A DNA stretch of 64,000 nt from Planctomycetota bacterium. GTDB lineage: Bacteria; Planctomycetota; Planctomycetia; Gemmatales; Gemmataceae. The notes beneath the pieces were generated by a model that saw only the letters and a list, made by a program, of their open reading frames with translations, was not told the origin of the DNA and made no database searches. The stretch covers positions 62,001 through 126,000 of the forward strand of contig JACPPF010000158.1 in the NCBI GenBank assembly GCA_016191165.1, given 5' to 3'. Of the stretch, positions 1 through 64,000 are shown piece after piece. Position 1 is the first letter of the stretch. Each line of letters begins with the position of its first letter. Both the position numbers and the translations under genes were made by a program.

Positions 1-2669
1 GAGACAAGAGCACGCCAGGGCGCGCGCGGGCGATGCATGCCGACGCGCGCGAGGACTGCATCGAAGGCCGCCTTGCCTTCCTCCAGGCGGCCGCTGATGC
101 AGTAGTGGTAGGCCGCCCGCCGTTCGAGGTCGAGCGCCTCGGCGCCGTGCACGTCCACGCACGCGGCCTGATATTCCTGTGCCGCCTCGGCGCCTCGCCC
201 AGCATTGGCCAGCGCGTGCGCCAGTTCGACGCGCAGCGAGTGCTGGTCGGCGGCGGCTTTTGGCTGGTGTTCCAGCGCCAGCCGAAAAAGCGTGGCGGCG
301 CGATCGAATGCCAGGGCTTCCACGGCTCTCTTGGCGGCCACGCCGTAGTAGTGCCCTGCTCGCGCCGCGTCATCGCTTCGCTGGAAGTGAACCGCCAGGC
401 TCTCGGGATCGGCGTGTCCCGACTCTTCGAGGGTGGCGGCAAGGCGGGCGTGGTGTCCTTTCAACAGGTCGTTTGTCAGGTGCGCCGCGATGATTTCTCG
501 TACCCGGTCGTGGAATACCTCGATGTCGTCATCCGTGCCCGGTCCGGTGCCGCGCACCAGGTGAGCGATGCGAAGACTCAACAAGACAACCTCCTGTTCC
601 CCCGCGAGCTGGGCCGCCTTGCAGGCATCGGCCTGTTGCAGGGGCCGACCCGCGACGGCCAGGACTTCCAGGAGTCGGCGGGCTTCCGCTGGCAATGCCT
701 GAAATCCCTCCCAAAGAACCTGGTCAAGCGACAGCTCCCGCGAGGCGACTGAAGAGCGGGCCCCGGCCCGCGCCTGAATGTGCCGGGCCAGCGCCGAAAC
801 AAACAGCGGATTCCCGCTCGCTTCCTGGACGATGGTGTCCGCCTGCGCAGCCCGCGCGACGTCGTCCGCATCGACCAGGGCAAGTGCCAGCTCGCTGGCC
901 TCGGCAGTCGTCAGGACATCGACTGCCAGGGTGCGCCGCTCCATCGCAGGGTCGGCCCGTTCGAGTGGCTGAAAAAGCGAACTCAGGAGCGCGCCGGCAC
1001 GGGCGTCTTCGCTACGGAAGCAGCCGATCAGCAAAAAGACGGGCGGATCGGGAGGCCGCAAAACCTCGGAGAGCAGCGCGGCACTATCCGGGTCGCCCCA
1101 CTGCAGGTCGTCGATAAACAGGACTAGCGGTCGCCGGTCACCCAGGCGAGTCAGAAGCTCGCGCAGGGCGCTGAAGGCCCTGCGACGCAACTCCTGTGGA
1201 TCGGGGGCTTCCGTAGGCTGGCGCGCCGATCCGGAAAGGGCAGCAATGTTACGCAACACGGGAAAAACGCGGGCCAGCGCCAGGATGTCGCGCGGCAGCA
1301 ACGCCGCAGCCTCCAGCGGCGCCAGCCGACCCAAATATTGGCTCAAGGAATCGATCAGACTGTCGAGCGCCTTGTAAGGGACCGATTCGCGTTCATAACA
1401 TCGGCCGCTCAATACGACCACCCCGTCGACGTCTTGCAGGCTCGCCAGGAATCGCTGCACCAGCGCGCTTTTGCCAAGCCCGGACCGGCCGTGAACATAC
1501 ACGGTCACCGCCTTGCCCGTCTGGGTTGCCAGAAACGCTTCGCGCAGGGCTGCAAGGTGGTGCTTTCGCCCAACGAACGGCATCTGCGGCATTGGTTCCG
1601 TCACGGGCGCCGGCGGTTTTTCGGCCTGCAATTCCTGAGAGCGCAACCGGCGCACGACCTCGGGGCCGGAAGGGCGACTCTCGGCGGTCCGGTTCAGCAA
1701 ATCGAGGCACAGGGAATTGAGATCGTCCGGGATATCCGGCACGAGCGACCTCGGCAGCGGCGGGTCAACGTGTTGCTTGTCGATGAGCACCTGGCGCCGG
1801 CCGCCGACGTGAGGCCGCCGGCCGGTCAGCGCTTCATAAAGCATCACGCCAACGCTATACCAGTCGCAAGCCGGGGTCACCGGCCGGCCCAGCGCCTGTT
1901 CGGGCGCCATGTAAGGCGCCGTGCCAACGACGCGGACGGCATCGCTCTGGTTCTCGATGTCGGCGGCCAGACCGAAATCGAGCAGCACCAGCCGGCCTTC
2001 CTTCGTCACCAGCACATTGGACGGCTTGATGTCGCGATGGAGTTTTCCCGCGCCGTGCAGCGCGACAATCCCCGCGGCCAGCTGCCGCAACGCCGCACGC
2101 AATGCCGCGTGGCGCGCTGCTCCTGAGTTGGCTCCCTCCGCCTCCGAAGTGACGGTCGCGGTTCGCACGTAGGTGAGGAAGTCCACACCCTGGACATATT
2201 CCATCGTGAAGTACCAACTTCGGCCGTCGGAAATCAGTTCAAAAAGTGGCACCAGGTTCGGATGGGTAACGTCGGCAAGCGCACGGAATTCGTTTTTGAA
2301 ACGATACAGGGCCGACGAATCAATTCTCTTGAAGGTCTTGAGCGCCACGGTGCGCTGGCGCTTCTTGTCAAACGCCTGGTAGACAATGCCCATCCCGCCG
2401 CGGCCGAGTTCACGGATGATCTCATAATCCGCGGTGGCAAAATCTGAGTCCGTGCCGGTCGAGCTGGCCGCATCGACGGACGCCGTCGCCGTGGTCACGG
2501 TGCTGGGCGATTCTGATGGCGGGTTCTTGAGTATCTCCAATTGGTGCGCGAGCGCGCTGAGCAAATCGGGACTATCCCGACACAAGTCCTCCGGGGAAAG
2601 ATCCTGGCCGCGGCGGCGGCTTTCCTCCCACTCTCTCAGCAATTCACCGAGCCGCGAATCGTCCACCAT
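1..2669 (-). CDS. Ser/Thr protein kinase fused to AAA-type ATPase and TPR-like repeats (C-terminus beyond window)
   Basis: The frame stays open from an ATG at 2669 to the window edge, so only about 889 residues are seen and the C-terminus is missing. The kinase domain spans roughly residues 80-345: glycine loop LGRGGMGIVY near 86, lysine in ALKTL, catalytic HRDIKPSNVLV near 210, DFGLA near 229 and an intact MAPEQ. A P-loop ATPase follows, with Walker A GRSGLGKS near 391 and Walker B LVLFIDDLQWGD near 515. After that comes helical, alanine-rich sequence typical of tetratricopeptide repeats. This order (kinase, AAA_16/ORC-like ATPase, TPR) is known for large bacterial signalling proteins, in which the ATPase/TPR part is thought to act as a sensing or scaffold platform. 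No signal peptide or membrane segment is seen in the visible part, so it is probably cytoplasmic. The substrate is unknown. Confidence 0.9.
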   Translation of the reverse strand, partial: MVDDSRLGELLREWEESRRRGQDLSPEDLCRDSPDLLSALAHQLEILKNPPSESPSTVTTATASVDAASSTGTDSDFATADYEIIRELGRGGMGIVYQAFDKKRQRTVALKTFKRIDSSALYRFKNEFRALADVTHPNLVPLFELISDGRSWYFTMEYVQGVDFLTYVRTATVTSEAEGANSGAARHAALRAALRQLAAGIVALHGAGKLHRDIKPSNVLVTKEGRLVLLDFGLAADIENQSDAVRVVGTAPYMAPEQALGRPVTPACDWYSVGVMLYEALTGRRPHVGGRRQVLIDKQHVDPPLPRSLVPDIPDDLNSLCLDLLNRTAESRPSGPEVVRRLRSQELQAEKPPAPVTEPMPQMPFVGRKHHLAALREAFLATQTGKAVTVYVHGRSGLGKSALVQRFLASLQDVDGVVVLSGRCYERESVPYKALDSLIDSLSQYLGRLAPLEAAALLPRDILALARVFPVLRNIAALSGSARQPTEAPDPQELRRRAFSALRELLTRLGDRRPLVLFIDDLQWGDPDSAALLSEVLRPPDPPVFLLIGCFRSEDARAGALLSSLFQPLERADPAMERRTLAVDVLTTAEASELALALVDADDVARAAQADTIVQEASGNPLFVSALARHIQARAGARSSVASRELSLDQVLWEGFQALPAEARRLLEVLAVAGRPLQQADACKAAQLAGEQEVVLLSLRIAHLVRGTGPGTDDDIEVFHDRVREIIAAHLTNDLLKGHHARLAATLEESGHADPESLAVHFQRSDDAARAGHYYGVAAKRAVEALAFDRAATLFRLALEHQPKAAADQHSLRVELAHALANAGRGAEAAQEYQAACVDVHGAEALDLERRAAYHYCISGRLEEGKAAFDAVLARVGMHRPRAPWRALV

Positions 2670-2786
2670 GCCCTGAGCCTCCCAGTAGCGCCCATTCCTG
2701 GCGGATGTGCCCGGCGAGGTCGAACGGGTACTCTGAGATTCTAGCCAATTCTACCGCAGCGGCGCGCATTTTCATGCTCGCCCGCT

Positions 2787-2984
2787 TCAGGATTGGTCGA
2801 GCGGCGGATGCACCAGGAAAACCTGATGAAAACCAAGCGGCAGCCGTGACTCAGGGTCGCGAACTCCACTTTGGGCCCAGGCATGAATTGTTTTGCGCCG
2901 CGGCTGAAGTCTCAGATAAAAGTCGTAGTCGCGTTGCAAGTCCTTGTGGCCCCGTGGATTCCCCCGGTTTTTTTCGAGGGCCAT
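2787..2984 (-). CDS. hypothetical small protein downstream of pheT (doubtful)
   Basis: A 65-codon frame beginning MALEKNRGNPRG, about 70 bases after the pheT stop on the same strand. A GGAAAG tract lies upstream of the ATG, and a TTG at 3032 would lengthen it by 16 residues. Composition is mixed, with aromatic residues, and lacks the arginine/proline bias of the usual shadow frames here. I recognise no family. It could equally be chance. The 2670-3053 interval holds nothing else that I can support. Confidence 0.25.
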   Translation of the reverse strand: MALEKNRGNPRGHKDLQRDYDFYLRLQPRRKTIHAWAQSGVRDPESRLPLGFHQVFLVHPPLDQS

Positions 2985-3053
2985 CAACTTTTTCTTTCCG
3001 GGATGTGGAACGCTGAATGCCAGATATCCCAATGGCGTGCCGAGGACGAGGGG

Positions 3054-5600
3054 TTATTCCTTTCCGCGGATCGTTGCCTTCAGCACATTCTTCAGCCGGT
3101 CTTCGATTTTCTTGTGCGCCTTGTCGATCTCCTTGTCTGCAAGGGTACGGTCGTCGGCCTGATACGAAAGCGCATAGGCGAGGCTCTTGGTGCCGGCGGG
3201 GATCTGGTTGCCGCGGTAGAGGTCGAAAAGGTGGACGTTACGGAGGAGGTCGGCGCCAGCGGCGCGGATTTCAGCTTCGATTCTTTCCGCAGGAATCGAT
3301 TCATCCACGACGACGGCAATGTCGCGCAAGGCTGCCGGGAAGCGTGGCACGGGCGTATAACTGAAGCGAGCCGGGGTCGCGGCTTGCAGCGCGTCCACGT
3401 CAAACTCGGCGACCAGGATCGTGCCCTCGCCGAGGTTGTAGGCCTGCGCGACCTTCGGATGCAGGACCCCAAAGACGCCCATCACCAGGCCGCCGACGAC
3501 CAGTCCCGCTGCTTTCGCCGGATGCAAGAACCCCGCCTCGGCTGGATGAAACTTGATGTTGCTCAAGTGCAAATCGCTTGCCAGGGCCTCGATGACCCCC
3601 TTGATTTCAAAGAAGTCAAGTGGGCCTGCCGCCTTGGAGCCGCCATCACCCCAGAATTCAGGCATTCGGTCCCCCATCATCACGATCGCCAATCGGCGAA
3701 GTTCTTTCGGCAGCTTTTCTTCGCCGCCTCCAAGGTAGACAAATCCAATTTCAAAAATTCGCACATCTTCCGTGTTACGAATATTGCTTTCGGCAATTTC
3801 GAGGACGCTCGCCAACACGCTTTGCCTCATCACAACCCGTTCACTGCTGATGGGATTCTGCAAGCGCACGTATTCTGGGGGGCCAGGAATGGTGGACGCC
3901 GCGTTCGTGGTTAGACGAGCTTCCTTCTCTGGCATCGTCAGCCCATAACAAACCACCTCCTGCAAGCCGCAATCGACCAGGATGTCTCGCAGCTTTTCCT
4001 CGAAAACGATCGGCTCGTTGGCTTGTTGCTTCGGCAACGGCTCGGAAAGCAAAGTCGTCGGCACGCGGTCATAGCCGTAAATGCGGACGATGTCCTCGAC
4101 GAGATCGGCAACGCCCTCTTGCACATCGAGGCGATGCGTCGGCACCGTGACCGTTAACGACCTCGAGGCGTCAGCGGAGGGATTTACCTCGTATTCAAGG
4201 GCGCGCAGAATACGAATCGCTTCCTCCGCGTCGATCTTGAACCCAAGCAGCCGATCCATGGCGTCCAGTTTGAAATCGACAACTTGCGGCGCCCGCGGCG
4301 CGGGATAGCAATCGACGAGCCCCTGACACACGTTGCCGGAAGCGTATTGCCGCATCAGATCGGCGGCACGTTCGGCGGCGGGTTTCGCGGTTTCCGGATG
4401 GATGCCGCGGCTGAAGCGTGCGCTGGCCTCGCTGGGCAAATCGAAATGACGGAATGTGCGGCGAATGCTGACGAAGTCGAAACTCGCCGACTCCAGCAGA
4501 ATGTTCTTCGTCTTGTCCGTGACTTCGGTTTCCAGCCCGCCCATCACGCCGGCGAGCGCGATCGGCCCCTTGGTGTCGGCAATGACAAGATGCTCCGGCG
4601 CCAGCTTGCGTTCCTGCTTGTCGAGGGTCAGCAGTGTTTCTCCGGCGCGGGCGGGCCGAACGATAATCGTCGGCGTCTTGCCGCCGGCGCGTTCGACCAG
4701 CACGTCGAAATCGAATGCGTGCAGCGGTTGGCCCCATTCGAGCATGACGAAGTTGGTGATATCGACGATGTTGTTGATGGGCCTCATCCCCGCGTAGAGC
4801 AAACGCCGCTGCATCCAGCCAGGCGCGGGTCCGAGCTGGATGTTCTTGATGAGGGCGGCGATGTACCGGGCGGATAGTTTTGGATCGTCGATTTCGACGT
4901 TGACCTGGCCAGCAATGGATTCGCCCGCCCCCTCGCCTGCGTTCGGGGCTGGTGACGGGAGTCGCAACTTTTGACCGGTGATGGCAGCGACCTCGCGGGC
5001 GACGCCGATCATCGCCAGGCAGCGCGCGGTGTTCGGGAGCACGTCGATCTCGATGACGATATCGCCCATGAAATCCGCGAGCGGCGTGCCCACCGGGGCG
5101 TCGCTCTCCAAGAGGATGATGCCCTCGTGCTCTTCGGAGATGCCCAATTCGAGCAGCGAGCAGACCATCGCATCGCTTGGCAAGCCGCGGATCGTCGTCG
5201 GCTTCAGCTCGGACATCTTGCGGTCTGCGGAATGGCCATCGATGAGAACCGAACCCGAAAGCGCGAGCACGACCTTCTGCCCCTTGTCGCCGACGTGGAT
5301 GTTCGGCGCGCCCGTAACAAGCTGCTTGACCTTGCCCGCGCCCCAGGTGACGGTGGGCAACTTGAGCTTGTCGGCGTTGGGGTGCTTTTCGGTGGAAAGA
5401 ACCTCGGCGATGAAGACCTTGTCGCGATCCCAAACGGGGCCGCGTTCTTCAGACTTGACGCGCACCCCCTCCGGGATCGGCAGACCCAGGACGCGCGTGG
5501 ACGCCACCTCCATGCCGGCAAGCGTCAGGCGGTCGATGAGCTGCGCCGGCGGAATGGTGATGTCGATGTAGTCGCTCAGCCAGGATAGGGGGATTTTCAT
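3054..5600 (-). CDS. pheT: phenylalanine--tRNA ligase beta subunit
   Basis: 848 residues, close to the family norm of about 800. PheT forms the alpha2-beta2 cytoplasmic enzyme that charges tRNA(Phe), and the beta chain carries the editing and tRNA-binding modules. Visible in order: N-terminal MKIPLSWLSDYIDI; the EMAP/tRNA-binding-like region (about 45-165); the B3/B4 editing region, including ARYIAALIKNIQLG and PLHAFDFD; B5 near 430-500 with the DLVEDIVRIYGYDRVP motif; the B6/B7 synthetase-like core; and a C-terminal anticodon-binding FDX-ACB domain starting near YTPVPRFPAALRDIAVVVD. It is the last gene of the infC-rpmI-rplT-pheS-pheT series. It is separated from pheS by a RAYT gene and palindromes instead of following it directly. 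The ATG is supported by the canonical N-terminus. Confidence 0.98.
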   Translation of the reverse strand: MKIPLSWLSDYIDITIPPAQLIDRLTLAGMEVASTRVLGLPIPEGVRVKSEERGPVWDRDKVFIAEVLSTEKHPNADKLKLPTVTWGAGKVKQLVTGAPNIHVGDKGQKVVLALSGSVLIDGHSADRKMSELKPTTIRGLPSDAMVCSLLELGISEEHEGIILLESDAPVGTPLADFMGDIVIEIDVLPNTARCLAMIGVAREVAAITGQKLRLPSPAPNAGEGAGESIAGQVNVEIDDPKLSARYIAALIKNIQLGPAPGWMQRRLLYAGMRPINNIVDITNFVMLEWGQPLHAFDFDVLVERAGGKTPTIIVRPARAGETLLTLDKQERKLAPEHLVIADTKGPIALAGVMGGLETEVTDKTKNILLESASFDFVSIRRTFRHFDLPSEASARFSRGIHPETAKPAAERAADLMRQYASGNVCQGLVDCYPAPRAPQVVDFKLDAMDRLLGFKIDAEEAIRILRALEYEVNPSADASRSLTVTVPTHRLDVQEGVADLVEDIVRIYGYDRVPTTLLSEPLPKQQANEPIVFEEKLRDILVDCGLQEVVCYGLTMPEKEARLTTNAASTIPGPPEYVRLQNPISSERVVMRQSVLASVLEIAESNIRNTEDVRIFEIGFVYLGGGEEKLPKELRRLAIVMMGDRMPEFWGDGGSKAAGPLDFFEIKGVIEALASDLHLSNIKFHPAEAGFLHPAKAAGLVVGGLVMGVFGVLHPKVAQAYNLGEGTILVAEFDVDALQAATPARFSYTPVPRFPAALRDIAVVVDESIPAERIEAEIRAAGADLLRNVHLFDLYRGNQIPAGTKSLAYALSYQADDRTLADKEIDKAHKKIEDRLKNVLKATIRGKE

Positions 5601-5606
5601 GGTTCA

Positions 5607-5730
5607 ATCCCGCTGCCTTTCGGCTGCGGGCGTTGGGTGACTTTCACGCCCGCAGCCGAAAGGCTGCGGGATCAGGCCGGGCGATGCACATGGATTTACA
5701 CGCCCGCAGCCGAAAGGCTGCGGGATCAGG
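5607..5730. repeat. three REP-like palindromes downstream of the RAYT gene
   Basis: Three copies of a roughly 27-bp palindrome (CCCGCAGCC, GAAA loop, GGCTGCGGG) lie at 5607-5633 (opposite orientation, one mismatch), 5647-5676 and 5701-5730. Copies two and three share the flank GATCAGG. The transposase stop codon (5726-5728) lies inside the third copy. Two more copies lie on the other side of the transposase, and two variants lie at 62848 and 63555. They fill the gap between pheT and the RAYT gene. Confidence 0.9.
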
Positions 5731-6295
5731 GCATTTCGCCTTCGGTTTCAGAATCCTTCCCGTCCGGTTCCTCTTGCAATCCTTCCTTGAACGACCAGGT
5801 CCAGGCGTCCTCTTGCGCCAGGATGTAACGAAACGTATTCTTGTGGTGTTGTTCATCATTGATCGGTTTGTACGTCGCGTTTCGCCCCCAAAGGCGTCCA
5901 GGCTTTTGCTCCCTTACCGCATAACAGGCAGCCGTTTTGCACCGCCCGACGATATCGCGATATTCAGCCGGTGCCTCGGGCAACTCGCACAATATATGAA
6001 CATGCGTCGAAGCAATCGCAATCGCCAGGACTCGACAATCGCGTTTTTGCAGGTCCGCGATGATCGCGCGACCGATGGTCTCACGATGCTCCACCGGCAG
6101 GACGACCGGCTCGCCGCTGATTTTCTGGGCATAGCGATACAAGCCCGCGTGCTCTTCTTTGGGCGGCGGATTCTTGTAGTCGCCCGAGCTATGAATCCGG
6201 TGCTCCCGATTGCGGAAGCCGCGCGGGTCGCCGGGCAGCCAGCTGGTGTGCGTGGAGAAAATCACATGGCGCCATTGTTTGCCTGGACTCGGCAT
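5726..6295 (-). CDS. REP-associated tyrosine transposase (RAYT, IS200/IS605-like Y1 family)
   Basis: 189 residues from the ATG at 6295 (MPSPGKQWRHVIFSTHTSW). An upstream in-frame ATG at 6391 is rejected because that stretch translates palindromic repeat DNA. The HUH metal-binding motif is visible as STHVHIL near residue 92. A downstream helix with KNTFRYILAQED offers the candidate nucleophilic tyrosine. Y1 transposases nick single-stranded DNA at hairpins, and RAYTs are single-copy relatives linked to dispersal of REP palindromes. Here palindromes flank the gene on both sides, as in classic RAYT loci. It sits between pheS and pheT, which are normally adjacent, so it is a later insertion. The frame is intact. 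Confidence 0.85.
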   Translation of the reverse strand: MPSPGKQWRHVIFSTHTSWLPGDPRGFRNREHRIHSSGDYKNPPPKEEHAGLYRYAQKISGEPVVLPVEHRETIGRAIIADLQKRDCRVLAIAIASTHVHILCELPEAPAEYRDIVGRCKTAACYAVREQKPGRLWGRNATYKPINDEQHHKNTFRYILAQEDAWTWSFKEGLQEEPDGKDSETEGEMP

Positions 6296-6312
6296 GGGCC
6301 TCTCCCGTGGCG

Positions 6313-6383
6313 CGATCCCGCAGCCATTCGGCTGCGGGCGTGCAAGAAACCGCAAACGTCCGCAGCCGAAAGGCTGCGGGATT
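6313..6383. repeat. two REP-like palindromes upstream of the RAYT gene
   Basis: Copies at 6313-6341 (CCCGCAGCC, ATTC, GGCTGCGGG) and 6357-6383 (CCGCAGCC, GAAA, GGCTGCGG), in inverted orientation to each other. They lie between the transposase start and the pheS stop and complete the flanking of the RAYT gene. Confidence 0.88.
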
Positions 6384-6387
6384 AGCC

Positions 6388-7410
6388 TCAAAACTGCCGC
6401 AAGAACCGCAGGTCATTGCCCCAAAATTGCCGAATGTCATCGATCGCGTGTTTCAACATCGTGATGCGCTGAGGCCCCATGCCGAACGCGAAGCCGCTGT
6501 ACTCCGCCGGATCGTAGCCGCCATTGCGCAGCACGACGGGATGCACCATGCCGGCGCCCATGATCTCGAGCCAGCCCGTGCCCTTGGTCAGGCGGTCCGC
6601 GTTCGGGTCGTCCCTGGGCCAATCGATGTCCACCTCGATCGATGGCTCCGTGAACGGGAAATAGCTTGACCGAAAGCGCACCTGCCGCTCCTGGCCAAAG
6701 AGGCGGCGAGCGAATGCGGTAATGGTGCCCTTCAGGTCGGCCATCGTCACGTGCTGGCCGATCACCAGCCCCTCGACCTGCTGAAACTGGATCTCGCTGC
6801 GGGTCGTGATTGCCTCGTAACGGTAACACATGCCGGGCAGGATAACGCGAATCGGATTCGGATGAAACTCGCGCATCACGTGAATCTGCCCCGGCGATGT
6901 GTGCGTGCGCAGAATGACGCCGGGCGTCGTCGTGTGAAACGTATCCCACATGTCGCGCGCCGGATGGTGCGGCGGCATATTGAGCAGCTCGAAATTCATC
7001 TCATCGCTTTCGACTTCGCGCGTGCGATAGACCTGAAAACCCATGTCAGCGAAGATCGAGTAGATTTGCCGCATGATCTGCGTGGCGATATGTAAACGCC
7101 CGCGCTGCACCGGCCTGCCGGGCAACGTCACATCCAGCGGGTTGGCCGTGAGGCTTGCGTTTAGCGCCCGCTCTTTTGCGCCGGCGAGCGTCCCTTCAAA
7201 AGCCTTGGTGAGCGCTTCCTTGACCCGATTGGCTTCCTGCCCATAAGTCTTGCGCTCTTCCTTCGGGATGGCGCCGATCGCCTTCAGGGCCGCGACGACT
7301 TCGCCCTTGTCGCCGAAATATTTCGTGTTCCAGGCACGCAAAGCCGGCTCATCGGCGCAGACGGCCAATTCGGCCAGGGCGCGTTGTTCAAGGGAAGCAA
7401 GGTCCGACAT
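6388..7410 (-). CDS. pheS: phenylalanine--tRNA ligase alpha subunit
   Basis: 340 residues from the ATG at 7410 (MSDLASLEQRALAELAV), typical of PheS. The N-terminal coiled coil (about 1-90) binds tRNA. The class II catalytic core follows: motif 1 around HIATQIMRQIYSIFADMGF, motif 2 around VILPGMCYRYEAITTRSEIQF, and motif 3 near the C-terminus, FAFGMGPQRITMLKHAIDDI, ending NDLRFLRQF as in other PheS proteins. It activates phenylalanine and transfers it to tRNA(Phe) together with PheT. It lies downstream of rplT and is separated from it by a perfect 33-bp inverted repeat. The longer frame to 7434 adds eight residues without family support. Confidence 0.98.
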   Translation of the reverse strand: MSDLASLEQRALAELAVCADEPALRAWNTKYFGDKGEVVAALKAIGAIPKEERKTYGQEANRVKEALTKAFEGTLAGAKERALNASLTANPLDVTLPGRPVQRGRLHIATQIMRQIYSIFADMGFQVYRTREVESDEMNFELLNMPPHHPARDMWDTFHTTTPGVILRTHTSPGQIHVMREFHPNPIRVILPGMCYRYEAITTRSEIQFQQVEGLVIGQHVTMADLKGTITAFARRLFGQERQVRFRSSYFPFTEPSIEVDIDWPRDDPNADRLTKGTGWLEIMGAGMVHPVVLRNGGYDPAEYSGFAFGMGPQRITMLKHAIDDIRQFWGNDLRFLRQF

Positions 7411-7421
7411 GGTTTTTCGCG

Positions 7422-7504
7422 CAAGCCCCACCATGAGCGCAGCGATTGGTGGGGGTTGTCGCGGGTTCGATCCCCACCAATCGCTGCGCTCATGGTGGGG
7501 CTTG
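7422..7504. repeat. perfect 33-bp inverted repeat between rplT and pheS
   Basis: Left arm 7422-7454 and right arm 7472-7504 are perfect reverse complements, separated by 17 bases. Each arm is itself a small palindrome, CCCCACCA...TGGTGGGG around the core TGAGCGCAGCGAT. No run of T follows, so a rho-independent terminator is unlikely. The RNA would form a very stable hairpin inside the operon transcript. Confidence 0.95.
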
Positions 7505-7509
7505 ACTCC

Positions 7510-7863
7510 CTACAGTTGCTGCTTGGCAAACTCCACGATCTTGTCAAACCCCGCCGGATCGTGAATCGCGATCTCCGACAGCGTTTGCCGATTGAGCTCC
7601 GACAGCCCCTTCTGCAATCCATGAATGAGTTGGCTATAACGCATGCCACGCGCGCGGCAAGCAGCGTTGATGCGGATGATCCACAACCGGCGAAATTGAC
7701 GCTTGCGGACGCGGCGATCGCGAAAGGCATAGACCCGGCCGCGGATCAGGGTGACGAGCGACTGGCGATAAAGGTTATGCCTGCCTGCCCGAAAGCCCTT
7801 GGTGAGCTTGCGTGTGCGGGCGCGCCCTTTTTTCATGGGCACGCCGCTGTTGGCCCTTACCAT
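7510..7863 (-). CDS. rplT: 50S ribosomal protein L20
   Basis: 117 residues from the ATG at 7863 (MVRANSGVPMKKGRARTRK), matching the normal length of L20. The highly basic N-terminal extension (GFRAGRHNLYRQSLVTLIRGRVYAFRDR across about 27-55) inserts into 23S rRNA. The globular part contains LWIIRINAACRARGMRYSQLIHGL. L20 is an early 50S assembly protein and, in several bacteria, an autogenous regulator of its operon. It follows rpmI, as expected in the infC-rpmI-rplT cluster. The longer frame to 7953 has no family support. Confidence 0.98.
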   Translation of the reverse strand: MVRANSGVPMKKGRARTRKLTKGFRAGRHNLYRQSLVTLIRGRVYAFRDRRVRKRQFRRLWIIRINAACRARGMRYSQLIHGLQKGLSELNRQTLSEIAIHDPAGFDKIVEFAKQQL

Positions 7864-7929
7864 GACTTGGCTCCTTTCAGAAAAAACTCGACGGCCAGGG
7901 GCATGGCTGCCCTGGGTGCGTCGCGCGTG

Positions 7930-7983
7930 CCGCTTGCGGCTTAGCGCTCGCACGGCATCGCGCGAACGCTAAGCCGCAAGCGG
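7930..7983. repeat. 17-bp inverted repeat between rpmI and rplT
   Basis: The arms CCGCTTGCGGCTTAGCG (7930-7946) and its perfect complement (7967-7983) are separated by 20 bases. The right arm ends just before the rpmI stop region. The GGCTTAGCG motif resembles the GTTTAGCCGC repeats seen elsewhere in the window. Confidence 0.85.
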
Positions 7984-7991
7984 CGAAATTG

Positions 7992-8189
7992 TCATTTGCC
8001 GCCGATCATCTCGATGTACTTCTCCGCGACGCGGCCCACCTCGGCGACCCGGCCGCGCAGCTGCCTTTTGCGTTTGGCGGCCTTCGGGCTGTTCAGGTGC
8101 TTCTTGCCGGCCTGGGCGCGCTTCAACTTCCCGTTGGCGGACACGCGGAAACGCTTCTTCGCTCCCTTGTGGGTCTTCAACTTTGGCAT
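7992..8189 (-). CDS. rpmI: 50S ribosomal protein L35
   Basis: 65 residues from the ATG at 8189, with the canonical start [20 protein letters not shown] and the basic middle [27 protein letters not shown] lies just upstream as a plausible ribosome binding site. L35 is a small 23S-rRNA-binding protein of the large subunit. Its place between infC and rplT is the usual one. Confidence 0.98.
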
Positions 8190-8289
8190 GGCGGAACCTT
8201 TCAAACGAAAAACTCTCCCCGATCGACTCGAAGAGAGTTAAGTATTGTATGACCTACCGGGCCGTTGTCCAACGATTGTTCACGTTTGG

Positions 8290-8388
8290 TGGTGGTACGG
8301 TTTGCTGTAGGTCAGGCTTTCCAGCCTGACGTTTCGCGGCTGCAGTCAGGCAAGAATGCCTGACCTACTTCAAACTGTACCACTACCT
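8290..8388. repeat. nested inverted repeat between infC and rpmI (GTAGGTCAGGC family, copy 1)
   Basis: Outer arms near 8290-8304 and 8374-8388 (GGTGGTACGGTTTG against CAAACTGTACCAC) enclose GTAGGTCAGGC...GCCTGAC (8307-8330) and its inverted partner (8345-8368). A second copy of the inner element lies at 43447-43508. A further short palindrome, GTTTAGCGCCCGCGGGCGCT, follows at 8393. Confidence 0.85.
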
Positions 8389-8421
8389 TACGTTTAGCGC
8401 CCGCGGGCGCTTAACGAAGCA

Positions 8422-8958
8422 TTATTTTGGCGCCAGCATCATCGACATGCGTTTGCCTTCCTGCATCGGCTCCTTCTCGATCTTGGCGATATCCAGGAGC
8501 TTTTCCTTCATCATCTGCAGGATGCGTTTACCTTCCTCGGTGTGCTGGATTTCCCGTCCCTTGAACATGACGTAAACCAGCACCTTGTCGTGGTGTTCCA
8601 GGAACTTACGCGCCTGCTGCACCTTGGTTTCCACGTCGTGGATGTCCGTCTTCGGGCGCAGCCGAATTTCCTTCAGCTTTTGCTGATGCGTCTTGGTCTT
8701 CTCTTTTTGCTTTTGTTTTTGCTGGAACTTGAACTTGCCGAAGTCCATGATTTTGCAAACGGGCGGCTTTTCCAGCGGCGCCACCTCGACGAGGTCCTGC
8801 CCGACTTCGCGCGCCATCTCCATGGCCTGCGCGGTGGGAATGACCCCGACCTGCTCCCCATTGGGCCCGACCAGACGGATCGGGCTGATGCGAATCTGCT
8901 CGTTGACTCGCGTTTGTTGTTCCCGGCGATTGCGATCGAAAAAGGTCCCTGGCGGCAA
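8422..8958 (-). CDS. infC: translation initiation factor IF-3
   Basis: IF-3 binds the 30S subunit, prevents premature 50S joining and checks start-codon pairing. The N-domain is visible as TRVNEQIRISPIRLVGPNGE. The lysine/glutamine-rich linker KFKFQQKQKQKEKTKTHQQK follows, then the C-domain with KEIRLRPKTDIHDVETKVQQ and the end KRMSMMLAPK. There is no ATG at the 5' end. A TTG at 8958 is preceded by AGGAGT with nine-base spacing and gives 178 residues. A TTG at 8985 (187 residues) is the alternative, and the frame stays open to an ATT at 9060. A rare start codon is a known trait of infC. It heads the translation operon. A hairpin at 9001-9025 lies upstream. Confidence 0.95.
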   Translation of the reverse strand: MPPGTFFDRNRREQQTRVNEQIRISPIRLVGPNGEQVGVIPTAQAMEMAREVGQDLVEVAPLEKPPVCKIMDFGKFKFQQKQKQKEKTKTHQQKLKEIRLRPKTDIHDVETKVQQARKFLEHHDKVLVYVMFKGREIQHTEEGKRILQMMKEKLLDIAKIEKEPMQEGKRMSMMLAPK

Positions 8959-9000
8959 GGGCTTGTTACTCCTGTTCAAGGACAAGGAAAACGACCGGTT

Positions 9001-9025
9001 GGCGACGTTTCGACGAAGCGTCGCC
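9001..9025 (-). promoter_or_regulatory. hairpin in the infC leader
   Basis: GGCGACG (9001-9007) pairs with CGTCGCC (9019-9025) around an 11-base loop, 40-65 bases before the likely infC start. Leaders before infC often carry autoregulatory structures (L20 leaders in several phyla), but I cannot match this one to a known class. Confidence 0.35.
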
Positions 9026-9173
9026 AGCCGAAGAAACCCCGCTACGGGGATTTCATCAATTCACCATTTTTACATGGCTGGCACACCGGGTCAACGCCTA
9101 AACTCAAATTCCGCGCGGATTTCCGAAAATCCCCGACGCCAAAATAACAGTCTGCGAGACGCGCCCCAGATGG

Positions 9174-9506
9174 CTATGCCTCGCCATCGCGCCGGCGCGA
9201 ACGCCTTCCGCCACCCGTGTCGGCCAACTCAGCGACGTAGCCGGAGATCTTCAAATTCCACAGGATGGCGAAGATGATGCCGACGAACGGGATAATTACC
9301 AGGATCCCCATCAAGGTGCCGAAATCGCCATCTGGCTCCAGGCCGCGCTCCTCGAATTCTTTTGCCAGCGAACTTCCCACGCGCATGACGAGAATGAACC
9401 ACCAGATCAGTCCGAAGCAGGGGATGAGGAGCAGGAACACCATCGCCGGTTCCAGGTCGCGATTTCTCGGGGACACGGCGTTGAGGGCAATATGTGCGGT
9501 GAACAT
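9174..9506 (-). CDS. small membrane protein, N-terminally shortened paralogue (third of three)
   Basis: 110 residues from the ATG at 9506. It aligns by eye with the two upstream neighbours over the shared core: NRDLEPAMVFLLLIPCFGLI, then KEFEERGLEPDGDFG, then a last hydrophobic helix, and a basic tail GGGRRSRRRDGEA. The first membrane helix present in the neighbours is missing. An intrinsic terminator occupies the DNA where it would be encoded, so this copy is truncated or newly started. Two hydrophobic segments remain. Function is unknown. It may be a decaying duplicate or a functional short form. Confidence 0.65.
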   Translation of the reverse strand: MFTAHIALNAVSPRNRDLEPAMVFLLLIPCFGLIWWFILVMRVGSSLAKEFEERGLEPDGDFGTLMGILVIIPFVGIIFAILWNLKISGYVAELADTGGGRRSRRRDGEA

Positions 9507-9521
9507 GGACGCCTACCCTTC

Positions 9522-9564
9522 AAAAAAAAGGGCCCGCCGGTGGGTTCGTCCCATCGCGGCGGGC
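9522..9564 (-). terminator. rho-independent terminator after the second membrane paralogue
   Basis: On the minus strand GCCCGCCG and CGGCGGGC form a GC-rich stem, followed directly by eight T residues (A-run at 9522-9529 on the plus strand). It lies 38 bases after the stop of the 9602-10075 gene. Confidence 0.85.
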
Positions 9565-9601
9565 TCTGGCAAAGTCCGATCGTTTTTTCGCCTTCGGAAT
9601 C

Positions 9602-10075
9602 CTATTCGTCGTCGTCGTCTCGGCTGCGCCGTTTGCCACCACCACCGGTTAGCTGTGCGGTGTAGCCGCGGATTTTGAAGACCCACATGATCTGGCAGAT
9701 GAATCCGACGACGGGCAAAATCACCAGGATACCCAGTAATTGCCCGAAATCTCCGTCTTCCTTGAGACCGCGATCGGCGAATTCCTTTTTCAGGGAGCTC
9801 GCCAACCGAATTACCACGATGAAGTACCAAATGAGACCAAAGCACGGGATGAGCATCAAAAAGATCATCGCCGGTTCCATGTCGCGGTTTCCCGGGGACA
9901 CGGCACTGAATGCCTTGTAAAGGGAGACATAAACGAAGATCGCCCAGGCCAACGAGGCAAGGATCACGGTCCCGTAGCAGCACATGGCCACAATGGCAAT
10001 CATGCCGCCCGCAGCTTCCGCTCCACCACCGCCGCCGCCCCTCTGAGCAAACAACATCAATGACGAATGATCCAC
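9602..10075 (-). CDS. small integral membrane protein, middle paralogue
   Basis: 157 residues from a GTG at 10075, chosen because AAAGGAGC stands six bases upstream. The longer ATG frame to 10150 would cover that site. A glycine-rich stretch (RGGGGGGAEAAGG) precedes three hydrophobic helices: MIAIVAMCCYGTVILASLAW, the PAMIFLMLIPCFGLIWYFIV segment and LGILVILPVVGFICQIMWVF. The signature NRDMEPA and the KEFADRGLKEDGDFG loop are shared with both neighbours. The C-terminus is basic then acidic. The three genes lie head to tail on the minus strand and arose by tandem duplication. No function is known to me. Confidence 0.8.
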   Translation of the reverse strand: MDHSSLMLFAQRGGGGGGAEAAGGMIAIVAMCCYGTVILASLAWAIFVYVSLYKAFSAVSPGNRDMEPAMIFLMLIPCFGLIWYFIVVIRLASSLKKEFADRGLKEDGDFGQLLGILVILPVVGFICQIMWVFKIRGYTAQLTGGGGKRRSRDDDDE

Positions 10076-10201
10076 AGCACGCTCCTTTTGAGTCGCAAAT
10101 GGTTTACATCTTGAAACGAATCGAACACCCGCTGGAGATAACAAGACCATACGAAAGCCACTGGTGGAAGCAAGCTTTTTTTGCTTACATTTCGGGAATA
10201 C

Positions 10202-10684
10202 TCAATCTTCCTCTTCATAGCCAGTCGGCTGCGGTAATTCGGCCGGGGGCCGCGCGACTTCCAGCATGCGCAGGTAACGTCGGACCTTGCGCGCGTGCAA
10301 CAATCCCAGGATGATCCACAGGGGTGTCACGATCAGAAAAACGCTGGCGAACAAACCAATCGACCAGCCAAAATCGCCATCGCCCTCCAGGCCGCGCTGC
10401 TGGTATTCCTTTTCCAGCGATCTGGACACTCGACCCGCGATTACGAAACTCCACACCATCATGAAACACGGAATCAAGCCCAGGAACACAAGCCCCGGCT
10501 CCATGGCGCGATTGTCCGGCGACACCTGCCGAAGGGCCGATGACATCGTGATGAGATAGTAGATGAGCGTGGCGAGCAGCACCACGAGGTAGATGAAATA
10601 GACGACGAGGAAAATACCCAGGCCCGCGAGCAACTGCTTCAGCTGCTCCTCTGGAGGTCCCTGGCCCATTCCCGGAAAATCCAC
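10202..10684 (-). CDS. small integral membrane protein, first paralogue
   Basis: 160 residues from a GTG at 10684, preceded by CGGAG at about eight bases. The longer frame to 10738 runs into a palindromic repeat and is rejected. A glycine/proline-rich cytoplasmic start (VDFPGMGQGPPEEQ) leads to a long helix near LAGLGIFLVVYFIYLVVLLA. The shared core follows, NRAMEPGLVFLGLIPCFMMV and KEYQQRGLEGDGDFG, then a final helix and an acidic end GYEEED. It is the most diverged of the triplet and the first gene of the row. Function is unknown. Confidence 0.8.
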   Translation of the reverse strand: MDFPGMGQGPPEEQLKQLLAGLGIFLVVYFIYLVVLLATLIYYLITMSSALRQVSPDNRAMEPGLVFLGLIPCFMMVWSFVIAGRVSRSLEKEYQQRGLEGDGDFGWSIGLFASVFLIVTPLWIILGLLHARKVRRYLRMLEVARPPAELPQPTGYEEED

Positions 10685-10702
10685 GGGGAAATCTCCGATT
10701 TT

Positions 10703-10783
10703 GTTTAGCCGCGACCCGACGCGGAGCGCGGGAACCACCGCGAGAAAATTTTACCCGCGCTCCCCTTCGGGTCGCGGCTAAAC
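10703..10783. repeat. GTTTAGCCGC-type inverted repeat
   Basis: The outer arms GTTTAGCCGCGACCCG and CGGGTCGCGGCTAAAC are perfect reverse complements, and the inner parts pair again (GGAGCGCGGG with CCCGCGCTCC). It lies just upstream of the first membrane paralogue. It belongs to the same loose family as the repeats at 16739, 42614 and 50557. Confidence 0.85.
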
Positions 10784-10838
10784 GGAGGTTGGGTTTTCGC
10801 GCCCGCGTGGCGACCCGCGAGCGCTAAACGCAGAGGGG

Positions 10839-12536
10839 TCACGGCGACGCGCGATAGATCGGCGTTCGCAAAAAGAGGTTGCGCGGCCTCAGTTCAAAGG
10901 TCGTCCAGTAAATGGTCGCCTGGCCGTTGGCGGTGCTGTTGCCCTTGAGGATGCCGTCTTCCGCGCGCGGCACATGCAGGGCGGAGGAAGAGTGCCAGAT
11001 GACGGCGTTTTTCTTGTCGAGCTTGGCCAGGTTGGGATTGACGTTTCCGTCTGGCGTGAAGAAGTGGTTGCCGAGGTAGACGTACATTTTTTCGGGGCAA
11101 TCCTGGCGGGTGATCCAGAAATCGTGGTGGGTGAATTTTTCATCTTTGAAGCGTTTGTGTCGCGCCAGGCCCTGCGGCGTGGTAACGAGATCGTAGCTGA
11201 TGGGCAGGGCGGGCCGCCCCTTGCCTTCGGGGACAATGGAGTAGTTGGGATTGGTGACGCGAATGCGGGTGAAGGCTGCCGGGTTCCAGTCGTGGAAGCT
11301 CTCGGTCGTGACCTCCTTGATGTCGAGTTTCCCGCCGTCGCCCTGGTCCCTGGGATTGGTGGGTAGTCCGGTGATGAAGACCTGGTTGGTGTCGTTATTG
11401 CCGTCAGGGCCCAATTTCATGCCGATGCGCCAGAAGCTGCCGTGCATGTGGGTGGCGTCGAAATGGCTGAAGAAGTTGTAGCCGGTGGGAGAGTGTCGGA
11501 AGACGATGCCGCCGTCGTCCTTGAAGCCATATTCGATCATGTAGGTGTAGTTGGCGGCGCCGAAGTTGGCGAAGAGAGTGAGTTCCTCGCCGCGGCGCGT
11601 GATGCTGCCGTGTTTGTAGGCCGGGCCGGTGTCGCGCAACTCGGCGATCACGCGCCGGCTTTTGCTGAGCACCTGGCTGACCGCGCCGCCTTCCTTGGCC
11701 GAGAGCGGCACGTAACCGCCGACGCTCCTCAGATCGTAAAAACGCGTCCCGCGGAAATAATACGGAACGTAAAACTCCGACGGATGCGCATCGTCAAGCA
11801 CCTGAATCCACTCCGCCTTTTGGCCTGGCTTGAAGTAGGCTTTCTTGATCTTGAACAGCACCGACGCATTGCCGCGGCCCTTGGGGAACTTGAAGCCCTG
11901 ATCGTTGGCGTGTTTGGCGGTTTCCATGTCCCAGACGACCTTCCACGCGGTTTCCCAGTTTTGCGGATCGGCGGTCGGGAACGTGATGACGAATTCCTTG
12001 TCGTCGGAGCCGGGCGTTACGGCGAACGGAACCTTGCGCTTGCCGATTACGGGCGCGACTTTTGGATCGCCCACCGGTTGAGCGACGTCCTCGACACCGG
12101 GGTTCTTGGCAAGAAACGCTTCAAATTTGACGACATCGTCGGTGAAGCGCGTGACGAATTTCGCGATGCTCGTCTGCGTGACGCCCAGCTGGCAGTCGAG
12201 GCCGGCTTCCAGGAACACGCCCGTTTTTTCGTAGCGGACGGCCCGGGTGGTGACGGCGATTTTCTCGTTGTAACGATTCAAGACGGCCAGGGACGGCTGC
12301 GACTTGATGCCCGCCTTGATGAGCAGCCGCTTGCCGGCATCCAGACGGTAAAGCCTGTAGGTGCGATTCTTGAGTTGAATGGCGTAGTGGTCTTCCTCGA
12401 GGGAAAATCGGCCATTCAACCGCTCGAGCGCGTCGGTAATCATGCCGTTGGAGGCCGTCTCAATCGGCTCCTGGGCGCGAATGGGCAGAACCAGGCCGAG
12501 CAATAGAAACAGACTCGTCATCAGGCGGATTCGCAT
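10839..12536 (-). CDS. exported copper amine oxidase-like protein
   Basis: 565 residues from the ATG at 12536, with a clear signal peptide (MRIRLMTSLFLLLGLVLPIRAQ). The C-terminal half follows the copper amine oxidase catalytic domain: RFYDLRSVGGY where the family has its base aspartate, FGAANYTYMIEYGF around tyrosine 330 (the TPQ precursor position), THMHGSFWRIGM for two copper histidines, and FTHHDFWIT near the third ligand. Known family members oxidise primary amines to aldehydes with release of ammonia and H2O2. The usual acidic residue after the cofactor tyrosine is threonine here, so activity and substrate are uncertain. Location is periplasmic or extracellular. The ATG at 12584 is too early for the signal peptide. 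Confidence 0.8.
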   Translation of the reverse strand: MRIRLMTSLFLLLGLVLPIRAQEPIETASNGMITDALERLNGRFSLEEDHYAIQLKNRTYRLYRLDAGKRLLIKAGIKSQPSLAVLNRYNEKIAVTTRAVRYEKTGVFLEAGLDCQLGVTQTSIAKFVTRFTDDVVKFEAFLAKNPGVEDVAQPVGDPKVAPVIGKRKVPFAVTPGSDDKEFVITFPTADPQNWETAWKVVWDMETAKHANDQGFKFPKGRGNASVLFKIKKAYFKPGQKAEWIQVLDDAHPSEFYVPYYFRGTRFYDLRSVGGYVPLSAKEGGAVSQVLSKSRRVIAELRDTGPAYKHGSITRRGEELTLFANFGAANYTYMIEYGFKDDGGIVFRHSPTGYNFFSHFDATHMHGSFWRIGMKLGPDGNNDTNQVFITGLPTNPRDQGDGGKLDIKEVTTESFHDWNPAAFTRIRVTNPNYSIVPEGKGRPALPISYDLVTTPQGLARHKRFKDEKFTHHDFWITRQDCPEKMYVYLGNHFFTPDGNVNPNLAKLDKKNAVIWHSSSALHVPRAEDGILKGNSTANGQATIYWTTFELRPRNLFLRTPIYRASP

Positions 12537-13862
12537 GGAAGTTCCCTCAAAAATGGAGATCGTGGCATTCCAGGATTTGACCACGGATTTGATTTTGTTT
12601 TATCAGGGCGCAGGTGAGATTGCAAGCAATTCCCAATGTGCAACATGCGCCGCGCGTGTTTGTTCTTGCGCTGGATTTTCAAACGAACAGGGCCCTCGCC
12701 TATTTGAGCTATTTGACTTGTTGATCCACAACCCGTTTCCAAATCCATAGTTCCGACGAGGATTAACAATTGGATGCCAACGTCCAGATTGTTTGGCACT
12801 CGATTCGCATCTTAAACAGCGGTCATCAGTTTGCGCGGGAGAAAGATCATGTTACTAATTGACCGGATCAGCCAGCGTTCCCGCCAGCGTCATCGTCCGG
12901 CACTTCGGTTTTCGCTTCCAAGAATTCGCCAATCCATTCTTGATTCGCAGCTGGAAACGGAACCATGGATCGATGCGTGCCCGTGTGCTGAAACCCATGT
13001 GTTGTTTCTGCACAATCGCCCGATTGCCCTGATCGACGGAACCGCTCTGGATGGCGTGTCCCTCAGCACGCGCCTGTTCGAAATTCGCCATCGCCGCCCG
13101 CGTAGGGTCACTTAGCCCGAATTATTGGCGTGGTTCAAGCGAAGGTCACAGCGAGCCGCCGGGCTGGTCCCGGCGGTGGATCCCGATCCGCCTTGGTTCA
13201 CCGCCGGGACAAGCCCGGCGGCTCACGGATTGTTTGTTACCGTAAAATCGATGGATTTGAATCGGGCCGATTTATTCACCGCCGGCCTGGTTCAAAGTGT
13301 CAGGTGATTGGGCAACTGCACCGACCTGGCGAGACGCAAGCTCGGGCCTGGTTCAAACCGAGGCGACAATCCAAATCTACCTGGCTTGCCCAAACTTCCC
13401 GGCCGGGATACCCCCCGCGCCCCGTGAGAAGTTCTCAAAAAAAACGCTGTAACGTGTTGCAAATTTATAGGTTATGGAGCAAAGGGGACTTCTCACATCA
13501 GTCGATGTCAACAACGGCGTGATCGCCTTCTTTCGGCAATCCTTGGGTTACCCGAACCCGACGCGTTTTGAACCACGCCCAAGCTCGGCAGGCTCTTCTG
13601 TTCGCCGGTTGCTCACGCTCCCAGCGCGCCGACGCCGGCGGGTTCGGGTCGGTAACGGTGGTCCGTGGACGCGGGGAGCCGCGGAATCGGCGCAGTGAAG
13701 TTTCGGATTCGAGCGGCGTCTTCGATCCTGGACGCCTCGGCCTCAATCCATTCTTGGATCGCTTTGGCTCGACTCGCTGGGATTTTGATCGACTTCCTAC
13801 CATTCGCCCTATTACAATAATTCACACCCACACGCACAACCATCCTTCTTTTCCGGGCCGCC
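12537..13862. other. 1.3-kb region without a supported gene
   Basis: This interval is more AT-rich than its surroundings in the first third. Short frames exist on both strands (for example minus 12855-13091 and minus 13613-13873), but none has a convincing ribosome binding site or family. It contains the repeat at 13127-13270. A 9-bp inverted pair GTGAGAAGT/ACTTCTCAC lies near 13423 and 13487. Regulatory sites for the divergent genes at 12536 and 13863 presumably lie here. Confidence 0.6.
13127..13270. repeat. long intergenic repeat, copy 1 (GCCGCCGGGC palindrome unit)
   Basis: About 140 bases matching 19146-19294. Both share GGTCACAGCGAGCCGCCGGG, CCCGGCGGTG, a central GATCCGCC-TGGTTCACCGCC, then AAGCCCGGCGGCTC, a GGATTG-TTGTTAC tract and TAAAATCGATG. 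The middle forms a long hairpin (agccgccgggc / gcccggcggct). Confidence 0.88.
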
Positions 13863-15317
13863 ATGAATCTCATCCCCTTTTTCGTCGGCTTTTGCCTGGC
13901 GCTGTCACCGCCGCCTTCTACCGGGCTTCAGGTTGAACTGTCGTTCTCAAGGAACGTGATTAGCGAGCCATTCACGGGCCGAGTGTTTGTGATGGCGACC
14001 GAGAAGCCGAGCACGGGCGCGCCGCCCGGGTTGAACTGGTTCAAACCGCAACCGAACTTCGCCGTGGACGTCGTGAAATGGCAGCCGGGTACGCCGCTCA
14101 GGTTCGAGCCGAAGTTTGCGCACCCGACGAGCTGGAAAGCGCTGGCCAAGGAGAAAGTGTACCTCCAGGCGATCCTCGACCGCGATCTGGGCGGGCAGAG
14201 CTTCCACAACGCGCCGGGGAATGGCTACTCCAAGCCCGTGCTGCACGACCCCACAAGGTCGTCCTCAATCCAGCTCCTTATCGATCGGACGATCCCCGAG
14301 CGCAAATTCGCGGAGACGGAACGGGTCAAATACTTTGAGGTTCAGAGCAAGCTTTTGAGCGCGTTTCACAAGAAGCCAATGAAGTTGCGGGCCGGGGTCG
14401 CGTTGCCGAAGTCGTTTGCGAAAGCGGGCAAACAGCGATTCCCGGTCGTCTACGAAATCCCCGGTTTCGGCGGCAACCACTTCATGGCGCCGCTGCGCCA
14501 GGAGAACACCGATGTCGCCGGCGTCGAGATGCTCTGGGTCATGCTCGATCCGGGCTGCCGGCTGGGGCATCACGTCTTTGCCGACTCCGACAACAATGGA
14601 CCCTATGGCAAGGCCCTTATCGAGGAGTTCATTCCCGCGCTCGAAGCCAAGTTCCGCGGCGTCGGTCAACCTGGCGCGCGTTTCGTCACGGGGCATTCCT
14701 CCGGCGGCTGGAGCAGTCTGTGGTTGCAGGTGACCTATCCCGATTTCTTCGGCGGCGTCTGGTCCACCGCACCCGATCCGGTCGATTTCCGCGACTTTCA
14801 ACTCGTGGACATTTACGACCCCAAACAGAATCTGTTTTTCGACGGCAAGGGTAAGGACCGGCCGCTCGCCCGCAAGGGCAAGAAGGTGCTGATGCACTAC
14901 AAGCCGTTCAGCGACATGGAAGTGGTCATGGGCCGAGGCGGGCAGTTGCAGTCATTCGAGGCCGTCTTCAGTCCGAAGGGCAAGGACGGCAAGCCGATGC
15001 CCCTCTGGGACCGCAACACCGGCGTCATCGACCTGAACGTCGCCAAGTCATGGGAGCGCTACGACATCCGCCTGATCCTCGAACGCAACTGGAAAACCCT
15101 CGGCCCCAAACTCGCGGGCAAGCTGCATGTCTACATGGGCGCGGTGGACACGTTCTATCTCGACGGCGCGACGAGGCTGTTGCAAACATCACAAAGGAAG
15201 ATCGGCAGCGATGCCGTCATTGAAATCTTCCCCGACCGCGATCACGGCAACCTCATGGATGCTGCCATGCGCAAACGAATCGCAGGCGAGATGGCGAAAG
15301 CGGTGCGGGGGAAGTAA
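13863..15317 (+). CDS. exported alpha/beta-hydrolase esterase (enterochelin esterase / esterase D-like)
   Basis: 484 residues with an N-terminal signal segment (MNLIPFFVGFCLALS). An N-terminal beta-rich region of about 180 residues precedes an alpha/beta-hydrolase core. The nucleophile elbow GHSSGGWSS near 279 and a histidine in DRDHGN near 461 are visible. Other core pieces are FPVVYEIPGFGGNH and KLHVYMGAVDTFYLDGA, where an acid residue would sit. The arrangement resembles the putative esterase family (enterochelin esterase, feruloyl esterase-like). It probably acts outside the cytoplasm on esters, and the substrate cannot be read from sequence. It converges with the glycerate kinase gene, with a palindrome between the two stops. 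Confidence 0.75.
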   Translation: MNLIPFFVGFCLALSPPPSTGLQVELSFSRNVISEPFTGRVFVMATEKPSTGAPPGLNWFKPQPNFAVDVVKWQPGTPLRFEPKFAHPTSWKALAKEKVYLQAILDRDLGGQSFHNAPGNGYSKPVLHDPTRSSSIQLLIDRTIPERKFAETERVKYFEVQSKLLSAFHKKPMKLRAGVALPKSFAKAGKQRFPVVYEIPGFGGNHFMAPLRQENTDVAGVEMLWVMLDPGCRLGHHVFADSDNNGPYGKALIEEFIPALEAKFRGVGQPGARFVTGHSSGGWSSLWLQVTYPDFFGGVWSTAPDPVDFRDFQLVDIYDPKQNLFFDGKGKDRPLARKGKKVLMHYKPFSDMEVVMGRGGQLQSFEAVFSPKGKDGKPMPLWDRNTGVIDLNVAKSWERYDIRLILERNWKTLGPKLAGKLHVYMGAVDTFYLDGATRLLQTSQRKIGSDAVIEIFPDRDHGNLMDAAMRKRIAGEMAKAVRGK

Positions 15318-15335
15318 ACGTGTCACATCCAAGCC

Positions 15336-15391
15336 TGAGTGCCCGCGAAGGGCGCCGAAAGGCTGTTGGCGTGCCCTTCGCTGGCGCTCAG
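15336..15391. repeat. inverted repeat between convergent genes
   Basis: CCTGAGTGCCCGCGAAGGGC (15336-15355) pairs imperfectly with GCCCTTCGCTGGCGCTCAGG (15372-15391). It lies between the esterase and glycerate kinase stops and could stop transcription both ways, though no T-run is present. Confidence 0.6.
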
Positions 15392-16725
15392 GCTCGTTCG
15401 CGCTCAACCAGAATCACGCGCACATCCATCACGTTCGTATGGGTCAATCCGGTGATAAGCAAATCCCCCGTCGCCTCGAAGAATGAATAGGCGTCGTTGT
15501 GGATCAATTGATCCCACCCGTCGAGACCCTTCGCTTTCGCGCGTTGCAGCGTGGACGCATCCGCGATTGCACCGGCGGCGTCGGTGGGCCCGTCCTCGCC
15601 GTCGGTGCCGCCGGAGAGAACGACGACGTTGGGCATCGCGCCGAGCTTGAGCATGGCCGCGAGCACGAACTCCTGATTGCGGCCCCCTTTGCCGGGATTG
15701 GCCGAGAGGGTGACCGTCGTCTCGCCGCCGCTCAGGATGCACGCGGGCGGCGCGATTGGCACGCCCTGGTCGCGGATCGCGCGGACGATGCCGGCATGAA
15801 CTGTCGCTACGTGGCGGGTTTCCCCTTCGATAAACGAGCCGAGGTTGAGCACATGATAGCCCAATTCCCTGGCGCGCGCTTCGGCCGCGATGAGTGCTTT
15901 GGCGTTGTTGCCGAGGACCAGGTTGTGGACGCCGCCCGGCGCGGTCTTGGGCGTCTCCGCGATTTGGCCGGCGACACCTCGTTGCAGGTGAATCAAGACG
16001 GGCGGCGGGACGCGATCGCGCAGGCGAAAGCGATCGAGAATCGCGAGTGCGTCGGCGAAGGTGGAAGTATCCGGCGCCGTCGGCCCTGACGCAATGACGT
16101 CGAGGGGATCGCCGATCACGTCGGAAATGATGAGGCTGTAGATCGTCTTGCCCTTGAACGCTTGCGCGAGTCGGCCCCCCTTGATGGCGCTGAGGTGTTT
16201 GCGGACAGCATTCATCTCGTTGATGGTGGCGCCGCATTGATGAAGCAACTTGGTGACCGCGAGCTTGTCCTCAAGCGTCACCCCCTCGGCAGGCGCGGGC
16301 AGCAGCGCCGAACCGCCACCCGATAGCAAGCACAGCGCGACATCGTCCGGTCCAGCGCTGCGCGCAAGCCGAAGCATTTCCAGCGAACCAACGACGCCTT
16401 CGGCGGTCGGGAAATTGGTGGCTGCGGGGCGAGCGGCCTGGAGACGGATTTTTCGCAGCGGGCGAGTCGAGAGCGCCACCGACCGGAGTGCATCCGCCGG
16501 TACGTTGACGATCCCCTCGACCCGATTCAAGCAATCCGCCAGTACGTCCTCCACCGCTGTGGCCATCGCCGCCCCGGCCTTACCCGCTCCGAGCACCAGG
16601 ATGCGCGGCGCCGCACGCAACGGCTCGGCGAGATCGGCGAGCGCGCGCCGCACCAGCGGTTCGGGGCGAGCCGCATCCACGGCGGCATCCCAGATGGCGC
16701 GAGCGTGCTGGCGCAAATCGGACAT
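15388..16725 (-). CDS. glycerate 2-kinase (DUF4147/MOFRL family)
   Basis: 445 residues, the normal size for the type-2 glycerate kinase family (GckA/TtuD). It phosphorylates D-glycerate at C2, feeding glyoxylate, serine or tartrate breakdown into glycolysis. The N-terminal DUF4147 domain contains ILVLGAGKAGAAMATA, the nucleotide-binding-like LLSGGGSALLPAPAEG near 140 and NAVRKHLSAIKGGRLAQ. The C-terminal MOFRL domain has LSGGETTVTLSANPGKGGRN, VLSGGTDGEDGPTDAAGA and a final THTNVMDVRVIL. It is cytoplasmic. The ATG at 16725 is favoured over 16793, because the upstream stretch is palindromic repeat DNA. Confidence 0.93.
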   Translation of the reverse strand: MSDLRQHARAIWDAAVDAARPEPLVRRALADLAEPLRAAPRILVLGAGKAGAAMATAVEDVLADCLNRVEGIVNVPADALRSVALSTRPLRKIRLQAARPAATNFPTAEGVVGSLEMLRLARSAGPDDVALCLLSGGGSALLPAPAEGVTLEDKLAVTKLLHQCGATINEMNAVRKHLSAIKGGRLAQAFKGKTIYSLIISDVIGDPLDVIASGPTAPDTSTFADALAILDRFRLRDRVPPPVLIHLQRGVAGQIAETPKTAPGGVHNLVLGNNAKALIAAEARARELGYHVLNLGSFIEGETRHVATVHAGIVRAIRDQGVPIAPPACILSGGETTVTLSANPGKGGRNQEFVLAAMLKLGAMPNVVVLSGGTDGEDGPTDAAGAIADASTLQRAKAKGLDGWDQLIHNDAYSFFEATGDLLITGLTHTNVMDVRVILVERERA

Positions 16726-16738
16726 GGTTCCGGTCCCC

Positions 16739-16809
16739 GTTTAGCCGCTCGCCTGTGGCGAGCGCGGGCGCGCAAGTTCACACCGCTCGCCAAAGGCGAG
16801 CGGCTAAAC
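16739..16809. repeat. GTTTAGCCGCTCGCC inverted repeat
   Basis: GTTTAGCCGCTCGCCTGTGG and CCAAAGGCGAGCGGCTAAAC form the arms around a GC-rich loop. It lies upstream of the glycerate kinase gene and at the stop of the 16818-19073 gene. It is the same family as 42614 and 50557. Confidence 0.9.
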
Positions 16810-16817
16810 GATTGTTT

Positions 16818-19073
16818 TTATTTTCCAATCCCAACGCGCTTCCCTCGCCAATCATCCCGCCCGACGAACTCGTAGGCCACGACCGTCTCGCCAGGAACCC
16901 AGCGCAGCGGATTCGGGTTGAGAAACGCCTTCCCCTTGACCGGATCGCGAAGGTAGCGCACCACGCGGCCCTTCACGACCCGGCCTCGCAGGTCGCGTTC
17001 CACGGCGAGCAACCCTTCGTGGTTGAACACGTGCACGCCCGTGGCGCTGTAGCGCATCCAGCCGATGAACTGGCCCTTGGGGTCGTAGCGATAAACGTCG
17101 CGCCATTCGCGCGGGACGGAAAGGCGGTGATCGACATAGTTCGTGCGGTAGTTCACCTGCAACCCGCCCGGGAATGCCAGCTCCGCGAGAAGCGAGGCGT
17201 GCAGCCATTCCAGTTGCGAACGTTCAAACTGTGTCCACTTCGCATCGGCCAGCGCCTTGCCAGGCAACAGCGGCGTGAGCGTGCCGTTGGGTTGCGCGAT
17301 GCCGAGGTGCTCCATTTTTTTCCAGAGCGATTTGATGCGTGCCTCGCTGGCGGGCTTGCGGTTTTTCTTGAGCCAATCGGCGTGCTTGACGGTGAAGAGC
17401 GGATCCTGCGTCAACCTGGCGATGCGTGATAGCACGAAATGCCGCGGCGAATCCCCGAGCGCGGCGTCCTTTTGGTTGAGCCTGGTCTCGTCGTTTTTTT
17501 TTCGTTCCTGGATCGCCGTTTTTATTTCGGCGAGTTGTTTCTTGGCCGTTTCTTTTTCCGCTGGGCTCTTCGCGGCCGCCAATGCTGCTTCAGCCTTCTT
17601 GAGTTGTTTTTGTTCAATTTGAAACAGGAGCATTACCAACTTTCTTTCGACGATCAATTCCTCCAGGCGGTCACGTTGTTTGGCGGAGACGATCAGGATT
17701 TTCTGCGTGTACGCCTCCTCCACGACACCGATCAGCAGGCGGTCCCAATCCGCCACGCGCACATCGACCTCGCCCATGCCGTGAGCGATGTCCAGCGGCA
17801 TGCCGTTGACGTTGTATGCGCGGGCTTCGCGGTCGAGCGTGTGGACGGTGACAAAACCCGGCGCCGAATAGTGGGCGTCGTTGTGGACGAAGCAGCCGAT
17901 GTCAACGCGGTTGGATTCCATCGGCGAGCCCGGCGCGATCGGGCGGCGGTCGTGATAGGCAACCGTGATCTCGACGACCGACTGGTCGTCCTTCTTCGGT
18001 ACGATCTTGATCTTCGCCGGATCGCCGCGCAGGATCACCCAGGTGTAGGTGAGTTTTTTCTTGTTGAGATCGTAACTCGCGCCGGCATCTACGACGAGGC
18101 GTTGTTGATAGGCTCTGCCGCGATGGATCCGGGCAATGCACGCGGGGGTGTAACCGAGCACTTCGGATGGGCCGAGGTCGAAGAAGTCGATGCCGTTGGT
18201 CGCCGTGTCGTCCTCAAGGACGCGCATCTGCACCATCGGGGGCAGCGAGTCCAGAGTGAGCGCGTGGGCGGCCTTGACCATGGCCAGTTCATCGACCCAG
18301 CTTCCCTCGAAAACCGTGGGGTGCGCCTTGCCGGTCAGGTATTCTTTCGGGTCCTTGAGATGTTTGTTGCAGGAGCGGAAAAGCATCTGGATCGTCGGCA
18401 TGAGCGCGCCGGTCTCGGTCAGCTTCTTCTTCACGTCGGGCCGAAAGGCCGCGAGGACGACGGGCATCATGCGCATGAACGGCTGATCGGAGCCAGACGA
18501 CCCCTGCGAGATGATGAGGTAGGGCGTGTTGGTCGGGTAGAGGTCGCCGAAACCCTCACCGCCGGGGCGATTGCCATTGTGACCCGGATCGTGATCGCGA
18601 TGTTCGGGGTAGATGTAAAGATTGTTTTTGGTGTATTCGTCGTAAAGAAATGATAGGCCGAATTGCGAAACGTAATAGCGGCGCGGGTTGCTGCCGCCCA
18701 GGTGCGCCGGGGCGGATGTGGACGAGTTGCCGAACGTGACATGCGGAATGATCACGTGCTGCGCCGCCCAGTTGCGACGCAACTTGATGTCGGCGGGGGA
18801 ATATTTGATTGCCGACATTTGCGGCCACGGCGCGAGGTTGAGCGGGGAGTGGTCGCCGTCGCGGTTGTCGTAGAAATCGCCGGCGTTCCCGCTGGCGGTT
18901 CCGTCCTTCCACCATTGCCTGAGCAGATCGCCGACCTTGCCGCCGCCAACGGCGATCGGTTTTTTCTTGAGCTGGCCGATGTCCGGCGCCGGGACGCTGG
19001 ACTGGGCACACACGAGGACGCCAGGGATCATCGCCCAGAGCAGAAGGCACGCAAGCGTTTTCTTTTCCACCAA
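16818..19073 (-). CDS. exported protein of unknown function, planctomycete type
   Basis: 751 residues with a signal peptide (MVEKKTLACLLLWAMIPGVLVCAQ). The first 450 residues are globular and include LRQWWKDGTASGNAGDFYDN, HVTFGNSSTSAPAHLGG, PEHRDHDPGHNG and a region near YTWVILRGDPAKIKIVPKKD that looks like an immunoglobulin-type fold. Residues about 470-540 are charged and helical (lysine, glutamate, alanine), probably a coiled coil. The C-terminal part is tryptophan- and arginine-rich. I recognise no enzyme motif. It is probably secreted or periplasmic. It is the only gene between two repeats (16739 and 19146), so it may be transcribed alone. Confidence 0.8.
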   Translation of the reverse strand: MVEKKTLACLLLWAMIPGVLVCAQSSVPAPDIGQLKKKPIAVGGGKVGDLLRQWWKDGTASGNAGDFYDNRDGDHSPLNLAPWPQMSAIKYSPADIKLRRNWAAQHVIIPHVTFGNSSTSAPAHLGGSNPRRYYVSQFGLSFLYDEYTKNNLYIYPEHRDHDPGHNGNRPGGEGFGDLYPTNTPYLIISQGSSGSDQPFMRMMPVVLAAFRPDVKKKLTETGALMPTIQMLFRSCNKHLKDPKEYLTGKAHPTVFEGSWVDELAMVKAAHALTLDSLPPMVQMRVLEDDTATNGIDFFDLGPSEVLGYTPACIARIHRGRAYQQRLVVDAGASYDLNKKKLTYTWVILRGDPAKIKIVPKKDDQSVVEITVAYHDRRPIAPGSPMESNRVDIGCFVHNDAHYSAPGFVTVHTLDREARAYNVNGMPLDIAHGMGEVDVRVADWDRLLIGVVEEAYTQKILIVSAKQRDRLEELIVERKLVMLLFQIEQKQLKKAEAALAAAKSPAEKETAKKQLAEIKTAIQERKKNDETRLNQKDAALGDSPRHFVLSRIARLTQDPLFTVKHADWLKKNRKPASEARIKSLWKKMEHLGIAQPNGTLTPLLPGKALADAKWTQFERSQLEWLHASLLAELAFPGGLQVNYRTNYVDHRLSVPREWRDVYRYDPKGQFIGWMRYSATGVHVFNHEGLLAVERDLRGRVVKGRVVRYLRDPVKGKAFLNPNPLRWVPGETVVAYEFVGRDDWRGKRVGIGK

Positions 19074-19145
19074 TTGACGCCTCCTCGCGGTTTGCGAACC
19101 GGAAAAAAAACCACCGAGCCACCGGGGTTAATGCCGTGATTCCGG

Positions 19146-19294
19146 GCTGGTCCAAGTGGCGGTCACAGCGAGCCGCCGGGCTTGTCCCGGCGGTGCAGCC
19201 CGATCCGCCCTGGTTCACCGCCGGGACAAGCCCGGCGGCTCGCGGATTGCGGATTGCTTGTTACTCTAAAATCGATGACTTTGAACCAGGCCGT
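19146..19294. repeat. long intergenic repeat, copy 2
   Basis: About 150 bases matching 13127-13270, including GGTCACAGCGAGCCGCCGGG, the CCGCCGGGACAAGCCCGGCG hairpin arm and the TAAAATCGATG tail. This copy has perfect complementary arms (GAGCCGCCGGGCTTGTCCCG with its complement). Confidence 0.9.
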
Positions 19295-19412
19295 GGTTCC
19301 TGGGTGATTCTTTGACTAATGTAGGCATCGGTGGGCGATTTGCATGGTCGCTCACGCTGCCGGCTCGTTTGGTTTCTCGCGGGGCTGGATTGTTGACATG
19401 GTGTTGCAGGGC

Positions 19413-21068
19413 TCACCGCGACGCCAGCCAGGAGACGACGCCGATCAGAGTGATTGCCGCGATGAGGGCGGGGACGACCTTGATCAGGATGCCGGTCCAG
19501 TAGCGGGTGTTGGCCTGAGTTGGGGTTTCCTCTCTGGACTCGTCGCGTTCTTTTTCTTCGCGGGCCCGGTCTTCCTCTTCGAGCTTTTTGTAGAGGCCAC
19601 GATAGCGAACCGTGTTCTTGTCGGCGGCCTTTTTGGCGGTCTTGCTGAGGGCGACGCCCTGGAATTCCTTGTACGTTCCCAGCGTGCGAAAGCCGTCGTT
19701 GGGGCTATGGCTGGCCTTGGCCGTGGGTCGCATGGTGCCTTCTTCAAGCATCCGTTGCAGCTGGGCGGTATCGTACTGGCGAACCGTGACGGTGCCGTCG
19801 GGATTCTTGAATTGAACAAACCAGAGATTGGGATCGACGACCGGCGCTGCCGACTCGGCAAAATCGACGTCCGCGCGCGATTTGACGAGCGCGGGCACCA
19901 CCATCGTTTTTCCCGGCACTGGCGTTTCCTGGCCATGCGGTTCCCGTGGAGGCGCCGCCTGCAAGAAGGAGAGCCGACTGCTGGCCAGGCGCAAACCCTC
20001 AAGATCCTTGATGAGTTCAACGCAAGATTGGTAGCGGTATTTGGGCAGTTTGGCGGTCATCTTCGCGATCATCAAGTCAACGCGCTCGGGCACATCGGAA
20101 TTCACCTGCCGGGCCGGCGGAAAGCTGCCGACTTCCTTGGCCTGGATGACGTCGACAATCGTACGGCCAACAAACGGCGGCTGCCCCGTCAGGAATGCAT
20201 AAAGCGTACAGCCCAGGGCGTAGATGTCGGACCGGCCATCGATGGACTTGGCATTGCGCGCCTGTTCGAGGGGCATGAACCAGGGGGTGCCGACGGCGTG
20301 GCCAGTCTGCGTAAGCGACATTTCTTCGTCGTCGATCTTGACCATGCCGAAATCGGCGACCTTGACGACGCCCGTTCTTGTCAAGAGGATGTTATCGGGC
20401 TTGATGTCGCGATGGACCAGATTGAGGGCATGGGCGTAGGCCAGCGCCTTGGCGCAATCCAAAATGATGCGAATCGCATCGGCGACAGGAAGTCGTCCGA
20501 GTTGCAGGAGCCATTTTTGCGTCGATTGCCCGGGGACATACTCCATCGCGATGAAATGGTAGCCGTCCCCCTCGTCGTAGGCGTAGGCCTGGACGATATT
20601 GGGGTGGTCCAGCTGTCCCATGACCTCGCCCTCGCGGTGGAGCCGTTTGGTCAACTTGGGGTTGCTGGCAACGTGCGGAAACAGCACCTTCAGAGCGACG
20701 GTGCGATCGAAGCTGATTTGCTTGGCCTTGTAGACGGCGCCCATCGCGCCTTCGCCGAGTTTCTTGAGTAGCTGGAAGTCCCCGAGCCTGTTGATGTTTT
20801 TTCCAAGGACGCGCGAGGGGGACATTTCCGTGTAGTTCCCAGGCGAATTGAGGGCGGCGCCGGGCAGCGATGGTTCGCAAAGCCCCTCGACCACGTGCGT
20901 CGAACCCATTTGATCAAACAGCGGATCGTTGGACTCCGGCTCAACGGTGTCCTTCATCCGTAAAGTCTCTTTCGACGCCTCCACCGCGGGTCCGATCGGC
21001 TCAGAAGCATCTGGTTTCCTTGAAGCAGGCCGCGTGTTTTCCATGCGATCCTCGGACATTTCGTCCAA
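19413..21068 (-). CDS. tail-anchored Ser/Thr protein kinase with GYF-like domain
   Basis: 551 residues. The kinase domain covers roughly 98-360: LGEGAMGAVYKA, VALKVLF, HRDIKPDNILL, VADFGMVKI and WFMPLEQARN, where most kinases have MAPE. About 60 residues later a short domain WFVQFKNPDGTVTVRQYDT...LEEGTMRP resembles the GYF_2 type often attached to planctomycete kinases. An acidic/basic coiled coil (KKLEEEDRAREEKERDES) precedes a single C-terminal membrane helix (ILIKVVPALIAAITLIGVVSWL), so the kinase is anchored by its tail and faces the cytoplasm. A good extended -10 box lies 60 bases upstream. It is divergent from the HD-GYP gene. The substrate is unknown. Confidence 0.92.
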   Translation of the reverse strand: MDEMSEDRMENTRPASRKPDASEPIGPAVEASKETLRMKDTVEPESNDPLFDQMGSTHVVEGLCEPSLPGAALNSPGNYTEMSPSRVLGKNINRLGDFQLLKKLGEGAMGAVYKAKQISFDRTVALKVLFPHVASNPKLTKRLHREGEVMGQLDHPNIVQAYAYDEGDGYHFIAMEYVPGQSTQKWLLQLGRLPVADAIRIILDCAKALAYAHALNLVHRDIKPDNILLTRTGVVKVADFGMVKIDDEEMSLTQTGHAVGTPWFMPLEQARNAKSIDGRSDIYALGCTLYAFLTGQPPFVGRTIVDVIQAKEVGSFPPARQVNSDVPERVDLMIAKMTAKLPKYRYQSCVELIKDLEGLRLASSRLSFLQAAPPREPHGQETPVPGKTMVVPALVKSRADVDFAESAAPVVDPNLWFVQFKNPDGTVTVRQYDTAQLQRMLEEGTMRPTAKASHSPNDGFRTLGTYKEFQGVALSKTAKKAADKNTVRYRGLYKKLEEEDRAREEKERDESREETPTQANTRYWTGILIKVVPALIAAITLIGVVSWLASR

Positions 21069-21127
21069 CCTGATGACGTCGGGACACGATAAACACCGTC
21101 CGCCTCACGGCAACTATTGTCCTTGTG

Positions 21128-21136
21128 ATTATAGCA
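21128..21136 (-). promoter_or_regulatory. extended -10 promoter for the tail-anchored kinase
   Basis: On the minus strand TGCTATAAT (TATAAT at 21133-21128) is a perfect -10 with the extended TG. It lies in an AT-rich island about 60 bases before the ATG at 21068. No good -35 is visible, as is tolerated with an extended -10. The rest of the 331-base divergent gap (21069-21399) contains two GCGATAAT direct repeats (near 21148 and 21166), possible operator or opposing -10 sequences. Confidence 0.5.
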
Positions 21137-21408
21137 TATCGATTTGTGCGATAATCCGTGAAAAAGCGATAATATCCGATCATTAATCCGGACCTAATCA
21201 AATGATATTCCCCGCCTGCCTATCGCTTTGACGACGCACGTCGTATTTTGGTTCGCCGCTGGGAAAGGTTTCCGGGAAAAAAAACGCCTGACAATTCGAG
21301 CGCGTTCCTCGGCATCCGATTCCGACATGAGCTATGCTTTCTTCGTCCCCCGTTCCAGGACATCCCCAAAATGGAACTCTGTGAAAATCATCGGATGGGA
21401 TGACCGCC

Positions 21409-22980
21409 ATGGCCGAGCCACGAATTGTATTGGCAGGGATCGGTACGAAGCTATCGGGCCTGACGTGGGAAACGAATCAGTCGCTGCGCATCGGGCGTCA
21501 GACGAATCTCGACGTGGTCTTGCGCGACAACTCGATTGACCGCATCCACGCCGAGGTACGCCATTACTCCATGCGCTGGATGGTGCGCGATCTGGCCAAG
21601 AACCCGCTTTTTCCGACGATGGTCAACGACGTACCGGTCAACGGGAAAGACCGGGAACTCCACGTGGATGACGTGATCCAGATTGGCGCCCTGCAAGTTC
21701 GCGTCGCGGACTTGACGGTCGAGACCCCGGACCTGACGCCCACGCCGTTGCCCGGACCATCGCCCACTCCGGTCCCCGGCGCCGAGCCGCGGCAGCAGAT
21801 CCTGGCGAGCGGCGTGCAAATGCTGGTGAAGGCGCGGATGCAACAGAGTTGGGACAAGGCCCTGGAGGTCGCCGCTCAGGGCGCCCCGGTCCGGCCGCAC
21901 CAGGAACACGCGATGCTGGCTCTGGTGCGCGCCAACCATCATCTGACTCACATTTCTCATCTCGAAGATTTGTTGCGCTCCATCTTGACGGACACCATCG
22001 GTGCGCTGAACGCTCAGCGTGGCACCATCATCCTCGCGGATCCCATCACTCGGGAATTGTCATTGAAGGCGAGCGTGGCGCCAAAGCTGAACCCCAACTC
22101 GCCGATACGGCCTTTCAGCAAGACGCTGGTGCATCGCTGTTTCAATCAGGGGGAATCGCTCCTGTGCGACGATGTCAACGCCGACGAAAGTCTGGTGCTG
22201 GCGCGCAGCATTCGCCACGGGGCCATGGCCTCGGTCATCTGCGCCCTGCTGCGAACGCCGCGCAAACGCATTGGCATTTTGCACCTCGATCGCGGTTTCC
22301 TGGACGATCCGTTCGACGAAAACGACCTCTACTACGCGGACGCCATCGCGGCCAGTGTTGCCGTCGGCATCGAGACCGCCCAGCTCGTCGAGCAGCAGCG
22401 CGACCAGTTCATCGAGACGGTTACGACCCTGGCCCGCACAGTCGAGGCACGTGATCAATACACCGGCGACCACACACGCCGTGTCACCGATTACTCGCTC
22501 CTGTTGGCGGAGGAACTCAAACTTTCGCCGAACGAGCGCTATCAGATCCAGATTGGTACCCCGTTGCATGACATCGGCAAGATCGGCATTGACGACGCCA
22601 TCCTGCGAAAACCGGGCAAGCTGACCGATGGCGAATTCGAATGCATGAAGACGCACACCGTCAAGGGCGCTGTCATGCTCGATTCGATGAAACACCTCAT
22701 ACCAATGATTCCCATCGTGAGGCATCACCATGAACGATGGGACGGCAGCGGTTACCCGGACCATCTGCGCCAGGAGAATATCCCGCTGATCGCGCGCATC
22801 GTCTGTGTTGCCGACGCCTTCGACGCGATGACCTCGGATCGGCCCTACCGCCCGGCCATGCCAGCCGACCGCGCTTTCCTGGAGCTCGTGGGCAAGGCGG
22901 GCACGCATTTCGATCCCAACTGCGTGTACGCGTTCATGCGCCTTCGGCAAAAGATTGAGGCGCGCATGAGGCAGACGTAG
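21409..22980 (+). CDS. FHA-GAF-HD-GYP protein, probable cyclic-di-GMP phosphodiesterase
   Basis: 523 residues from the ATG at 21409. GGATGGG stands about eight bases upstream, whereas the ATG at 21400 would overlap it. An FHA domain (about 20-100: LRIGRQTNLDVVLRDNSIDR) reads phosphothreonine. A proline-rich linker follows, then a GAF domain (about 170-320) and an HD-GYP domain (about 330-520) with catalytic LHDIGKIGIDD (H387, D388) and HHERWDGSGYP near 438-448. HD-GYP enzymes hydrolyse cyclic-di-GMP. The FHA domain together with the divergent kinase gene suggests phosphorylation-dependent control, but that is inference. No membrane segment is seen. Confidence 0.93.
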   Translation: MAEPRIVLAGIGTKLSGLTWETNQSLRIGRQTNLDVVLRDNSIDRIHAEVRHYSMRWMVRDLAKNPLFPTMVNDVPVNGKDRELHVDDVIQIGALQVRVADLTVETPDLTPTPLPGPSPTPVPGAEPRQQILASGVQMLVKARMQQSWDKALEVAAQGAPVRPHQEHAMLALVRANHHLTHISHLEDLLRSILTDTIGALNAQRGTIILADPITRELSLKASVAPKLNPNSPIRPFSKTLVHRCFNQGESLLCDDVNADESLVLARSIRHGAMASVICALLRTPRKRIGILHLDRGFLDDPFDENDLYYADAIAASVAVGIETAQLVEQQRDQFIETVTTLARTVEARDQYTGDHTRRVTDYSLLLAEELKLSPNERYQIQIGTPLHDIGKIGIDDAILRKPGKLTDGEFECMKTHTVKGAVMLDSMKHLIPMIPIVRHHHERWDGSGYPDHLRQENIPLIARIVCVADAFDAMTSDRPYRPAMPADRAFLELVGKAGTHFDPNCVYAFMRLRQKIEARMRQT

Positions 22981-23264
22981 GACTTCCGGCTCGGCCACAA
23001 TCTTCAGTTCAGAACGCAGGTGAAAAGCCTTCAGGGCCTCAGCGCGCCTGAACTCGATTCCCAAGGTTTTGCAACGCCGCGTGGATTGAAATGGGCACGG
23101 GAAGCGGACCCTGCGAACCCGCGTTCCCAGAACGAGCCTGGGGCGAAGAACGCTTTCGCGCTGAAAACACCGAGCACATCCGTAGAATAGTCGGCCTAGC
23201 AGCGCCGTCGGCGCTGGCTGATCCAATCAACATTCTGAATGGTTTCCTCATCGGTATCACCATC

Positions 23265-24698
23265 ATGGCCAACGACAGCGACAAGCCGCCGGAAACACCC
23301 AGCCCCAACGCCAAACCGGCCGAGCAGCCGGCCGGCGCGCCCGCGAAGGCGCGCGAGAAGCACAAATTCTTCCCCAAGCCGGGCGGCCCGCGCCAGCGCG
23401 TGCGCGATGCGGTCCCCTCACTAGAAAGCGATTTGCTCTACAAGCCCAAGGTAGCGCCCAACGTCCATGACCTCGACGCGGAGATCGCGGACGAACTTGA
23501 GGCCGCCCTGCAAGGCATGGACGACGCCAAGCTCTATGCCGCCGACAGCTCGCAGCGCGCCCGCAGTCAGGCCGTCGCGGGAGAATCTGGCCGCAAAATC
23601 GGGACCGTCATCTCCGTCCACGCTCCCGATGTGTTCGTGGAAATCCCCGGCGGCCGTAGCCAGGGCGTCCTGACGCTGGAACATTTCCCGGACGGTCCGC
23701 CCGCGGTGGGCAGCCAGGTCGAGGTTTCCATCGAAGGGTACGATCCGCAGAACGGGCTGCTTATCCTTTCGCGCCTTGGCGCCGCCGTCCACGCCGACTG
23801 GTCCAGCGTTGCCGAGGGCATGACCGTCGAGGCACGCGTCCTCGAATCGAACAAGGGTGGGCTGGCGGTCGACGTGAACGGCATCCGCGGGTTCATGCCG
23901 ATCAGCCAGATCGATCGATTTCGTGTCGAGAACATCGAGCAATTCGTCAACCAGAAGCTCATTTGCATCGTCACCGAGGTTGACAAGGAAGCCCGCAACC
24001 TGGTCGTCAGTCGCCGAGCCGTGTTGGAGAAAGAGCGCGACGAGCAACGCGAGAAACTCTGGACCGAACTGGAGGAAGGCCAGATCCGCTCGGGCGTCGT
24101 CGGCAACGTGCGCGACTTCGGCGCGTTCGTCGATCTCGGCGGAGTCGATGGCCTCTTGCACGTCAGCGAGATTAGCTGGAAACGCGTTGCCGATGCGACC
24201 CAGGTGCTCCAGGTCGGGCAGATGGTCAAGGTGGTGGTCCTGAAACTCGATCGCGAGAATCGCAAAATCAGCCTAGGGCTCAAGCAACTCGAGGCCAGCC
24301 CGTGGGACAACATCGAAGAACGTTTCACCTCGGGTCAAACCGTCAAGGGCACCGTGAGCCGGACGATGGACTTCGGCGCGTTTGTCGAGCTGGAGCCTGG
24401 AGTCGAGGGCTTGATCCACGTTTCGGAACTGGCGCGCGGCAGGGTTTGGCGCGTCAGCGACGTGGTCAAATCGGGCCAGGAGGTTGAGGTGAAGATTCTC
24501 AGCGTCGATGCGGAGGCGAAACGAATTTCGCTGTCGCTGCGCGAGGCCCTGCCGCCGGAGATTGTGAAATCGGAGGACGACGAAGAGGAGGACACCGGAC
24601 CCGCTGAGCCAGTGAAACCCCGCGTCCGCAACTACCCGCTCAAAGGTGGCATCGGTGGAAGCGCGTGGATTGGCGAGAACGACAAGAGCGGTGAGTGA
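23265..24698 (+). CDS. S1 RNA-binding domain protein, ribosomal protein S1-like
   Basis: 477 residues from the ATG at 23265 (MANDSDKPPETPSP). The ORF extending upstream to 23091 lacks support. A proline/alanine-rich, charged N-terminus of about 105 residues precedes four S1 OB-fold domains: GRKIGTVISVHAPDVFVEIP, GMTVEARVLESNKGGLAVDV, IRSGVVGNVRDFGAFVDLGG and VKGTVSRTMDFGAFVELEPG. The last two are the canonical S1 type. Four domains is the number found in S1-like proteins of many non-proteobacteria, which bind mRNA on the ribosome. Whether this is the genome's only S1 protein cannot be known from the window. It ends with an acidic tail and converges on the kinase-cytochrome gene. Confidence 0.85.
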   Translation: MANDSDKPPETPSPNAKPAEQPAGAPAKAREKHKFFPKPGGPRQRVRDAVPSLESDLLYKPKVAPNVHDLDAEIADELEAALQGMDDAKLYAADSSQRARSQAVAGESGRKIGTVISVHAPDVFVEIPGGRSQGVLTLEHFPDGPPAVGSQVEVSIEGYDPQNGLLILSRLGAAVHADWSSVAEGMTVEARVLESNKGGLAVDVNGIRGFMPISQIDRFRVENIEQFVNQKLICIVTEVDKEARNLVVSRRAVLEKERDEQREKLWTELEEGQIRSGVVGNVRDFGAFVDLGGVDGLLHVSEISWKRVADATQVLQVGQMVKVVVLKLDRENRKISLGLKQLEASPWDNIEERFTSGQTVKGTVSRTMDFGAFVELEPGVEGLIHVSELARGRVWRVSDVVKSGQEVEVKILSVDAEAKRISLSLREALPPEIVKSEDDEEEDTGPAEPVKPRVRNYPLKGGIGGSAWIGENDKSGE

Positions 24699-24759
24699 AT
24701 AGGCCGTGGGTCACAGGGCCGCGACACCGGCCCGATGCCGAGTCGGAGCGTGCCTTTTT

Positions 24760-26610
24760 TCATTTCTCTTTTGGAAAGGGCGGCGCCCCAACCTCAATCC
24801 AACGCCGAATTGTGGCGATGTTCTCCGCGGAAAGGCGCGGCGCCGACTTCGGCGGCATGCGGGCCTCGTTGTCCTTCTCGGTGATGAGGTGAAACAACTC
24901 CGATTCATCTGGCCGACCGGGCACGACCACCTTGCGCACCGTCACCAGCAAGCGGTGGTGCAGAATCTTGATGCCCCCCTTGGCTTCGTCGTATTTGTGG
25001 CATTCATAGCAATGATTGCGGAAGATCGACTTCACCTCGACGGCGATTTCGGAATACGGAACGGCGCTGGCCACTGGTTTGGCAGGATCCTCCGCCGGCA
25101 GCGGCGGCGCCCCGCCGAGGATCCAGTCCTTCAAGATCGTCAGTTCTTTCTCGGTCACGCGCGGCAAACGCTCTTCGTCCTCCTCGGGCGGCATCGAGCC
25201 GTCGGCGATGCGCTGAATCAGGCGCGAATTCTCCGGGTGGCCTGGCACGACGATGCGGCGCAGGCCATCCACCAATTGCCCATGATCGAGGATGTTGAGG
25301 TTTTTCTCTATTCTCGCGGAGTTTTCGCCATGACACTCGAAGCAATTGCGCTGGAGAATCTCGCGCACCATCGGCGCTTGCGCCTCCGCGCGGCGGCGAA
25401 TCTCACGCTCGGTCCGGACCTGACCGAATAGCCAGAGCAGGGGAAGGCAAACAAGGACGGCCAACGAACCAACCAGTGCAACCCCCTGCGGATGGCGGCG
25501 CACCATCTTCCAGGTACGGCCCAGCCAGCCCAGATGCCGCGCCGTCACCGGCTTGCCATCGAGGTAGCGCCGCAAATCGTCGGCCAACTCCAGCGCGCTC
25601 GCATAGCGCTGGGCCGGCGATTTTTCCAGGCACTTCAGGCAAATCGCTTCAAGGTCGCGCGGCGTCTGCGGCGCGAATGCGGACGGAGGCGTCGGGTCAA
25701 CGTTGACGACCTGGCGCAGCGCATCCAGCGGATTGATCCCCTGAAACGGCGGCTTGCCGGCCAACAGTTCGTACAGGACTGCACCAAGTGCGTAAATGTC
25801 CGTAGCTGGGCCGATCCGGTCTTTCTTTCCTTCCGCCTGCTCCGGCGCCATGTAGCTTGGCGTGCCGAGGACCTCGCCCGTGCGGGTGTGATCGGTGTCG
25901 GCGTCGAGGCGCTTCGCCAGGCCGAAGTCGGCAATCTTTGGCGTGCCCTCCTCAGTCAACATGATGTTCGACGGTTTGAGATCCCGGTGCACGATGCCGC
26001 GTTTGTGTGCTGTGTGAATGGCCCGCGCCAGCGTTTCGACCAGGTGAGCGGCGTCGCGGGCGTTGAAGGGTTGTTTTGTCAACAGGTCGGCAAGGCTGCC
26101 GCCGGAGATGAACTCCATCGAGAAGAACGGCCTGCCCTGAATATCGCCGACCTCGAAGATTTGCACAAAGTTGGGATGTTGCAAATGCGCCGCCGCCGCG
26201 GCCTCGGCTCGAAAACGCGCCAGATATTTGGGCCTCAGTCGCCCCGCCGACATCATCTTGATCGCGACGGTCCGGCCCAGGTCGGTTTGCCTGGCTTCAT
26301 AAACGATGCCCATGCCGCCTTGATCGATCAGTCGCAGGATGTGATACCCCGGAATGCTTGGCAGAGGTTCGCCATCCGGGTCGATGACTCTGTCAGGACT
26401 CAGCATGGTGCGTTTTGGATCCTGTTCGGTCATGCCGAGGATCTGTTCCATTGCCACGACGGCCTGGATTTGACGGCGCAGGTCATCGAGAAGATGGGGG
26501 CAATCAGCCGCAAGCCGTTCGGGCGCGACGGGCTGGCCCTGCCGGCGCGCTTCTTCCCAGCGATGCATCAGGTCTTCAAGATTGATTGTGTCAGACATCG
26601 AAGGTTTCAT
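24760..26610 (-). CDS. transmembrane Ser/Thr kinase with two c-type haem (planctomycete cytochrome c) domains
   Basis: 616 residues from the ATG at 26610, which overlaps the sigma-factor stop as ATGA, so translation is coupled. An N-terminal helical region (about 1-85) leads into a complete kinase domain (about 88-365): [48 protein letters not shown] single membrane helix follows ([20 protein letters not shown] near 380). The periplasmic part holds two haem attachment sites, CFECH (423-427) and CYECH (534-538), each followed by a methionine in an MPP context ([16 protein letters not shown]) that can serve as axial ligand. This matches the planctomycete cytochrome C domain. A redox- or gas-sensing kinase is an inference. 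Confidence 0.93.
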
Positions 26611-27203
26611 TCTCGATTCCACACGCGGTGGAGTTTGCACAGCGCGTCGTGCCAGCGGCGCTGCAGCGTGCGCAGCGAAATGCCGAGCATTTCAGCCGCC
26701 TCGTTCTGCGGCAAGCCCTGATAAAAAAGCAACCCGACGACCTCGCGCTCCTCGTCCGGCAGCGCGCCGATCTGTTCGTGCAACTCGGTCCATTGCGCCA
26801 GCGAGCCGGGTTCGTGCCGCGCATCGGCAGGGTCCGGCGGGGCCTGGGAACCGTCGGCGTGGCTTTCGTGGTGAGCGCCCATGCCCTCCGGGCCGTAGTA
26901 GTGACGGGCCAGATCGAGCAACTCGCGGCGAATTTGCAGGGCCGCCAGGGCGAAGAAATCGCGTGGCGTTGCCGGTTTGACGCTGCGCAACGCGCCGAGC
27001 AAGCGGACCAGCGCGCTTTGCATCACGTCGTCGGTTTGCGCCCAGCGGCGCACGCGCTGGAAATCGCCCAGCATGTGCCGCGTCAGGATTGTCAACCGCT
27101 CCGAACTGTGGCGCAACAACGCGTCCACGGCGGCCTCATCCCCGGCAACCGCGCGGGGCAGCAGTTCATTCACCAACGAGAACTGGTTACTCGCATCAGG
27201 CAT
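26607..27203 (-). CDS. ECF-type RNA polymerase sigma factor
   Basis: 198 residues. Region 2 is visible around residues 25-100 (LTRHMLGDFQRVRRWAQTDD, VMQSALVRLLGAL). Region 4 lies at the C-terminus, with LPDEEREVVGLLFYQGLPQN and the helix-turn-helix AAEMLGISLRTLQRRWHDAL. A longer linker with GAHHESHADGSQAPPDPADA separates them. Length and layout fit planctomycete ECF sigma factors that are partnered with Ser/Thr kinases instead of classical anti-sigma factors. Its stop codon overlaps the start of the kinase gene by four bases, so the two are one translational unit. The divergent gene at 27414 is a natural candidate target. Confidence 0.93.
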   Translation of the reverse strand: MPDASNQFSLVNELLPRAVAGDEAAVDALLRHSSERLTILTRHMLGDFQRVRRWAQTDDVMQSALVRLLGALRSVKPATPRDFFALAALQIRRELLDLARHYYGPEGMGAHHESHADGSQAPPDPADARHEPGSLAQWTELHEQIGALPDEEREVVGLLFYQGLPQNEAAEMLGISLRTLQRRWHDALCKLHRVWNRE

Positions 27204-27413
27204 GACAGTTCAATATACCGTGGGTGGCGTAAATTGTCACGTTTGGCCAACCGCGCTCCTCCGCGGGTCGCGGCCAAACAACCGGACCGATATTTTGACC
27301 AGGCTGCGCAGATTGCTCAACCCAAAGGGGCCTGCCTTGTTCCTGGCTGCGACTCTGTGGTAGGATGCGGCGCTCGTGAAACTCGAATCGCTGGACGCTC
27401 CGGGACATCGCGT

Positions 27414-30400
27414 ATGGACATGCCTGCAACCTTTCCGCCGTTGGATCGCCCCTTCAAGCCATCCCCGCTGCCGCGCCGGATTCGTATCGCCACGCTCCTG
27501 GCGCTGATCTTCGTGGTGCAGGGCGGCCTGGCGTATCTGCTGACGTGGATCGATCCGCCGCGTGGCCTGACGTTCGTATCGATACGAATAGACACCTATC
27601 AGAATATATCACTACCAACCCGCCGTCACTTCGGCGCCGAGGACATCGCCAAAAACTTCGCCTCCGCCGAGGTTGCGGGCACGACGCGCCAGGCGATTCT
27701 CGCTCGACTCGATGCGCTTGCCCAGGTCCGGGAAGGCGAACCGGTCGTTGTGTATCTGGGCGCCATGGCCTTGCATGCCGATGGCGCCGACGTCTGCCTT
27801 TTACCCAGCGATGCGAATTTGCATGAACCCGCCACCTGGCTTCCATTGCGCGAGGTGCTGGCGAAAATGAAAAAATGCCCGGCAAAGGAGAAGCTGCTCA
27901 TATTGGATTGGTCGGCCCTTCCGGATGCCGCCCGCCTTGGGCGATTCCATCACGATATCGCCGCGGCTTTGCCCCGCGAACTGGATGCGGTTCCTGATGG
28001 CAATCTTGTGGTCCTCAGCGCTTGTGCGGCGGGGCAACAACCGCACTTTTCTGCTGAACTTGGAACAGGTGTTTTTTCCTATTATCTTCAAGAAGCATTG
28101 CGGGGTCGGGCCGATGGCTATGGCGGCGCACGCGATCGGCGCGTGTCGGTCAAGGAAGTAGCGGCATTTTTGCGGGCCCGGGTGGATCGTTGGGCCGGTC
28201 ACAATCGTGGCGTGCGACAGACGCCGACGCTTTTCGGCGCGGCAGTTGATTTCACCCTGGCGCAGGTCGACGCTGTGGCAAGCCGTCCCGGGTCCAGGGC
28301 CGTGCCTGCACGCGAATACCCCGAAGCCGTGCGCGCGGCCTGGCAAGTTCGAGATCACCTTTGGCATTCGGAGCGGGATCGCCTGATGCCCGTGGCTTTT
28401 CAGACGCACCAGGCCGCCCTGTTGCGCATGGAGCGCAGCGGAGCGCTGGAGCCGTGGACGCCTGGCCCGATCCCCGCGGCGCCAGGGAACGCTGACAAGG
28501 AATCGCGCGGGCGGGACATCCGCAAGACGCTTGAAGAACGGTGGCGCTTGCTCGATCAGCAACTGGTTGGCGCCAGGCCTGCCGACGTGGAACGCATCAA
28601 GAAGCAGTTCATCGCCGATCTGCACGCCGAGTTCGCACCGGCCGACCTCGACGCCCCCGTGTTTGCCCACGCCCTTGCCGATGGACGCCTTGACCCTGGC
28701 ATGTTGCGACTTTGTGACCACCTGGTTCATCCAGGCGCCAATCCGATGCCACGCTCGGCCGAAACGCTTCGGCTGCGACAGGTGGCCGACCTGGCCATGC
28801 GCGTGGAAGTGCAGGCGTGGTCGCGCGATCTTGTCGCACAGGTTTTGCGAACGACCAGGATAAGTGAACGTGCTTTGAGGCAAAGGGCGTATCTGCCCGG
28901 ATACGTCGAACTGCTGGCGGAGCCGTCGCACACCCGGCACGCGGGTGAGGTACGATTGTGGTCGCCGGGCTACTCAAACGCGGGTGACGCTCGGCGCATG
29001 CTCCTGACCGCCGCGGAGCAGTTTGAACGGCTCGAAAACCTCAACGCGCGGTGGCGCAAGTGCCAGGACGTGCTTACTTGGGCGCTGGCGGAACTGCCCT
29101 GGTACACCGACGCCCTGGAGTGCTTGACGGAACTGCGCGAACCCTGGCGGCAATCGACCATCGCGGCCCGGGCCCTCTCCGAGGCCCTTCAGGAGACTCC
29201 GGCCAAGCGCCTACCGTGGCTCATCCGGGTCGAGCGACTGGCAGAGCAACTGGAACGGGCGGAGACGCAGGCGCAAACCCTCGCGCGCCATCAGCAGGCT
29301 CTACATGCCCCATTTGCCAGCGACGCTCTGGCGCGGCTGCGTCGGCAATGTCAATCGCCGCAGGGGGACGCCCAGACAAGGCTGGCCGCCGAGGCCATTT
29401 TGAGCGTGGCCGCCCCGGTGCTGCCCGCGGAGGAGCGCGTCGCGCTGTGGCCCGCGCTTCAGGTTTTATCCCACCGGCTCAATGACGAAACCCTGGCGCT
29501 GGACCGAAAAGACGATGACGCCGAGCAGGTGACGCCGACCCATTCGCTCAAGCCCTCCGCGCCAGACGAAGCCGCACGCCGCGCCCAGTGGCAACTAAAC
29601 CTGCTCGAAATGGCTGGCCTGGCGGACGCCGATCTGCAACCGCTGCGAATGGGCGTCGACCAATGCAAGCGAGCGCCGCAGCCAATCCTCGCCCTCTGCG
29701 AACTCGGCGCACGTTTTCGCCAGGTGAGCGGTCGGGAAATCGCAAAGCACGATCCAACGATAAATCCCGGTTCGGGGCCCGCTGGCGTTGCATGGTTGCG
29801 CCCGTTGCTTTGTCTGGAACCTGGCTGGCGCGCAGACGCCCAGGCCCGGCTGCCGATGGTGAACCGGGCCGATCCCATGAAGGCAACCCAGGCCTGGCTC
29901 GAAGCGCATGACGGCTACCTGGCGCGGGATTTCGCTGGCCTGAATTTGAACAGCCCCGGCATCGAGGCCGCCCGGCTTTACTTCAATCGCGATGTGAAAG
30001 ATCAAGCGAATGAGAAACACTCCCAGGCATTCGTTCGCATGAAGGTATCCTCCGCAGTCGAACCGCTCAGCGAGAAACAACCCTACGCCCATGCCTGGCT
30101 CGAAGTCACACGCGAGGTTCCGCCCGGCCCGTGCGGGCCGGTCGAACTGCGAATCCATCGTGCTGACGACGCCTGGCTGGAGATCGCGCCGGATGCGGTC
30201 ACCTTGCCCGCGGCCGGCGCGTCGAAAGTGCGGCGCGTCGTGACCAGCAAAGTTCCCATCAAAATCACGCGGCGAGCGAAAGCCGAGCGGACCGGGTTTC
30301 CGCCGCCGCTGGGTTTCCTCGTGGAGGCGATTTTCGCGGGGCAAAGCTGGCATCACCTGGTCAACGTGCCAATCGTTCCCGACACGCGCGAGTTGCAGAT

Positions 30401-32033
30401 CCTCGTCAGCGCTGATCCCGACGAGCCGACGACCACGCTCAATACCATCCGCGTTCGCCCCGGCAACGTGAAGCAGCCCCATTACGTTTATTTGCGTAAC
30501 TTGACCAACCGCATGAAAAAGGTGCGCGTCGAGGTGCGTGCGGGCGATACCCTGGTCCAAAAAAGCCGAATCGTCGCGCTAAACCCAGACGCGACAGGCA
30601 AGATCGCATTTGACGATACGTCGGCCAGTGTGCCAATCGAGTTGCGCAGCCCAATCACGGTGCGCGTGCTCGACTCCGACGGCAAGAAGGTCTACGAGGA
30701 GAGATCGCTGCCGGTGGAGGTGTTGTCGCCGCGGATGTACGTGCAGGTTCGCGATCCGAGCTATGAGCCGGGATTGCCTGGCGTCAACAAATGGTCGGCG
30801 CAGGTGCAAACGATCAAGACGGTCCTGGGCCCGGCGATTGCCGCCCGGTTGGTTCTGCCCGTCGAGCGGATTCCGGGATTGATGGGGGTCGGCGGCGGTA
30901 CCTTACAAGTGGAACTTCCCACGAATACGACGGGCCAGCGCACGCTTTTTGCGGAGCGGTTAAACCTTCTGCCGACTGCGATCGAGGACGGCCCGGTCTA
31001 CTTGCACATCGACGGCGTGCCGCGGGCGTTTGTCTACCGCACCCGTTTTTCGCGCGGCGGCGCGCCAACCATTCCGACGGTGGATCGACGCCCCGCGGTG
31101 CGCCTGATCGCGCCTCCCTGCGTGATGGCGGGAGTCAACTGCCTGGTCGATCTCGAAGTGGACAATGCGCCCACCGGCACCCGGCTTGAAGTCGCCCTGG
31201 GCCGACTGCTCGACGACGGGACCTTCAAGGCGGAGGTCGTACGAGATTTCGCGAATGCCAAGAAACAGCGAGTTGGCATGGCGACCACCAAGGACGCATT
31301 GATCTTCGACGCATCGATTGGCGACTGGACGGCGTTCTTCGACACGCGCCATGCCGTCGGTCCGCGCGCCCTGCGTGCGCGCCTGCTGGACGCCAAGGGG
31401 AAGCAAATCGCGCAAGCGGAGCAATCGATGGTCATCGACGATAGCCCGCCGATCGCTCTGATTGCGCCGACGCCGCCGCAGGTCCAGCGCGGGACCGTGT
31501 TGCAAATGAAAGCCCAGGGGGTCGATCCGCAATCGGGCGTGGCCCAGGTCGTGTTCTTCCTTGGCCAACCTGAAAAGGGGGAAGTACCTGTTGCGGCCAC
31601 ACGTTTCAAGGCGATCCCCGCCAACCGCGAGTTGACGCAATGGCACGCTCCACTTTTCGTGCCGGCCGACCACAAGGGTCCACTCGCGATCAGTGTGCAG
31701 GTCGTCAATCACGCGGGTATGGCCTCGATCGATACCGTCACCGTGGATGTGACCGCCGGCGAGCCAGGGAAGACCGGGCTGGGTGAAATCCGCGGCATCG
31801 TCATGGAAGGCCCACGGGTGCAGCCAAAATTGCTCGTGACACTTGTGAATGCCGATGGCAAAGAGGTGGCGCGCACCCACACCCTGGCGGATGGAACGTA
31901 TGTTTTTCGCCAGCTGGCGCCGGGCAAATACCGCGTCATCTGCGTGAAGCCCGAATCGCAACGCCGCGCCGTCGTGAACGCGACGGTCGGTCCGGATCGG
32001 GTGACGAAAACCAATCTGACGTTGGCGCTTTGA
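27414..32033 (+). CDS. giant membrane-anchored protein with degenerate caspase-like domain and C-terminal carboxypeptidase-regulatory-like domain
   Basis: 1539 residues from the ATG at 27414. The open frame reaches back to 26586, but that part is antisense to the sigma and kinase genes. A membrane helix (IATLLALIFVVQGGLAYLLT) lies near residues 24-43. Residues about 60-275 follow the layout of bacterial caspase-like (C14) domains: VVVYLGAMALHADGADVCLL, LLILDWSALPDA, VVLSACAAGQ, TGVFSYYLQEALRGRADG. The usual catalytic histidine and cysteine positions read M and W, so it is probably inactive. A long helical middle, beta-rich segments and a final repeat-like domain (LVTLVNADGKEVARTHTLAD...RQLAPGKYRVIC) resembling CarboxypepD_reg follow. 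Most of it should lie outside the cytoplasm. It is divergent from the sigma-kinase pair. Confidence 0.8.
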   Translation: MDMPATFPPLDRPFKPSPLPRRIRIATLLALIFVVQGGLAYLLTWIDPPRGLTFVSIRIDTYQNISLPTRRHFGAEDIAKNFASAEVAGTTRQAILARLDALAQVREGEPVVVYLGAMALHADGADVCLLPSDANLHEPATWLPLREVLAKMKKCPAKEKLLILDWSALPDAARLGRFHHDIAAALPRELDAVPDGNLVVLSACAAGQQPHFSAELGTGVFSYYLQEALRGRADGYGGARDRRVSVKEVAAFLRARVDRWAGHNRGVRQTPTLFGAAVDFTLAQVDAVASRPGSRAVPAREYPEAVRAAWQVRDHLWHSERDRLMPVAFQTHQAALLRMERSGALEPWTPGPIPAAPGNADKESRGRDIRKTLEERWRLLDQQLVGARPADVERIKKQFIADLHAEFAPADLDAPVFAHALADGRLDPGMLRLCDHLVHPGANPMPRSAETLRLRQVADLAMRVEVQAWSRDLVAQVLRTTRISERALRQRAYLPGYVELLAEPSHTRHAGEVRLWSPGYSNAGDARRMLLTAAEQFERLENLNARWRKCQDVLTWALAELPWYTDALECLTELREPWRQSTIAARALSEALQETPAKRLPWLIRVERLAEQLERAETQAQTLARHQQALHAPFASDALARLRRQCQSPQGDAQTRLAAEAILSVAAPVLPAEERVALWPALQVLSHRLNDETLALDRKDDDAEQVTPTHSLKPSAPDEAARRAQWQLNLLEMAGLADADLQPLRMGVDQCKRAPQPILALCELGARFRQVSGREIAKHDPTINPGSGPAGVAWLRPLLCLEPGWRADAQARLPMVNRADPMKATQAWLEAHDGYLARDFAGLNLNSPGIEAARLYFNRDVKDQANEKHSQAFVRMKVSSAVEPLSEKQPYAHAWLEVTREVPPGPCGPVELRIHRADDAWLEIAPDAVTLPAAGASKVRRVVTSKVPIKITRRAKAERTGFPPPLGFLVEAIFAGQSWHHLVNVPIVPDTRELQILVSADPDEPTTTLNTIRVRPGNVKQPHYVYLRNLTNRMKKVRVEVRAGDTLVQKSRIVALNPDATGKIAFDDTSASVPIELRSPITVRVLDSDGKKVYEERSLPVEVLSPRMYVQVRDPSYEPGLPGVNKWSAQVQTIKTVLGPAIAARLVLPVERIPGLMGVGGGTLQVELPTNTTGQRTLFAERLNLLPTAIEDGPVYLHIDGVPRAFVYRTRFSRGGAPTIPTVDRRPAVRLIAPPCVMAGVNCLVDLEVDNAPTGTRLEVALGRLLDDGTFKAEVVRDFANAKKQRVGMATTKDALIFDASIGDWTAFFDTRHAVGPRALRARLLDAKGKQIAQAEQSMVIDDSPPIALIAPTPPQVQRGTVLQMKAQGVDPQSGVAQVVFFLGQPEKGEVPVAATRFKAIPANRELTQWHAPLFVPADHKGPLAISVQVVNHAGMASIDTVTVDVTAGEPGKTGLGEIRGIVMEGPRVQPKLLVTLVNADGKEVARTHTLADGTYVFRQLAPGKYRVICVKPESQRRAVVNATVGPDRVTKTNLTLAL

Positions 32034-32058
32034 TTCATATTTGACGCATTCGTTTGGC

Positions 32059-32184
32059 CGCAATACGGTTCGTCGAAGATCCCTTGACCAGCCCCCAGCG
32101 CAAGCTGGCGGTTTTGGGAGGCCGCCCAACCCCCCACGCTTGCGCGTGGCGCTGGTATCACTGCGCTTGACGAACGGTATTGCG
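32059..32184. repeat. MITE-like element with terminal inverted repeats, copy A
   Basis: The ends CGCAATACGGTTCGTC and GACGAACGGTATTGCG are near-perfect inverted repeats. The interior carries CTTGACCAGCCCCCAGCGCA and a hairpin around GGCCGCCCAACCCCC. A second copy lies at 55391-55509. It is nested inside wider arms CGTTTGGCCGC (32051) and GCGGCCAAACG (near 32262). The 32034-32344 gap holds nothing else. Confidence 0.8.
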
Positions 32185-32344
32185 TTCAGCCGCGACGGGA
32201 AGGCGAGTGCGGGCAGCGGCCCAGGCCCATGCCAGGCGCACCGCTCGCGCACCCGTTCGGGTCGCGGCCAAACGTCGAAACTTTTCGACATCCGCGCCCG
32301 AAAGTCGGTGGAACGCGACACGGTCCTTGGCATAAATTGAAGGC

Positions 32345-33418
32345 ATGAACACCATGCCACCCCCGCTTGAAATGGAACGAGCGTATCTCGAGCGAGATGC
32401 CGCCTACAACGGCCTGTTTTTTCTGGGCGTTCGCACGACCGGGATTTTCTGCCGGCCGACCTGTCCCGCCCGTAAACCGTTGCCGACCAACGTCGAATAT
32501 TTTGCGAGTACGCAAGCCGCCGAGCGGGCCGGCTATCGGCCGTGCAAGCGCTGTAGGCCGCTGGAGGTGGACGACCAACCCGCCTGGGTCGCCGACTTGC
32601 TTGCTGAATTGGACCGGGACCCGGCCACGCGCATTACCGATGGCGACCTCAAGGCGAAGGGCATCGACCCGGCGACGGTACGGCGCTATTTTCGGCGGTG
32701 TTACGGCATGACGTTTCAGGCCTTCACGCGCGCTCGTCGCCTCTCCGAAACGCTAATGGAGATGCAAGAAACCGGATCGCTCGATACCGCGGCGGCCGCC
32801 AGTGGCTACGAATCCGAAAGCGGTTTTCGCGCTGCGTTCGCCCGGACATTCGGCGCCACCCCTCGGCGGGCGAGCAAGCGTGATTGCGTTTTGCTGTCCT
32901 GGATACGCACTCCGCTTGGGCCGATTGTCGCTGGCGGCATCGCGGAGGGAATTTGCTTGCTGGAATTCACGGATCGGGAAATGCTGGCGGGGCAAATCCG
33001 TGCGGTCGAGAAGTTGTTTGCCGCTCCAGTTGTTCCTGGCACAAATGATCATCTGAAATTGCTGGCGACGGAGCTCGCGAGCTATTTTTCGCAAACGTTG
33101 CGAACTTTTTCCGTGCCCCTCGTGTACCCGGGGACCGCGTTCCAGCGGCGGGTCTGGGAGCAACTGCGGGCCATTCCGTATGGCGAGACGCGTTCCTACG
33201 AACAAATCGCCCATGCGGTAGGTGACGCGAAGGCCGTCCGCGCCGTCGGCCGGGCCAACGGGCTCAATCGCATTGCCATCGTTATTCCCTGTCATCGCGT
33301 AATCAACAAGAGCGGCCAGCTCGGCGGCTACGCGGGCGGCCTGCGGCGAAAGGAATTTCTGCTCGCCCTCGAACGCGGGGACAACGCCCTTGGTCCCGCT
33401 GGACAGGCACTCAAATAG
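32345..33418 (+). CDS. ada: bifunctional transcriptional regulator / methylated-DNA--cysteine methyltransferase Ada
   Basis: 357 residues, as for E. coli Ada (354). Domains in order: N-terminal metal-binding methylphosphotriester acceptor with cysteines 36, 40, 67 and 70 (GIFCRPTCPARKP and CKRC); an AraC-type DNA-binding region (about 90-175, VRRYFRRCYGMTF and TAAAASGYESESGFRAAFAR); and the O6-methylguanine methyltransferase domain with acceptor cysteine 316 in VIPCHRVINKSG. Ada repairs alkylated DNA by suicide methyl transfer and, once methylated, activates the adaptive response. All key cysteines are present. The start at 32345 is supported by the typical Ada N-terminus. Confidence 0.96.
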   Translation: MNTMPPPLEMERAYLERDAAYNGLFFLGVRTTGIFCRPTCPARKPLPTNVEYFASTQAAERAGYRPCKRCRPLEVDDQPAWVADLLAELDRDPATRITDGDLKAKGIDPATVRRYFRRCYGMTFQAFTRARRLSETLMEMQETGSLDTAAAASGYESESGFRAAFARTFGATPRRASKRDCVLLSWIRTPLGPIVAGGIAEGICLLEFTDREMLAGQIRAVEKLFAAPVVPGTNDHLKLLATELASYFSQTLRTFSVPLVYPGTAFQRRVWEQLRAIPYGETRSYEQIAHAVGDAKAVRAVGRANGLNRIAIVIPCHRVINKSGQLGGYAGGLRRKEFLLALERGDNALGPAGQALK

Positions 33419-33499
33419 AGGGCCGATTTTTCGTCCAATGCCTATATCATTTCTATCGTCGTGGCTCAGGTTACCTGGACTTGCCAGTTGGGATGCGTC

Positions 33500-35749
33500 A
33501 TGTCCTATCAGCCTGCCGAGAATCTCACCAATCGCACGTTCGTTGGTTTGATCGTCGCCCAGTTTCTGGCCGGGTTCAACGATCAGGCGATCCACGCGGC
33601 GGCGATGTTTTACGCCATGCACACCAAGATCCTTTCGCAGGCCAACGCCATCACGTTGATGCCGATCCTGTTCTACGCGCCATGGGCCATCTTTTGCACG
33701 TTGGCCGGGCACTACGCGGATCGCTACTCCAAGACCCTGACGCTCAGGCTTTGGAAGGTTTCGGAGATCGTCATCTCGATCCTGTTAATTGCGGGCTTCT
33801 ACTTTGGATCCAACGCGGGCATGCCCTATCTCGGCGGCTGGCTGGTCATGTCCAGCGTTTTCTTGATGGGAACCCACGCCGCCTTTTTCGCGCCGGCCAA
33901 GTACGGCGCGATGCCGGAAATCTTGAGACCGCACATTCTCTCGCGCGGCAACGGCATCCTCGAATCGACGACCTTTCTGGCAAGCATCTTCGGCAGCGTG
34001 TCGGGCGGTTTGCTCTTCAACATGTTCCGGGACGATCCGGTCTGGATCGGCGTCGTGCTGCTCGTCCTATCCGTGATCGGCGCGGCGGCCAGCTTCCTGA
34101 TCGCCTGGCTGCCCGCGGCGTCGCCCGAGAAGTTGTTCCCGGTCAATTTGTTCAAGCCGTTGCAAGAGAACCTCAAGGTGATGTTCCGCTCGCGGCCTTT
34201 GGCGCTGACGATGTTCGGGATCGCGTTTTTCATTTTCATGGTCGCCTACATGCGAGCATCGATGTACATGCACGGCGAGACGCGCAACCCACGCTGGGAC
34301 GAAGAGCAGACGAGCCTGATCGTCGCCACCGTCGCACTCGGCGTCGGCCTGGGTAGCCCGCTGGCAGGATATCTGTCCGGCGGCAAGGTCGAGCTCGGGC
34401 TCGTTCCGCTGGGCTGTCTTGGCATGATCTTCGCGCTGGTCACCGCCGCCGTCGCCATTGAACACACGGCTGTGCTGGTGGTGGCGCTTGTTATCATCGG
34501 TTTCTTCAGCGGTTTCTACATGGTTCCGCTTTACACGCTCTTGCAGCAGCGCGCGCCGAAAAAGAGCAAAGGAGAACTTGTCGCCACCAGCAACTTCATC
34601 AATGTCACCGGCGCCATTGCCGCGTCGATCCTGTTCAAGGTCCTGGTTCTGCTTAGCCAGGTTAGCGGGTTGACGCCGGAGGTCCCGGTCGTGGATGAAG
34701 TCATCGTCGGCGTGGTTCAGGAAATCAAGCTGGATAAACACTCGAAGATCCAGCGCGTGGTCATCAAGCCGGATTTAGACGAGGAACAGAAACTCCAGGA
34801 AGAGTATGGGATTGAGGTGGAAATCGAGCAGGTCGTCATCGACACCAACGAGACGCTTCTGGAAGGCCTGAGCGGAGTGCCCAAGGCGGGGGATCGCGTT
34901 GTCGTCAGCAGCTACACGTTGCGTAATCGTCTGCATTATGTGATTCGGCCGGCGGATCATCCCGTGGTCGCTGTTTATGACACGGGCCGGCTGCCGAGCT
35001 ATCTGTTTTTTGGCGCCGCCTTGATGACGGTGGGCATCCTGATCATGCTTTGCCGGGCGCTGCCAGATTTCTTTGTGCGATCACTCTTCTGGTTCAAATC
35101 GCTGGGCAAGTATCGCCTGAAGGCGGTCGGGATGCAAAATTTGCCAACGGATGGCCCGGTCATCTTGGCGACGAATTGCAAGGACCTGGTGAGTTGCCTG
35201 CAACTCGTATCCGTGACGGATCGCACAACCAAGGTGGTGCTCATCGACGACCCGGCGGCACTTCACGATGGTGTCGTGTTGCGCGGGTTAGCCGGACGAG
35301 CCAATCTCATTCTCGTCAAGCCCGGCGACAACGGCAACACCGGCTGGACCGCAGCCGAGCGGCGTGCCCTGGAAGCGCTGCGCGGCGGCCATCTTCTGGC
35401 GATCAGCCTGGACCACATGGAGCACGCCGGCGCCATCGCGCGGCTCGTTCACGACCTCCAGAAACAGACCGGAGCGCCGATCCTCCCGGTCTACTGTGGC
35501 TCAATCGACGACGGCGCAACCGGGGGGACGCCACGGATTCGCGTCGTGTTCGGCGACATCATCAAGCCCGCGGCCGCCCTGGCGCCGGCCGAAGCCATCC
35601 AGGCGGGCGTGCTGTCGGAAGCGGCAGTCCAGCAGGGCACGGTTCCCCTGGTTGAGCTTGCCGAGGTGAATGCATGTAAGGAGTCGATCGTCAAGCTGGG
35701 CGAGTGGATCCGCCTGAACGACGACTCGGCGGGAAGCATGCAGCATTGA
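33500..35749 (+). CDS. LplT-like MFS transporter fused to a degenerate PlsC-type acyltransferase domain
   Basis: 749 residues from the ATG at 33500 (MSYQPAENLTNRTFVGLIVA). The first ~430 residues are an MFS transporter of the lysophospholipid transporter type, with about eleven hydrophobic helices. A soluble insert of about 105 residues (VDEVIVGVVQEIKLDKHSKI...) precedes a last helix (YLFFGAALMTVGILIMLC). The C-terminal part follows the PlsC acyltransferase layout (GMQNLPTDGPVILATN...LEALRGGHLLA...APILPVYCGS). LplT-Aas fusions remodel lysophospholipids. However, the catalytic HxxxxD motif reads CKDLVS, and the later FPEG block reads ISLDH, so acyltransfer is unlikely by this domain. The transport role is inferred from the family. 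Confidence 0.85.
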   Translation: MSYQPAENLTNRTFVGLIVAQFLAGFNDQAIHAAAMFYAMHTKILSQANAITLMPILFYAPWAIFCTLAGHYADRYSKTLTLRLWKVSEIVISILLIAGFYFGSNAGMPYLGGWLVMSSVFLMGTHAAFFAPAKYGAMPEILRPHILSRGNGILESTTFLASIFGSVSGGLLFNMFRDDPVWIGVVLLVLSVIGAAASFLIAWLPAASPEKLFPVNLFKPLQENLKVMFRSRPLALTMFGIAFFIFMVAYMRASMYMHGETRNPRWDEEQTSLIVATVALGVGLGSPLAGYLSGGKVELGLVPLGCLGMIFALVTAAVAIEHTAVLVVALVIIGFFSGFYMVPLYTLLQQRAPKKSKGELVATSNFINVTGAIAASILFKVLVLLSQVSGLTPEVPVVDEVIVGVVQEIKLDKHSKIQRVVIKPDLDEEQKLQEEYGIEVEIEQVVIDTNETLLEGLSGVPKAGDRVVVSSYTLRNRLHYVIRPADHPVVAVYDTGRLPSYLFFGAALMTVGILIMLCRALPDFFVRSLFWFKSLGKYRLKAVGMQNLPTDGPVILATNCKDLVSCLQLVSVTDRTTKVVLIDDPAALHDGVVLRGLAGRANLILVKPGDNGNTGWTAAERRALEALRGGHLLAISLDHMEHAGAIARLVHDLQKQTGAPILPVYCGSIDDGATGGTPRIRVVFGDIIKPAAALAPAEAIQAGVLSEAAVQQGTVPLVELAEVNACKESIVKLGEWIRLNDDSAGSMQH

Positions 35750-35883
35750 ATCCGCACCTCCTTCCCCAGCCCCGCATGGGAACGAGTTGGAAGACGTAGG
35801 TGTATTTTTCGTTCGCCGTCAGGCCCCGATTCAGGTATCTTTTTCTTCGTAATCAGCTTCCGATTTTTTCGAAGCGAGTTGCC

Positions 35884-36618
35884 ATGGTGTCTCTCCCGCG
35901 TCTTCTTCGTTGTTTGGGTCTGCTGGCCGCCATGCTTCTGGTCGCGGTCAACGCTTCCGCTCAAACGAAAATCGAACTTCTCGCCGACAATCTGAACGCC
36001 TGGAAGGGCAAGCACGGCGATTGGCAAGAAATCGGCGGCGTCGAACTCGATGCCAAGAACCCGCGCAGATTCCATGCCAAACCGGGCAAGGGCGTCTGGT
36101 ACAACGGTCCCAAGGGTCGCACGGCCAATCTCTATACCAAACAAAAATTCGCCGACCTCGAACTCCACCTGGAATTCAATATCCCCAAGGGATCCAACTC
36201 CGGCATCAAGTTTCACGGGCATTATGAAATCCAGATCGATGACAGTTTTGGCCGCAAGAACGTGTCAGGCGAACACTGCGGCGGCATCTATCCGCGCGCG
36301 GCCGTGATCAAGGGACGCTACACGCATCTCGACAAGGGCATCCCGCCCAGGCTCAACGCATGTAATGCGCCCGGAACCTGGCAAACACTGGACGTGACGT
36401 TTTTGGCGCCACGGTTCGACGTGAAAGGGAAAAAAATCGCGAATGCGAAGATCGTCAAGGCAACCCTGAACGGCAAGGTGATCCACGAAAATCAGGAATT
36501 GCTGACCCCGACCGGCGATCGCTGGAAAAACGCCGAGATGCGCGAAGGCTCACTCATGCTGCAAGCCGACCACGGGCCGATCGCGGTGCGCCATTTCTGG
36601 GTCCGCGCCCACAAATAA
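35884..36618 (+). CDS. exported DUF1080 (3-keto-disaccharide hydrolase-like) protein
   Basis: 244 residues from the ATG at 35884, with signal peptide MVSLPRLLRCLGLLAAMLLVAVNASAQ. The remainder is a concanavalin-like beta sandwich of the DUF1080 family: DLELHLEFNIPKGSNSGIKF, YEIQIDDSFG, CGGIYPRAA, APGTWQTLDVTFLAPRFD and GSLMLQADHGPIAVRHFWVR are the typical blocks. Members are abundant in planctomycetes, and some hydrolyse 3-keto-glycosides. It probably works in the periplasm on carbohydrate. The longer frame to 35800 would bury the signal peptide. Confidence 0.88.
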   Translation: MVSLPRLLRCLGLLAAMLLVAVNASAQTKIELLADNLNAWKGKHGDWQEIGGVELDAKNPRRFHAKPGKGVWYNGPKGRTANLYTKQKFADLELHLEFNIPKGSNSGIKFHGHYEIQIDDSFGRKNVSGEHCGGIYPRAAVIKGRYTHLDKGIPPRLNACNAPGTWQTLDVTFLAPRFDVKGKKIANAKIVKATLNGKVIHENQELLTPTGDRWKNAEMREGSLMLQADHGPIAVRHFWVRAHK

Positions 36619-36669
36619 GCGGCTTGCGGCTTCGCGTTCGCTCGGTGCCGCGCGGGCGCTACACGAAAT

Positions 36670-37938
36670 CTACCGTGGCCGACTTTTTCCCTGTAATTCA
36701 AGCAAATCCATCAGCGCCTGATCCATCATGCGCTCCCCAGCCCCGACCTCCACGGGCGAGACGATCATGTCAGCGCCATATCCACCCTCCGCTACCGCTT
36801 CGATCGTCGGAAAATACTGCTGATAGTCGTTGCAGTAGCCAAAGACGAAAAGATGCGGCAACCTGGCTCGGCGTTTGAGGTGGATCGCGTGGCTCGTGAA
36901 CAATTCGCCGGAGACGCCGACGAACCCGATGCGGCCATCGAGCAGCGCGGTGGTCAAGTGGGGGCGGATGCCCTCGCGGTATTCCCGCTCGTAGAAGTTC
37001 ACCAGTTTCGGGAAAAAAGCGATGGAATAGGCCGCGTAAATCAAAGGATTGCTGATGTCCAGCCGTGCGCGAAACTTGAAGTCGCGTTCGCGCGCCTTGA
37101 GGTCCTTCACCTCGGACATTTCGCATTTCAACTTCTTGCTCTTTTCAACGACGAACTTGCCAAGCGCCGTGCCAAAGTTCTCGGGTGTCGCAGGTCCTGG
37201 CGGGTTGGGCGAGAGATCGCCGGCCGCGCCTTGGAGGAAAAGGCAGACACCGCCAAGTTCCTTCTCAACGTGTTGCGATAGGAAGCCGGGAAAATCGGGC
37301 GAAAAGGCACGCAGTTTCGCGGGAAGCATGGTCGGATGGGCGGCGAAATGGACCAGGTGCGCGATCGGCTTGCCGTCGGCGGTATCGATGCGGGCGATCA
37401 GCATTTCCTTATCGACGGGGCGATCGGCCCGCTTCGAGTGACGATTGCGGCTGAACGGCGTATTGAGCGCGGTGATGCCCATTTGCGCCAGCTGTAGTTT
37501 TTTGTTCGCCTCCACGATGGCCCGCACCAGTTTCGTTTCGAGGGTGCGTGTGTAGGGTTTTTCTTTACTGGGCCAGTCATCGAGTTCAAGCACGGGGCCA
37601 TGATGGGTGTGGCTGGCAACGAGGAAAACGGTCTCGATCCCGGTCGCCGTTTTGAGTTGCTTGCGGATACGGGCCATGCTGGAGCGCGTGGGGGCCCGAC
37701 CCAGATCGAGACCGACCAGGGCCAACTTTTTCGTCCCGACCGCAAGGACAACGGCCCGCGCAAAGAGCGGATCGCGCACTCCCGTGGACGGGGCGTCCTT
37801 GCGCGATGCGTAACCCCACATCGGGAAGCCGATCGGTGGTGTGATGTCGATCCGCGCGGCGCCGGCCTGGAGCGGAGCGGCGTGCACGTGTGGTGCGATC
37901 AACAGGAAGAAAAGTGTGGCGCCGATGGTTGTCTTCAT
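36670..37938 (-). CDS. exported neutral/alkaline ceramidase-like protein
   Basis: 422 residues with a signal peptide (MKTTIGATLFFLLIAPHVHA). The neutral/alkaline non-lysosomal ceramidase N-terminal domain is recognisable: AGAARIDITPPIGFPMWGYA, VLAVGTKKLALVGLDLGR, the zinc-binding VASHTHHGPVLEL near 110, HLVHFAAHPTMLP and LFLQGAAGDLSPNPPGP. True ceramidases are about 650 residues; this one is shorter, as are many planctomycete homologues with no proven substrate. Its ATG overlaps the stop of the upstream membrane-protein gene by four bases, so the two are translationally coupled. Confidence 0.85.
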   Translation of the reverse strand: MKTTIGATLFFLLIAPHVHAAPLQAGAARIDITPPIGFPMWGYASRKDAPSTGVRDPLFARAVVLAVGTKKLALVGLDLGRAPTRSSMARIRKQLKTATGIETVFLVASHTHHGPVLELDDWPSKEKPYTRTLETKLVRAIVEANKKLQLAQMGITALNTPFSRNRHSKRADRPVDKEMLIARIDTADGKPIAHLVHFAAHPTMLPAKLRAFSPDFPGFLSQHVEKELGGVCLFLQGAAGDLSPNPPGPATPENFGTALGKFVVEKSKKLKCEMSEVKDLKARERDFKFRARLDISNPLIYAAYSIAFFPKLVNFYEREYREGIRPHLTTALLDGRIGFVGVSGELFTSHAIHLKRRARLPHLFVFGYCNDYQQYFPTIEAVAEGGYGADMIVSPVEVGAGERMMDQALMDLLELQGKSRPR

Positions 37939-38411
37939 GTCGGCGCCGCCGGGGTGGGAGGAGGGAATAGCATAGCCACCAATTTGCCACCGCCCAGCGA
38001 TAAAGGCAACGGGAGAAGTAAGCCGGTCACGATTAACCAGTCCGGGTGGGCATAATCAAGCTGGGTTTTCAGGCAGTAGAAATTGTAGATCGTCGCTGCC
38101 AGGATCAAAGCGCCAATGATTCCTGCGTGTAGCAAACGCAGCCGGCCAGCGATTAGCGCGGCCACGGCGCCGCCCAGGCACGCACCGAGCCCCCAGGCTA
38201 CCTGCAGCATTGCCATGGTACTCGTGGGAATGGACCTTAGCCATTCCTTCGCCGCTGGCGTTCCCTCCATCATTTCCTTGTACCACTCCTCGCCGGTCTT
38301 GCCGTCGGGGGGCGGATAAATGAATCCGTTGGCCGTCTCGACGACCATGATTACAATCACGGCGACGATCGCGCCGACGGCGATGCCGGCGATGCTGCGA
38401 AAGATTTTCAT
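37935..38411 (-). CDS. small membrane protein coupled to the ceramidase-like gene
   Basis: 158 residues from the ATG at 38411 (MKIFRSIAGIAVGAIVAVIV). Four hydrophobic helices are visible: near 6-28, 69-90, 97-116 and 128-150. The loop after the first helix reads FIYPPPDGKTGEEWYKEMM. It is an inner-membrane protein with no recognised family. The ATGA overlap with the next gene suggests the two products work together or are made in fixed ratio. The longer frame to 38582 runs through the neighbouring palindrome and is rejected. Confidence 0.78.
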   Translation of the reverse strand: MKIFRSIAGIAVGAIVAVIVIMVVETANGFIYPPPDGKTGEEWYKEMMEGTPAAKEWLRSIPTSTMAMLQVAWGLGACLGGAVAALIAGRLRLLHAGIIGALILAATIYNFYCLKTQLDYAHPDWLIVTGLLLPLPLSLGGGKLVAMLFPPPTPAAPT

Positions 38412-38503
38412 CAGCTTGCTCCTGGAACTGCGAATGGGCCTATTATCGCATTGTTTTTCGTCGGAGCAAGTTCTTATTTTTGTTCGGATATGCGCAAAAG
38501 AAA

Positions 38504-38532
38504 CCCCGTGAATCGCTGCGCTCATCACGGGG
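38504..38532 (-). terminator. probable terminator of the 38545-39108 gene
   Basis: CCCCGTGA...TCACGGGG forms an 8-bp stem around the core ATCGCTGCGCTCA. On the minus strand it is followed by TTTCTTTT. It lies 12 bases after the DUF1080 stop. The same core occurs in the repeats at 7422, 41859 and (partly) 62390. Confidence 0.6.
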
Positions 38533-38544
38533 CTTGGTCGCGCC

Positions 38545-39108
38545 TTATTGCTTGACGCGAATGTTTTTGATCGAAATGGCACCGAACTCCGCGCGCAATA
38601 CGAAGGTGCTCGCGCCCGCCTTGGCCTTCGACTTGCGGGCCGTCACGCCGTTGATCTTGTGCTCGATCTTGTCGCCCGTGACGATCACGTCCATGGTGTT
38701 CCATTCGCCTTTCTTGACGGCCTTGAGTTCCTTCGACTTGGAATCGACGACGATATCGAACTTGGTGCCCCGCAAGAAGAGGTCGTTATTGCACTTCTCA
38801 CCCGGGTTGAAATCGAACTTGATGCGAACGTCGTCCGCGAACTTCGCCTGGGTCTCGATGTAGGCATTTCCCTTCATCACGTAATCGATCACCAGCATAC
38901 CGTTTTCGACCTTGAATCGGCCCTTGAACGCCTCGGTCTTTCCGTCGAGCTTGTCCTTTTTGCCCTTGGGTTGCCAGCCATCGAGGTTCTTGCCGTTGAA
39001 CAGGAGTTTGAAACCGGGTTCGAGCTTGAGCTCGCCCGCCCTCATCGTTGGTAGCGGGATGAGGCCCGCAACGGCGAACAGAATCGGGATGTAAGATAAT
39101 TTTCGCAT
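38545..39108 (-). CDS. second exported DUF1080 protein
   Basis: 187 residues with a signal segment (MRKLSYIPILFAVAGLIPLPTMRA). DUF1080 blocks are visible: FKLLFNGKNLDGWQPKG near the N-terminus, VENGMLVID, IKFDFNPGEKCNNDLFLRG, KKGEWNTMDVIVTGD, and AEFGAISIKNIRVKQ at the end. It is shorter than the other DUF1080 protein here but has the full sandwich core. It is probably periplasmic and acts on, or binds, carbohydrate. The gene is divergent from the DUF1559 gene at 39433. Confidence 0.88.
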   Translation of the reverse strand: MRKLSYIPILFAVAGLIPLPTMRAGELKLEPGFKLLFNGKNLDGWQPKGKKDKLDGKTEAFKGRFKVENGMLVIDYVMKGNAYIETQAKFADDVRIKFDFNPGEKCNNDLFLRGTKFDIVVDSKSKELKAVKKGEWNTMDVIVTGDKIEHKINGVTARKSKAKAGASTFVLRAEFGAISIKNIRVKQ

Positions 39109-39352
39109 GGAAGCACCTCGAAAAAAGTTGAATGGCGAAGCGAGTCAGGGGGTGGGTTTATTGTATGAAGGGATTTCAAACGCGGCCGTTCCAGGTACCC
39201 ATCGATCTGGAACCTTGAGCAACACCCCGCGGGAACGGGGCGTTCAACACTTTCGCGAACCGTGGCCAACCGCCAAATCGAACTCGCCACCGCAGGCTTG
39301 TAGGAATTTACAAGGGTCTGGGGATTTTTTCCATTTTTTTTGAAGTCTCCCA

Positions 39353-39380
39353 TTGACGAGCGGTCTAACCTCGTTATACT
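39353..39380 (+). promoter_or_regulatory. sigma-70-type promoter of the DUF1559 gene
   Basis: TTGACG (39353-39358), a 16-base spacer and TATACT (39375-39380) match the housekeeping consensus at five of six positions in each box. The start codon lies about 45 bases downstream of the predicted transcription start. Confidence 0.7.
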
Positions 39381-39386
39381 TTGGTA

Positions 39387-39415
39387 ATACGTTGTATGAA
39401 ATGTTATACGTTGTA
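39387..39415 (+). promoter_or_regulatory. direct repeat ATACGTTGTA x2, candidate operator
   Basis: Identical decamers at 39387-39396 and 39406-39415, 19 bases apart, lie immediately downstream of the -10 box, where a bound repressor would block initiation. Each half resembles the arm of a short palindrome (TACGTTGTA). No regulator is identified. Confidence 0.45.
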
Positions 39416-39432
39416 CTTCACGAGGTGACCCC

Positions 39433-40356
39433 ATGCGGAATTCCCAACGGGCAGGCTTCACGCTGATCGAACTTCTCGTTGTCATCGCAATCATCGCGGT
39501 GCTTGTGGGCTTGCTGGTCCCAGCCGTCCAGAAGGTACGCGAGGCGGCCAATCAAACCCAGTGCAAGAACAATCTCAAGCAGATTGGGCTAGCGTTCCAC
39601 AACTATCACAGCGCTCATGGCCGATTCCCCGCTGGATTCCGGTCCGCGGCGGCAACGACCGATGGCCCAGGCCAGGGACCGGGCTGGGGCTGGGCGGTGT
39701 ACCTCCTCCCGTACCTGGAACAGGACAGCCTTTATCGCCAAATCAATTTGAATCTGGATATCGCCCATCCGGCGAACGCCGCGGTCCGCACCACAAGCCT
39801 GTCGGTATTCCGTTGTCCGTCCGATGGCGGCGCGCTCCCGACTTTCACGGTGGTCAATGCCGGCGGTGCTCCCATCTGCGATATCGCGTTCGGCAACTAC
39901 GTCGGCATGGCCGGCGTCTATGAAGTCAGCGCTTACTCGGACACCAGCAACGGGGCGCCCGGGGTCCTGTTGCGCAACCGCGGCATCCGCTTCGCGGACA
40001 TTGTTGATGGCTCAAGCAACACGCTATTTGTCGGCGAACGCGGCAGCAGGCAGTCGCCCATGACCACCTGGGTCGGCGCCCCCGCGGGCGCGCGAGTGCC
40101 ACCCGTGCTCAATCCTACCTATGATGTCGAGGGAGACGGCGTTCTCGTGCTCACCAATTCGGGGCTGGCCTCGGAAGGGCGCGTGCCCAACAATCCATTC
40201 CAACACGTCGAGGACACGAACAGCTTCCACACCATCGGTGTCAACTGGCTGTTCGGCGACGGCACGGTCCGCGGCATCAGCAACGCCATCAGTCCGACGA
40301 CCTGGGTCGGTTTGACCACGCGAATGGGAAATGAAGTCGTCACACTTGACCAATGA
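39433..40356 (+). CDS. DUF1559 protein with type IV pilin-like N-terminus
   Basis: 307 residues. The prepilin cleavage/methylation motif GFTLIELLVVIAIIAVLVGL stands at residues 8-27, with cleavage expected after glycine 8 and glutamate at position +5. The DUF1559 (SBP_bac_10) signature follows: CKNNLKQIGLAFHNYHSAHG near 55. The typical C-terminal end HTIGVNWLFGDGTVRGIS completes the family layout. Planctomycetes encode dozens of such proteins. They are processed and exported like pseudopilins, but their role is not established. A strong promoter with an operator-like repeat precedes the gene. Confidence 0.95.
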   Translation: MRNSQRAGFTLIELLVVIAIIAVLVGLLVPAVQKVREAANQTQCKNNLKQIGLAFHNYHSAHGRFPAGFRSAAATTDGPGQGPGWGWAVYLLPYLEQDSLYRQINLNLDIAHPANAAVRTTSLSVFRCPSDGGALPTFTVVNAGGAPICDIAFGNYVGMAGVYEVSAYSDTSNGAPGVLLRNRGIRFADIVDGSSNTLFVGERGSRQSPMTTWVGAPAGARVPPVLNPTYDVEGDGVLVLTNSGLASEGRVPNNPFQHVEDTNSFHTIGVNWLFGDGTVRGISNAISPTTWVGLTTRMGNEVVTLDQ

Positions 40357-40543
40357 CCCCTGGTTCATTTCGATCGTTCCCGCCATTTGCCAACTGAAGA
40401 CGAACCACTGGGAACGTGGGCCAGTCGGGCATTTTCCCCCGCGTCCCCCGCGTTCCCCGTGTTTCCGTGGGTCATTGACCTACTCCTTTTCGCAAGTCAG
40501 ATTGCCGTCTATCCCCGCCGCTTTCTCTTTTCGCTGCTTTTTC

Positions 40544-40549
40544 TATAAT
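40544..40549 (+). promoter_or_regulatory. candidate -10 box upstream of metK
   Basis: A perfect TATAAT, 50 bases before the GTG start of metK. No clear -35 is seen at the right distance. No known SAM riboswitch structure was recognised in 40357-40599. Confidence 0.35.
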
Positions 40550-40599
40550 CATCATTTCAATGGAGTTGCGAAAAAATCCTCAACGTCAAGGGTGCATCC

Positions 40600-41847
40600 G
40601 TGTCTTCCACCAAAAAGTTTTTGTTCACAAGCGAATCGGTGTCGATGGGCCATCCGGACAAAGTTGCCGACCAGATCAGCGACGCGATTCTCGATCACTG
40701 TCTGGCCGCCGACCCAACAAGCCGCGTGGCCTGCGAGACGATGGTGACGACGGATCTCGCGATTGTTTCGGGCGAGATTACGACCAAGGCCGACCTGTCG
40801 CGCGAAGTCGTCGATCGCATCATTCGGGACATGGTGCGCGCAATTGGTTATGTCGATCCCTCGATCGGTTTCGCGGCCAAGACGATGCAAGTCCACATCA
40901 ACTTGCACTCGCAGTCGCCTGACATATCAATGGGTGTGGACGTGGGCGGCGCGGGGGATCAGGGCATGATGTTCGGATTCGCCTGTCGCGAGACCAAGAC
41001 GCTGATGCCCTTGCCGATCTATTTGTCCCATCGACTCGTCGAGAATCACGCCCGCCTGCGCGAGAAGGGGGAGATCAAGTTCCTGCGCCCCGACGCCAAA
41101 AGCCAGGTGACGGTCGAATACAATGGCGACGGGACGCCCAATCGCATTCACACGGTGGTCATTTCGACGCAGCACGATCGTACCGCGATGGACGCGAAGG
41201 GCCTGTTCTCCAATGACGCGCGTAGCGAGATCATTCAAAAACTGATCCTGCCGACGTTGAAAGCCGAACGACCGGACCTGATGAAGGGGGAGCTGGTTTC
41301 GGTGATGCCGGGACAATCCAGCGCCAACGTGCCGGACTCGGCGATTCGCTGCCACATCAATCCGACTGGAAACTTCGAGATGGGCGGCCCGCACGGGGAC
41401 TGCGGGCTCACCGGTCGCAAGATCATTGTGGACACCTACGGCGGGCGCGGCCGGCATGGCGGCGGCGCCTTCAGCGGCAAGGACCCGACCAAGGTCGATC
41501 GCTCCGCCGCCTACATGGCCCGCTACATCGCCAAGAATATCGTCGCCGCCGGGTTGGCCGAGGAGTGCGAGGTGCAACTCTCCTACGCCATCGGCTATCC
41601 CGACCCCTTGAATATCTGGGTCAACACCAACGGCACCACCGCCAAGGGGTTGAACGACGATCTGCTGGTCGAGTTGATCCGCAAGAATTTCCAGCTCACG
41701 CCGAAGGGCATCATCGAATCGCTCAACCTGCGCCGGCCGATCTACCGCGAAACCGCTCGCGACGGCCATTTCGGCCGTGAGTTGCCGAACTTCACCTGGG
41801 AGAAAACCGACAAGGCCGCCGCGCTGAAAAAAGAAGCTGGATTGTGA
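40600..41847 (+). CDS. metK: S-adenosylmethionine synthase
   Basis: 415 residues from a GTG at 40600, with the canonical beginning [20 protein letters not shown]. MetK makes S-adenosylmethionine from methionine and ATP in the cytoplasm. Motifs: [16 protein letters not shown] (the family hexapeptide-type loop), [13 protein letters not shown], the phosphate-binding [20 protein letters not shown], and [20 protein letters not shown]. Length is slightly above the E. coli enzyme (384). Two methyltransferase-like genes follow on the same strand. A palindrome separates metK from them. Confidence 0.98.
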
Positions 41848-41858
41848 TTCCAAAGGGC

Positions 41859-41935
41859 AAGCCCAGGGGTGAGCGCAGCGAACTCCTGGGATCCGCGTAA
41901 TATCCCGGGGGTTCGCTGCGCTCACCCCTGGGCTT
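41859..41935. repeat. inverted repeat after metK with GAGCGCAGCGA core
   Basis: AAGCCCAGGGGTGAGCGCAG and its complement CTGCGCTCACCCCTGGGCTT are perfect arms. The inner parts pair as TCCTGGGA against TCCCGGGG with mismatches. It may act as a transcription barrier between metK and the methyltransferase gene. Confidence 0.88.
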
Positions 41936-41951
41936 CCGAGGAGTGATTTTC

Positions 41952-42605
41952 ATGTTGAAGCGTGCTCTGTGTCTGAGTGTTTTCGCCGTCATCCTGGCCG
42001 TCTTCGCGAGCGGCATGACCGTCGGCGGCGAAAAGAAAGGCAAGGGCAAGGACGATCCCAAATACAACAACCCCACCTTCGTGCCGACCGCCGATGAGGT
42101 CATTCACAAGATGTTTCAGATGGCCAAGGTCAACAAAAACGACGTTATTTTCGATCTCGGCTGCGGCGACAACCGTATCTGCTTCATGGCCGCCAAGAAG
42201 TTCGGCTCGCGCGGCGTTGGCATCGAGACCAACCCCGTTCGCATCCGCGAAGCCATGGATATGTTCGACAAATACAACAAGAACGACGCCATCAGCTACG
42301 GCACCTCGGTCAAGCTGCCCCTCGTCGAGACCCGACACGGCGACGCGCTGGCGATGAAGGACATCGGCGACGCTACGGTCGTCGTCATGTACATGTTCCC
42401 GGAATTCATGACGTTGTGGTTCCCGATTGCCGAGAAGCACCTGAAACCTGGCACGCGCATCTTGTCGCACGATTACGAATGGAATTACGATACGCTGCCC
42501 AATGCCTGGCGCCCGGTCGCCACCGCCACGGTCAAGAGCAGCAGTCGCGACAACCACAAGGTCATCATGTGGGTCGTGCCGCCGCGAAAAAGCCGTTCCA
42601 AATAA
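41952..42605 (+). CDS. exported SAM-dependent methyltransferase-like protein, paralogue 1
   Basis: 217 residues from the ATG at 41952. GAGGAG lies eight bases upstream, whereas the GTG at 41943 overlaps it. A hydrophobic signal segment (MLKRALCLSVFAVILAVFAS) precedes a class I methyltransferase fold of the FAM173/ATPSCKMT-like kind: FVPTADEVIHKMFQMAKVNK, motif I VIFDLGCGDNRICFMAAKKF, motif II GVGIETNP, and VVVMYMFPEFMTLWFPIAEK with the post-I acidic residues. Such enzymes methylate protein lysines. Export of a SAM-dependent enzyme would be odd, so the segment may be a membrane anchor. It lies next to metK and a paralogue. Confidence 0.8.
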   Translation: MLKRALCLSVFAVILAVFASGMTVGGEKKGKGKDDPKYNNPTFVPTADEVIHKMFQMAKVNKNDVIFDLGCGDNRICFMAAKKFGSRGVGIETNPVRIREAMDMFDKYNKNDAISYGTSVKLPLVETRHGDALAMKDIGDATVVVMYMFPEFMTLWFPIAEKHLKPGTRILSHDYEWNYDTLPNAWRPVATATVKSSSRDNHKVIMWVVPPRKSRSK

Positions 42606-42613
42606 TCCATCCC

Positions 42614-42704
42614 GTTTAGCCGCTCGCCAAAGGCGAGCGTGAAAAACAGCGCTCGCCAAAGGCGAGCGTGAAAAACAGCGCTCGCCAAAGGCGAGCGGCT
42701 AAAC
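42614..42704. repeat. GTTTAGCCGC repeat with three tandem GCTCGCCAAAGGCGAGC hairpins
   Basis: The outer arms GTTTAGCCGC and GCGGCTAAAC enclose three tandem copies of a CTCGCCAAAGGCGAG hairpin. The first two are each followed by the spacer GTGAAAAACAGC. The other copies of this family (16739, 50557) have two hairpin units. It lies between the two methyltransferase genes. Confidence 0.92.
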
Positions 42705-42739
42705 AAAAACTAAACGAAAATATTTCGCGAGGGGGGCCG

Positions 42740-43306
42740 ATGCGAACCGCCATCGTTGTCGCCGTTCTTTGCCTTCCATTTCTGGCGTTCGCGCAGCCGG
42801 GGCAGAACGCCAAGGAACCCTGTGAAATTGTTTACGTTCCGACCGAGCAGGTCGTCGTCGAAAAAATGCTCCAGATGGCCCAGGTCAACAAGAACGACAT
42901 CGTCTTCGACCTCGGCTGCGGCGACGGCCGCATCGTGGTGACGGCTGCGCGGAAGTTCGGCTGTCAGGGCATCGGCATCGACATCGACCCCGCGCGCATC
43001 AAAGACTCCCTCGCCACGATGCGCAAGGCCGGCGTCACCAAGCAGCAAGTCGAAATCCGCCAGGGTGACGCCCTTAAAGTCAAGGATCTCGAAAAAGCCA
43101 CCGTCATCATGCTTTACATGCTGCCGCAGTTCATGGAAAAATTGGAACCGCAAATCAAGAAACGCCTCAAACCAGGCACGCGCGTCGTCGCGCATGACTA
43201 CCCGTTCCCGAATCTCGATCCAGATCAGATCGTCGAATTTGCCGTGAAAGGCAGTCCACGGCCCAAATTCCTGTATCTGTGGACGATTCGAGGCAAGAAA
43301 AAATGA
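42740..43306 (+). CDS. exported SAM-dependent methyltransferase-like protein, paralogue 2
   Basis: 188 residues from the ATG at 42740, with a GAGGGGGG ribosome binding site. The signal peptide is MRTAIVVAVLCLPFLAFAQ. The methyltransferase core is clear: YVPTEQVVVEKMLQMAQVNK, motif I IVFDLGCGDGRIVVTAARKF, GIGIDIDPARIKDSLATMRK, RQGDALKVKDLEKATVIMLY, and LKPGTRVVAHDYPFP. It shares roughly half its residues with paralogue 1 by eye, and the first residues after the signal align. Family relatives act on protein lysine side chains, but the target here is unknown. The upstream frame to 42668 translates repeat DNA. Confidence 0.82.
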   Translation: MRTAIVVAVLCLPFLAFAQPGQNAKEPCEIVYVPTEQVVVEKMLQMAQVNKNDIVFDLGCGDGRIVVTAARKFGCQGIGIDIDPARIKDSLATMRKAGVTKQQVEIRQGDALKVKDLEKATVIMLYMLPQFMEKLEPQIKKRLKPGTRVVAHDYPFPNLDPDQIVEFAVKGSPRPKFLYLWTIRGKKK

Positions 43307-43446
43307 CGCCGGTCTTCGTTTAGCGCCTGCGGCGTGTTTTGCAAGGCCCGAGGGAAAAACTCAAAAACGATATTCCCCCGGGCAATCCAAATCGCGTATG
43401 ATTTCGTCTCAATAGTAAGACAAAAACAGAAAACTGTGGATTTTTT

Positions 43447-43508
43447 GTAGGTCAGGCTTTCCAGCCTGACATCAGTCCCAAGAAGTCAGGCTGGAAAGCC
43501 TGACCTAC
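43447..43508. repeat. GTAGGTCAGGC inverted repeat, copy 2
   Basis: GTAGGTCAGGCTTTCCAGCC (from 43447) and its complement (ending 43508) form perfect 24-bp arms around 14 bases. The inner element matches the one at 8307-8368. The 43307-43561 gap also holds a GTTTAGCGCC half-site at 43318. No other feature is seen. Confidence 0.92.
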
Positions 43509-43561
43509 GGCCAACAAAAGAAGACCGTGAATTTGCTTCCTGTGGAAAACGGAGGTTTGCG

Positions 43562-46500
43562 ATGTCGGTACAAAGTTCCAAGCTGGTTTGGCGCCTCGGC
43601 GCCGTGGGTTTGCTCGTGTGCGGTCTGGCGGCCGCGGCAACCATTTGGCAGACGGCCTCCCAGGCCGGCGCCCCGCGGCTTGAGCCGCGCGTGCTCGCCG
43701 CCTTCAAGGACAAACAACTCCAGGTCGCGGTCGGCTTCACCATGCCCGACACCAAGGCGATCTCCGGCCCCGTTCACGTCGAGTTGCTCGATGCGGACGG
43801 CAAGACGCTGGCCAGCCTCAAGCAGACCGTGAAGGACTTCGGCCCCTTGAGCACAACCCGCTTTGACTTCGACGCCGACAAGGCCGACGCCGCCAAACTA
43901 CGCCTTCGCGTCACCTACAAGAAGACCAAAACGGAATTGGCGCTCAGCAAGGTTCTCCTGGGTAAGGCCCACGAGACCGCGATCAAGGCCGGCACCGAAT
44001 TCCACGCGGGCAGCCAGGCGTCAATTCAGTGCAGCGTGCAGGGCGTGCGCACCATCATCGACACCGTTCCCCAGGTCGGCAGCGATGTCGCGATCTACCT
44101 GATCGGCGCCAAGAAACAGGCCCAGCAAAAGCCGATTTACGAAGGCGTCACCGACTTGACCGGCAAGGTCCTCGCCAACTTCGCGATCCCCGCCGTCGAG
44201 CCCGGCCAATACACGTTGCAAATCGTCACGAAATCCGCCCTGGGCGAAGAGAAACTCGAACATCAAGTTCGCATCAAGGCCGACGGCAAGATTCTCCTCG
44301 TCACCGACCGCCCGATTTATCAGCCCGGGCACCTCATTCACCTTCGTGCCCTGGCCCTGCAATCCTTCGACATGAAACCGCTCGGCGACAAGGAAATCCT
44401 CTTTGAAATCGAAGATCCCAAGGGGAACAAGGTTTACAAGCGAACCTTCAAGACCTCCGAGTTTGGCATCGCCTCGGTCGATTTTCAACTCGCCAGCGAA
44501 GTCAATATGGGTAACTACAACCTCCGCGCCATCATCGGCGATGTCCGCGCGGAAAAGACCGTCCAGGTCAAACGCTATGTGCTGCCCAAGTTCAAGGTCG
44601 CGGTAAAGACCAACAAGACATTCTACCTGCCCAAGGAAACCATTCAGGTCGATCTGCAAAGCGATTACTTCTTTGGCAAGCCGGTCGCGAATTCCAAGGT
44701 CGAGATCTCGGCCAGCACCTTCGACGTGGCGTTCAAGGAATTCCACAAGTGGAAGGGCATGACCGACGCGAACGGGCACGCGAAACTGGAGATTCAGCTC
44801 CCCGACTACTTCGTCGGCCAACCGTTGCAAGCGGGCAACGCAATCGTCAAGCTCGACATCAAGGTGCTTGACAACGCCGACCACACCGAGAAGCTGGTCA
44901 AAACCTATGCGGTCAGCGACATGCCGATCCGCGTGAATGTCATTTCGGAAGGCGGCAAGCTGGTGCCCAACATGCAGAACCGCATTTTTGTCGCCGCGAC
45001 CTACCCCGATGGCAGCCCGGCACCCAACGTCGAGGTCAAGTTGTGGCACAAAAAAGGCGCCGACGCCCAGCAATGGATGGGCCGAGGCCGTTTCGGCCCG
45101 CGCGGCGGCATCCCGTTGCCCCCGCAAAAGGTTGGACAAAAAGCCGAACAGCCGAAGGAAGAAAAACTCGGCGACCCACTCGCGGTGGTCAAGACCAATG
45201 CCGCGGGCCTGGCCGAAGTCAAGGTCACGCCCAAGTCCGATCAGTTTCGTATCGGCTCATGGGGAACCCATGACGTGGAAATGCTCGAAGGTAAACAGCA
45301 GCGCTGGGGCGCCCAGTCGGTCTACGACCTTCGCCTTGAGGCCAAGGACCCGCGTGGCAACCTGGCCCGCGCCGCCGTCGCACTCAACAGCCAGCCCCTC
45401 GGCGAAAACGTCCTGCTCCGCCTCGACAAGGCTATTTACCAGGCCGGCGATCGCGTCAACATCGACGTTCGCTCCTCGGCGGGCCTTCCCACCGTCTACG
45501 TCGACATCGTGCGTGGCGGCCAGATCATGCTCAGCAAATGGATCGAAGTGAAGGACGGCGCCGCCGCCCACGCGCTCGATTTGCCACAAAGCATCTTCGG
45601 CAGTCTCGAAATTCACGCCTATCAAATGCTGTTCAACGGCGAGATCATCCGCGATAGCCGGGTTGTCTACGTTCAGCCGAAGAACGACCTGAAGATCACC
45701 GTCACCCCGGGCAAAACCGTCCATGAGCCGGGCGAAGATGGCCGAATTCGTTTCGAAGTGACCGATCAGGCCGGCAAGCCCGTCGCGGCGGCCATCGGCG
45801 TCATCGTGGTCGATGAAGCAGTCTATGCCCTGCAAGATTTGCAGCCCGGCCTGGAAAAGGTCTACTTCACGCTGCAAGAAGAACTTCTCAAACCCTCCGC
45901 CCAGATCAAGCTGAGCCCGGGCGTCACCATTGACAACATCGTGCGTCAGCCCGTCATCGCGGCTCCGCGCCAGCAGGTCGCCGAGGTGCTTTTGACGGCG
46001 GTCAAACTGCCGGCGCCGGCGCGCTGGAACGTCAATCCCGCCGTCCAGCGCAAGCGAATGGTTGAAGGCCGACTCGCCCAGATCGCGCAGACGATGTACC
46101 ACATCGCCTTCCAGGATGCCACGGTCATCACGTTCGACAAGGACGCCGGCCGCTGGACCTTCCGCGCGAACATTCTCGACGACATGATCAAGAAAAACCA
46201 GATTCACCCCACGGTCGTTGATAACGGCTTTGGCGGGAAACTCACCTTCGACGACATGGGCAAGCTCGAAAAAGACTTCACGGCCGAGAGCCTGGCGAAG
46301 GCGATCACCGTGCAGCGCCTGCAACAATGGCACTGGCAGGTTCAGAACTACGCGAGCCGCAACCAAAAGACGCTACTCAAGAACGGTCGCTGGACCATGC
46401 CAGCGGATACGTTTGAGCAGGCAATGAAAATCGGCGGCATCGACAAGCGCTGGCTGGTCGATGGCTTTGGCCAACCCTTCCGCCTTGTCAAGAAACCGCC

Positions 46501-49024
46501 CATGCCAAGGAAGAAAGATATCCCCGACGTTTTCAGTCAGTATGACATCGTTTCAGTCGGTCCCGACGGCAAACTCGGCGGGAAGGACGACTTGAACATG
46601 ACCGAAGCGCTGGCCCAAACGAATCGCTTCGGCTGGGCAGGCAACGTCTGGTGGGCTCGCACCCGCATGATGAATGAACTGCGTGAAAACCGTCGATTCG
46701 ACGTGGATCGCCTTGCCCTCAACCGCGCTCACCAGCGCGGCGGGATGATGCCTCCGATGGCGGCAGCCCCTGGCGGGTTCGGCGGACCGATGCCGGGCCT
46801 CGCCCAGGACCAGGCGAAATTTGCCAAGAAGGCAGAATTCGCCGGTGGCGGAGAAGGCAAGGGCGGCGGAGGCGGGGGCGGACCGGGCAGCAGTCCCGCT
46901 CCGATCACACGCGTTCGCGAATATTTCCCCGAGACCATGCTCTGGATGCCTAGCCTCATCACCGATGACAAGGGCGTCGCCAACCTGGCCGTCAGCTTCG
47001 CGGATTCCATCACTACCTGGCGACTGAGCGCCTCCGCCAACTCCAAGGCCGGCGCCATCGGTGGCGCAACCGTGCCGCTCAAGGTCTTCCAGGATTTCTT
47101 CGTCGATATCGATCTGCCCACCCACCTGACGCAGTCCGACGAAGTCGCCTTCCCGGTCGCAGTCTACAACTACCTCAAGACGCCCCAGACCGTGAAGATC
47201 GAGTTGCAGCGGGAATCGTGGTTCGAACTGCTCGATAACCAGGGCCTCGTTCGCACCCTCAAGCTCCAGCCCAACGAAGTCACCAGCGTCAGCTTCCGCA
47301 TCCGCGCAGGCAAGATCGGCTGGCAGCCGTTGACCGTCAAGGCGCTCGGCTCCAAGAAATCCGATGCCGTCAAGCGCGTTGTCGAAGTCGTGCCCAACGG
47401 CCAAAAAATCGAGCGCGTCTTCAGCGATCGGCTCAAGGGCAACATCAGCCACACGCTCGAGATTCCGGGCAACGCCGTGCCGGACGCCTCCAAGCTGATG
47501 GTTCGCATGTACCCGGGCGCGATGGCGCAAGTCGTCGATGGCCTCGATGGCATGATGCGTATGCCGGGCGGCTGCTTCGAGCAGACTTCCTCCTCGGCGT
47601 ATCCGAATGTCTTGATCGTCGACTACATCAAGAAAAACCGCATCGCGTCGCCACAGATGCTGATGAAAGCCGAGCAATACCTCAATATCGGTTATCAACG
47701 TCTGTTGACGTTTGAACGCCCGGGCGGCGGGTTCGACTGGTGGGGCCGCGAGGCACCGCTGATCTGGACCAGCGCCTATGGGCTACAGCAATTCTCCGAT
47801 ATGTCCAAGGTCTACCCGATCGACCGCGCCATCATTACGCGCACGCAGGGCTTCCTGATGCGCAGCCGGGAGAAGGAGGGGACCTGGTCCAACATCGGCG
47901 CCACGCATGGCGAAACCATCGCCAGCATGGGCAATCCGAAACTCCTGCTCACCAGCTATGTCACCTGGTCGCTACTGGAAAGCGGCTATGATCGCAAGCA
48001 ACTCAAGGTGTCGGTGGATTACATCCGCAACAACCTCGATGCCGCGGGCGACAACGCCTATATCCTGGCCTTGGCCGCCAACGCCCTGGCCGCCTATGAC
48101 CCGAAGGACGACAGTACGCTGCAAGTTTGCCAGCGGCTCGACAAGCTACGGAAGGAAGAACCGCAACTCAAGGTCCAGTTCTTCCCGGCCCGCGGCACCT
48201 CGCTGACCTATGGCCGAGGCGACAGCGTGTCGGTCGAGTCCACCGCCCTCGCGGTCCTCGCCATGATGAAGACCGGCCAGTTCAACGCCAGCGTCAACCA
48301 GTCGCTTGCGTACCTTGTCAAATCCAAGCACGCGAGCGGCACCTGGGGTACCACCCAGGCGACCATCCTCGCACTCAAGGCATTGCTCGCCGGCATGGGC
48401 GGCAGCGATCTCAAGGACGACGTGCTCTTCACCATCAAGGTCAACGGCAAGACATCCGTCCGCGGTAAGATCGGCAAGAAAGACGCCGACGTCATGCAGG
48501 CCTTCGAGCTCAAGGACCTCAAGCAAACCGGCGCCAACACCGTTCAGATCGAAGTCAATGGCGAAACGAACCTGATGTATCAGATCGTCAGCCGACACTT
48601 CGAGCCCTGGGCGAAAAAGGATGAACCGAAACAGCCCATGATCGAGGTCAAGGTCGAATACGATCGCACCAAGCTGTCCACGAAGGACCTGCTCAAGGCG
48701 AAGGCGACCCTGAAGTATCACGGCAAGACGCCGACCTACATGGTCATGCTCGACCTCGGCATCGCGCCGGGCTTCAGCGTCGATGCAGGCGATTTCGCCG
48801 AGATGGTAGGCAAGAACAAGATCAAGAAGTTCGAGTTGACCGCTCGCCAGGTCATCATCTACCTGGGCGACGTTCGCCCCGGCGAAGAGTTGACCTTCGA
48901 GTATGTCCTGCGGCCACGCTATCCGCTGCGTGCTCGCACGCCGTCCAGCACGGCGTATGAGTACAACACCCCTGGCGTGCGAGCCGTCGCCCGCCCGGTG
49001 GAGTTGACCGTGGTGGATCGCTAA
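43562..49024 (+). CDS. alpha-2-macroglobulin family protein with intact thioester and pseudopilin-like insert
   Basis: 1820 residues, larger than E. coli YfhM (about 1650). An N-terminal membrane/signal segment (LVWRLGAVGLLVCGLAAAAT) has no lipobox. Macroglobulin MG domains follow, including DGKILLVTDRPIYQPGHLIH (about 240) and the MG2/MG3-like segments. At about 966-1012 a block DGFGQPFRL...YDIVSVGPDGKLGGKDDL resembles the C-terminal domain of type II secretion pseudopilin GspG. A glycine-rich stretch near 1100 and then EYFPETMLWMPSLITDDKG mark the start of the complement-like half. The thioester motif GGCFEQ has cysteine 1338 and glutamine 1341. The family traps proteases by bait cleavage and covalent capture. 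Probably periplasmic or secreted. A terminator follows. Confidence 0.92.
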   Translation: MSVQSSKLVWRLGAVGLLVCGLAAAATIWQTASQAGAPRLEPRVLAAFKDKQLQVAVGFTMPDTKAISGPVHVELLDADGKTLASLKQTVKDFGPLSTTRFDFDADKADAAKLRLRVTYKKTKTELALSKVLLGKAHETAIKAGTEFHAGSQASIQCSVQGVRTIIDTVPQVGSDVAIYLIGAKKQAQQKPIYEGVTDLTGKVLANFAIPAVEPGQYTLQIVTKSALGEEKLEHQVRIKADGKILLVTDRPIYQPGHLIHLRALALQSFDMKPLGDKEILFEIEDPKGNKVYKRTFKTSEFGIASVDFQLASEVNMGNYNLRAIIGDVRAEKTVQVKRYVLPKFKVAVKTNKTFYLPKETIQVDLQSDYFFGKPVANSKVEISASTFDVAFKEFHKWKGMTDANGHAKLEIQLPDYFVGQPLQAGNAIVKLDIKVLDNADHTEKLVKTYAVSDMPIRVNVISEGGKLVPNMQNRIFVAATYPDGSPAPNVEVKLWHKKGADAQQWMGRGRFGPRGGIPLPPQKVGQKAEQPKEEKLGDPLAVVKTNAAGLAEVKVTPKSDQFRIGSWGTHDVEMLEGKQQRWGAQSVYDLRLEAKDPRGNLARAAVALNSQPLGENVLLRLDKAIYQAGDRVNIDVRSSAGLPTVYVDIVRGGQIMLSKWIEVKDGAAAHALDLPQSIFGSLEIHAYQMLFNGEIIRDSRVVYVQPKNDLKITVTPGKTVHEPGEDGRIRFEVTDQAGKPVAAAIGVIVVDEAVYALQDLQPGLEKVYFTLQEELLKPSAQIKLSPGVTIDNIVRQPVIAAPRQQVAEVLLTAVKLPAPARWNVNPAVQRKRMVEGRLAQIAQTMYHIAFQDATVITFDKDAGRWTFRANILDDMIKKNQIHPTVVDNGFGGKLTFDDMGKLEKDFTAESLAKAITVQRLQQWHWQVQNYASRNQKTLLKNGRWTMPADTFEQAMKIGGIDKRWLVDGFGQPFRLVKKPPMPRKKDIPDVFSQYDIVSVGPDGKLGGKDDLNMTEALAQTNRFGWAGNVWWARTRMMNELRENRRFDVDRLALNRAHQRGGMMPPMAAAPGGFGGPMPGLAQDQAKFAKKAEFAGGGEGKGGGGGGGPGSSPAPITRVREYFPETMLWMPSLITDDKGVANLAVSFADSITTWRLSASANSKAGAIGGATVPLKVFQDFFVDIDLPTHLTQSDEVAFPVAVYNYLKTPQTVKIELQRESWFELLDNQGLVRTLKLQPNEVTSVSFRIRAGKIGWQPLTVKALGSKKSDAVKRVVEVVPNGQKIERVFSDRLKGNISHTLEIPGNAVPDASKLMVRMYPGAMAQVVDGLDGMMRMPGGCFEQTSSSAYPNVLIVDYIKKNRIASPQMLMKAEQYLNIGYQRLLTFERPGGGFDWWGREAPLIWTSAYGLQQFSDMSKVYPIDRAIITRTQGFLMRSREKEGTWSNIGATHGETIASMGNPKLLLTSYVTWSLLESGYDRKQLKVSVDYIRNNLDAAGDNAYILALAANALAAYDPKDDSTLQVCQRLDKLRKEEPQLKVQFFPARGTSLTYGRGDSVSVESTALAVLAMMKTGQFNASVNQSLAYLVKSKHASGTWGTTQATILALKALLAGMGGSDLKDDVLFTIKVNGKTSVRGKIGKKDADVMQAFELKDLKQTGANTVQIEVNGETNLMYQIVSRHFEPWAKKDEPKQPMIEVKVEYDRTKLSTKDLLKAKATLKYHGKTPTYMVMLDLGIAPGFSVDAGDFAEMVGKNKIKKFELTARQVIIYLGDVRPGEELTFEYVLRPRYPLRARTPSSTAYEYNTPGVRAVARPVELTVVDR

Positions 49025-49054
49025 CCAAACCTGGTAGTTTTCCATGTAACCTGA

Positions 49055-49099
49055 AAAAAGAGAACGTCGGCACGGAAACCTGCCGGCGTTCTTTTTTAT
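49055..49099 (+). terminator. rho-independent terminator after the macroglobulin gene
   Basis: The 11-bp stem GAACGTCGGCA / TGCCGGCGTTC (one T-G pair, eight-base loop) is followed by six T residues. An A-run precedes the stem, so it may also work on the other strand. It lies 38 bases after the stop codon. The rest of 49025-49310 shows nothing else. Confidence 0.9.
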
Positions 49100-49310
49100 T
49101 GGGATATCCCTCTCTCAAGACCTGAAGAAACAGAGCAAGTCGAACGCGCCATGAATCAGGCCCGCGAAGGCGAGCCAACGTGAAAATTCGCCGCGCATGC
49201 CGCCTGAACCACGTCCAACGGGATTGACTTTCCTAAAATGAAAATCTTCTCGCACGGGCGACGGCTCCTATTCGGGTTCGCGCCCCAATTGACTGGCGAC
49301 GGGGGACACC

Positions 49311-50555
49311 ATGCGAACGAATGTCGAAACTCTCAAGGGCAAGACCATCGCCTTTGCTGCTTCGGGTGGGCTAGATAGCTGCACGATCACGCGCTGGCTG
49401 ACCGACGCGGGCGTAAACGTCGTTTGCGTCACCGCCGACATGGCCCAGCCCGACGAGGCCGACTTCGATGCAGTCCGCCATCGCATGCTGGCGTGCGGGG
49501 CCAAAGATTTCGTCGTCGTGCCGCTGCATGACGCCATCTCGGAGGCCGGGCTGGACATCATTCAGGCCCAGGCCTACTACGAAGGCCGCTACTGGAACAC
49601 GACCGGCATCGCCCGGCACGTCATCGTCGCGGGGATGCTTCCCGAAATGCGCAAGCGCGGCATCAGCGTTCTGAGCCACGGGTCCACGGGCCGGGGCAAC
49701 GATCAAGTTCGTTTTCAACTCGTCACCAACATGCTCGAACCGACCTTCGAGGTCTATGCCCCCTGGCGCGACGAGGCTTTCCTGAGCCGATTCCGTGGTC
49801 GAAGTGAGATGATCGACTATTGCACGGAAAGGAAACTCCCGATCAAGGTGACCAAGGACGCGCCGTACTCGACCGACGCCAATCTGCTGGGCCTGACGCA
49901 CGAGGCCGGCAAACTCGAATCGCTGGAAACGCCACCGAGCTTCGTCACCCCCGGCATGGGCGTGTTTGCGACCAACGCACCGGACAAGCCGGAGTCCGTT
50001 TCGATCCGCTTTGAGAAGGGTCGGCCCGTGTCGATCAATAACAAGGACGTCAGCATGTTCCAGGCCATCACGCTCGCCAATCAACTCGGCGGCAAGCACG
50101 GTGTCGGCATCTGCTATCACCTCGTCGAAAACCGCTTCGTCGGCATCAAAAGCCGCGGCGTTTATGAAGCGCCCGGCATGGAATTGCTGGGTACGGCGTA
50201 TGGTTACCTCTTGCAACTGGTGCTCGACCGCCGCAGCCGCGAACTGTTCGACCAGCTTTCGCTTCTGCTTGCCAAGCAGGTGTATCAAGGCTACGGCTAC
50301 GACCTTGCCTCGAGAATCGCGACGGACGCGGTGCGTAGCTTCGCTCAGCTCGTGACCGGCACGATTACCGTATCGTTGTACAAGGGAAACACCTACTTCG
50401 CGTCGGCGACTGACGTGCCGCACTCGCTCTACTCGGAAGCCAACGCATCGATGGAAGCGATCGGCGAATTCGACCACGCCGACAGCGAGGGCTTTTTGCG
50501 CGTGCTATCGGTGAGCGCGCGGGCGCTGGCGGCGATGAAGCAGGTGGGGCGCTGA
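49311..50555 (+). CDS. argG: argininosuccinate synthase
   Basis: 414 residues. It condenses citrulline and aspartate with ATP to argininosuccinate in arginine synthesis (cytoplasm). The N-type ATP pyrophosphatase P-loop is FAASGGLDSCTITRW near residue 15. Further family blocks are ITADMAQPDEADFD-like (VTADMAQPDEADFD), GRYWNTTGIARHV, LSHGSTGRGNDQVRFQL, and YSTDANLLGLTHEAGKLE. SKSRGVYEAPG is represented by IKSRGVYEAPGMELL. The variant resembles the E. coli type more than the commoner short type. It stands alone: no other arginine genes are nearby. A GTTTAGCC palindrome follows the stop. Confidence 0.95.
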   Translation: MRTNVETLKGKTIAFAASGGLDSCTITRWLTDAGVNVVCVTADMAQPDEADFDAVRHRMLACGAKDFVVVPLHDAISEAGLDIIQAQAYYEGRYWNTTGIARHVIVAGMLPEMRKRGISVLSHGSTGRGNDQVRFQLVTNMLEPTFEVYAPWRDEAFLSRFRGRSEMIDYCTERKLPIKVTKDAPYSTDANLLGLTHEAGKLESLETPPSFVTPGMGVFATNAPDKPESVSIRFEKGRPVSINNKDVSMFQAITLANQLGGKHGVGICYHLVENRFVGIKSRGVYEAPGMELLGTAYGYLLQLVLDRRSRELFDQLSLLLAKQVYQGYGYDLASRIATDAVRSFAQLVTGTITVSLYKGNTYFASATDVPHSLYSEANASMEAIGEFDHADSEGFLRVLSVSARALAAMKQVGR

Positions 50556-50556
50556 C

Positions 50557-50617
50557 GTTTAGCCCCTCGCCTCTGGCGAGCGCATGCAACCCGCTCGCCC
50601 AAGGCGAGCGGCTAAAC
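50557..50617. repeat. GTTTAGCCGCTCGCC inverted repeat
   Basis: Left arm GTTTAGCCCCTCGCC and right arm GGCGAGCGGCTAAAC, with one mismatch in the left arm. It lies between argG and the DUF1801 gene. Same family as 16739 and 42614. Confidence 0.9.
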
Positions 50618-50629
50618 TTGGGGATATCC

Positions 50630-51100
50630 ATGGCCGAACAAAAAACCAAACCCACCGGCGTCAGCGTCGAGAGCTTCCTCAACCAGGTCGCCAACGCCCA
50701 GGAACGCGCGGATGCCTTCACGGTTCTCGCCATGATGAAGGACGTCACCGGCATGGAACCCCGCATGTGGGGGCCCAGCATCGTCGGCTTTGGCGAGTAC
50801 CACTACAAGTACGCCAGCGGACACGAGGGAGATTGCTGCCTCATCGGCTTCTCGCCGCGCAAAGGGCAGATGTCTCTTTACATCACGCCGGGGTTCGAGA
50901 AATTCAAGACGTACCTGAAAAAGCTCGGCAAACACAAGACCGGCAAGGTTTGCCTTTACATCAAAAAACTCGCGGATGTCGACCTGGCGGTCCTTCGTGA
51001 AATGATCGAGGTCGGCTTCAGCATGGCGCAGCAGCCGGAACTGCAGAACCAGCGAGCGGCGCCTGTGAAGAAGCCACGCAGGAAAAAGAAATCCACCTGA
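50630..51100 (+). CDS. DUF1801 (YdhG-like) domain protein
   Basis: 156 residues from the ATG at 50630 (MAEQKTKPTGVSVESFL), preceded by TTGGGGAT. The DUF1801 core is visible: ERADAFTVLAMMKDVTGMEP, MWGPSIVGFGEYHYKYASGH, CLIGFSPRKGQMSLYI and a final LGKHKTGKVCLYIKKLADVD. The tail is basic (PVKKPRRKKKST). Members are small cytoplasmic proteins with a fold related to frataxin/YdhG. Their biochemical role is not settled. The gene is probably cotranscribed with argG or has its own promoter after the palindrome. Confidence 0.88.
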   Translation: MAEQKTKPTGVSVESFLNQVANAQERADAFTVLAMMKDVTGMEPRMWGPSIVGFGEYHYKYASGHEGDCCLIGFSPRKGQMSLYITPGFEKFKTYLKKLGKHKTGKVCLYIKKLADVDLAVLREMIEVGFSMAQQPELQNQRAAPVKKPRRKKKST

Positions 51101-51289
51101 AATGCCTGATGAAGGATACCGAGCAACCGAATCAGCTGGGCGTGGTTCGCACGAGGGACTGCATTATCTGGCCGCTCGTCAGCCCCTTCGCCCTCCCGTC
51201 GAAGGATATTTCGCATAGACTCTTCTCTGTAACGATTCACCCGCCGGCTGCCACCGCGGTTGCCGGCTTTCCCTCACGGGCCAACCTCC

Positions 51290-54200
51290 ATGCGCTCCCA
51301 AGTCACGCTGCGTCTGTTTGGTATTTTCACTTTCTTCGGCATATTGGCCGGCTTCATCCTGGCGCAAAATTCGGGCAAAAAAAACACCGAGCCCGACCGG
51401 GCCAAAGTCGGCGCGGCGCCACAAGCAGGCGTGTTACCGGCGCAGCTTGACAGGCTTTTCGCCTGGCGGCCGATCGGCCCGGCGAACATGGGCGGGCGCA
51501 TCACGTCGATTGCCGTCTTCGAGGCGGACCCGACCTGTTATTACGTCGCCACCGCGTCGGGAGGCCTGCTCAAGACCACCAACAACGGGTCCACGTTTAC
51601 GCACTTGTTCGATAAGGAAAATACCGTATCGCTCGGCGCGGTCGCCGTCGCGCCCACCAATCGCGACATCGTCTGGGTCGGCACCGGCGAGGCCAACCCG
51701 CGCAATAGCGTTTCGTGGGGCGACGGCGTTTACAAGTCAACCGACGGCGGCACGTCCTGGAAGAACATGGGACTGAAGCAATCGTTTCAGATCGGCAAGA
51801 TCATCATCCATCCCAAGAACCCCAACATCGTCTACGTCGCCGCCCTGGGCAGGCTCTATGGCCCAAACAAGGAACGTGGACTTTTCAAGACCACCGATGG
51901 AGGCAAGAACTGGCAGCAGGTCTGGCACCTCGACGACAAGACCGGCGCCATCGACCTCGTGATGCACCCCGCCAATCCCGAAACGCTGATCATGGCTTCC
52001 TGGGAACGCCAGCGCGATGAATTTGACACCTTCGTCGGCGATGCCAAGCCGCCCCCCGCCGCGGATGCGTATGCCCCGGTCAAAACCCATGCGCCCGGCG
52101 GCGGAATCTTCAAATCCGTGGACGGCGGCAAGACCTGGAAGAAGCTCGCCCAGGGCCTGCCCCGCGCCAACATGGGCCGCATCGGGCTCGATTGGTCACG
52201 CAAGAATCCCAATCTGGTCGTCGCGATTATCGACACCGATCAAGCCGGCAAGGGACTTCCCCCGTCCAGGGCGTACGTTGGCATTGCTTTCGCGAACTCA
52301 CCCAAGGGCGTGCGCATCACGAGCGTTGCCGACAAGAGTCCCGCGGCCATCGCCAAGCTAGCGAAAGGGGATTTGCTTGTTTCCCTGAATGGCAAAGCAA
52401 TCAAGAGCACCAGCGACTTCCTGGTGCCGATGCAGAAACTCAGTCCTGGGGACAAGATCAAACTCGCCTACCAGCGCGGCGACAAGAACGGGAATGCCGA
52501 AATCACGCTTGCGCTGAGGCCCGGTCAGCCGAAAAAAAAGGCAGGGAAGGGCGCCAAGAAGGGGGGCAAGGGCGGCCCGCGCGCCAGCCTCGGCATTCAG
52601 ATCGAGGAATCCGAGGACGGCCTCGTCCTCGTCGAACTCGTTGACAAGGCCGCCGCCCAGAAAGCGGGTCTCAAGGTCGGCGATGTGCTCCTCGCCGTCG
52701 AAAGCATCAAGGTCGGAACCACGCAGACCCTTTTCAAAACGCTGGCCGGGAAGAGGATCGGCGACACCGTCAAGATCGTCTATCAGCGAGGTAAGGAGAA
52801 AAAAACGCTCACCGTCAAACTCGAGGCCGCACCGCTCGGCACGCCGGGTCGGCCCTACTCCGGCGGCTTCCTGGCAGGGCAGCGCGCCAATGTGCAAGAC
52901 ATCCAGGGCCCCGAAGGTCCCGACACCGGCGGCATCTACAAGTCAACCGACGCTGGCGAAACGTGGACGCGCGTCAATAGCCTCAACGAACGCCCCTTCT
53001 ATTTTTCCGTCGTACGCTGCGATCCCAACGACGAAAAGTCCATCTATTCTCTGGGCATCAATCTTTGGCGGAGTGCCGATGAAGGTCGAACCTTCTCCAC
53101 CGACGGCATCAATAGCGGATTCCATGTCGACCTGCACGACATGTGGATCAACCCCAAAGATAGCCGGCATCTCCTGCTGGGCACCGATGGCGGGCTTTAT
53201 GTCAGTTACAATCGCGGCGCCCACTGGGAATTCCTCGACCACATGGCTCTGGGCCAGTTCTATCACGTTGCGGTCGATACTCGGCGACCCTACCGCGTCT
53301 ATGGCGGCCTGCAAGACAACGGCAGCTGGGGCGGTCCATCCAACACCCTACGCCCGAGCGGCCCCACCGTCGCCGATTTTCAGTTCATCCAGGGCGGCGA
53401 TGGCTTTGTTTGCCGGGTCGATCCCAATGATCCCGATATCGTCTATTCCGAAAGCCAGGGGGGCAACATGTTCCGTCGCAATCTGCGCACGGGCGAAAGC
53501 AAGTCGCTGCGGCCCAAGATTCAGTCGGGCGCGGGCCGCTATCGTTTCAACTGGAATACGCCTTTCATTCTGTCGAGCCACAACTCGCACATCTTTTATG
53601 CCGCTGCCAATTACGTCTTCCGGTCGGTCAAGCAGGGAGAAAACCTGCGCATCATCTCGCCGGAAATCACGCGTACCAAACACGGCAGCGCCACCGCCCT
53701 GAGCGAATCGCCCAAAGACCCGGGTGTCCTCTGGGTCGGGTCCGACGACGGCGCCGTCTGGGTGACACGCGACGGCGGCAAATCGTGGACCGACGTCTCG
53801 GCGAATTTCAAGCTCCCAGGCCCGCGCTGGGTTGCTTCCATCGAAGCCTCCCGCCTTGCGTCGGGCCGATGTTATGTCGTATTCGATGCCCATCGCTCCG
53901 ACGATGACGAGCCGTATGTTTACGTCACCGAAAACTTTGGTCAAACCTGGCGTTCCCTTCGTGCCAACCTGCCCAAAACGTCAACGCGCGTCTTGCGCGA
54001 GGACATCAAAAACGCGAATCTGCTTTATCTGGGCACCGAGTTCGCCCTCTTCGCGTCGATCGATCGCGGCGAGAGTTGGTTCAAACTCAATGGCAAGGAG
54101 TTACCAACGGTCGCGATCCATGAGATTGCCCAGGCGACGACCGCCAACGAAATCGTCGCCGCCACGCATGGCCGTAGTTTGTGGGTGCTCGATGTGACCA

Positions 54201-54718
54201 CCCTGCGCCAGTTGACACCCAGGCATTTTTCGCCTCTTCCTCCGGGAGAGGCGCCGGCCCGCCTTTTCACCCCCGCCAACGTGACGCGCTGGCAACTCGA
54301 CTTCACCCGCGAGGGCATGTTTCGCACCGGGACACGCCGCTTTGTTGGCCAGAACCCAACGCGCGATGCCGTCCTCGATTTCCTACTTCCCGCGAAAGCC
54401 GACAAGATTTCACTGAGGATACTCGATCTCTTTGGCAACCCGGTGCGTGTTTTTGATCTGGCCAAGGAGAAGGACGTTGGCATTCATCGCGTGACGTGGA
54501 ATCTGGTCGCCGGTTCCGAGCCGAAGGGGGCCAAAACAAAACCGTTCACGCCTTACGGCCAGCCGGTCAAACCCGGCGTCTACCGCGTCGTTCTTGGGGT
54601 GGACGGAACCGAATCGGAAAGCACGCTCACCATCGAGGCCGATCCGCGCACGCGCAAGGCCGGCAGTGCCGTCAACGAGGCCGAAGAATTGCGAAAACTG
54701 ATGAAGGAGCGGCCTTGA
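51290..54718 (+). CDS. exported BNR/VPS10-like beta-propeller protein with two embedded PDZ domains
   Basis: 1142 residues from the ATG at 51290, with a signal peptide (MRSQVTLRLFGIFTFFGILAGFILAQ). Asp-box (BNR) repeats of the sortilin/glycosyl-hydrolase propeller kind recur: GVYKSTDGGTSWKNMG, GLFKTTDGGKNWQQVW, GIFKSVDGGKTWKKLA, GIYKSTDAGETWTRVN and VWVTRDGGKSWTDV. Between the third and fourth of these, two PDZ domains are inserted (about 335-425: VRITSVADKSPAAIAKLAKG; about 440-525: DGLVLVELVDKAAAQKAGLK), split by a lysine/glycine-rich linker. The C-terminus (ISLRILDLFGNPVRVFDLAK) resembles a FlgD-Ig-like domain. No catalytic residue set is evident. Probably an extracytoplasmic binding or processing protein. 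Confidence 0.88.
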   Translation: MRSQVTLRLFGIFTFFGILAGFILAQNSGKKNTEPDRAKVGAAPQAGVLPAQLDRLFAWRPIGPANMGGRITSIAVFEADPTCYYVATASGGLLKTTNNGSTFTHLFDKENTVSLGAVAVAPTNRDIVWVGTGEANPRNSVSWGDGVYKSTDGGTSWKNMGLKQSFQIGKIIIHPKNPNIVYVAALGRLYGPNKERGLFKTTDGGKNWQQVWHLDDKTGAIDLVMHPANPETLIMASWERQRDEFDTFVGDAKPPPAADAYAPVKTHAPGGGIFKSVDGGKTWKKLAQGLPRANMGRIGLDWSRKNPNLVVAIIDTDQAGKGLPPSRAYVGIAFANSPKGVRITSVADKSPAAIAKLAKGDLLVSLNGKAIKSTSDFLVPMQKLSPGDKIKLAYQRGDKNGNAEITLALRPGQPKKKAGKGAKKGGKGGPRASLGIQIEESEDGLVLVELVDKAAAQKAGLKVGDVLLAVESIKVGTTQTLFKTLAGKRIGDTVKIVYQRGKEKKTLTVKLEAAPLGTPGRPYSGGFLAGQRANVQDIQGPEGPDTGGIYKSTDAGETWTRVNSLNERPFYFSVVRCDPNDEKSIYSLGINLWRSADEGRTFSTDGINSGFHVDLHDMWINPKDSRHLLLGTDGGLYVSYNRGAHWEFLDHMALGQFYHVAVDTRRPYRVYGGLQDNGSWGGPSNTLRPSGPTVADFQFIQGGDGFVCRVDPNDPDIVYSESQGGNMFRRNLRTGESKSLRPKIQSGAGRYRFNWNTPFILSSHNSHIFYAAANYVFRSVKQGENLRIISPEITRTKHGSATALSESPKDPGVLWVGSDDGAVWVTRDGGKSWTDVSANFKLPGPRWVASIEASRLASGRCYVVFDAHRSDDDEPYVYVTENFGQTWRSLRANLPKTSTRVLREDIKNANLLYLGTEFALFASIDRGESWFKLNGKELPTVAIHEIAQATTANEIVAATHGRSLWVLDVTTLRQLTPRHFSPLPPGEAPARLFTPANVTRWQLDFTREGMFRTGTRRFVGQNPTRDAVLDFLLPAKADKISLRILDLFGNPVRVFDLAKEKDVGIHRVTWNLVAGSEPKGAKTKPFTPYGQPVKPGVYRVVLGVDGTESESTLTIEADPRTRKAGSAVNEAEELRKLMKERP

Positions 54719-54773
54719 GACCGAACTGGCATCCGCAGTAGGGGCGCCGGTTGTTTCACGGGTGGGTCCCGCG

Positions 54774-55358
54774 CTATGCCCCCCCGCGGCGAGCCGCGTC
54801 CACAGAGTAGGTGGGATCGGCCTCGGACCAATGTTCGTCCCCGGAAGGTCCATAGATCGCGGGTACGTGCTGGTTAGCAAGCCGAAGCCAGGCCTGCACC
54901 TGCGTGCGGTGATGGCAGGTGTGCAACACCCGGCGCCAAAACACCCAGATGCGTTGTCGTTGCAAGCCGCCAAAGAAGGGCCGGGCGTCGAGCCACCATT
55001 CCGTCGAGCCGCGCCCCAGCTGGGGCAGCCGGTTTCTCGCCAACCAGACGTATTTTTTGATGTAGTCTTGCGCGCCGGGATTTTCTTCGCTGGGCAACAA
55101 TTCTTCCACGGCCGGCTCGTCGGTGCCGACAAACTGCGCGAAAAAGCGCCGCTCCGAAAGGAGTTGATGCACCATGATGGTGCGAATCGAATTGGTTTTC
55201 TCGCTTGGCTGGAAATCGAGCAGCGAATCCGGAACCGCGCGCCACATGCTCACGGTCTTGTTGGTCTCGCTGACATAAATCTGCAAGACGTGCTGAAACG
55301 TCTGATCAAGGGCCAGTGGAATCTCGGCGTCCGAAATCGCGATGTGTTCGTAGTTCAT
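54774..55358 (-). CDS. DinB-like four-helix metalloprotein
   Basis: 194 residues from the ATG at 55358, with GGGGAAGTT upstream. The fold is that of the DinB/YfiT superfamily. Candidate metal ligands are the histidine in IRTIMVHQLLSERRFFAQFV and the pair in RVLHTCHHRTQVQAWLRLAN, which matches the HxxxHR(G/T)Q pattern. Family members include thiol-dependent transferases and hydrolases, but no substrate can be assigned. The open frame to 55550 upstream translates the repeat at 55391-55509 and is not coding. Confidence 0.85.
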   Translation of the reverse strand: MNYEHIAISDAEIPLALDQTFQHVLQIYVSETNKTVSMWRAVPDSLLDFQPSEKTNSIRTIMVHQLLSERRFFAQFVGTDEPAVEELLPSEENPGAQDYIKKYVWLARNRLPQLGRGSTEWWLDARPFFGGLQRQRIWVFWRRVLHTCHHRTQVQAWLRLANQHVPAIYGPSGDEHWSEADPTYSVDAARRGGA

Positions 55359-55390
55359 AACTTCCCCATGCGATGGACACCGGGGGTAAC

Positions 55391-55509
55391 CGCAATACCG
55401 TTCAGGGAAGAGCATTTGACCGGCCCCCAGCACAAGCTGGGGGGCAGCCGCCCATCCCCCAGCTGGCGCTGGGGGCTGGTTTCGCTCCGCTTGACGATCG
55501 GCATTGCCG
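55391..55509. repeat. MITE-like element, copy B
   Basis: Begins CGCAATACCGTTC and ends TTGACGATCGGCATTGCCG. The interior CCCCCAGCACAAGCTGGGGG and CCCCCAGCTGGCGCTGGGGG corresponds to copy A at 32059-32184, with diverged arms. It abuts the stop codon of the cyanate ATPase gene. Confidence 0.78.
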
Positions 55510-56322
55510 CTAACCGGCAATCCGCTCGGGCGTCCGGTGATTCCCGGCATGTTCCATCAAGAAGTGCAGAACCTTGCTTCGCAAACGCGTGTACTCGGGC
55601 AGGTCGATCAATTCGGTCCGGACGCGGGGGCGCGGGATATCAACCTGAATGCAATCGGCCACGCGCGCCTTGGGGCCGTTGGTCATCAGCACGATTCGGT
55701 CCGAGAGCAGAATCGCCTCGTCCACGTCGTGAGTCACCAAGAAGATGGTTTGGCCCGTGGCACTCCACAGCTTGATGAGTTCTTCCTGAATGGAGCCGCG
55801 CGTCAAGGCGTCGATCTGGGCGAACGGTTCATCAAGCAGCAGAATCTTGGGTTCGACGGCAAACGCGCGAGCCAGGCCGACACGCTGGCGCATGCCTCCG
55901 GAAAGGTGCGCCGGGCGTTTGTGTTCGGCGCCGGCCAGGCCCATGAGGCGAAAATATTTTTCCGTGTGGGCGCGGACCTTGGCTCGATCCCAGTCCCGGA
56001 ACGCGGCGTGAACGGCCAGGCGGACGTTCTCAAACGCCGTCACCCAGGGCAACAACGCGAAGTTCTGGAATACCACCATGCGGTCCAGTCCGGGCCCGGC
56101 GACGGGCTTGCCATCGAGCACGACATGGCCCCGTGTCGCTTTCTCGAAACCGGCCAGGATGTTGAGCAGCGTACTTTTGCCACACCCCGAATGTCCCACG
56201 ACGGTCAGGAATTCGCCACGTTCGATGCTCAAGCTGACGTCGTCGAGAACGCACACGGGCCGGCTTCCGCCCTCGCGGTTCGGAAAGTCTTTGCCAACGT
56301 GCTCGATATTCAGATAGCTCAC
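55510..56322 (-). CDS. ABC transporter ATP-binding protein, nitrate/cyanate type
   Basis: 270 residues, the usual length for NrtD/CynD/SsuB. Walker A GHSGCGKST (about 43-51), Q-loop VVFQNFALLPW, signature LSGGMRQRVGLARA (about 140), Walker B KILLLDEPFAQID and the switch histidine in LVTHDVDEAI are all intact. The C-terminal VDIPRPR...LPEYTRLRSKVLHFLMEH is characteristic of the nitrate/cyanate branch. It powers import through the fused binding-protein/permease encoded 49 bases upstream. With cynS next in line, cyanate is the likely substrate. Cytoplasmic, membrane-associated. Confidence 0.93.
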   Translation of the reverse strand: MSYLNIEHVGKDFPNREGGSRPVCVLDDVSLSIERGEFLTVVGHSGCGKSTLLNILAGFEKATRGHVVLDGKPVAGPGLDRMVVFQNFALLPWVTAFENVRLAVHAAFRDWDRAKVRAHTEKYFRLMGLAGAEHKRPAHLSGGMRQRVGLARAFAVEPKILLLDEPFAQIDALTRGSIQEELIKLWSATGQTIFLVTHDVDEAILLSDRIVLMTNGPKARVADCIQVDIPRPRVRTELIDLPEYTRLRSKVLHFLMEHAGNHRTPERIAG

Positions 56323-56371
56323 TTGTGACTCCTTATTGAATACGTCACGGTGCGGGGCATTGAGTCTGCTT

Positions 56372-58405
56372 CTACTCGGAATAGGTCACTCGTTTGGCGA
56401 GTTGATTGAACGCGAGATCGAGAACGAACCCGATCACTCCGACGACCAGGATGCCGAACACGACCCCAGTGAGATCGAGCGTGTTCCAGTAGTTCCACGT
56501 CATGTAGCCAACGCCGAGAACGCCCAGAAGCATTTCCGCGGGAACGACGGCGATCAGGGCGCTGCCGAACGAAATTCGCAAGCCGGCAACCGCGGCAGGG
56601 GCCGAGGCGGGGAGGACGATCAGAAAGAGGCGACGCCACCAGGGAAGCTGCAACATGCCGCCGACCTGAAGGTACTCATTGCGGATGGAGTGGACGCCAA
56701 AGGCCGTGTTCGCCATCGTGGGCCAAAGGGCAGCAAGGAAGACCACCAGCACCGACGATAGGTAGCCATCCTGCACCGTGAACAGCAGCAGCGGCATCCA
56801 GGCTAACGGAGAAATCGGCTTGAGTAACTGAATCACCGGATTGAGCACGCGGTACAGGCGATTGGACATGCCGATGGCCACGCCGACCGACACCGCCACG
56901 ATCGACGCCGCCGTGAACCCGGCGGCGAAACGCCCGACGGTATAGAGGATCAGCCAGCCAATGCCATGATCGTTGGCCCCGCGCTTGTGAAACGGATCGG
57001 AGAATTCCTCGACGGCGCGCTGGGCGATCTCCACGGGACCGGGCAACCCCTCGTTGGTCCGCACGGCCTGTTGGTCCAGGTTGTTGATCGGGAAGCTTTG
57101 CACATAAGCTTCAGGCTGCGTCGGATCAAACGTTACGCCGAGGATCAAATGTCGGGAATAGGTTTGCTCGTGGGCCGGATAGCCAAGTTCCCGGGCCACG
57201 CGATCGCAGTCGGCGGCGCGGTAAACTTCCTCGGCAACCCGGCGGTAGTCGATGTCTCCGGAGATTTGATTCCACCGCTTCATCTGCGTAAGGATCCAGA
57301 CGGCCATCGAATGCCAGGGGAACGGATCGAAGTTGATGCGGTTGGGCACACTCCGGTTGTTCCCCAATCCATCGGGAAACCGCCCCGTCAATACCTGCTC
57401 CAGGAGTTCCCGGGGCTGATTCAGGTAGTTGGCGGGGGACAACGCCGCGGCGATTTCTCGGCGGTTTTCCGCCCTCGAAGCGTAATGGGTGGCATCGACG
57501 ATGGACTTGAAAAGTGCCATGAAGGAGTTCGGGCACGCGTCCACGAATTCCTTGGCGACGGCAAAGGCGCAGCAGGGATGACCGTCCCAGATTTCGCGCG
57601 ACAGCATGTAGAGGAAACCCACGCCTTCAAAAACCGCGCGCTGGTTGAAAGGATCGGGGGCCAGGTAGCCGTCCACGTTATTCGCGCGCAGGTTGGCCAC
57701 CATTTCCGGCGGCGGTACGACGCGAATCTCCACGTCGCGATCCGGATGCAAGCCGCCTTCGGCCAGATAGTAGCGCAGAAGGTAGTTGTGCATCGAATAG
57801 GGAAATGGCACGCAAAAACGGAAGCCCCGCATGTCGCGGGCGCTGCGGACGCCGCGATGCCGATTGGCCAGGGTGATTGCCTGTCCGTTCGTGTTCTCGA
57901 TCGCCGCGGTATAGAACGGCCTGGCCTGCGACCCGGCGCCGAGCGTCAAGGCCAGCGGCATGGGGCTGAGCATGTGCGCCGCCTGCACTTCGCGGTTGAT
58001 GGCCCAGTCACGGACCAGAGCCCAGCTGGACGCGCGCCGCACCGTGGCATTCAGGCCGTACCGGCGGTAAAACCCCAGCGGCTCGGCCATGATGATGGGA
58101 GTCGCGCAGGTGATGGGGATGAACCCAACGGTGAGGTCGCGCTGCTCCAGGGCGCCGACTCGGTCCTGGGCCATGGCACGGGCGGTCGCCACGGGAAACA
58201 CCGTGTGCAGCGCCGCCATGGCCGCGGCAACGCCGGTGGCTTGCAGCACCTGACGCCGGCTTGGGGTGCTGTGTTCCAGCACCGCCTTCCAGAGCGTCTC
58301 TTCAACCTGTTTGTCAAGGATTTTCTCGGGGCTCAGGAGAGGCGTACTCTCCTCGTGGACGCGGCAGCACGAAGCGCGCATCGAGGATTCATGCGGGTCA
58401 AGCAT
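56372..58405 (-). CDS. fused nitrate/cyanate ABC transporter binding protein and permease (CynA-CynB-like)
   Basis: 677 residues combining two normally separate proteins. An N-terminal twin-arginine-like sequence SRRQVLQATGVAAAMAALHT (about 49-68) suggests export. Residues about 90-460 are an NrtA/CynA-type binding domain (LTVGFIPITCATPIIMAEPL, DMRGFRFCVPFPYSMHNYLL, VDGYLAPDPFNQRAVFEGVG). Residues about 480-677 are an NrtB-type permease with about five to six helices and the EAA-like loop GGMLQLPWWRRLFLIVLPAS. It follows cynS by 90 bases with a GGGAG ribosome site, and precedes the ATPase gene. An assembly artefact is unlikely, because the frame is continuous across the junction near FSDPFHKRGANDHGIGWLIL. 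Confidence 0.92.
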   Translation of the reverse strand: MLDPHESSMRASCCRVHEESTPLLSPEKILDKQVEETLWKAVLEHSTPSRRQVLQATGVAAAMAALHTVFPVATARAMAQDRVGALEQRDLTVGFIPITCATPIIMAEPLGFYRRYGLNATVRRASSWALVRDWAINREVQAAHMLSPMPLALTLGAGSQARPFYTAAIENTNGQAITLANRHRGVRSARDMRGFRFCVPFPYSMHNYLLRYYLAEGGLHPDRDVEIRVVPPPEMVANLRANNVDGYLAPDPFNQRAVFEGVGFLYMLSREIWDGHPCCAFAVAKEFVDACPNSFMALFKSIVDATHYASRAENRREIAAALSPANYLNQPRELLEQVLTGRFPDGLGNNRSVPNRINFDPFPWHSMAVWILTQMKRWNQISGDIDYRRVAEEVYRAADCDRVARELGYPAHEQTYSRHLILGVTFDPTQPEAYVQSFPINNLDQQAVRTNEGLPGPVEIAQRAVEEFSDPFHKRGANDHGIGWLILYTVGRFAAGFTAASIVAVSVGVAIGMSNRLYRVLNPVIQLLKPISPLAWMPLLLFTVQDGYLSSVLVVFLAALWPTMANTAFGVHSIRNEYLQVGGMLQLPWWRRLFLIVLPASAPAAVAGLRISFGSALIAVVPAEMLLGVLGVGYMTWNYWNTLDLTGVVFGILVVGVIGFVLDLAFNQLAKRVTYSE

Positions 58406-58495
58406 AATTCAAACGACTCCCGGAAGAGAAGGACTCGGAATTCTTGGAGAGGAATTACGGACCAGACTACCACGGAGTGCTTGCAGTTCTTGCGT

Positions 58496-58942
58496 TTACC
58501 ACTTCTTGTACGGAAGGAACTTGCCATCCAACGTGACGATCACGCGATCCCCTTTCGGATCTTCCTTCTTTTGGATATCCATGGTGAAATCGATGGCACT
58601 CATGATGCCGTCGCCAAACATTTCATGGATCAGCGCCTTGATTGTCGTGCCGTAGACCTGGGTGATCTCATGAAAACGATAAATCAACGGATCGACCGGA
58701 ACGTCCTTGCCGACGGAACCCTTGGTGGGAATCACCTGCAGAGCGGCAACAACATCCGGCTCCAGGCCAAGAATCGCTCCTGCCTTTCGGGCCTCGTCCG
58801 CGGTCATAGTGGCCTGACCCAAAAGCGCCGAGGTGGTCCAAACTGGATGCCGGCCCACGGCCGCGGCAATCGCGGTGAAGGTCAGGTTTTTCTGTGCTTT
58901 CGCCGCCAGGATTTTTTCGGTTGCTTCCAATCGCGTCAGCAT
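58496..58942 (-). CDS. cynS: cyanate hydratase (cyanase)
   Basis: 148 residues against 156 for E. coli. It converts cyanate and bicarbonate to ammonia and CO2 in the cytoplasm. The N-terminal helix-turn-helix-like domain (AIAAAVGRHPVWTTSALLGQ) and the C-terminal catalytic domain are present. The catalytic residues R89, E92 and S115 lie in YRFHEITQVYGTT and GIMSAIDFTM. The C-terminus LDGKFLPYKKW is canonical. It is first in a three-gene row with the transporter, giving uptake and detoxification of cyanate, or its use as nitrogen source. The upstream A/T-rich stretch (58943-59000) contains ATAATAAGG and may hold the promoter. Confidence 0.97.
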   Translation of the reverse strand: MLTRLEATEKILAAKAQKNLTFTAIAAAVGRHPVWTTSALLGQATMTADEARKAGAILGLEPDVVAALQVIPTKGSVGKDVPVDPLIYRFHEITQVYGTTIKALIHEMFGDGIMSAIDFTMDIQKKEDPKGDRVIVTLDGKFLPYKKW

Positions 58943-59055
58943 GATATTGGCACTCGCAATTTTCGTTTTCGGGAATTCATTACAAATGCCTTATTATGCG
59001 CCGAACCCAGGAATCGGCAAGTGGGCCGACGGGGATTTGATCAACGTGGCACAAG

Positions 59056-60150
59056 TCACATGGCCTTTGCCGTCCGTCGAGAGCGCCGCCGCAACCGCAC
59101 CCAGACCGGCGGCACGATCATGGCCGCGGCGAGGGCGTAGACGCTGGCGTCGTTCGGCAACACCGGCGTCGCCCGTGCTTCGATTGGGTCGCGGCGGACC
59201 GTGCGTTGATTGCTTGAGCACGCGAAATACACGTCGGCCGGCGCGCCCTGGTACGACCAGGCATCCTCGAATTCGGTCAGCCACCATGTCGAGGGGCCGG
59301 TCGTTTCGGGCAACTTCAGCTCCTTCAACAACGTCTTGCGATCGGCTGCGGATACCTTCCCTGCCCAGACAACACGGCCCGACCATTTCTTGTCCTTGGT
59401 CAACGTGCCGTCATAGCGAGCGTCGGCGAGGAAGTAGATGCGCAGCAAGCGCTGCCTGGCCTCGAGTTTTTCATTGACGCCCTTGTAGTCCGGCTCGCGA
59501 TAGGGGAAAACGGGGTGCTCGGTCTTGAACGAGATGCGCAGCGCCGACGCCGTCACGCGAGTCTTGTCGAGCCCCTGGTCCTTGCGCGCAATCTTGAGGG
59601 CCGTGAATTTCCAGCCCGCGTCGACGTAGGGTCTGGCCCAGGCCTTCACCTCCGGCGAATAGGCGTACCCATTCTCCTTGAGCCAGCCGGCCAGGGCGTC
59701 AGCCGACTTCGCTTCGAGTACAGCCGCTTGAAACCCGGCGACGAGCCTTTCCTCCAATACCTTCACATCCAACCCACGCGAATCGCCCGGTGGCGCCTGC
59801 ATCGTGGCGGCGCAACTGCAGCCCGGCATCCGGGGCCGCAAGACGCGCGCGGGCGCCGTCATCTTTTCAAGATGCGGAAACGCCTCATTGCCAGACTCTT
59901 CAAGCTCCGGCTGGGTCGGCGATGGCACAAGGAAGCCGAAGTCGTCGGCCTCGCTTTTGAACGACGCCTTGCGAATGAAGTGCTGGGTTTTCGTGGCCGC
60001 GTCCCAGAGGATGATGACCGTTTGATCCGCGTTGACAACCGGTTTGTCGAAGCGCGATACCGCGCCACAACCTTCAACGAATGTTGACGAGGGCGATGCC
60101 AACAGGCAAACACCGAGGGTCAGGAAAGGAACCAAGATTCGCGCTACCAT
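59056..60150 (-). CDS. exported DUF2330 protein
   Basis: 364 residues with a signal peptide (MVARILVPFLTLGVCLLASPSS). DUF2330 features: an N-terminal cysteine-containing segment (EGCGAVSRFDKPVVNADQTV), IILWDAATKTQHFIRKASFK, FGFLVPSPTQPELEE, a cysteine pair in RMPGCSCAATMQAP, and SALRISFKTEHPVFPYREPD in the middle. A hydrophobic C-terminal segment (LAAAMIVPPVWVRL) with a basic end suggests a tail anchor. The role of the family is unknown. It lies just upstream of cynS on the same strand, but the 110-base gap gives no sign of an operon. Confidence 0.82.
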   Translation of the reverse strand: MVARILVPFLTLGVCLLASPSSTFVEGCGAVSRFDKPVVNADQTVIILWDAATKTQHFIRKASFKSEADDFGFLVPSPTQPELEESGNEAFPHLEKMTAPARVLRPRMPGCSCAATMQAPPGDSRGLDVKVLEERLVAGFQAAVLEAKSADALAGWLKENGYAYSPEVKAWARPYVDAGWKFTALKIARKDQGLDKTRVTASALRISFKTEHPVFPYREPDYKGVNEKLEARQRLLRIYFLADARYDGTLTKDKKWSGRVVWAGKVSAADRKTLLKELKLPETTGPSTWWLTEFEDAWSYQGAPADVYFACSSNQRTVRRDPIEARATPVLPNDASVYALAAAMIVPPVWVRLRRRSRRTAKAM

Positions 60151-60266
60151 GAATGCGACTCCTTTCGCATGGGGGATTTGGCCAGGATGGGTATTGTGCC
60201 GTTACGTGCTAGAAAATCATAGCCCAAGTTGGCGTCGCGGTTTGGCGAGCTAACGCCTGGTGACTC

Positions 60267-62333
60267 TCACTTTTTGAGAACACCATCCAGAAACCCATAG
60301 GCGACTTTACGTGCCGTCAGCGGAAACGCGTGCTTGCCGGGTGGATAGTGCGCGTTCAGCCGAGTTTCAGCGCCGTGAAGCTTGTAGATTGCCTTCGCCG
60401 CCAGCATCACGTCGCGGACGCCACTCACGTCGAAATCGTTGTCCTTCTCGGCCGCGCAGGCCAGGAACGCGCGCGGCGCGAACGCGGCGACGATCTCCTG
60501 GAAGTCGAACGGGACCTTTTTCGCGTCGTTGCCAAACTGCGTACGAATGCGTGGCATGTACACCGGGCCGGTCCAGCTTGGCATATCGTCTTTCCGGAAG
60601 GTGGTGAAGCCGCAGCTTGATACGATCGCCTTGATGCGTGGCTCGAAGACCGCCGTGAACATCGCGTTGTGGCCGCCGAGCGAATGGCCGATGACGCCGA
60701 TCTTTTCCCTATCGACCTCGGGCATCGTTTCGAGCAGGTCGATCGCCCGGCGGTTGTCCCAGATCGCTTTCATGGTTCCGCTGGCGTACTGCGTCTTCTT
60801 GAAATCAAATTTGTGCTCGCCGAAGGATGGGTAGTCGGGCATGATCGTGATGTAGCCGCGCTGCGCCAGTTCGAGGCCGTATTTCAGATCGGGATTGCCG
60901 CTGACGCCGGCGGTTTCGTCTTTGCCGGCCCTGGTCGTCTGATGCAGGCACAATATGGCGGGCAACTTGCCCTGGATCTTCTTTGCGGGCAGGTAGACAT
61001 AGGCGGGCACACGACCCGTCAAATCCGCTTGGTAGGTAATTTTCCGCCGGATGAGATCGCCCACGCGTTTTTCCTCGATCACCTTCACGTCGAGCGGCAC
61101 GCGCTGGAGCGGGCCGGGCATCGGGCCCATGACGCGCTCCATGTTCTTGACAACGTGCTGCCGACGCAGTTCCCAGTCGGTGACGGTCTTGATTGGCTGT
61201 GCTTTGCCCGCGGCGTCGCGGGAGTGCGTCACGTCCGTGTGATCCGGATACGCAACCACCGGTGGCGCTGGCTCGAATCGGCCGACTGGAAATCCTTTGG
61301 TATAGGAGATGACGAACGCGCCATCAGACGTCGGATAGCGAATCTCCTCACCCCGTTCAAAATCGGTTGGCCTCGCCAGCCGACGGCCGCCGGATTTCAG
61401 GTAATGTTCCGCAACCTTGAACACGATCTGCGTGCGATTGCCCAGCGCGTGGCCGCTGCTGGTGAAGACCTTGCCGTCGAGGTCCTTCTTCGCAATCCAG
61501 TGTGGCTCAACATCCAAGCGTGCGTGTTGCATCCAGCCGACCATCTCGCGGGCGTCGGCATAGGGGCACGTCGTGTCGTCCACGCCGTGAACGACGACGA
61601 TCTTGGCCGTCGATTCAAGGCGTTTCATGACAGCAAGATGATCGGGGTTGCCGAGGTAACGCATCTCCTGATGATCGAGTGAAAGGTAGTTCGGGCTTTT
61701 GGGGTCGCGCGAATAGCGAGCGTCGAGCGAGCTGCCGCCGGGGAGGTTGAAGGCGATGTCGTCGGAGAGCTTGGGCATTCCGCACAGGTCGATGATGCAG
61801 GCGAAGGTGCGCGGCGCGAGCTTGTTGGCCATCAGCGTCACGTTGCCGCCGCCTGACCCGCCGGTGCAAAAAATCCGGCCTGACTCGAACGGCAGCTTTC
61901 GGTTTTTCAGATCGTTGAACGCAGCATGGAGCGCGCGCAGCGCATCAAGGCCTTGCAGGTAGCCGAAGTCGTAGGGTTCGGGCCCGTCGATGGAATCCTT
62001 GCGGCCACTTTGCAAATAATTGACACACAGGGCGATGACGTTAAGGCGATTGGCGAGTTCACGTGGGCTTGCGGTGCCGACGCAATCGACGCCGCCCCAG
62101 TTGTGCAGGGTGAGCATCAGCCCGGTGTTCTTGTTGACGTTTGCCAGCTTGCCGCCGGGATAATGCACGAGGACGCGCACGCGGCGAGGCCCCGGACGCA
62201 GCGGCCACTCCTGGGCTGGCACTTCCACGGCGCCATCGGTCGCGGGCAACTTTGGCCAGGCCTCCTGGGCGGACATGGGGGCCACCGCCGTCAGCAGAGC
62301 GGTCAGGCACAGAAGCAGACGCATTGCATTCAC
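60267..62333 (-). CDS. exported protein with two tandem alpha/beta-hydrolase domains
   Basis: 688 residues with signal peptide MRLLLCLTALLTAVAPMSAQ (ATG at 62333 or 62324). The first domain (about 45-310) has the nucleophile elbow CTGGSGGGNVTLMANKL near 158, an acid in VVHGVDDTTCPYADAREM and a histidine in TSSGHALGN. The second (about 430-688) is like acetyl-xylan esterase or dienelactone hydrolase, with ILCLHQTTRAGKDETAG, the elbow VIGHSLGGHNAMF near 565, an acid in CAAEKDNDFD and the histidine in PPGKHAFPL. Both triads look complete. This is a natural fusion seen in planctomycetes, probably for polysaccharide ester removal outside the cytoplasm. It is divergent from another hydrolase gene. 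Confidence 0.88.
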   Translation of the reverse strand: MNAMRLLLCLTALLTAVAPMSAQEAWPKLPATDGAVEVPAQEWPLRPGPRRVRVLVHYPGGKLANVNKNTGLMLTLHNWGGVDCVGTASPRELANRLNVIALCVNYLQSGRKDSIDGPEPYDFGYLQGLDALRALHAAFNDLKNRKLPFESGRIFCTGGSGGGNVTLMANKLAPRTFACIIDLCGMPKLSDDIAFNLPGGSSLDARYSRDPKSPNYLSLDHQEMRYLGNPDHLAVMKRLESTAKIVVVHGVDDTTCPYADAREMVGWMQHARLDVEPHWIAKKDLDGKVFTSSGHALGNRTQIVFKVAEHYLKSGGRRLARPTDFERGEEIRYPTSDGAFVISYTKGFPVGRFEPAPPVVAYPDHTDVTHSRDAAGKAQPIKTVTDWELRRQHVVKNMERVMGPMPGPLQRVPLDVKVIEEKRVGDLIRRKITYQADLTGRVPAYVYLPAKKIQGKLPAILCLHQTTRAGKDETAGVSGNPDLKYGLELAQRGYITIMPDYPSFGEHKFDFKKTQYASGTMKAIWDNRRAIDLLETMPEVDREKIGVIGHSLGGHNAMFTAVFEPRIKAIVSSCGFTTFRKDDMPSWTGPVYMPRIRTQFGNDAKKVPFDFQEIVAAFAPRAFLACAAEKDNDFDVSGVRDVMLAAKAIYKLHGAETRLNAHYPPGKHAFPLTARKVAYGFLDGVLKK

Positions 62334-62389
62334 CTCTTGGTTTTGCTGGCGGGCCGTTCCTGTTCATGATACGATCTGAGGCCGATTGC

Positions 62390-62471
62390 CGTAGGGTGCG
62401 TCAAGCGCAGCGCGGACGCACCACGTTTTGCCAAGGCTCGGTGGGCCTCGCTGCGCTCGACCCACCCTACG
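62390..62471. repeat. inverted repeat between divergent hydrolase genes
   Basis: CGTAGGGTGCGTCAAGCGCA at the left and TGCGCTCGACCCACCCTACG at the right pair with mismatches. The inner halves pair again (GGGTGCGTC with GACGCACC-like, GTGGGC with GACCCAC). The GCGCAGCG core links it to the 7422 and 41859 repeats. Confidence 0.8.
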
Positions 62472-62482
62472 AGGTTCTTCCT

Positions 62483-64000
62483 ATGCGCTATTTGTTCGCG
62501 TTTATCATTCTACTTTTCCCCTTCGCGCTCGGTGCTCAGGAAAAAAAGCAACCCAAACCCGGCGACGTGATGATCGAGAAGTATCTCGCTGCCGAAGCCG
62601 ACAAGCTCTCGAAGAATTTTCTCGACGGCGCCAAGACGATTGCCCAGTGGAAAGCGAATCGGCCACGTCTTTATCGCGAGTACATGGACATGCTCGGGCT
62701 CTGGCCGATGCCGGAGAAGACGCCGCTGAAGGCGACGGTGACGGGGACGGTGGAGGCGCATGGGGTTGTTGTTGAAAAGGTGCATTTTCAATCGAAGCCG
62801 GGGCTTTATGTGACGGCGAATGTTTATCGGCCTAAAGCCAACGCTCCATCCCGCGGCCTTTCGGCCGCGGGCGTGAAGTATCCTGCTGTGGTCTATGTTT
62901 GTGGGCATTCGGGGCGGGGGCGCGACGGGGTCAAGACGGCGTTTCAAGACCACGGCTTCTGGTTCGCGAACAACGGCTACGTCTGCATCGTCCTCGACAC
63001 GCTTCAACTTGGCGAAATCCCCGGGGTGCATCACGGCACCTATGGCAGACCGTGGGGGCATCTTGGTTCATGGCTAACCAGCCGGGAGCGCAAGGGACCG
63101 GACATCGCCGAGAAAATGAAGAATCACAATCGCTTCTGGTGGCACTCAATCGGCTACAGCCCCGCCGCGGTCGAATGCTGGAACGGCATCCGGGCCATCG
63201 ATTATCTCCTGACGCGCGACGACGTCGATCCCGAAAAAATAGGCGTCACCGGCATCTCCGGCGGCGGCGCGGCGACGTTCTGGATCGCCGCCGCCGATGA
63301 CCGCGTCAAGGTCGCCGTCCCGGTCAGCGGCATGAGCGACCTCGAATTCTACATCAAGAACAAGGGCATCAACGGCCATTGCGATTGCATGTTCCTTTAC
63401 AACACGTACCAGTGGGACTGGACAACCATAGCGGCCCTGGTCGCGCCCAGACCGATGCTGTTCGCCAACAGCGACAAGGACCCGATCTTCCCGATGGACG
63501 CCAACCGCCGCATTTTTGCGAAACTCCAGAAGATCTACGGCATGTACCGTACCGACGCCCGCGGCCGAAAGGCCGCGGGATTAGTACAAGAGTACGTCAG
63601 CGAGGGCGGCCACGACTACCGCACCGACCTGCGCCTCGCGATCTTCCGCTTCTTCAACAAGCACCTCAAAGGCGACGCCAAAGCCAAGGTCGAAGACAGC
63701 GCCAGCTACACGCCGCTCGAAGGCAAGAAGCTGCGCGTATTCCCGACCGACGCCGATTTGCCGAAAGACGCGATCAATCACAAGATCGACGAGACGTTCA
63801 TCCTGGCCGCGAAAGTGACGTTGCCGGAGAGGGGGAAGTTTGCGGAGTGGAAGAAGGGCAAGATGGTCGTCCTTCGCCATAAAGTGTTCCCCTATTTCAC
63901 TCAAAGAATCGCTCCCGAACGGATCATCCTCGAAGAAATCGGTTTTGGGATGAGTGTCCGTGGAGGTTGCGTAACCGAAGGGCCGGTGGTGGTTGACATC
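62483..64000 (+). CDS. exported alpha/beta hydrolase interrupted in frame by two REP palindromes (3' end beyond window)
   Basis: 506 residues are visible from the ATG at 62483, and the frame is open at the window edge. Signal peptide MRYLFAFIILLFPFALGAQ. A helical N-terminus (about 25-95) leads into an alpha/beta-hydrolase core: YPAVVYVCGHSGRGRDG, the nucleophile elbow GVTGISGGGAATFW near 258, an acid in NSDKDPIFPMD and a histidine in SEGGHDYRTD. The layout fits the acetyl-xylan-esterase-like family common in planctomycetes. Two REP palindromes are translated: PSRGLSAAGV near 123-132 and DARGRKAAGL near 358-367, both where other members are expected to have short loops. The frame survives both insertions. 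Confidence 0.85.
   Translation, partial: MRYLFAFIILLFPFALGAQEKKQPKPGDVMIEKYLAAEADKLSKNFLDGAKTIAQWKANRPRLYREYMDMLGLWPMPEKTPLKATVTGTVEAHGVVVEKVHFQSKPGLYVTANVYRPKANAPSRGLSAAGVKYPAVVYVCGHSGRGRDGVKTAFQDHGFWFANNGYVCIVLDTLQLGEIPGVHHGTYGRPWGHLGSWLTSRERKGPDIAEKMKNHNRFWWHSIGYSPAAVECWNGIRAIDYLLTRDDVDPEKIGVTGISGGGAATFWIAAADDRVKVAVPVSGMSDLEFYIKNKGINGHCDCMFLYNTYQWDWTTIAALVAPRPMLFANSDKDPIFPMDANRRIFAKLQKIYGMYRTDARGRKAAGLVQEYVSEGGHDYRTDLRLAIFRFFNKHLKGDAKAKVEDSASYTPLEGKKLRVFPTDADLPKDAINHKIDETFILAAKVTLPERGKFAEWKKGKMVVLRHKVFPYFTQRIAPERIILEEIGFGMSVRGGCVTEGPVVVDI
62848..62874. repeat. REP-like palindrome inside a coding sequence, copy 1
   Basis: ATCCCGCGGCC, TTTC, GGCCGCGGGCGT: same unit as the palindromes around the RAYT gene (5607-6383), with G/C in place of one A/T pair. 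It is read in frame as SRGLSAAG. Confidence 0.9.
63555..63583. repeat. REP-like palindrome inside a coding sequence, copy 2 (inverted)
   Basis: CGCCCGCGGCC, GAAA, GGCCGCGGGATTA: the reverse orientation of the copy at 62848, in the same gene and also in frame, read as ARGRKAAGL. Confidence 0.9.

Follow-up and report, generated by a model that had tools for sequence, protein, structure and literature searches.

Two copies of a short palindrome lie in one hydrolase gene of a planctomycete of the Gemmataceae, in opposite orientations and without breaking its frame. Are these copies genuine insertions of a mobile repeat, and if so, how does a protein-coding gene accommodate them? We have examined this question in the window, the 64,000-nucleotide stretch at contig positions 62001-126000 of a 7.2-Mb draft genome (G000), and in its relatives (G001, G002 and so on). 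All of the closely compared genomes are draft assemblies.

Results

Architecture and distribution of the repeat

A search of G000 with CCCGCNGCCGAAAGGCNGCGGG gave about 85 places, and 83 members were fetched with their flanks and compared; the census combined pattern searches and fetched regions. The repeat, here called family A, has the layout ACG-(9-bp stem)-GNNA-(9-bp stem)-AT and is a sharply bounded unit of 27 nt. Among the 83 members, the stem is preceded by ACG in 69 and by AAG in 10, and it is followed by AT in 75. The loop is GAAA in 51 members, GACA in 14 and GAGA in 6, and no position beyond the edges is comparably conserved. Changes in the stem are two-sided (pair 4 from GC to AT, pair 6 from AT to GC, pair 7 from GC to CG). 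Neighbors within 80 nt form 19 pairs, 16 of them tail-to-tail, like BIME doublets. With about 83 occurrences of the unit in G000, chance is excluded as the origin of the two hydrolase copies.

Copies within two mismatches number 78 in G000, 17 in its sister G001 and 11 in G006; in 90-odd other relatives the counts are near those of a reversed-pattern control. Judged from this distribution, family A is recent and local. A REP, in the general sense, is a hairpin of 20-40 nt with many dispersed copies, mostly intergenic and frequently in inverted pairs. Family A corresponds to this description, as a hairpin whose members lie in about 70 places not clearly in genes and whose pairs are mostly tail-to-tail. 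Five further units lie between genes in the window (Table 1), in two clusters amid minus-strand genes; their arrangements include - + and + +, which are rare for the family.

The family A consensus amounts to nine codons and contains no stop in any of the six frames; a stop is possible only at the junction. Therefore, a single insertion without target duplication is frame-neutral. A MITE would have terminal inverted repeats and a target-site duplication; the unit is a single hairpin, and no such duplication was seen in the aligned loops, whose variability makes this absence tentative.

Table 1. Coordinates of the features discussed, all in the window
Feature	Position	Strand	Description	Basis or comparison
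Host gene	62483..64000	+	predicted exported alpha/beta-hydrolase, Peptidase_S9 / glucuronoyl-esterase-like; continues beyond window end	ORF, Pfam
Family A unit 1	62848..62874	-	in frame, residues 122-131, read (P)SRGLSAAGV	not in any orthologue compared
Family A unit 2	63555..63581	+	in frame, residues 358-367, read (D)ARGRKAAGL	not in any orthologue compared
Probable third, degenerate insert	63074..63106	+	LTSRERKGPDI, residues 198-208, another loop	7 extra residues vs congeners
Family A unit, core	5609-5630	-	between genes	
Family A unit, core	5649-5670	+	between genes	
Family A unit, core	5703-5724	+	between genes	
Family A unit, core	6317-6338	-	between genes	
Family A unit, core	6359-6380	+	between genes	
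Imperfect 26-nt inverted repeat (CGTAGGGTGCGTC...)	62390-62471		immediately upstream of hydrolase gene	
REP family GTTTAGCCGCTCGCC-AAA-GGCGAGCG	16746-16803, 42621-42697, 50591-50611			stem also flanks Y1 gene at L075
CCCCTCTCCC-type palindrome (family D)	54231-54253		apparently in frame, 1161-aa open frame, SPLPPGEAP	

The host hydrolase and its inserts

The host gene has an open frame of 810 aa in the contig and matches PF00326 and PF22244 (Peptidase_S9 and fungal glucuronoyl esterase models). The solved structures nearest to its predicted model are the methylesterase BT1017 and CE15 glucuronoyl esterases. Close orthologues come from Gemmataceae and other Planctomycetota MAGs, with recorded habitats in Lake Baikal, other lakes and groundwater. 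A sequence-only reading of the window had placed two palindromes in this gene, and both are indeed present in the frame that opens at 62483, as CCCGCGGCCTTTCGGCCGCGGG at 62850-62871 and CCCGCGGCCGAAAGGCCGCGGG at 63558-63579. The two full units are identical over 27 nt and form a perfect inverted pair spaced by 680 nt. Rfam gave no family reaching its gathering score over 62300-64000.

That reading regarded the palindromes as real insertions and proposed an alignment with homologues as the check. The alignment bears it out, because both peptides are missing from every hydrolase orthologue that covers the sites; loop 1 is empty in nine relatives. The expected addition of 9-11 residues each holds only in part. 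The units do encode in-frame peptides, but each is exactly nine codons long, and the loops exceed those of congeners by a net 5-7 residues or so. Thus, the hydrolase insertions are not clean additions to the congeners' loops. A clean 27-nt empty site for these copies was sought and none was found; the loops of the relatives vary in sequence and length.

In the AlphaFold2 model of the hydrolase (mean pLDDT 80), insert 1 sits between the strands 108-117 and 133-139, with a pLDDT of about 56, and insert 2 sits between the helix 338-354 and the strand 368-373. Both units occupy predicted loops between secondary-structure elements. The idea that they add loops thus agrees with the model, and these loops may lie at the surface. 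The probable third insert lies in a low-confidence part of the model and resembles another palindrome, family C (ACCAGCCCGGAGCGCAAGCGAC), with about two mismatches as judged by eye.

Family A copies inside genes

Copies inside genes were identified with a hexamer coding model trained on long G000 ORFs, which had to indicate coding on both flanks in one continuous frame. The genome-wide count of in-frame copies and of the frames used, which the sequence-only reading had called for, gave 13 clear cases in ten genes with coding signal on both sides. The hosts are the hydrolase (two copies), a YgiQ-type radical SAM protein and a LarC-type nickel-insertion protein (an inverted pair in each), three DUF1501 proteins, a DUF6797 protein, a DUF7133 protein, a large protein of a type common in planctomycetes (L114) and an unassigned protein (L093). 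A fourteenth, degenerate copy lies in a protein kinase gene (L097). This set does not include weak candidates in minor ORFs (L106, and L114 at 6077), nor the poor matches L115, L128, L131 and L133.

About 14 of 80 copies are in genes, compared with 65.5% of random positions, a strong depletion (p ~1e-18). Family A is therefore mainly intergenic, with a tolerated in-frame minority. Among the roughly 80 copies scored in G000, none clearly breaks the frame of a gene. Of the frame-breaking candidates examined, the family A ones at L082 and L125 appear intergenic, and the one at L307 turned out to be a C-terminal in-frame extension.

One codon phase, read as ARSRKAAG or, reversed, as SRSLSAAG, accounts for 10 of the 13 copies (p = 0.0016). 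Since the remaining phases encode peptides that are Pro/Cys-rich or more charged, this bias is most simply read as selection acting on the peptide, although a target-site preference could contribute in part. Open frames, coding signal and phase bias together suggest that the in-frame units are translated.

Only G001 shares with G000 the pairs in LarC and YgiQ and the copies in the DUF6797 and DUF7133 genes. A DUF1501 protein is about 82-88% identical across the compared genomes, and its loop is short and empty in G003, G004, G005 and G010. The L114 gene of G006 carries an A-like unit with a different stem. At family A sites the net gain over relatives is usually below nine residues, and hence one has to assume that a few codons of the target were lost or replaced.

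Family B and further palindromes in genes

A second palindrome, family B, is a unit of 30 nt with the structure AAAG-CCCAGGGAC-GGCC-GTCCCTGGG-CTTT. There are 31 copies in G002, 66 in G006 and 10 in G000; forward and reverse counts are equal because family B is self-complementary. All copies from G002 and about half of those from G006 were fetched. In G002, 28 of the 31 are intragenic and in frame, compared with 67% of random positions there that score as in genes, and the other three lie together in one region. Of the copies sampled from G006, about 15 of 34 are intragenic and in frame. The hosts in G002 include IleRS, Ffh, pyruvate dehydrogenase E1, an aldehyde dehydrogenase and a class-III aminotransferase, and those in G006 include thiamine-phosphate kinase, aconitase and a UbiD-type decarboxylase. 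In the two genomes together, the three phases are used 16:26:1 (p = 1.6e-5), and the avoided one reads KPRDGRPWAF. At L266:2997-3048 of G002, one open frame terminates at two family B units separated by 8 nt, and the coding signal goes on in another frame; this double insertion is possibly frame-breaking.

Family D scores in frame in 8 of 19 copies in the fetched DNA. The DUF7133 gene, which has a family A copy, also contains at L132:5539-5614 an in-frame inverted pair of a GTAG REP, read as VGQAFQPD...RQAGKPDLR; units of this GTAG REP also lie around a Y1 transposase gene.

Different palindromes in the same loops

Several protein loops are occupied by unrelated palindromes in different congeners. 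The aconitase loop is empty in G000 and G005, filled by family B in G002 and G006 and filled by family D in G001; B-filled and empty sites differ by a net 27 nt. In the DUF1501 loop, family A is found in G000, family B in G002 and family C (GTTAGCCGGACGCGCAAGCGAC) in G001 and G006, and the loop is empty elsewhere. The DUF7133 loop contains family A in G000 and G001, family D in G002 and family C in G005. The aldehyde dehydrogenase loop contains family B in G002 and G006 and the peptide VGQAFQPD...QAGKPDLR in G000 and G004. This peptide is GGTCAGGCTTTCCAGCCTGAC read in frame, and the GTAG form of that REP surrounds a Y1 gene (G000, L069).

For nine A sites, recognized palindromes were found in 12 of 64 orthologous loops, compared with 7 of 5593 control windows drawn from those genes (Fisher p = 7e-20); four of the 12 are an A element common to the sister G001 and are therefore not independent events. 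In G002, family B occurs at four A loops, for a random expectation of 0.005. One of its copies (GCCCAGGGACGGCCGTCCCTGGGC) occupies loop 2 of the hydrolase, and another lies in the orthologue of L114.

Discussion

Relation to transposases and known repeats

The repeat had been supposed to be RAYT-linked, and our results do not support this for family A. It flanks none of 11 Y1_Tnp loci in G000 and none of 25 in G001, G002, G005 and G006, in flanks of up to about 1.5 kb; since the genomes are drafts, this absence is not final. Repeats of the GTAG superfamily carry a GTAG tag beside the stem and flank a RAYT gene. Family A has ACG or AAG in place of GTAG and no flanking RAYT gene at these 36 loci. 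The CGTC superfamily is characterized by a CGTC tag, complementary A/T at stem positions 1-2 and a CCA tail (PMC3733652). The stem of family A starts with CCC/GGG, and the base before ACG is mostly C, the reverse reading being CGTG. Lacking both tags and a RAYT neighbor, family A is not placed in either superfamily.

Other repeats in these genomes do lie beside Y1 genes. GTAGGTCAGGCTTTCCAGCCTGAC, another REP found here in frame, flanks a Y1 transposase gene, and some Y1 genes are flanked by further REPs, including stems like the CCCAGGG of family B (L065, L201). At L069:731-1858, a Y1 transposase gene lies amid a dozen GTAG-GTCAGGCT-TTCC-AGCCTGAC units, some of them in a 30-nt tandem array.

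Contrary to the earlier assumption, Rickettsia is not the main source of known in-frame palindromes; intragenic REPs were catalogued in several genera by Di Nocera et al. in 2013, with most GTAG ones in Opitutus terrae (PMC3733652). The Rickettsia palindromic elements (RPEs) are likewise palindromes that have entered, in frame, many genes that are unrelated and probably functional (PMC10969869; PMC3733652). Family A shares with them the in-frame insertion in unrelated genes whose relatives are without it. Length and phylum set the two apart: RPEs were first reported at about 150 bp with a conserved peptide, whereas families A and B are 27 or 30 nt, stop-free and found in a free-living planctomycete. 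The intragenic GTAG and CGTC REPs of Opitutus terrae, R. conorii, Xanthomonas and Thauera are also short hairpins, single or in inverted pairs and in part in genes, and the recB genes of two Xanthomonas species carry different REPs at about one site (PMC3733652). In contrast to these, family A has the tag ACG/AAG with AT, family B is almost wholly intragenic in G002 (28/31), and loop reuse and phase bias are measured here.

As in REPIN/RAYT systems (PMC3116915), inverted pairs of short palindromes are dispersed in one lineage and G000 has GTAG REPs beside Y1 genes, but no RAYT gene flanked by family A was found. The enterobacterial RU-1/2/3 fusions (PMC2759123) are also small mobile sequences read in annotated proteins, although these measure 103-168 bp rather than being 27-30 nt hairpins. 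In-frame REP and RPE insertions have thus been published before; what looks new is the lineage in which they occur, a family (B) that is largely intragenic, and the fact that phase bias and loop reuse have been measured. We found no publication on REPs in Gemmataceae in the open-access literature searched, and earlier descriptions may exist elsewhere.

Proposed explanation and alternatives

In our view, family A is very probably a REP-like palindrome of 27 nt, mobile but non-autonomous, which has spread through this lineage of Gemmataceae and is tolerated in permissive loops, mostly as a neutral element. Sharp boundaries, the number of copies, their in-frame siting, the orthologues without them, the phase bias and the recurrent use of loops speak for this view; a net gain below nine residues and the failure to find a target duplication or a linked transposase weigh against it. 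Its movement may be effected in trans by a single-strand transposase of the HUH/Y1 type acting on the hairpin; no transposase is linked to family A. A length that is a multiple of three and a consensus free of stops in six frames allow it to be tolerated in genes. Copies that reach a rigid or essential region, or that are read in a harmful frame, would be purged, and the survivors would reside in permissive loops, be translated as peptides of about nine residues and persist mostly as neutral passengers.

The Ala-, Arg- and Gly-rich peptides and the GC-rich genome might suggest a mere coincidence of conserved codons, but the orthologues do not have these residues, and conservation of the repeat extends at the DNA level over its 27 nt, synonymous positions included, in about 70 places outside clear genes. 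In addition, its 20-nt core has 7 matches in the window against 0.03 expected from shuffling. We regard this explanation as refuted, with a probability close to nil. An assembly artefact or chimeric MAG sequence has a very slight chance of being the cause. Draft assemblies and the proximity of some palindromes to contig ends would fit it; against it, the LarC and YgiQ insertions are present in both G000 and G001, and those in IleRS, aconitase and aldehyde dehydrogenase in both G002 and G006, with flanks of 83-91% protein identity.

The units in genes could instead be retained for a role of the mRNA or DNA hairpin, such as translation pausing, mRNA stability or protein binding. Stems do stay paired through two-sided changes, also in gene-borne copies (LarC, L114), and the LarC, YgiQ and two other insertions are common to G000 and G001. 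Such a role is improbable, as the units occur in unrelated genes and in both orientations, one loop can house different families, and the codon-phase bias points to an effect via the peptide. A more serious but still rather doubtful alternative is turnover at landing pads, in which new palindromes preferentially replace older ones rather than entering virgin loops. It would account for net length differences below a full unit and for loops with different families in many congeners (DUF1501 with A, B, C or none; DUF7133 with A, C or D; aldehyde dehydrogenase with B or the VGQAFQPD repeat, R). Clearly empty loops argue against it, namely aconitase in G000 and G005, DUF1501 in G003, G004, G005 and G010, and hydrolase loop 1 in nine relatives. 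The tolerated mobile palindrome thus remains our preferred reading of family A.

Implications

Ever since the Rickettsia elements, it has been a question whether intragenic repeats are junk that is merely tolerated or supply proteins with new segments. The congeners offer a natural experiment, in which one enzyme loop is vacant in some and holds one of two or three unrelated palindromes in others, with IleRS, Ffh and aconitase among the proteins concerned. Through frame bias and loop reuse, tolerance can be measured from the sequence alone. Palindrome sites mark insertion-tolerant loops, and the annotated proteins of these genomes include repeat-derived peptides. A wider proposal, for and against which we see the balance as even, is that several palindrome families of this Gemmataceae genus act as frame-neutral, protein-inserting elements (27/30 nt, stop-free), one of them mainly intragenic in one species. 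They would repeatedly colonize a few shared permissive loops of conserved, even essential proteins and may be a continuing source of new protein segments.
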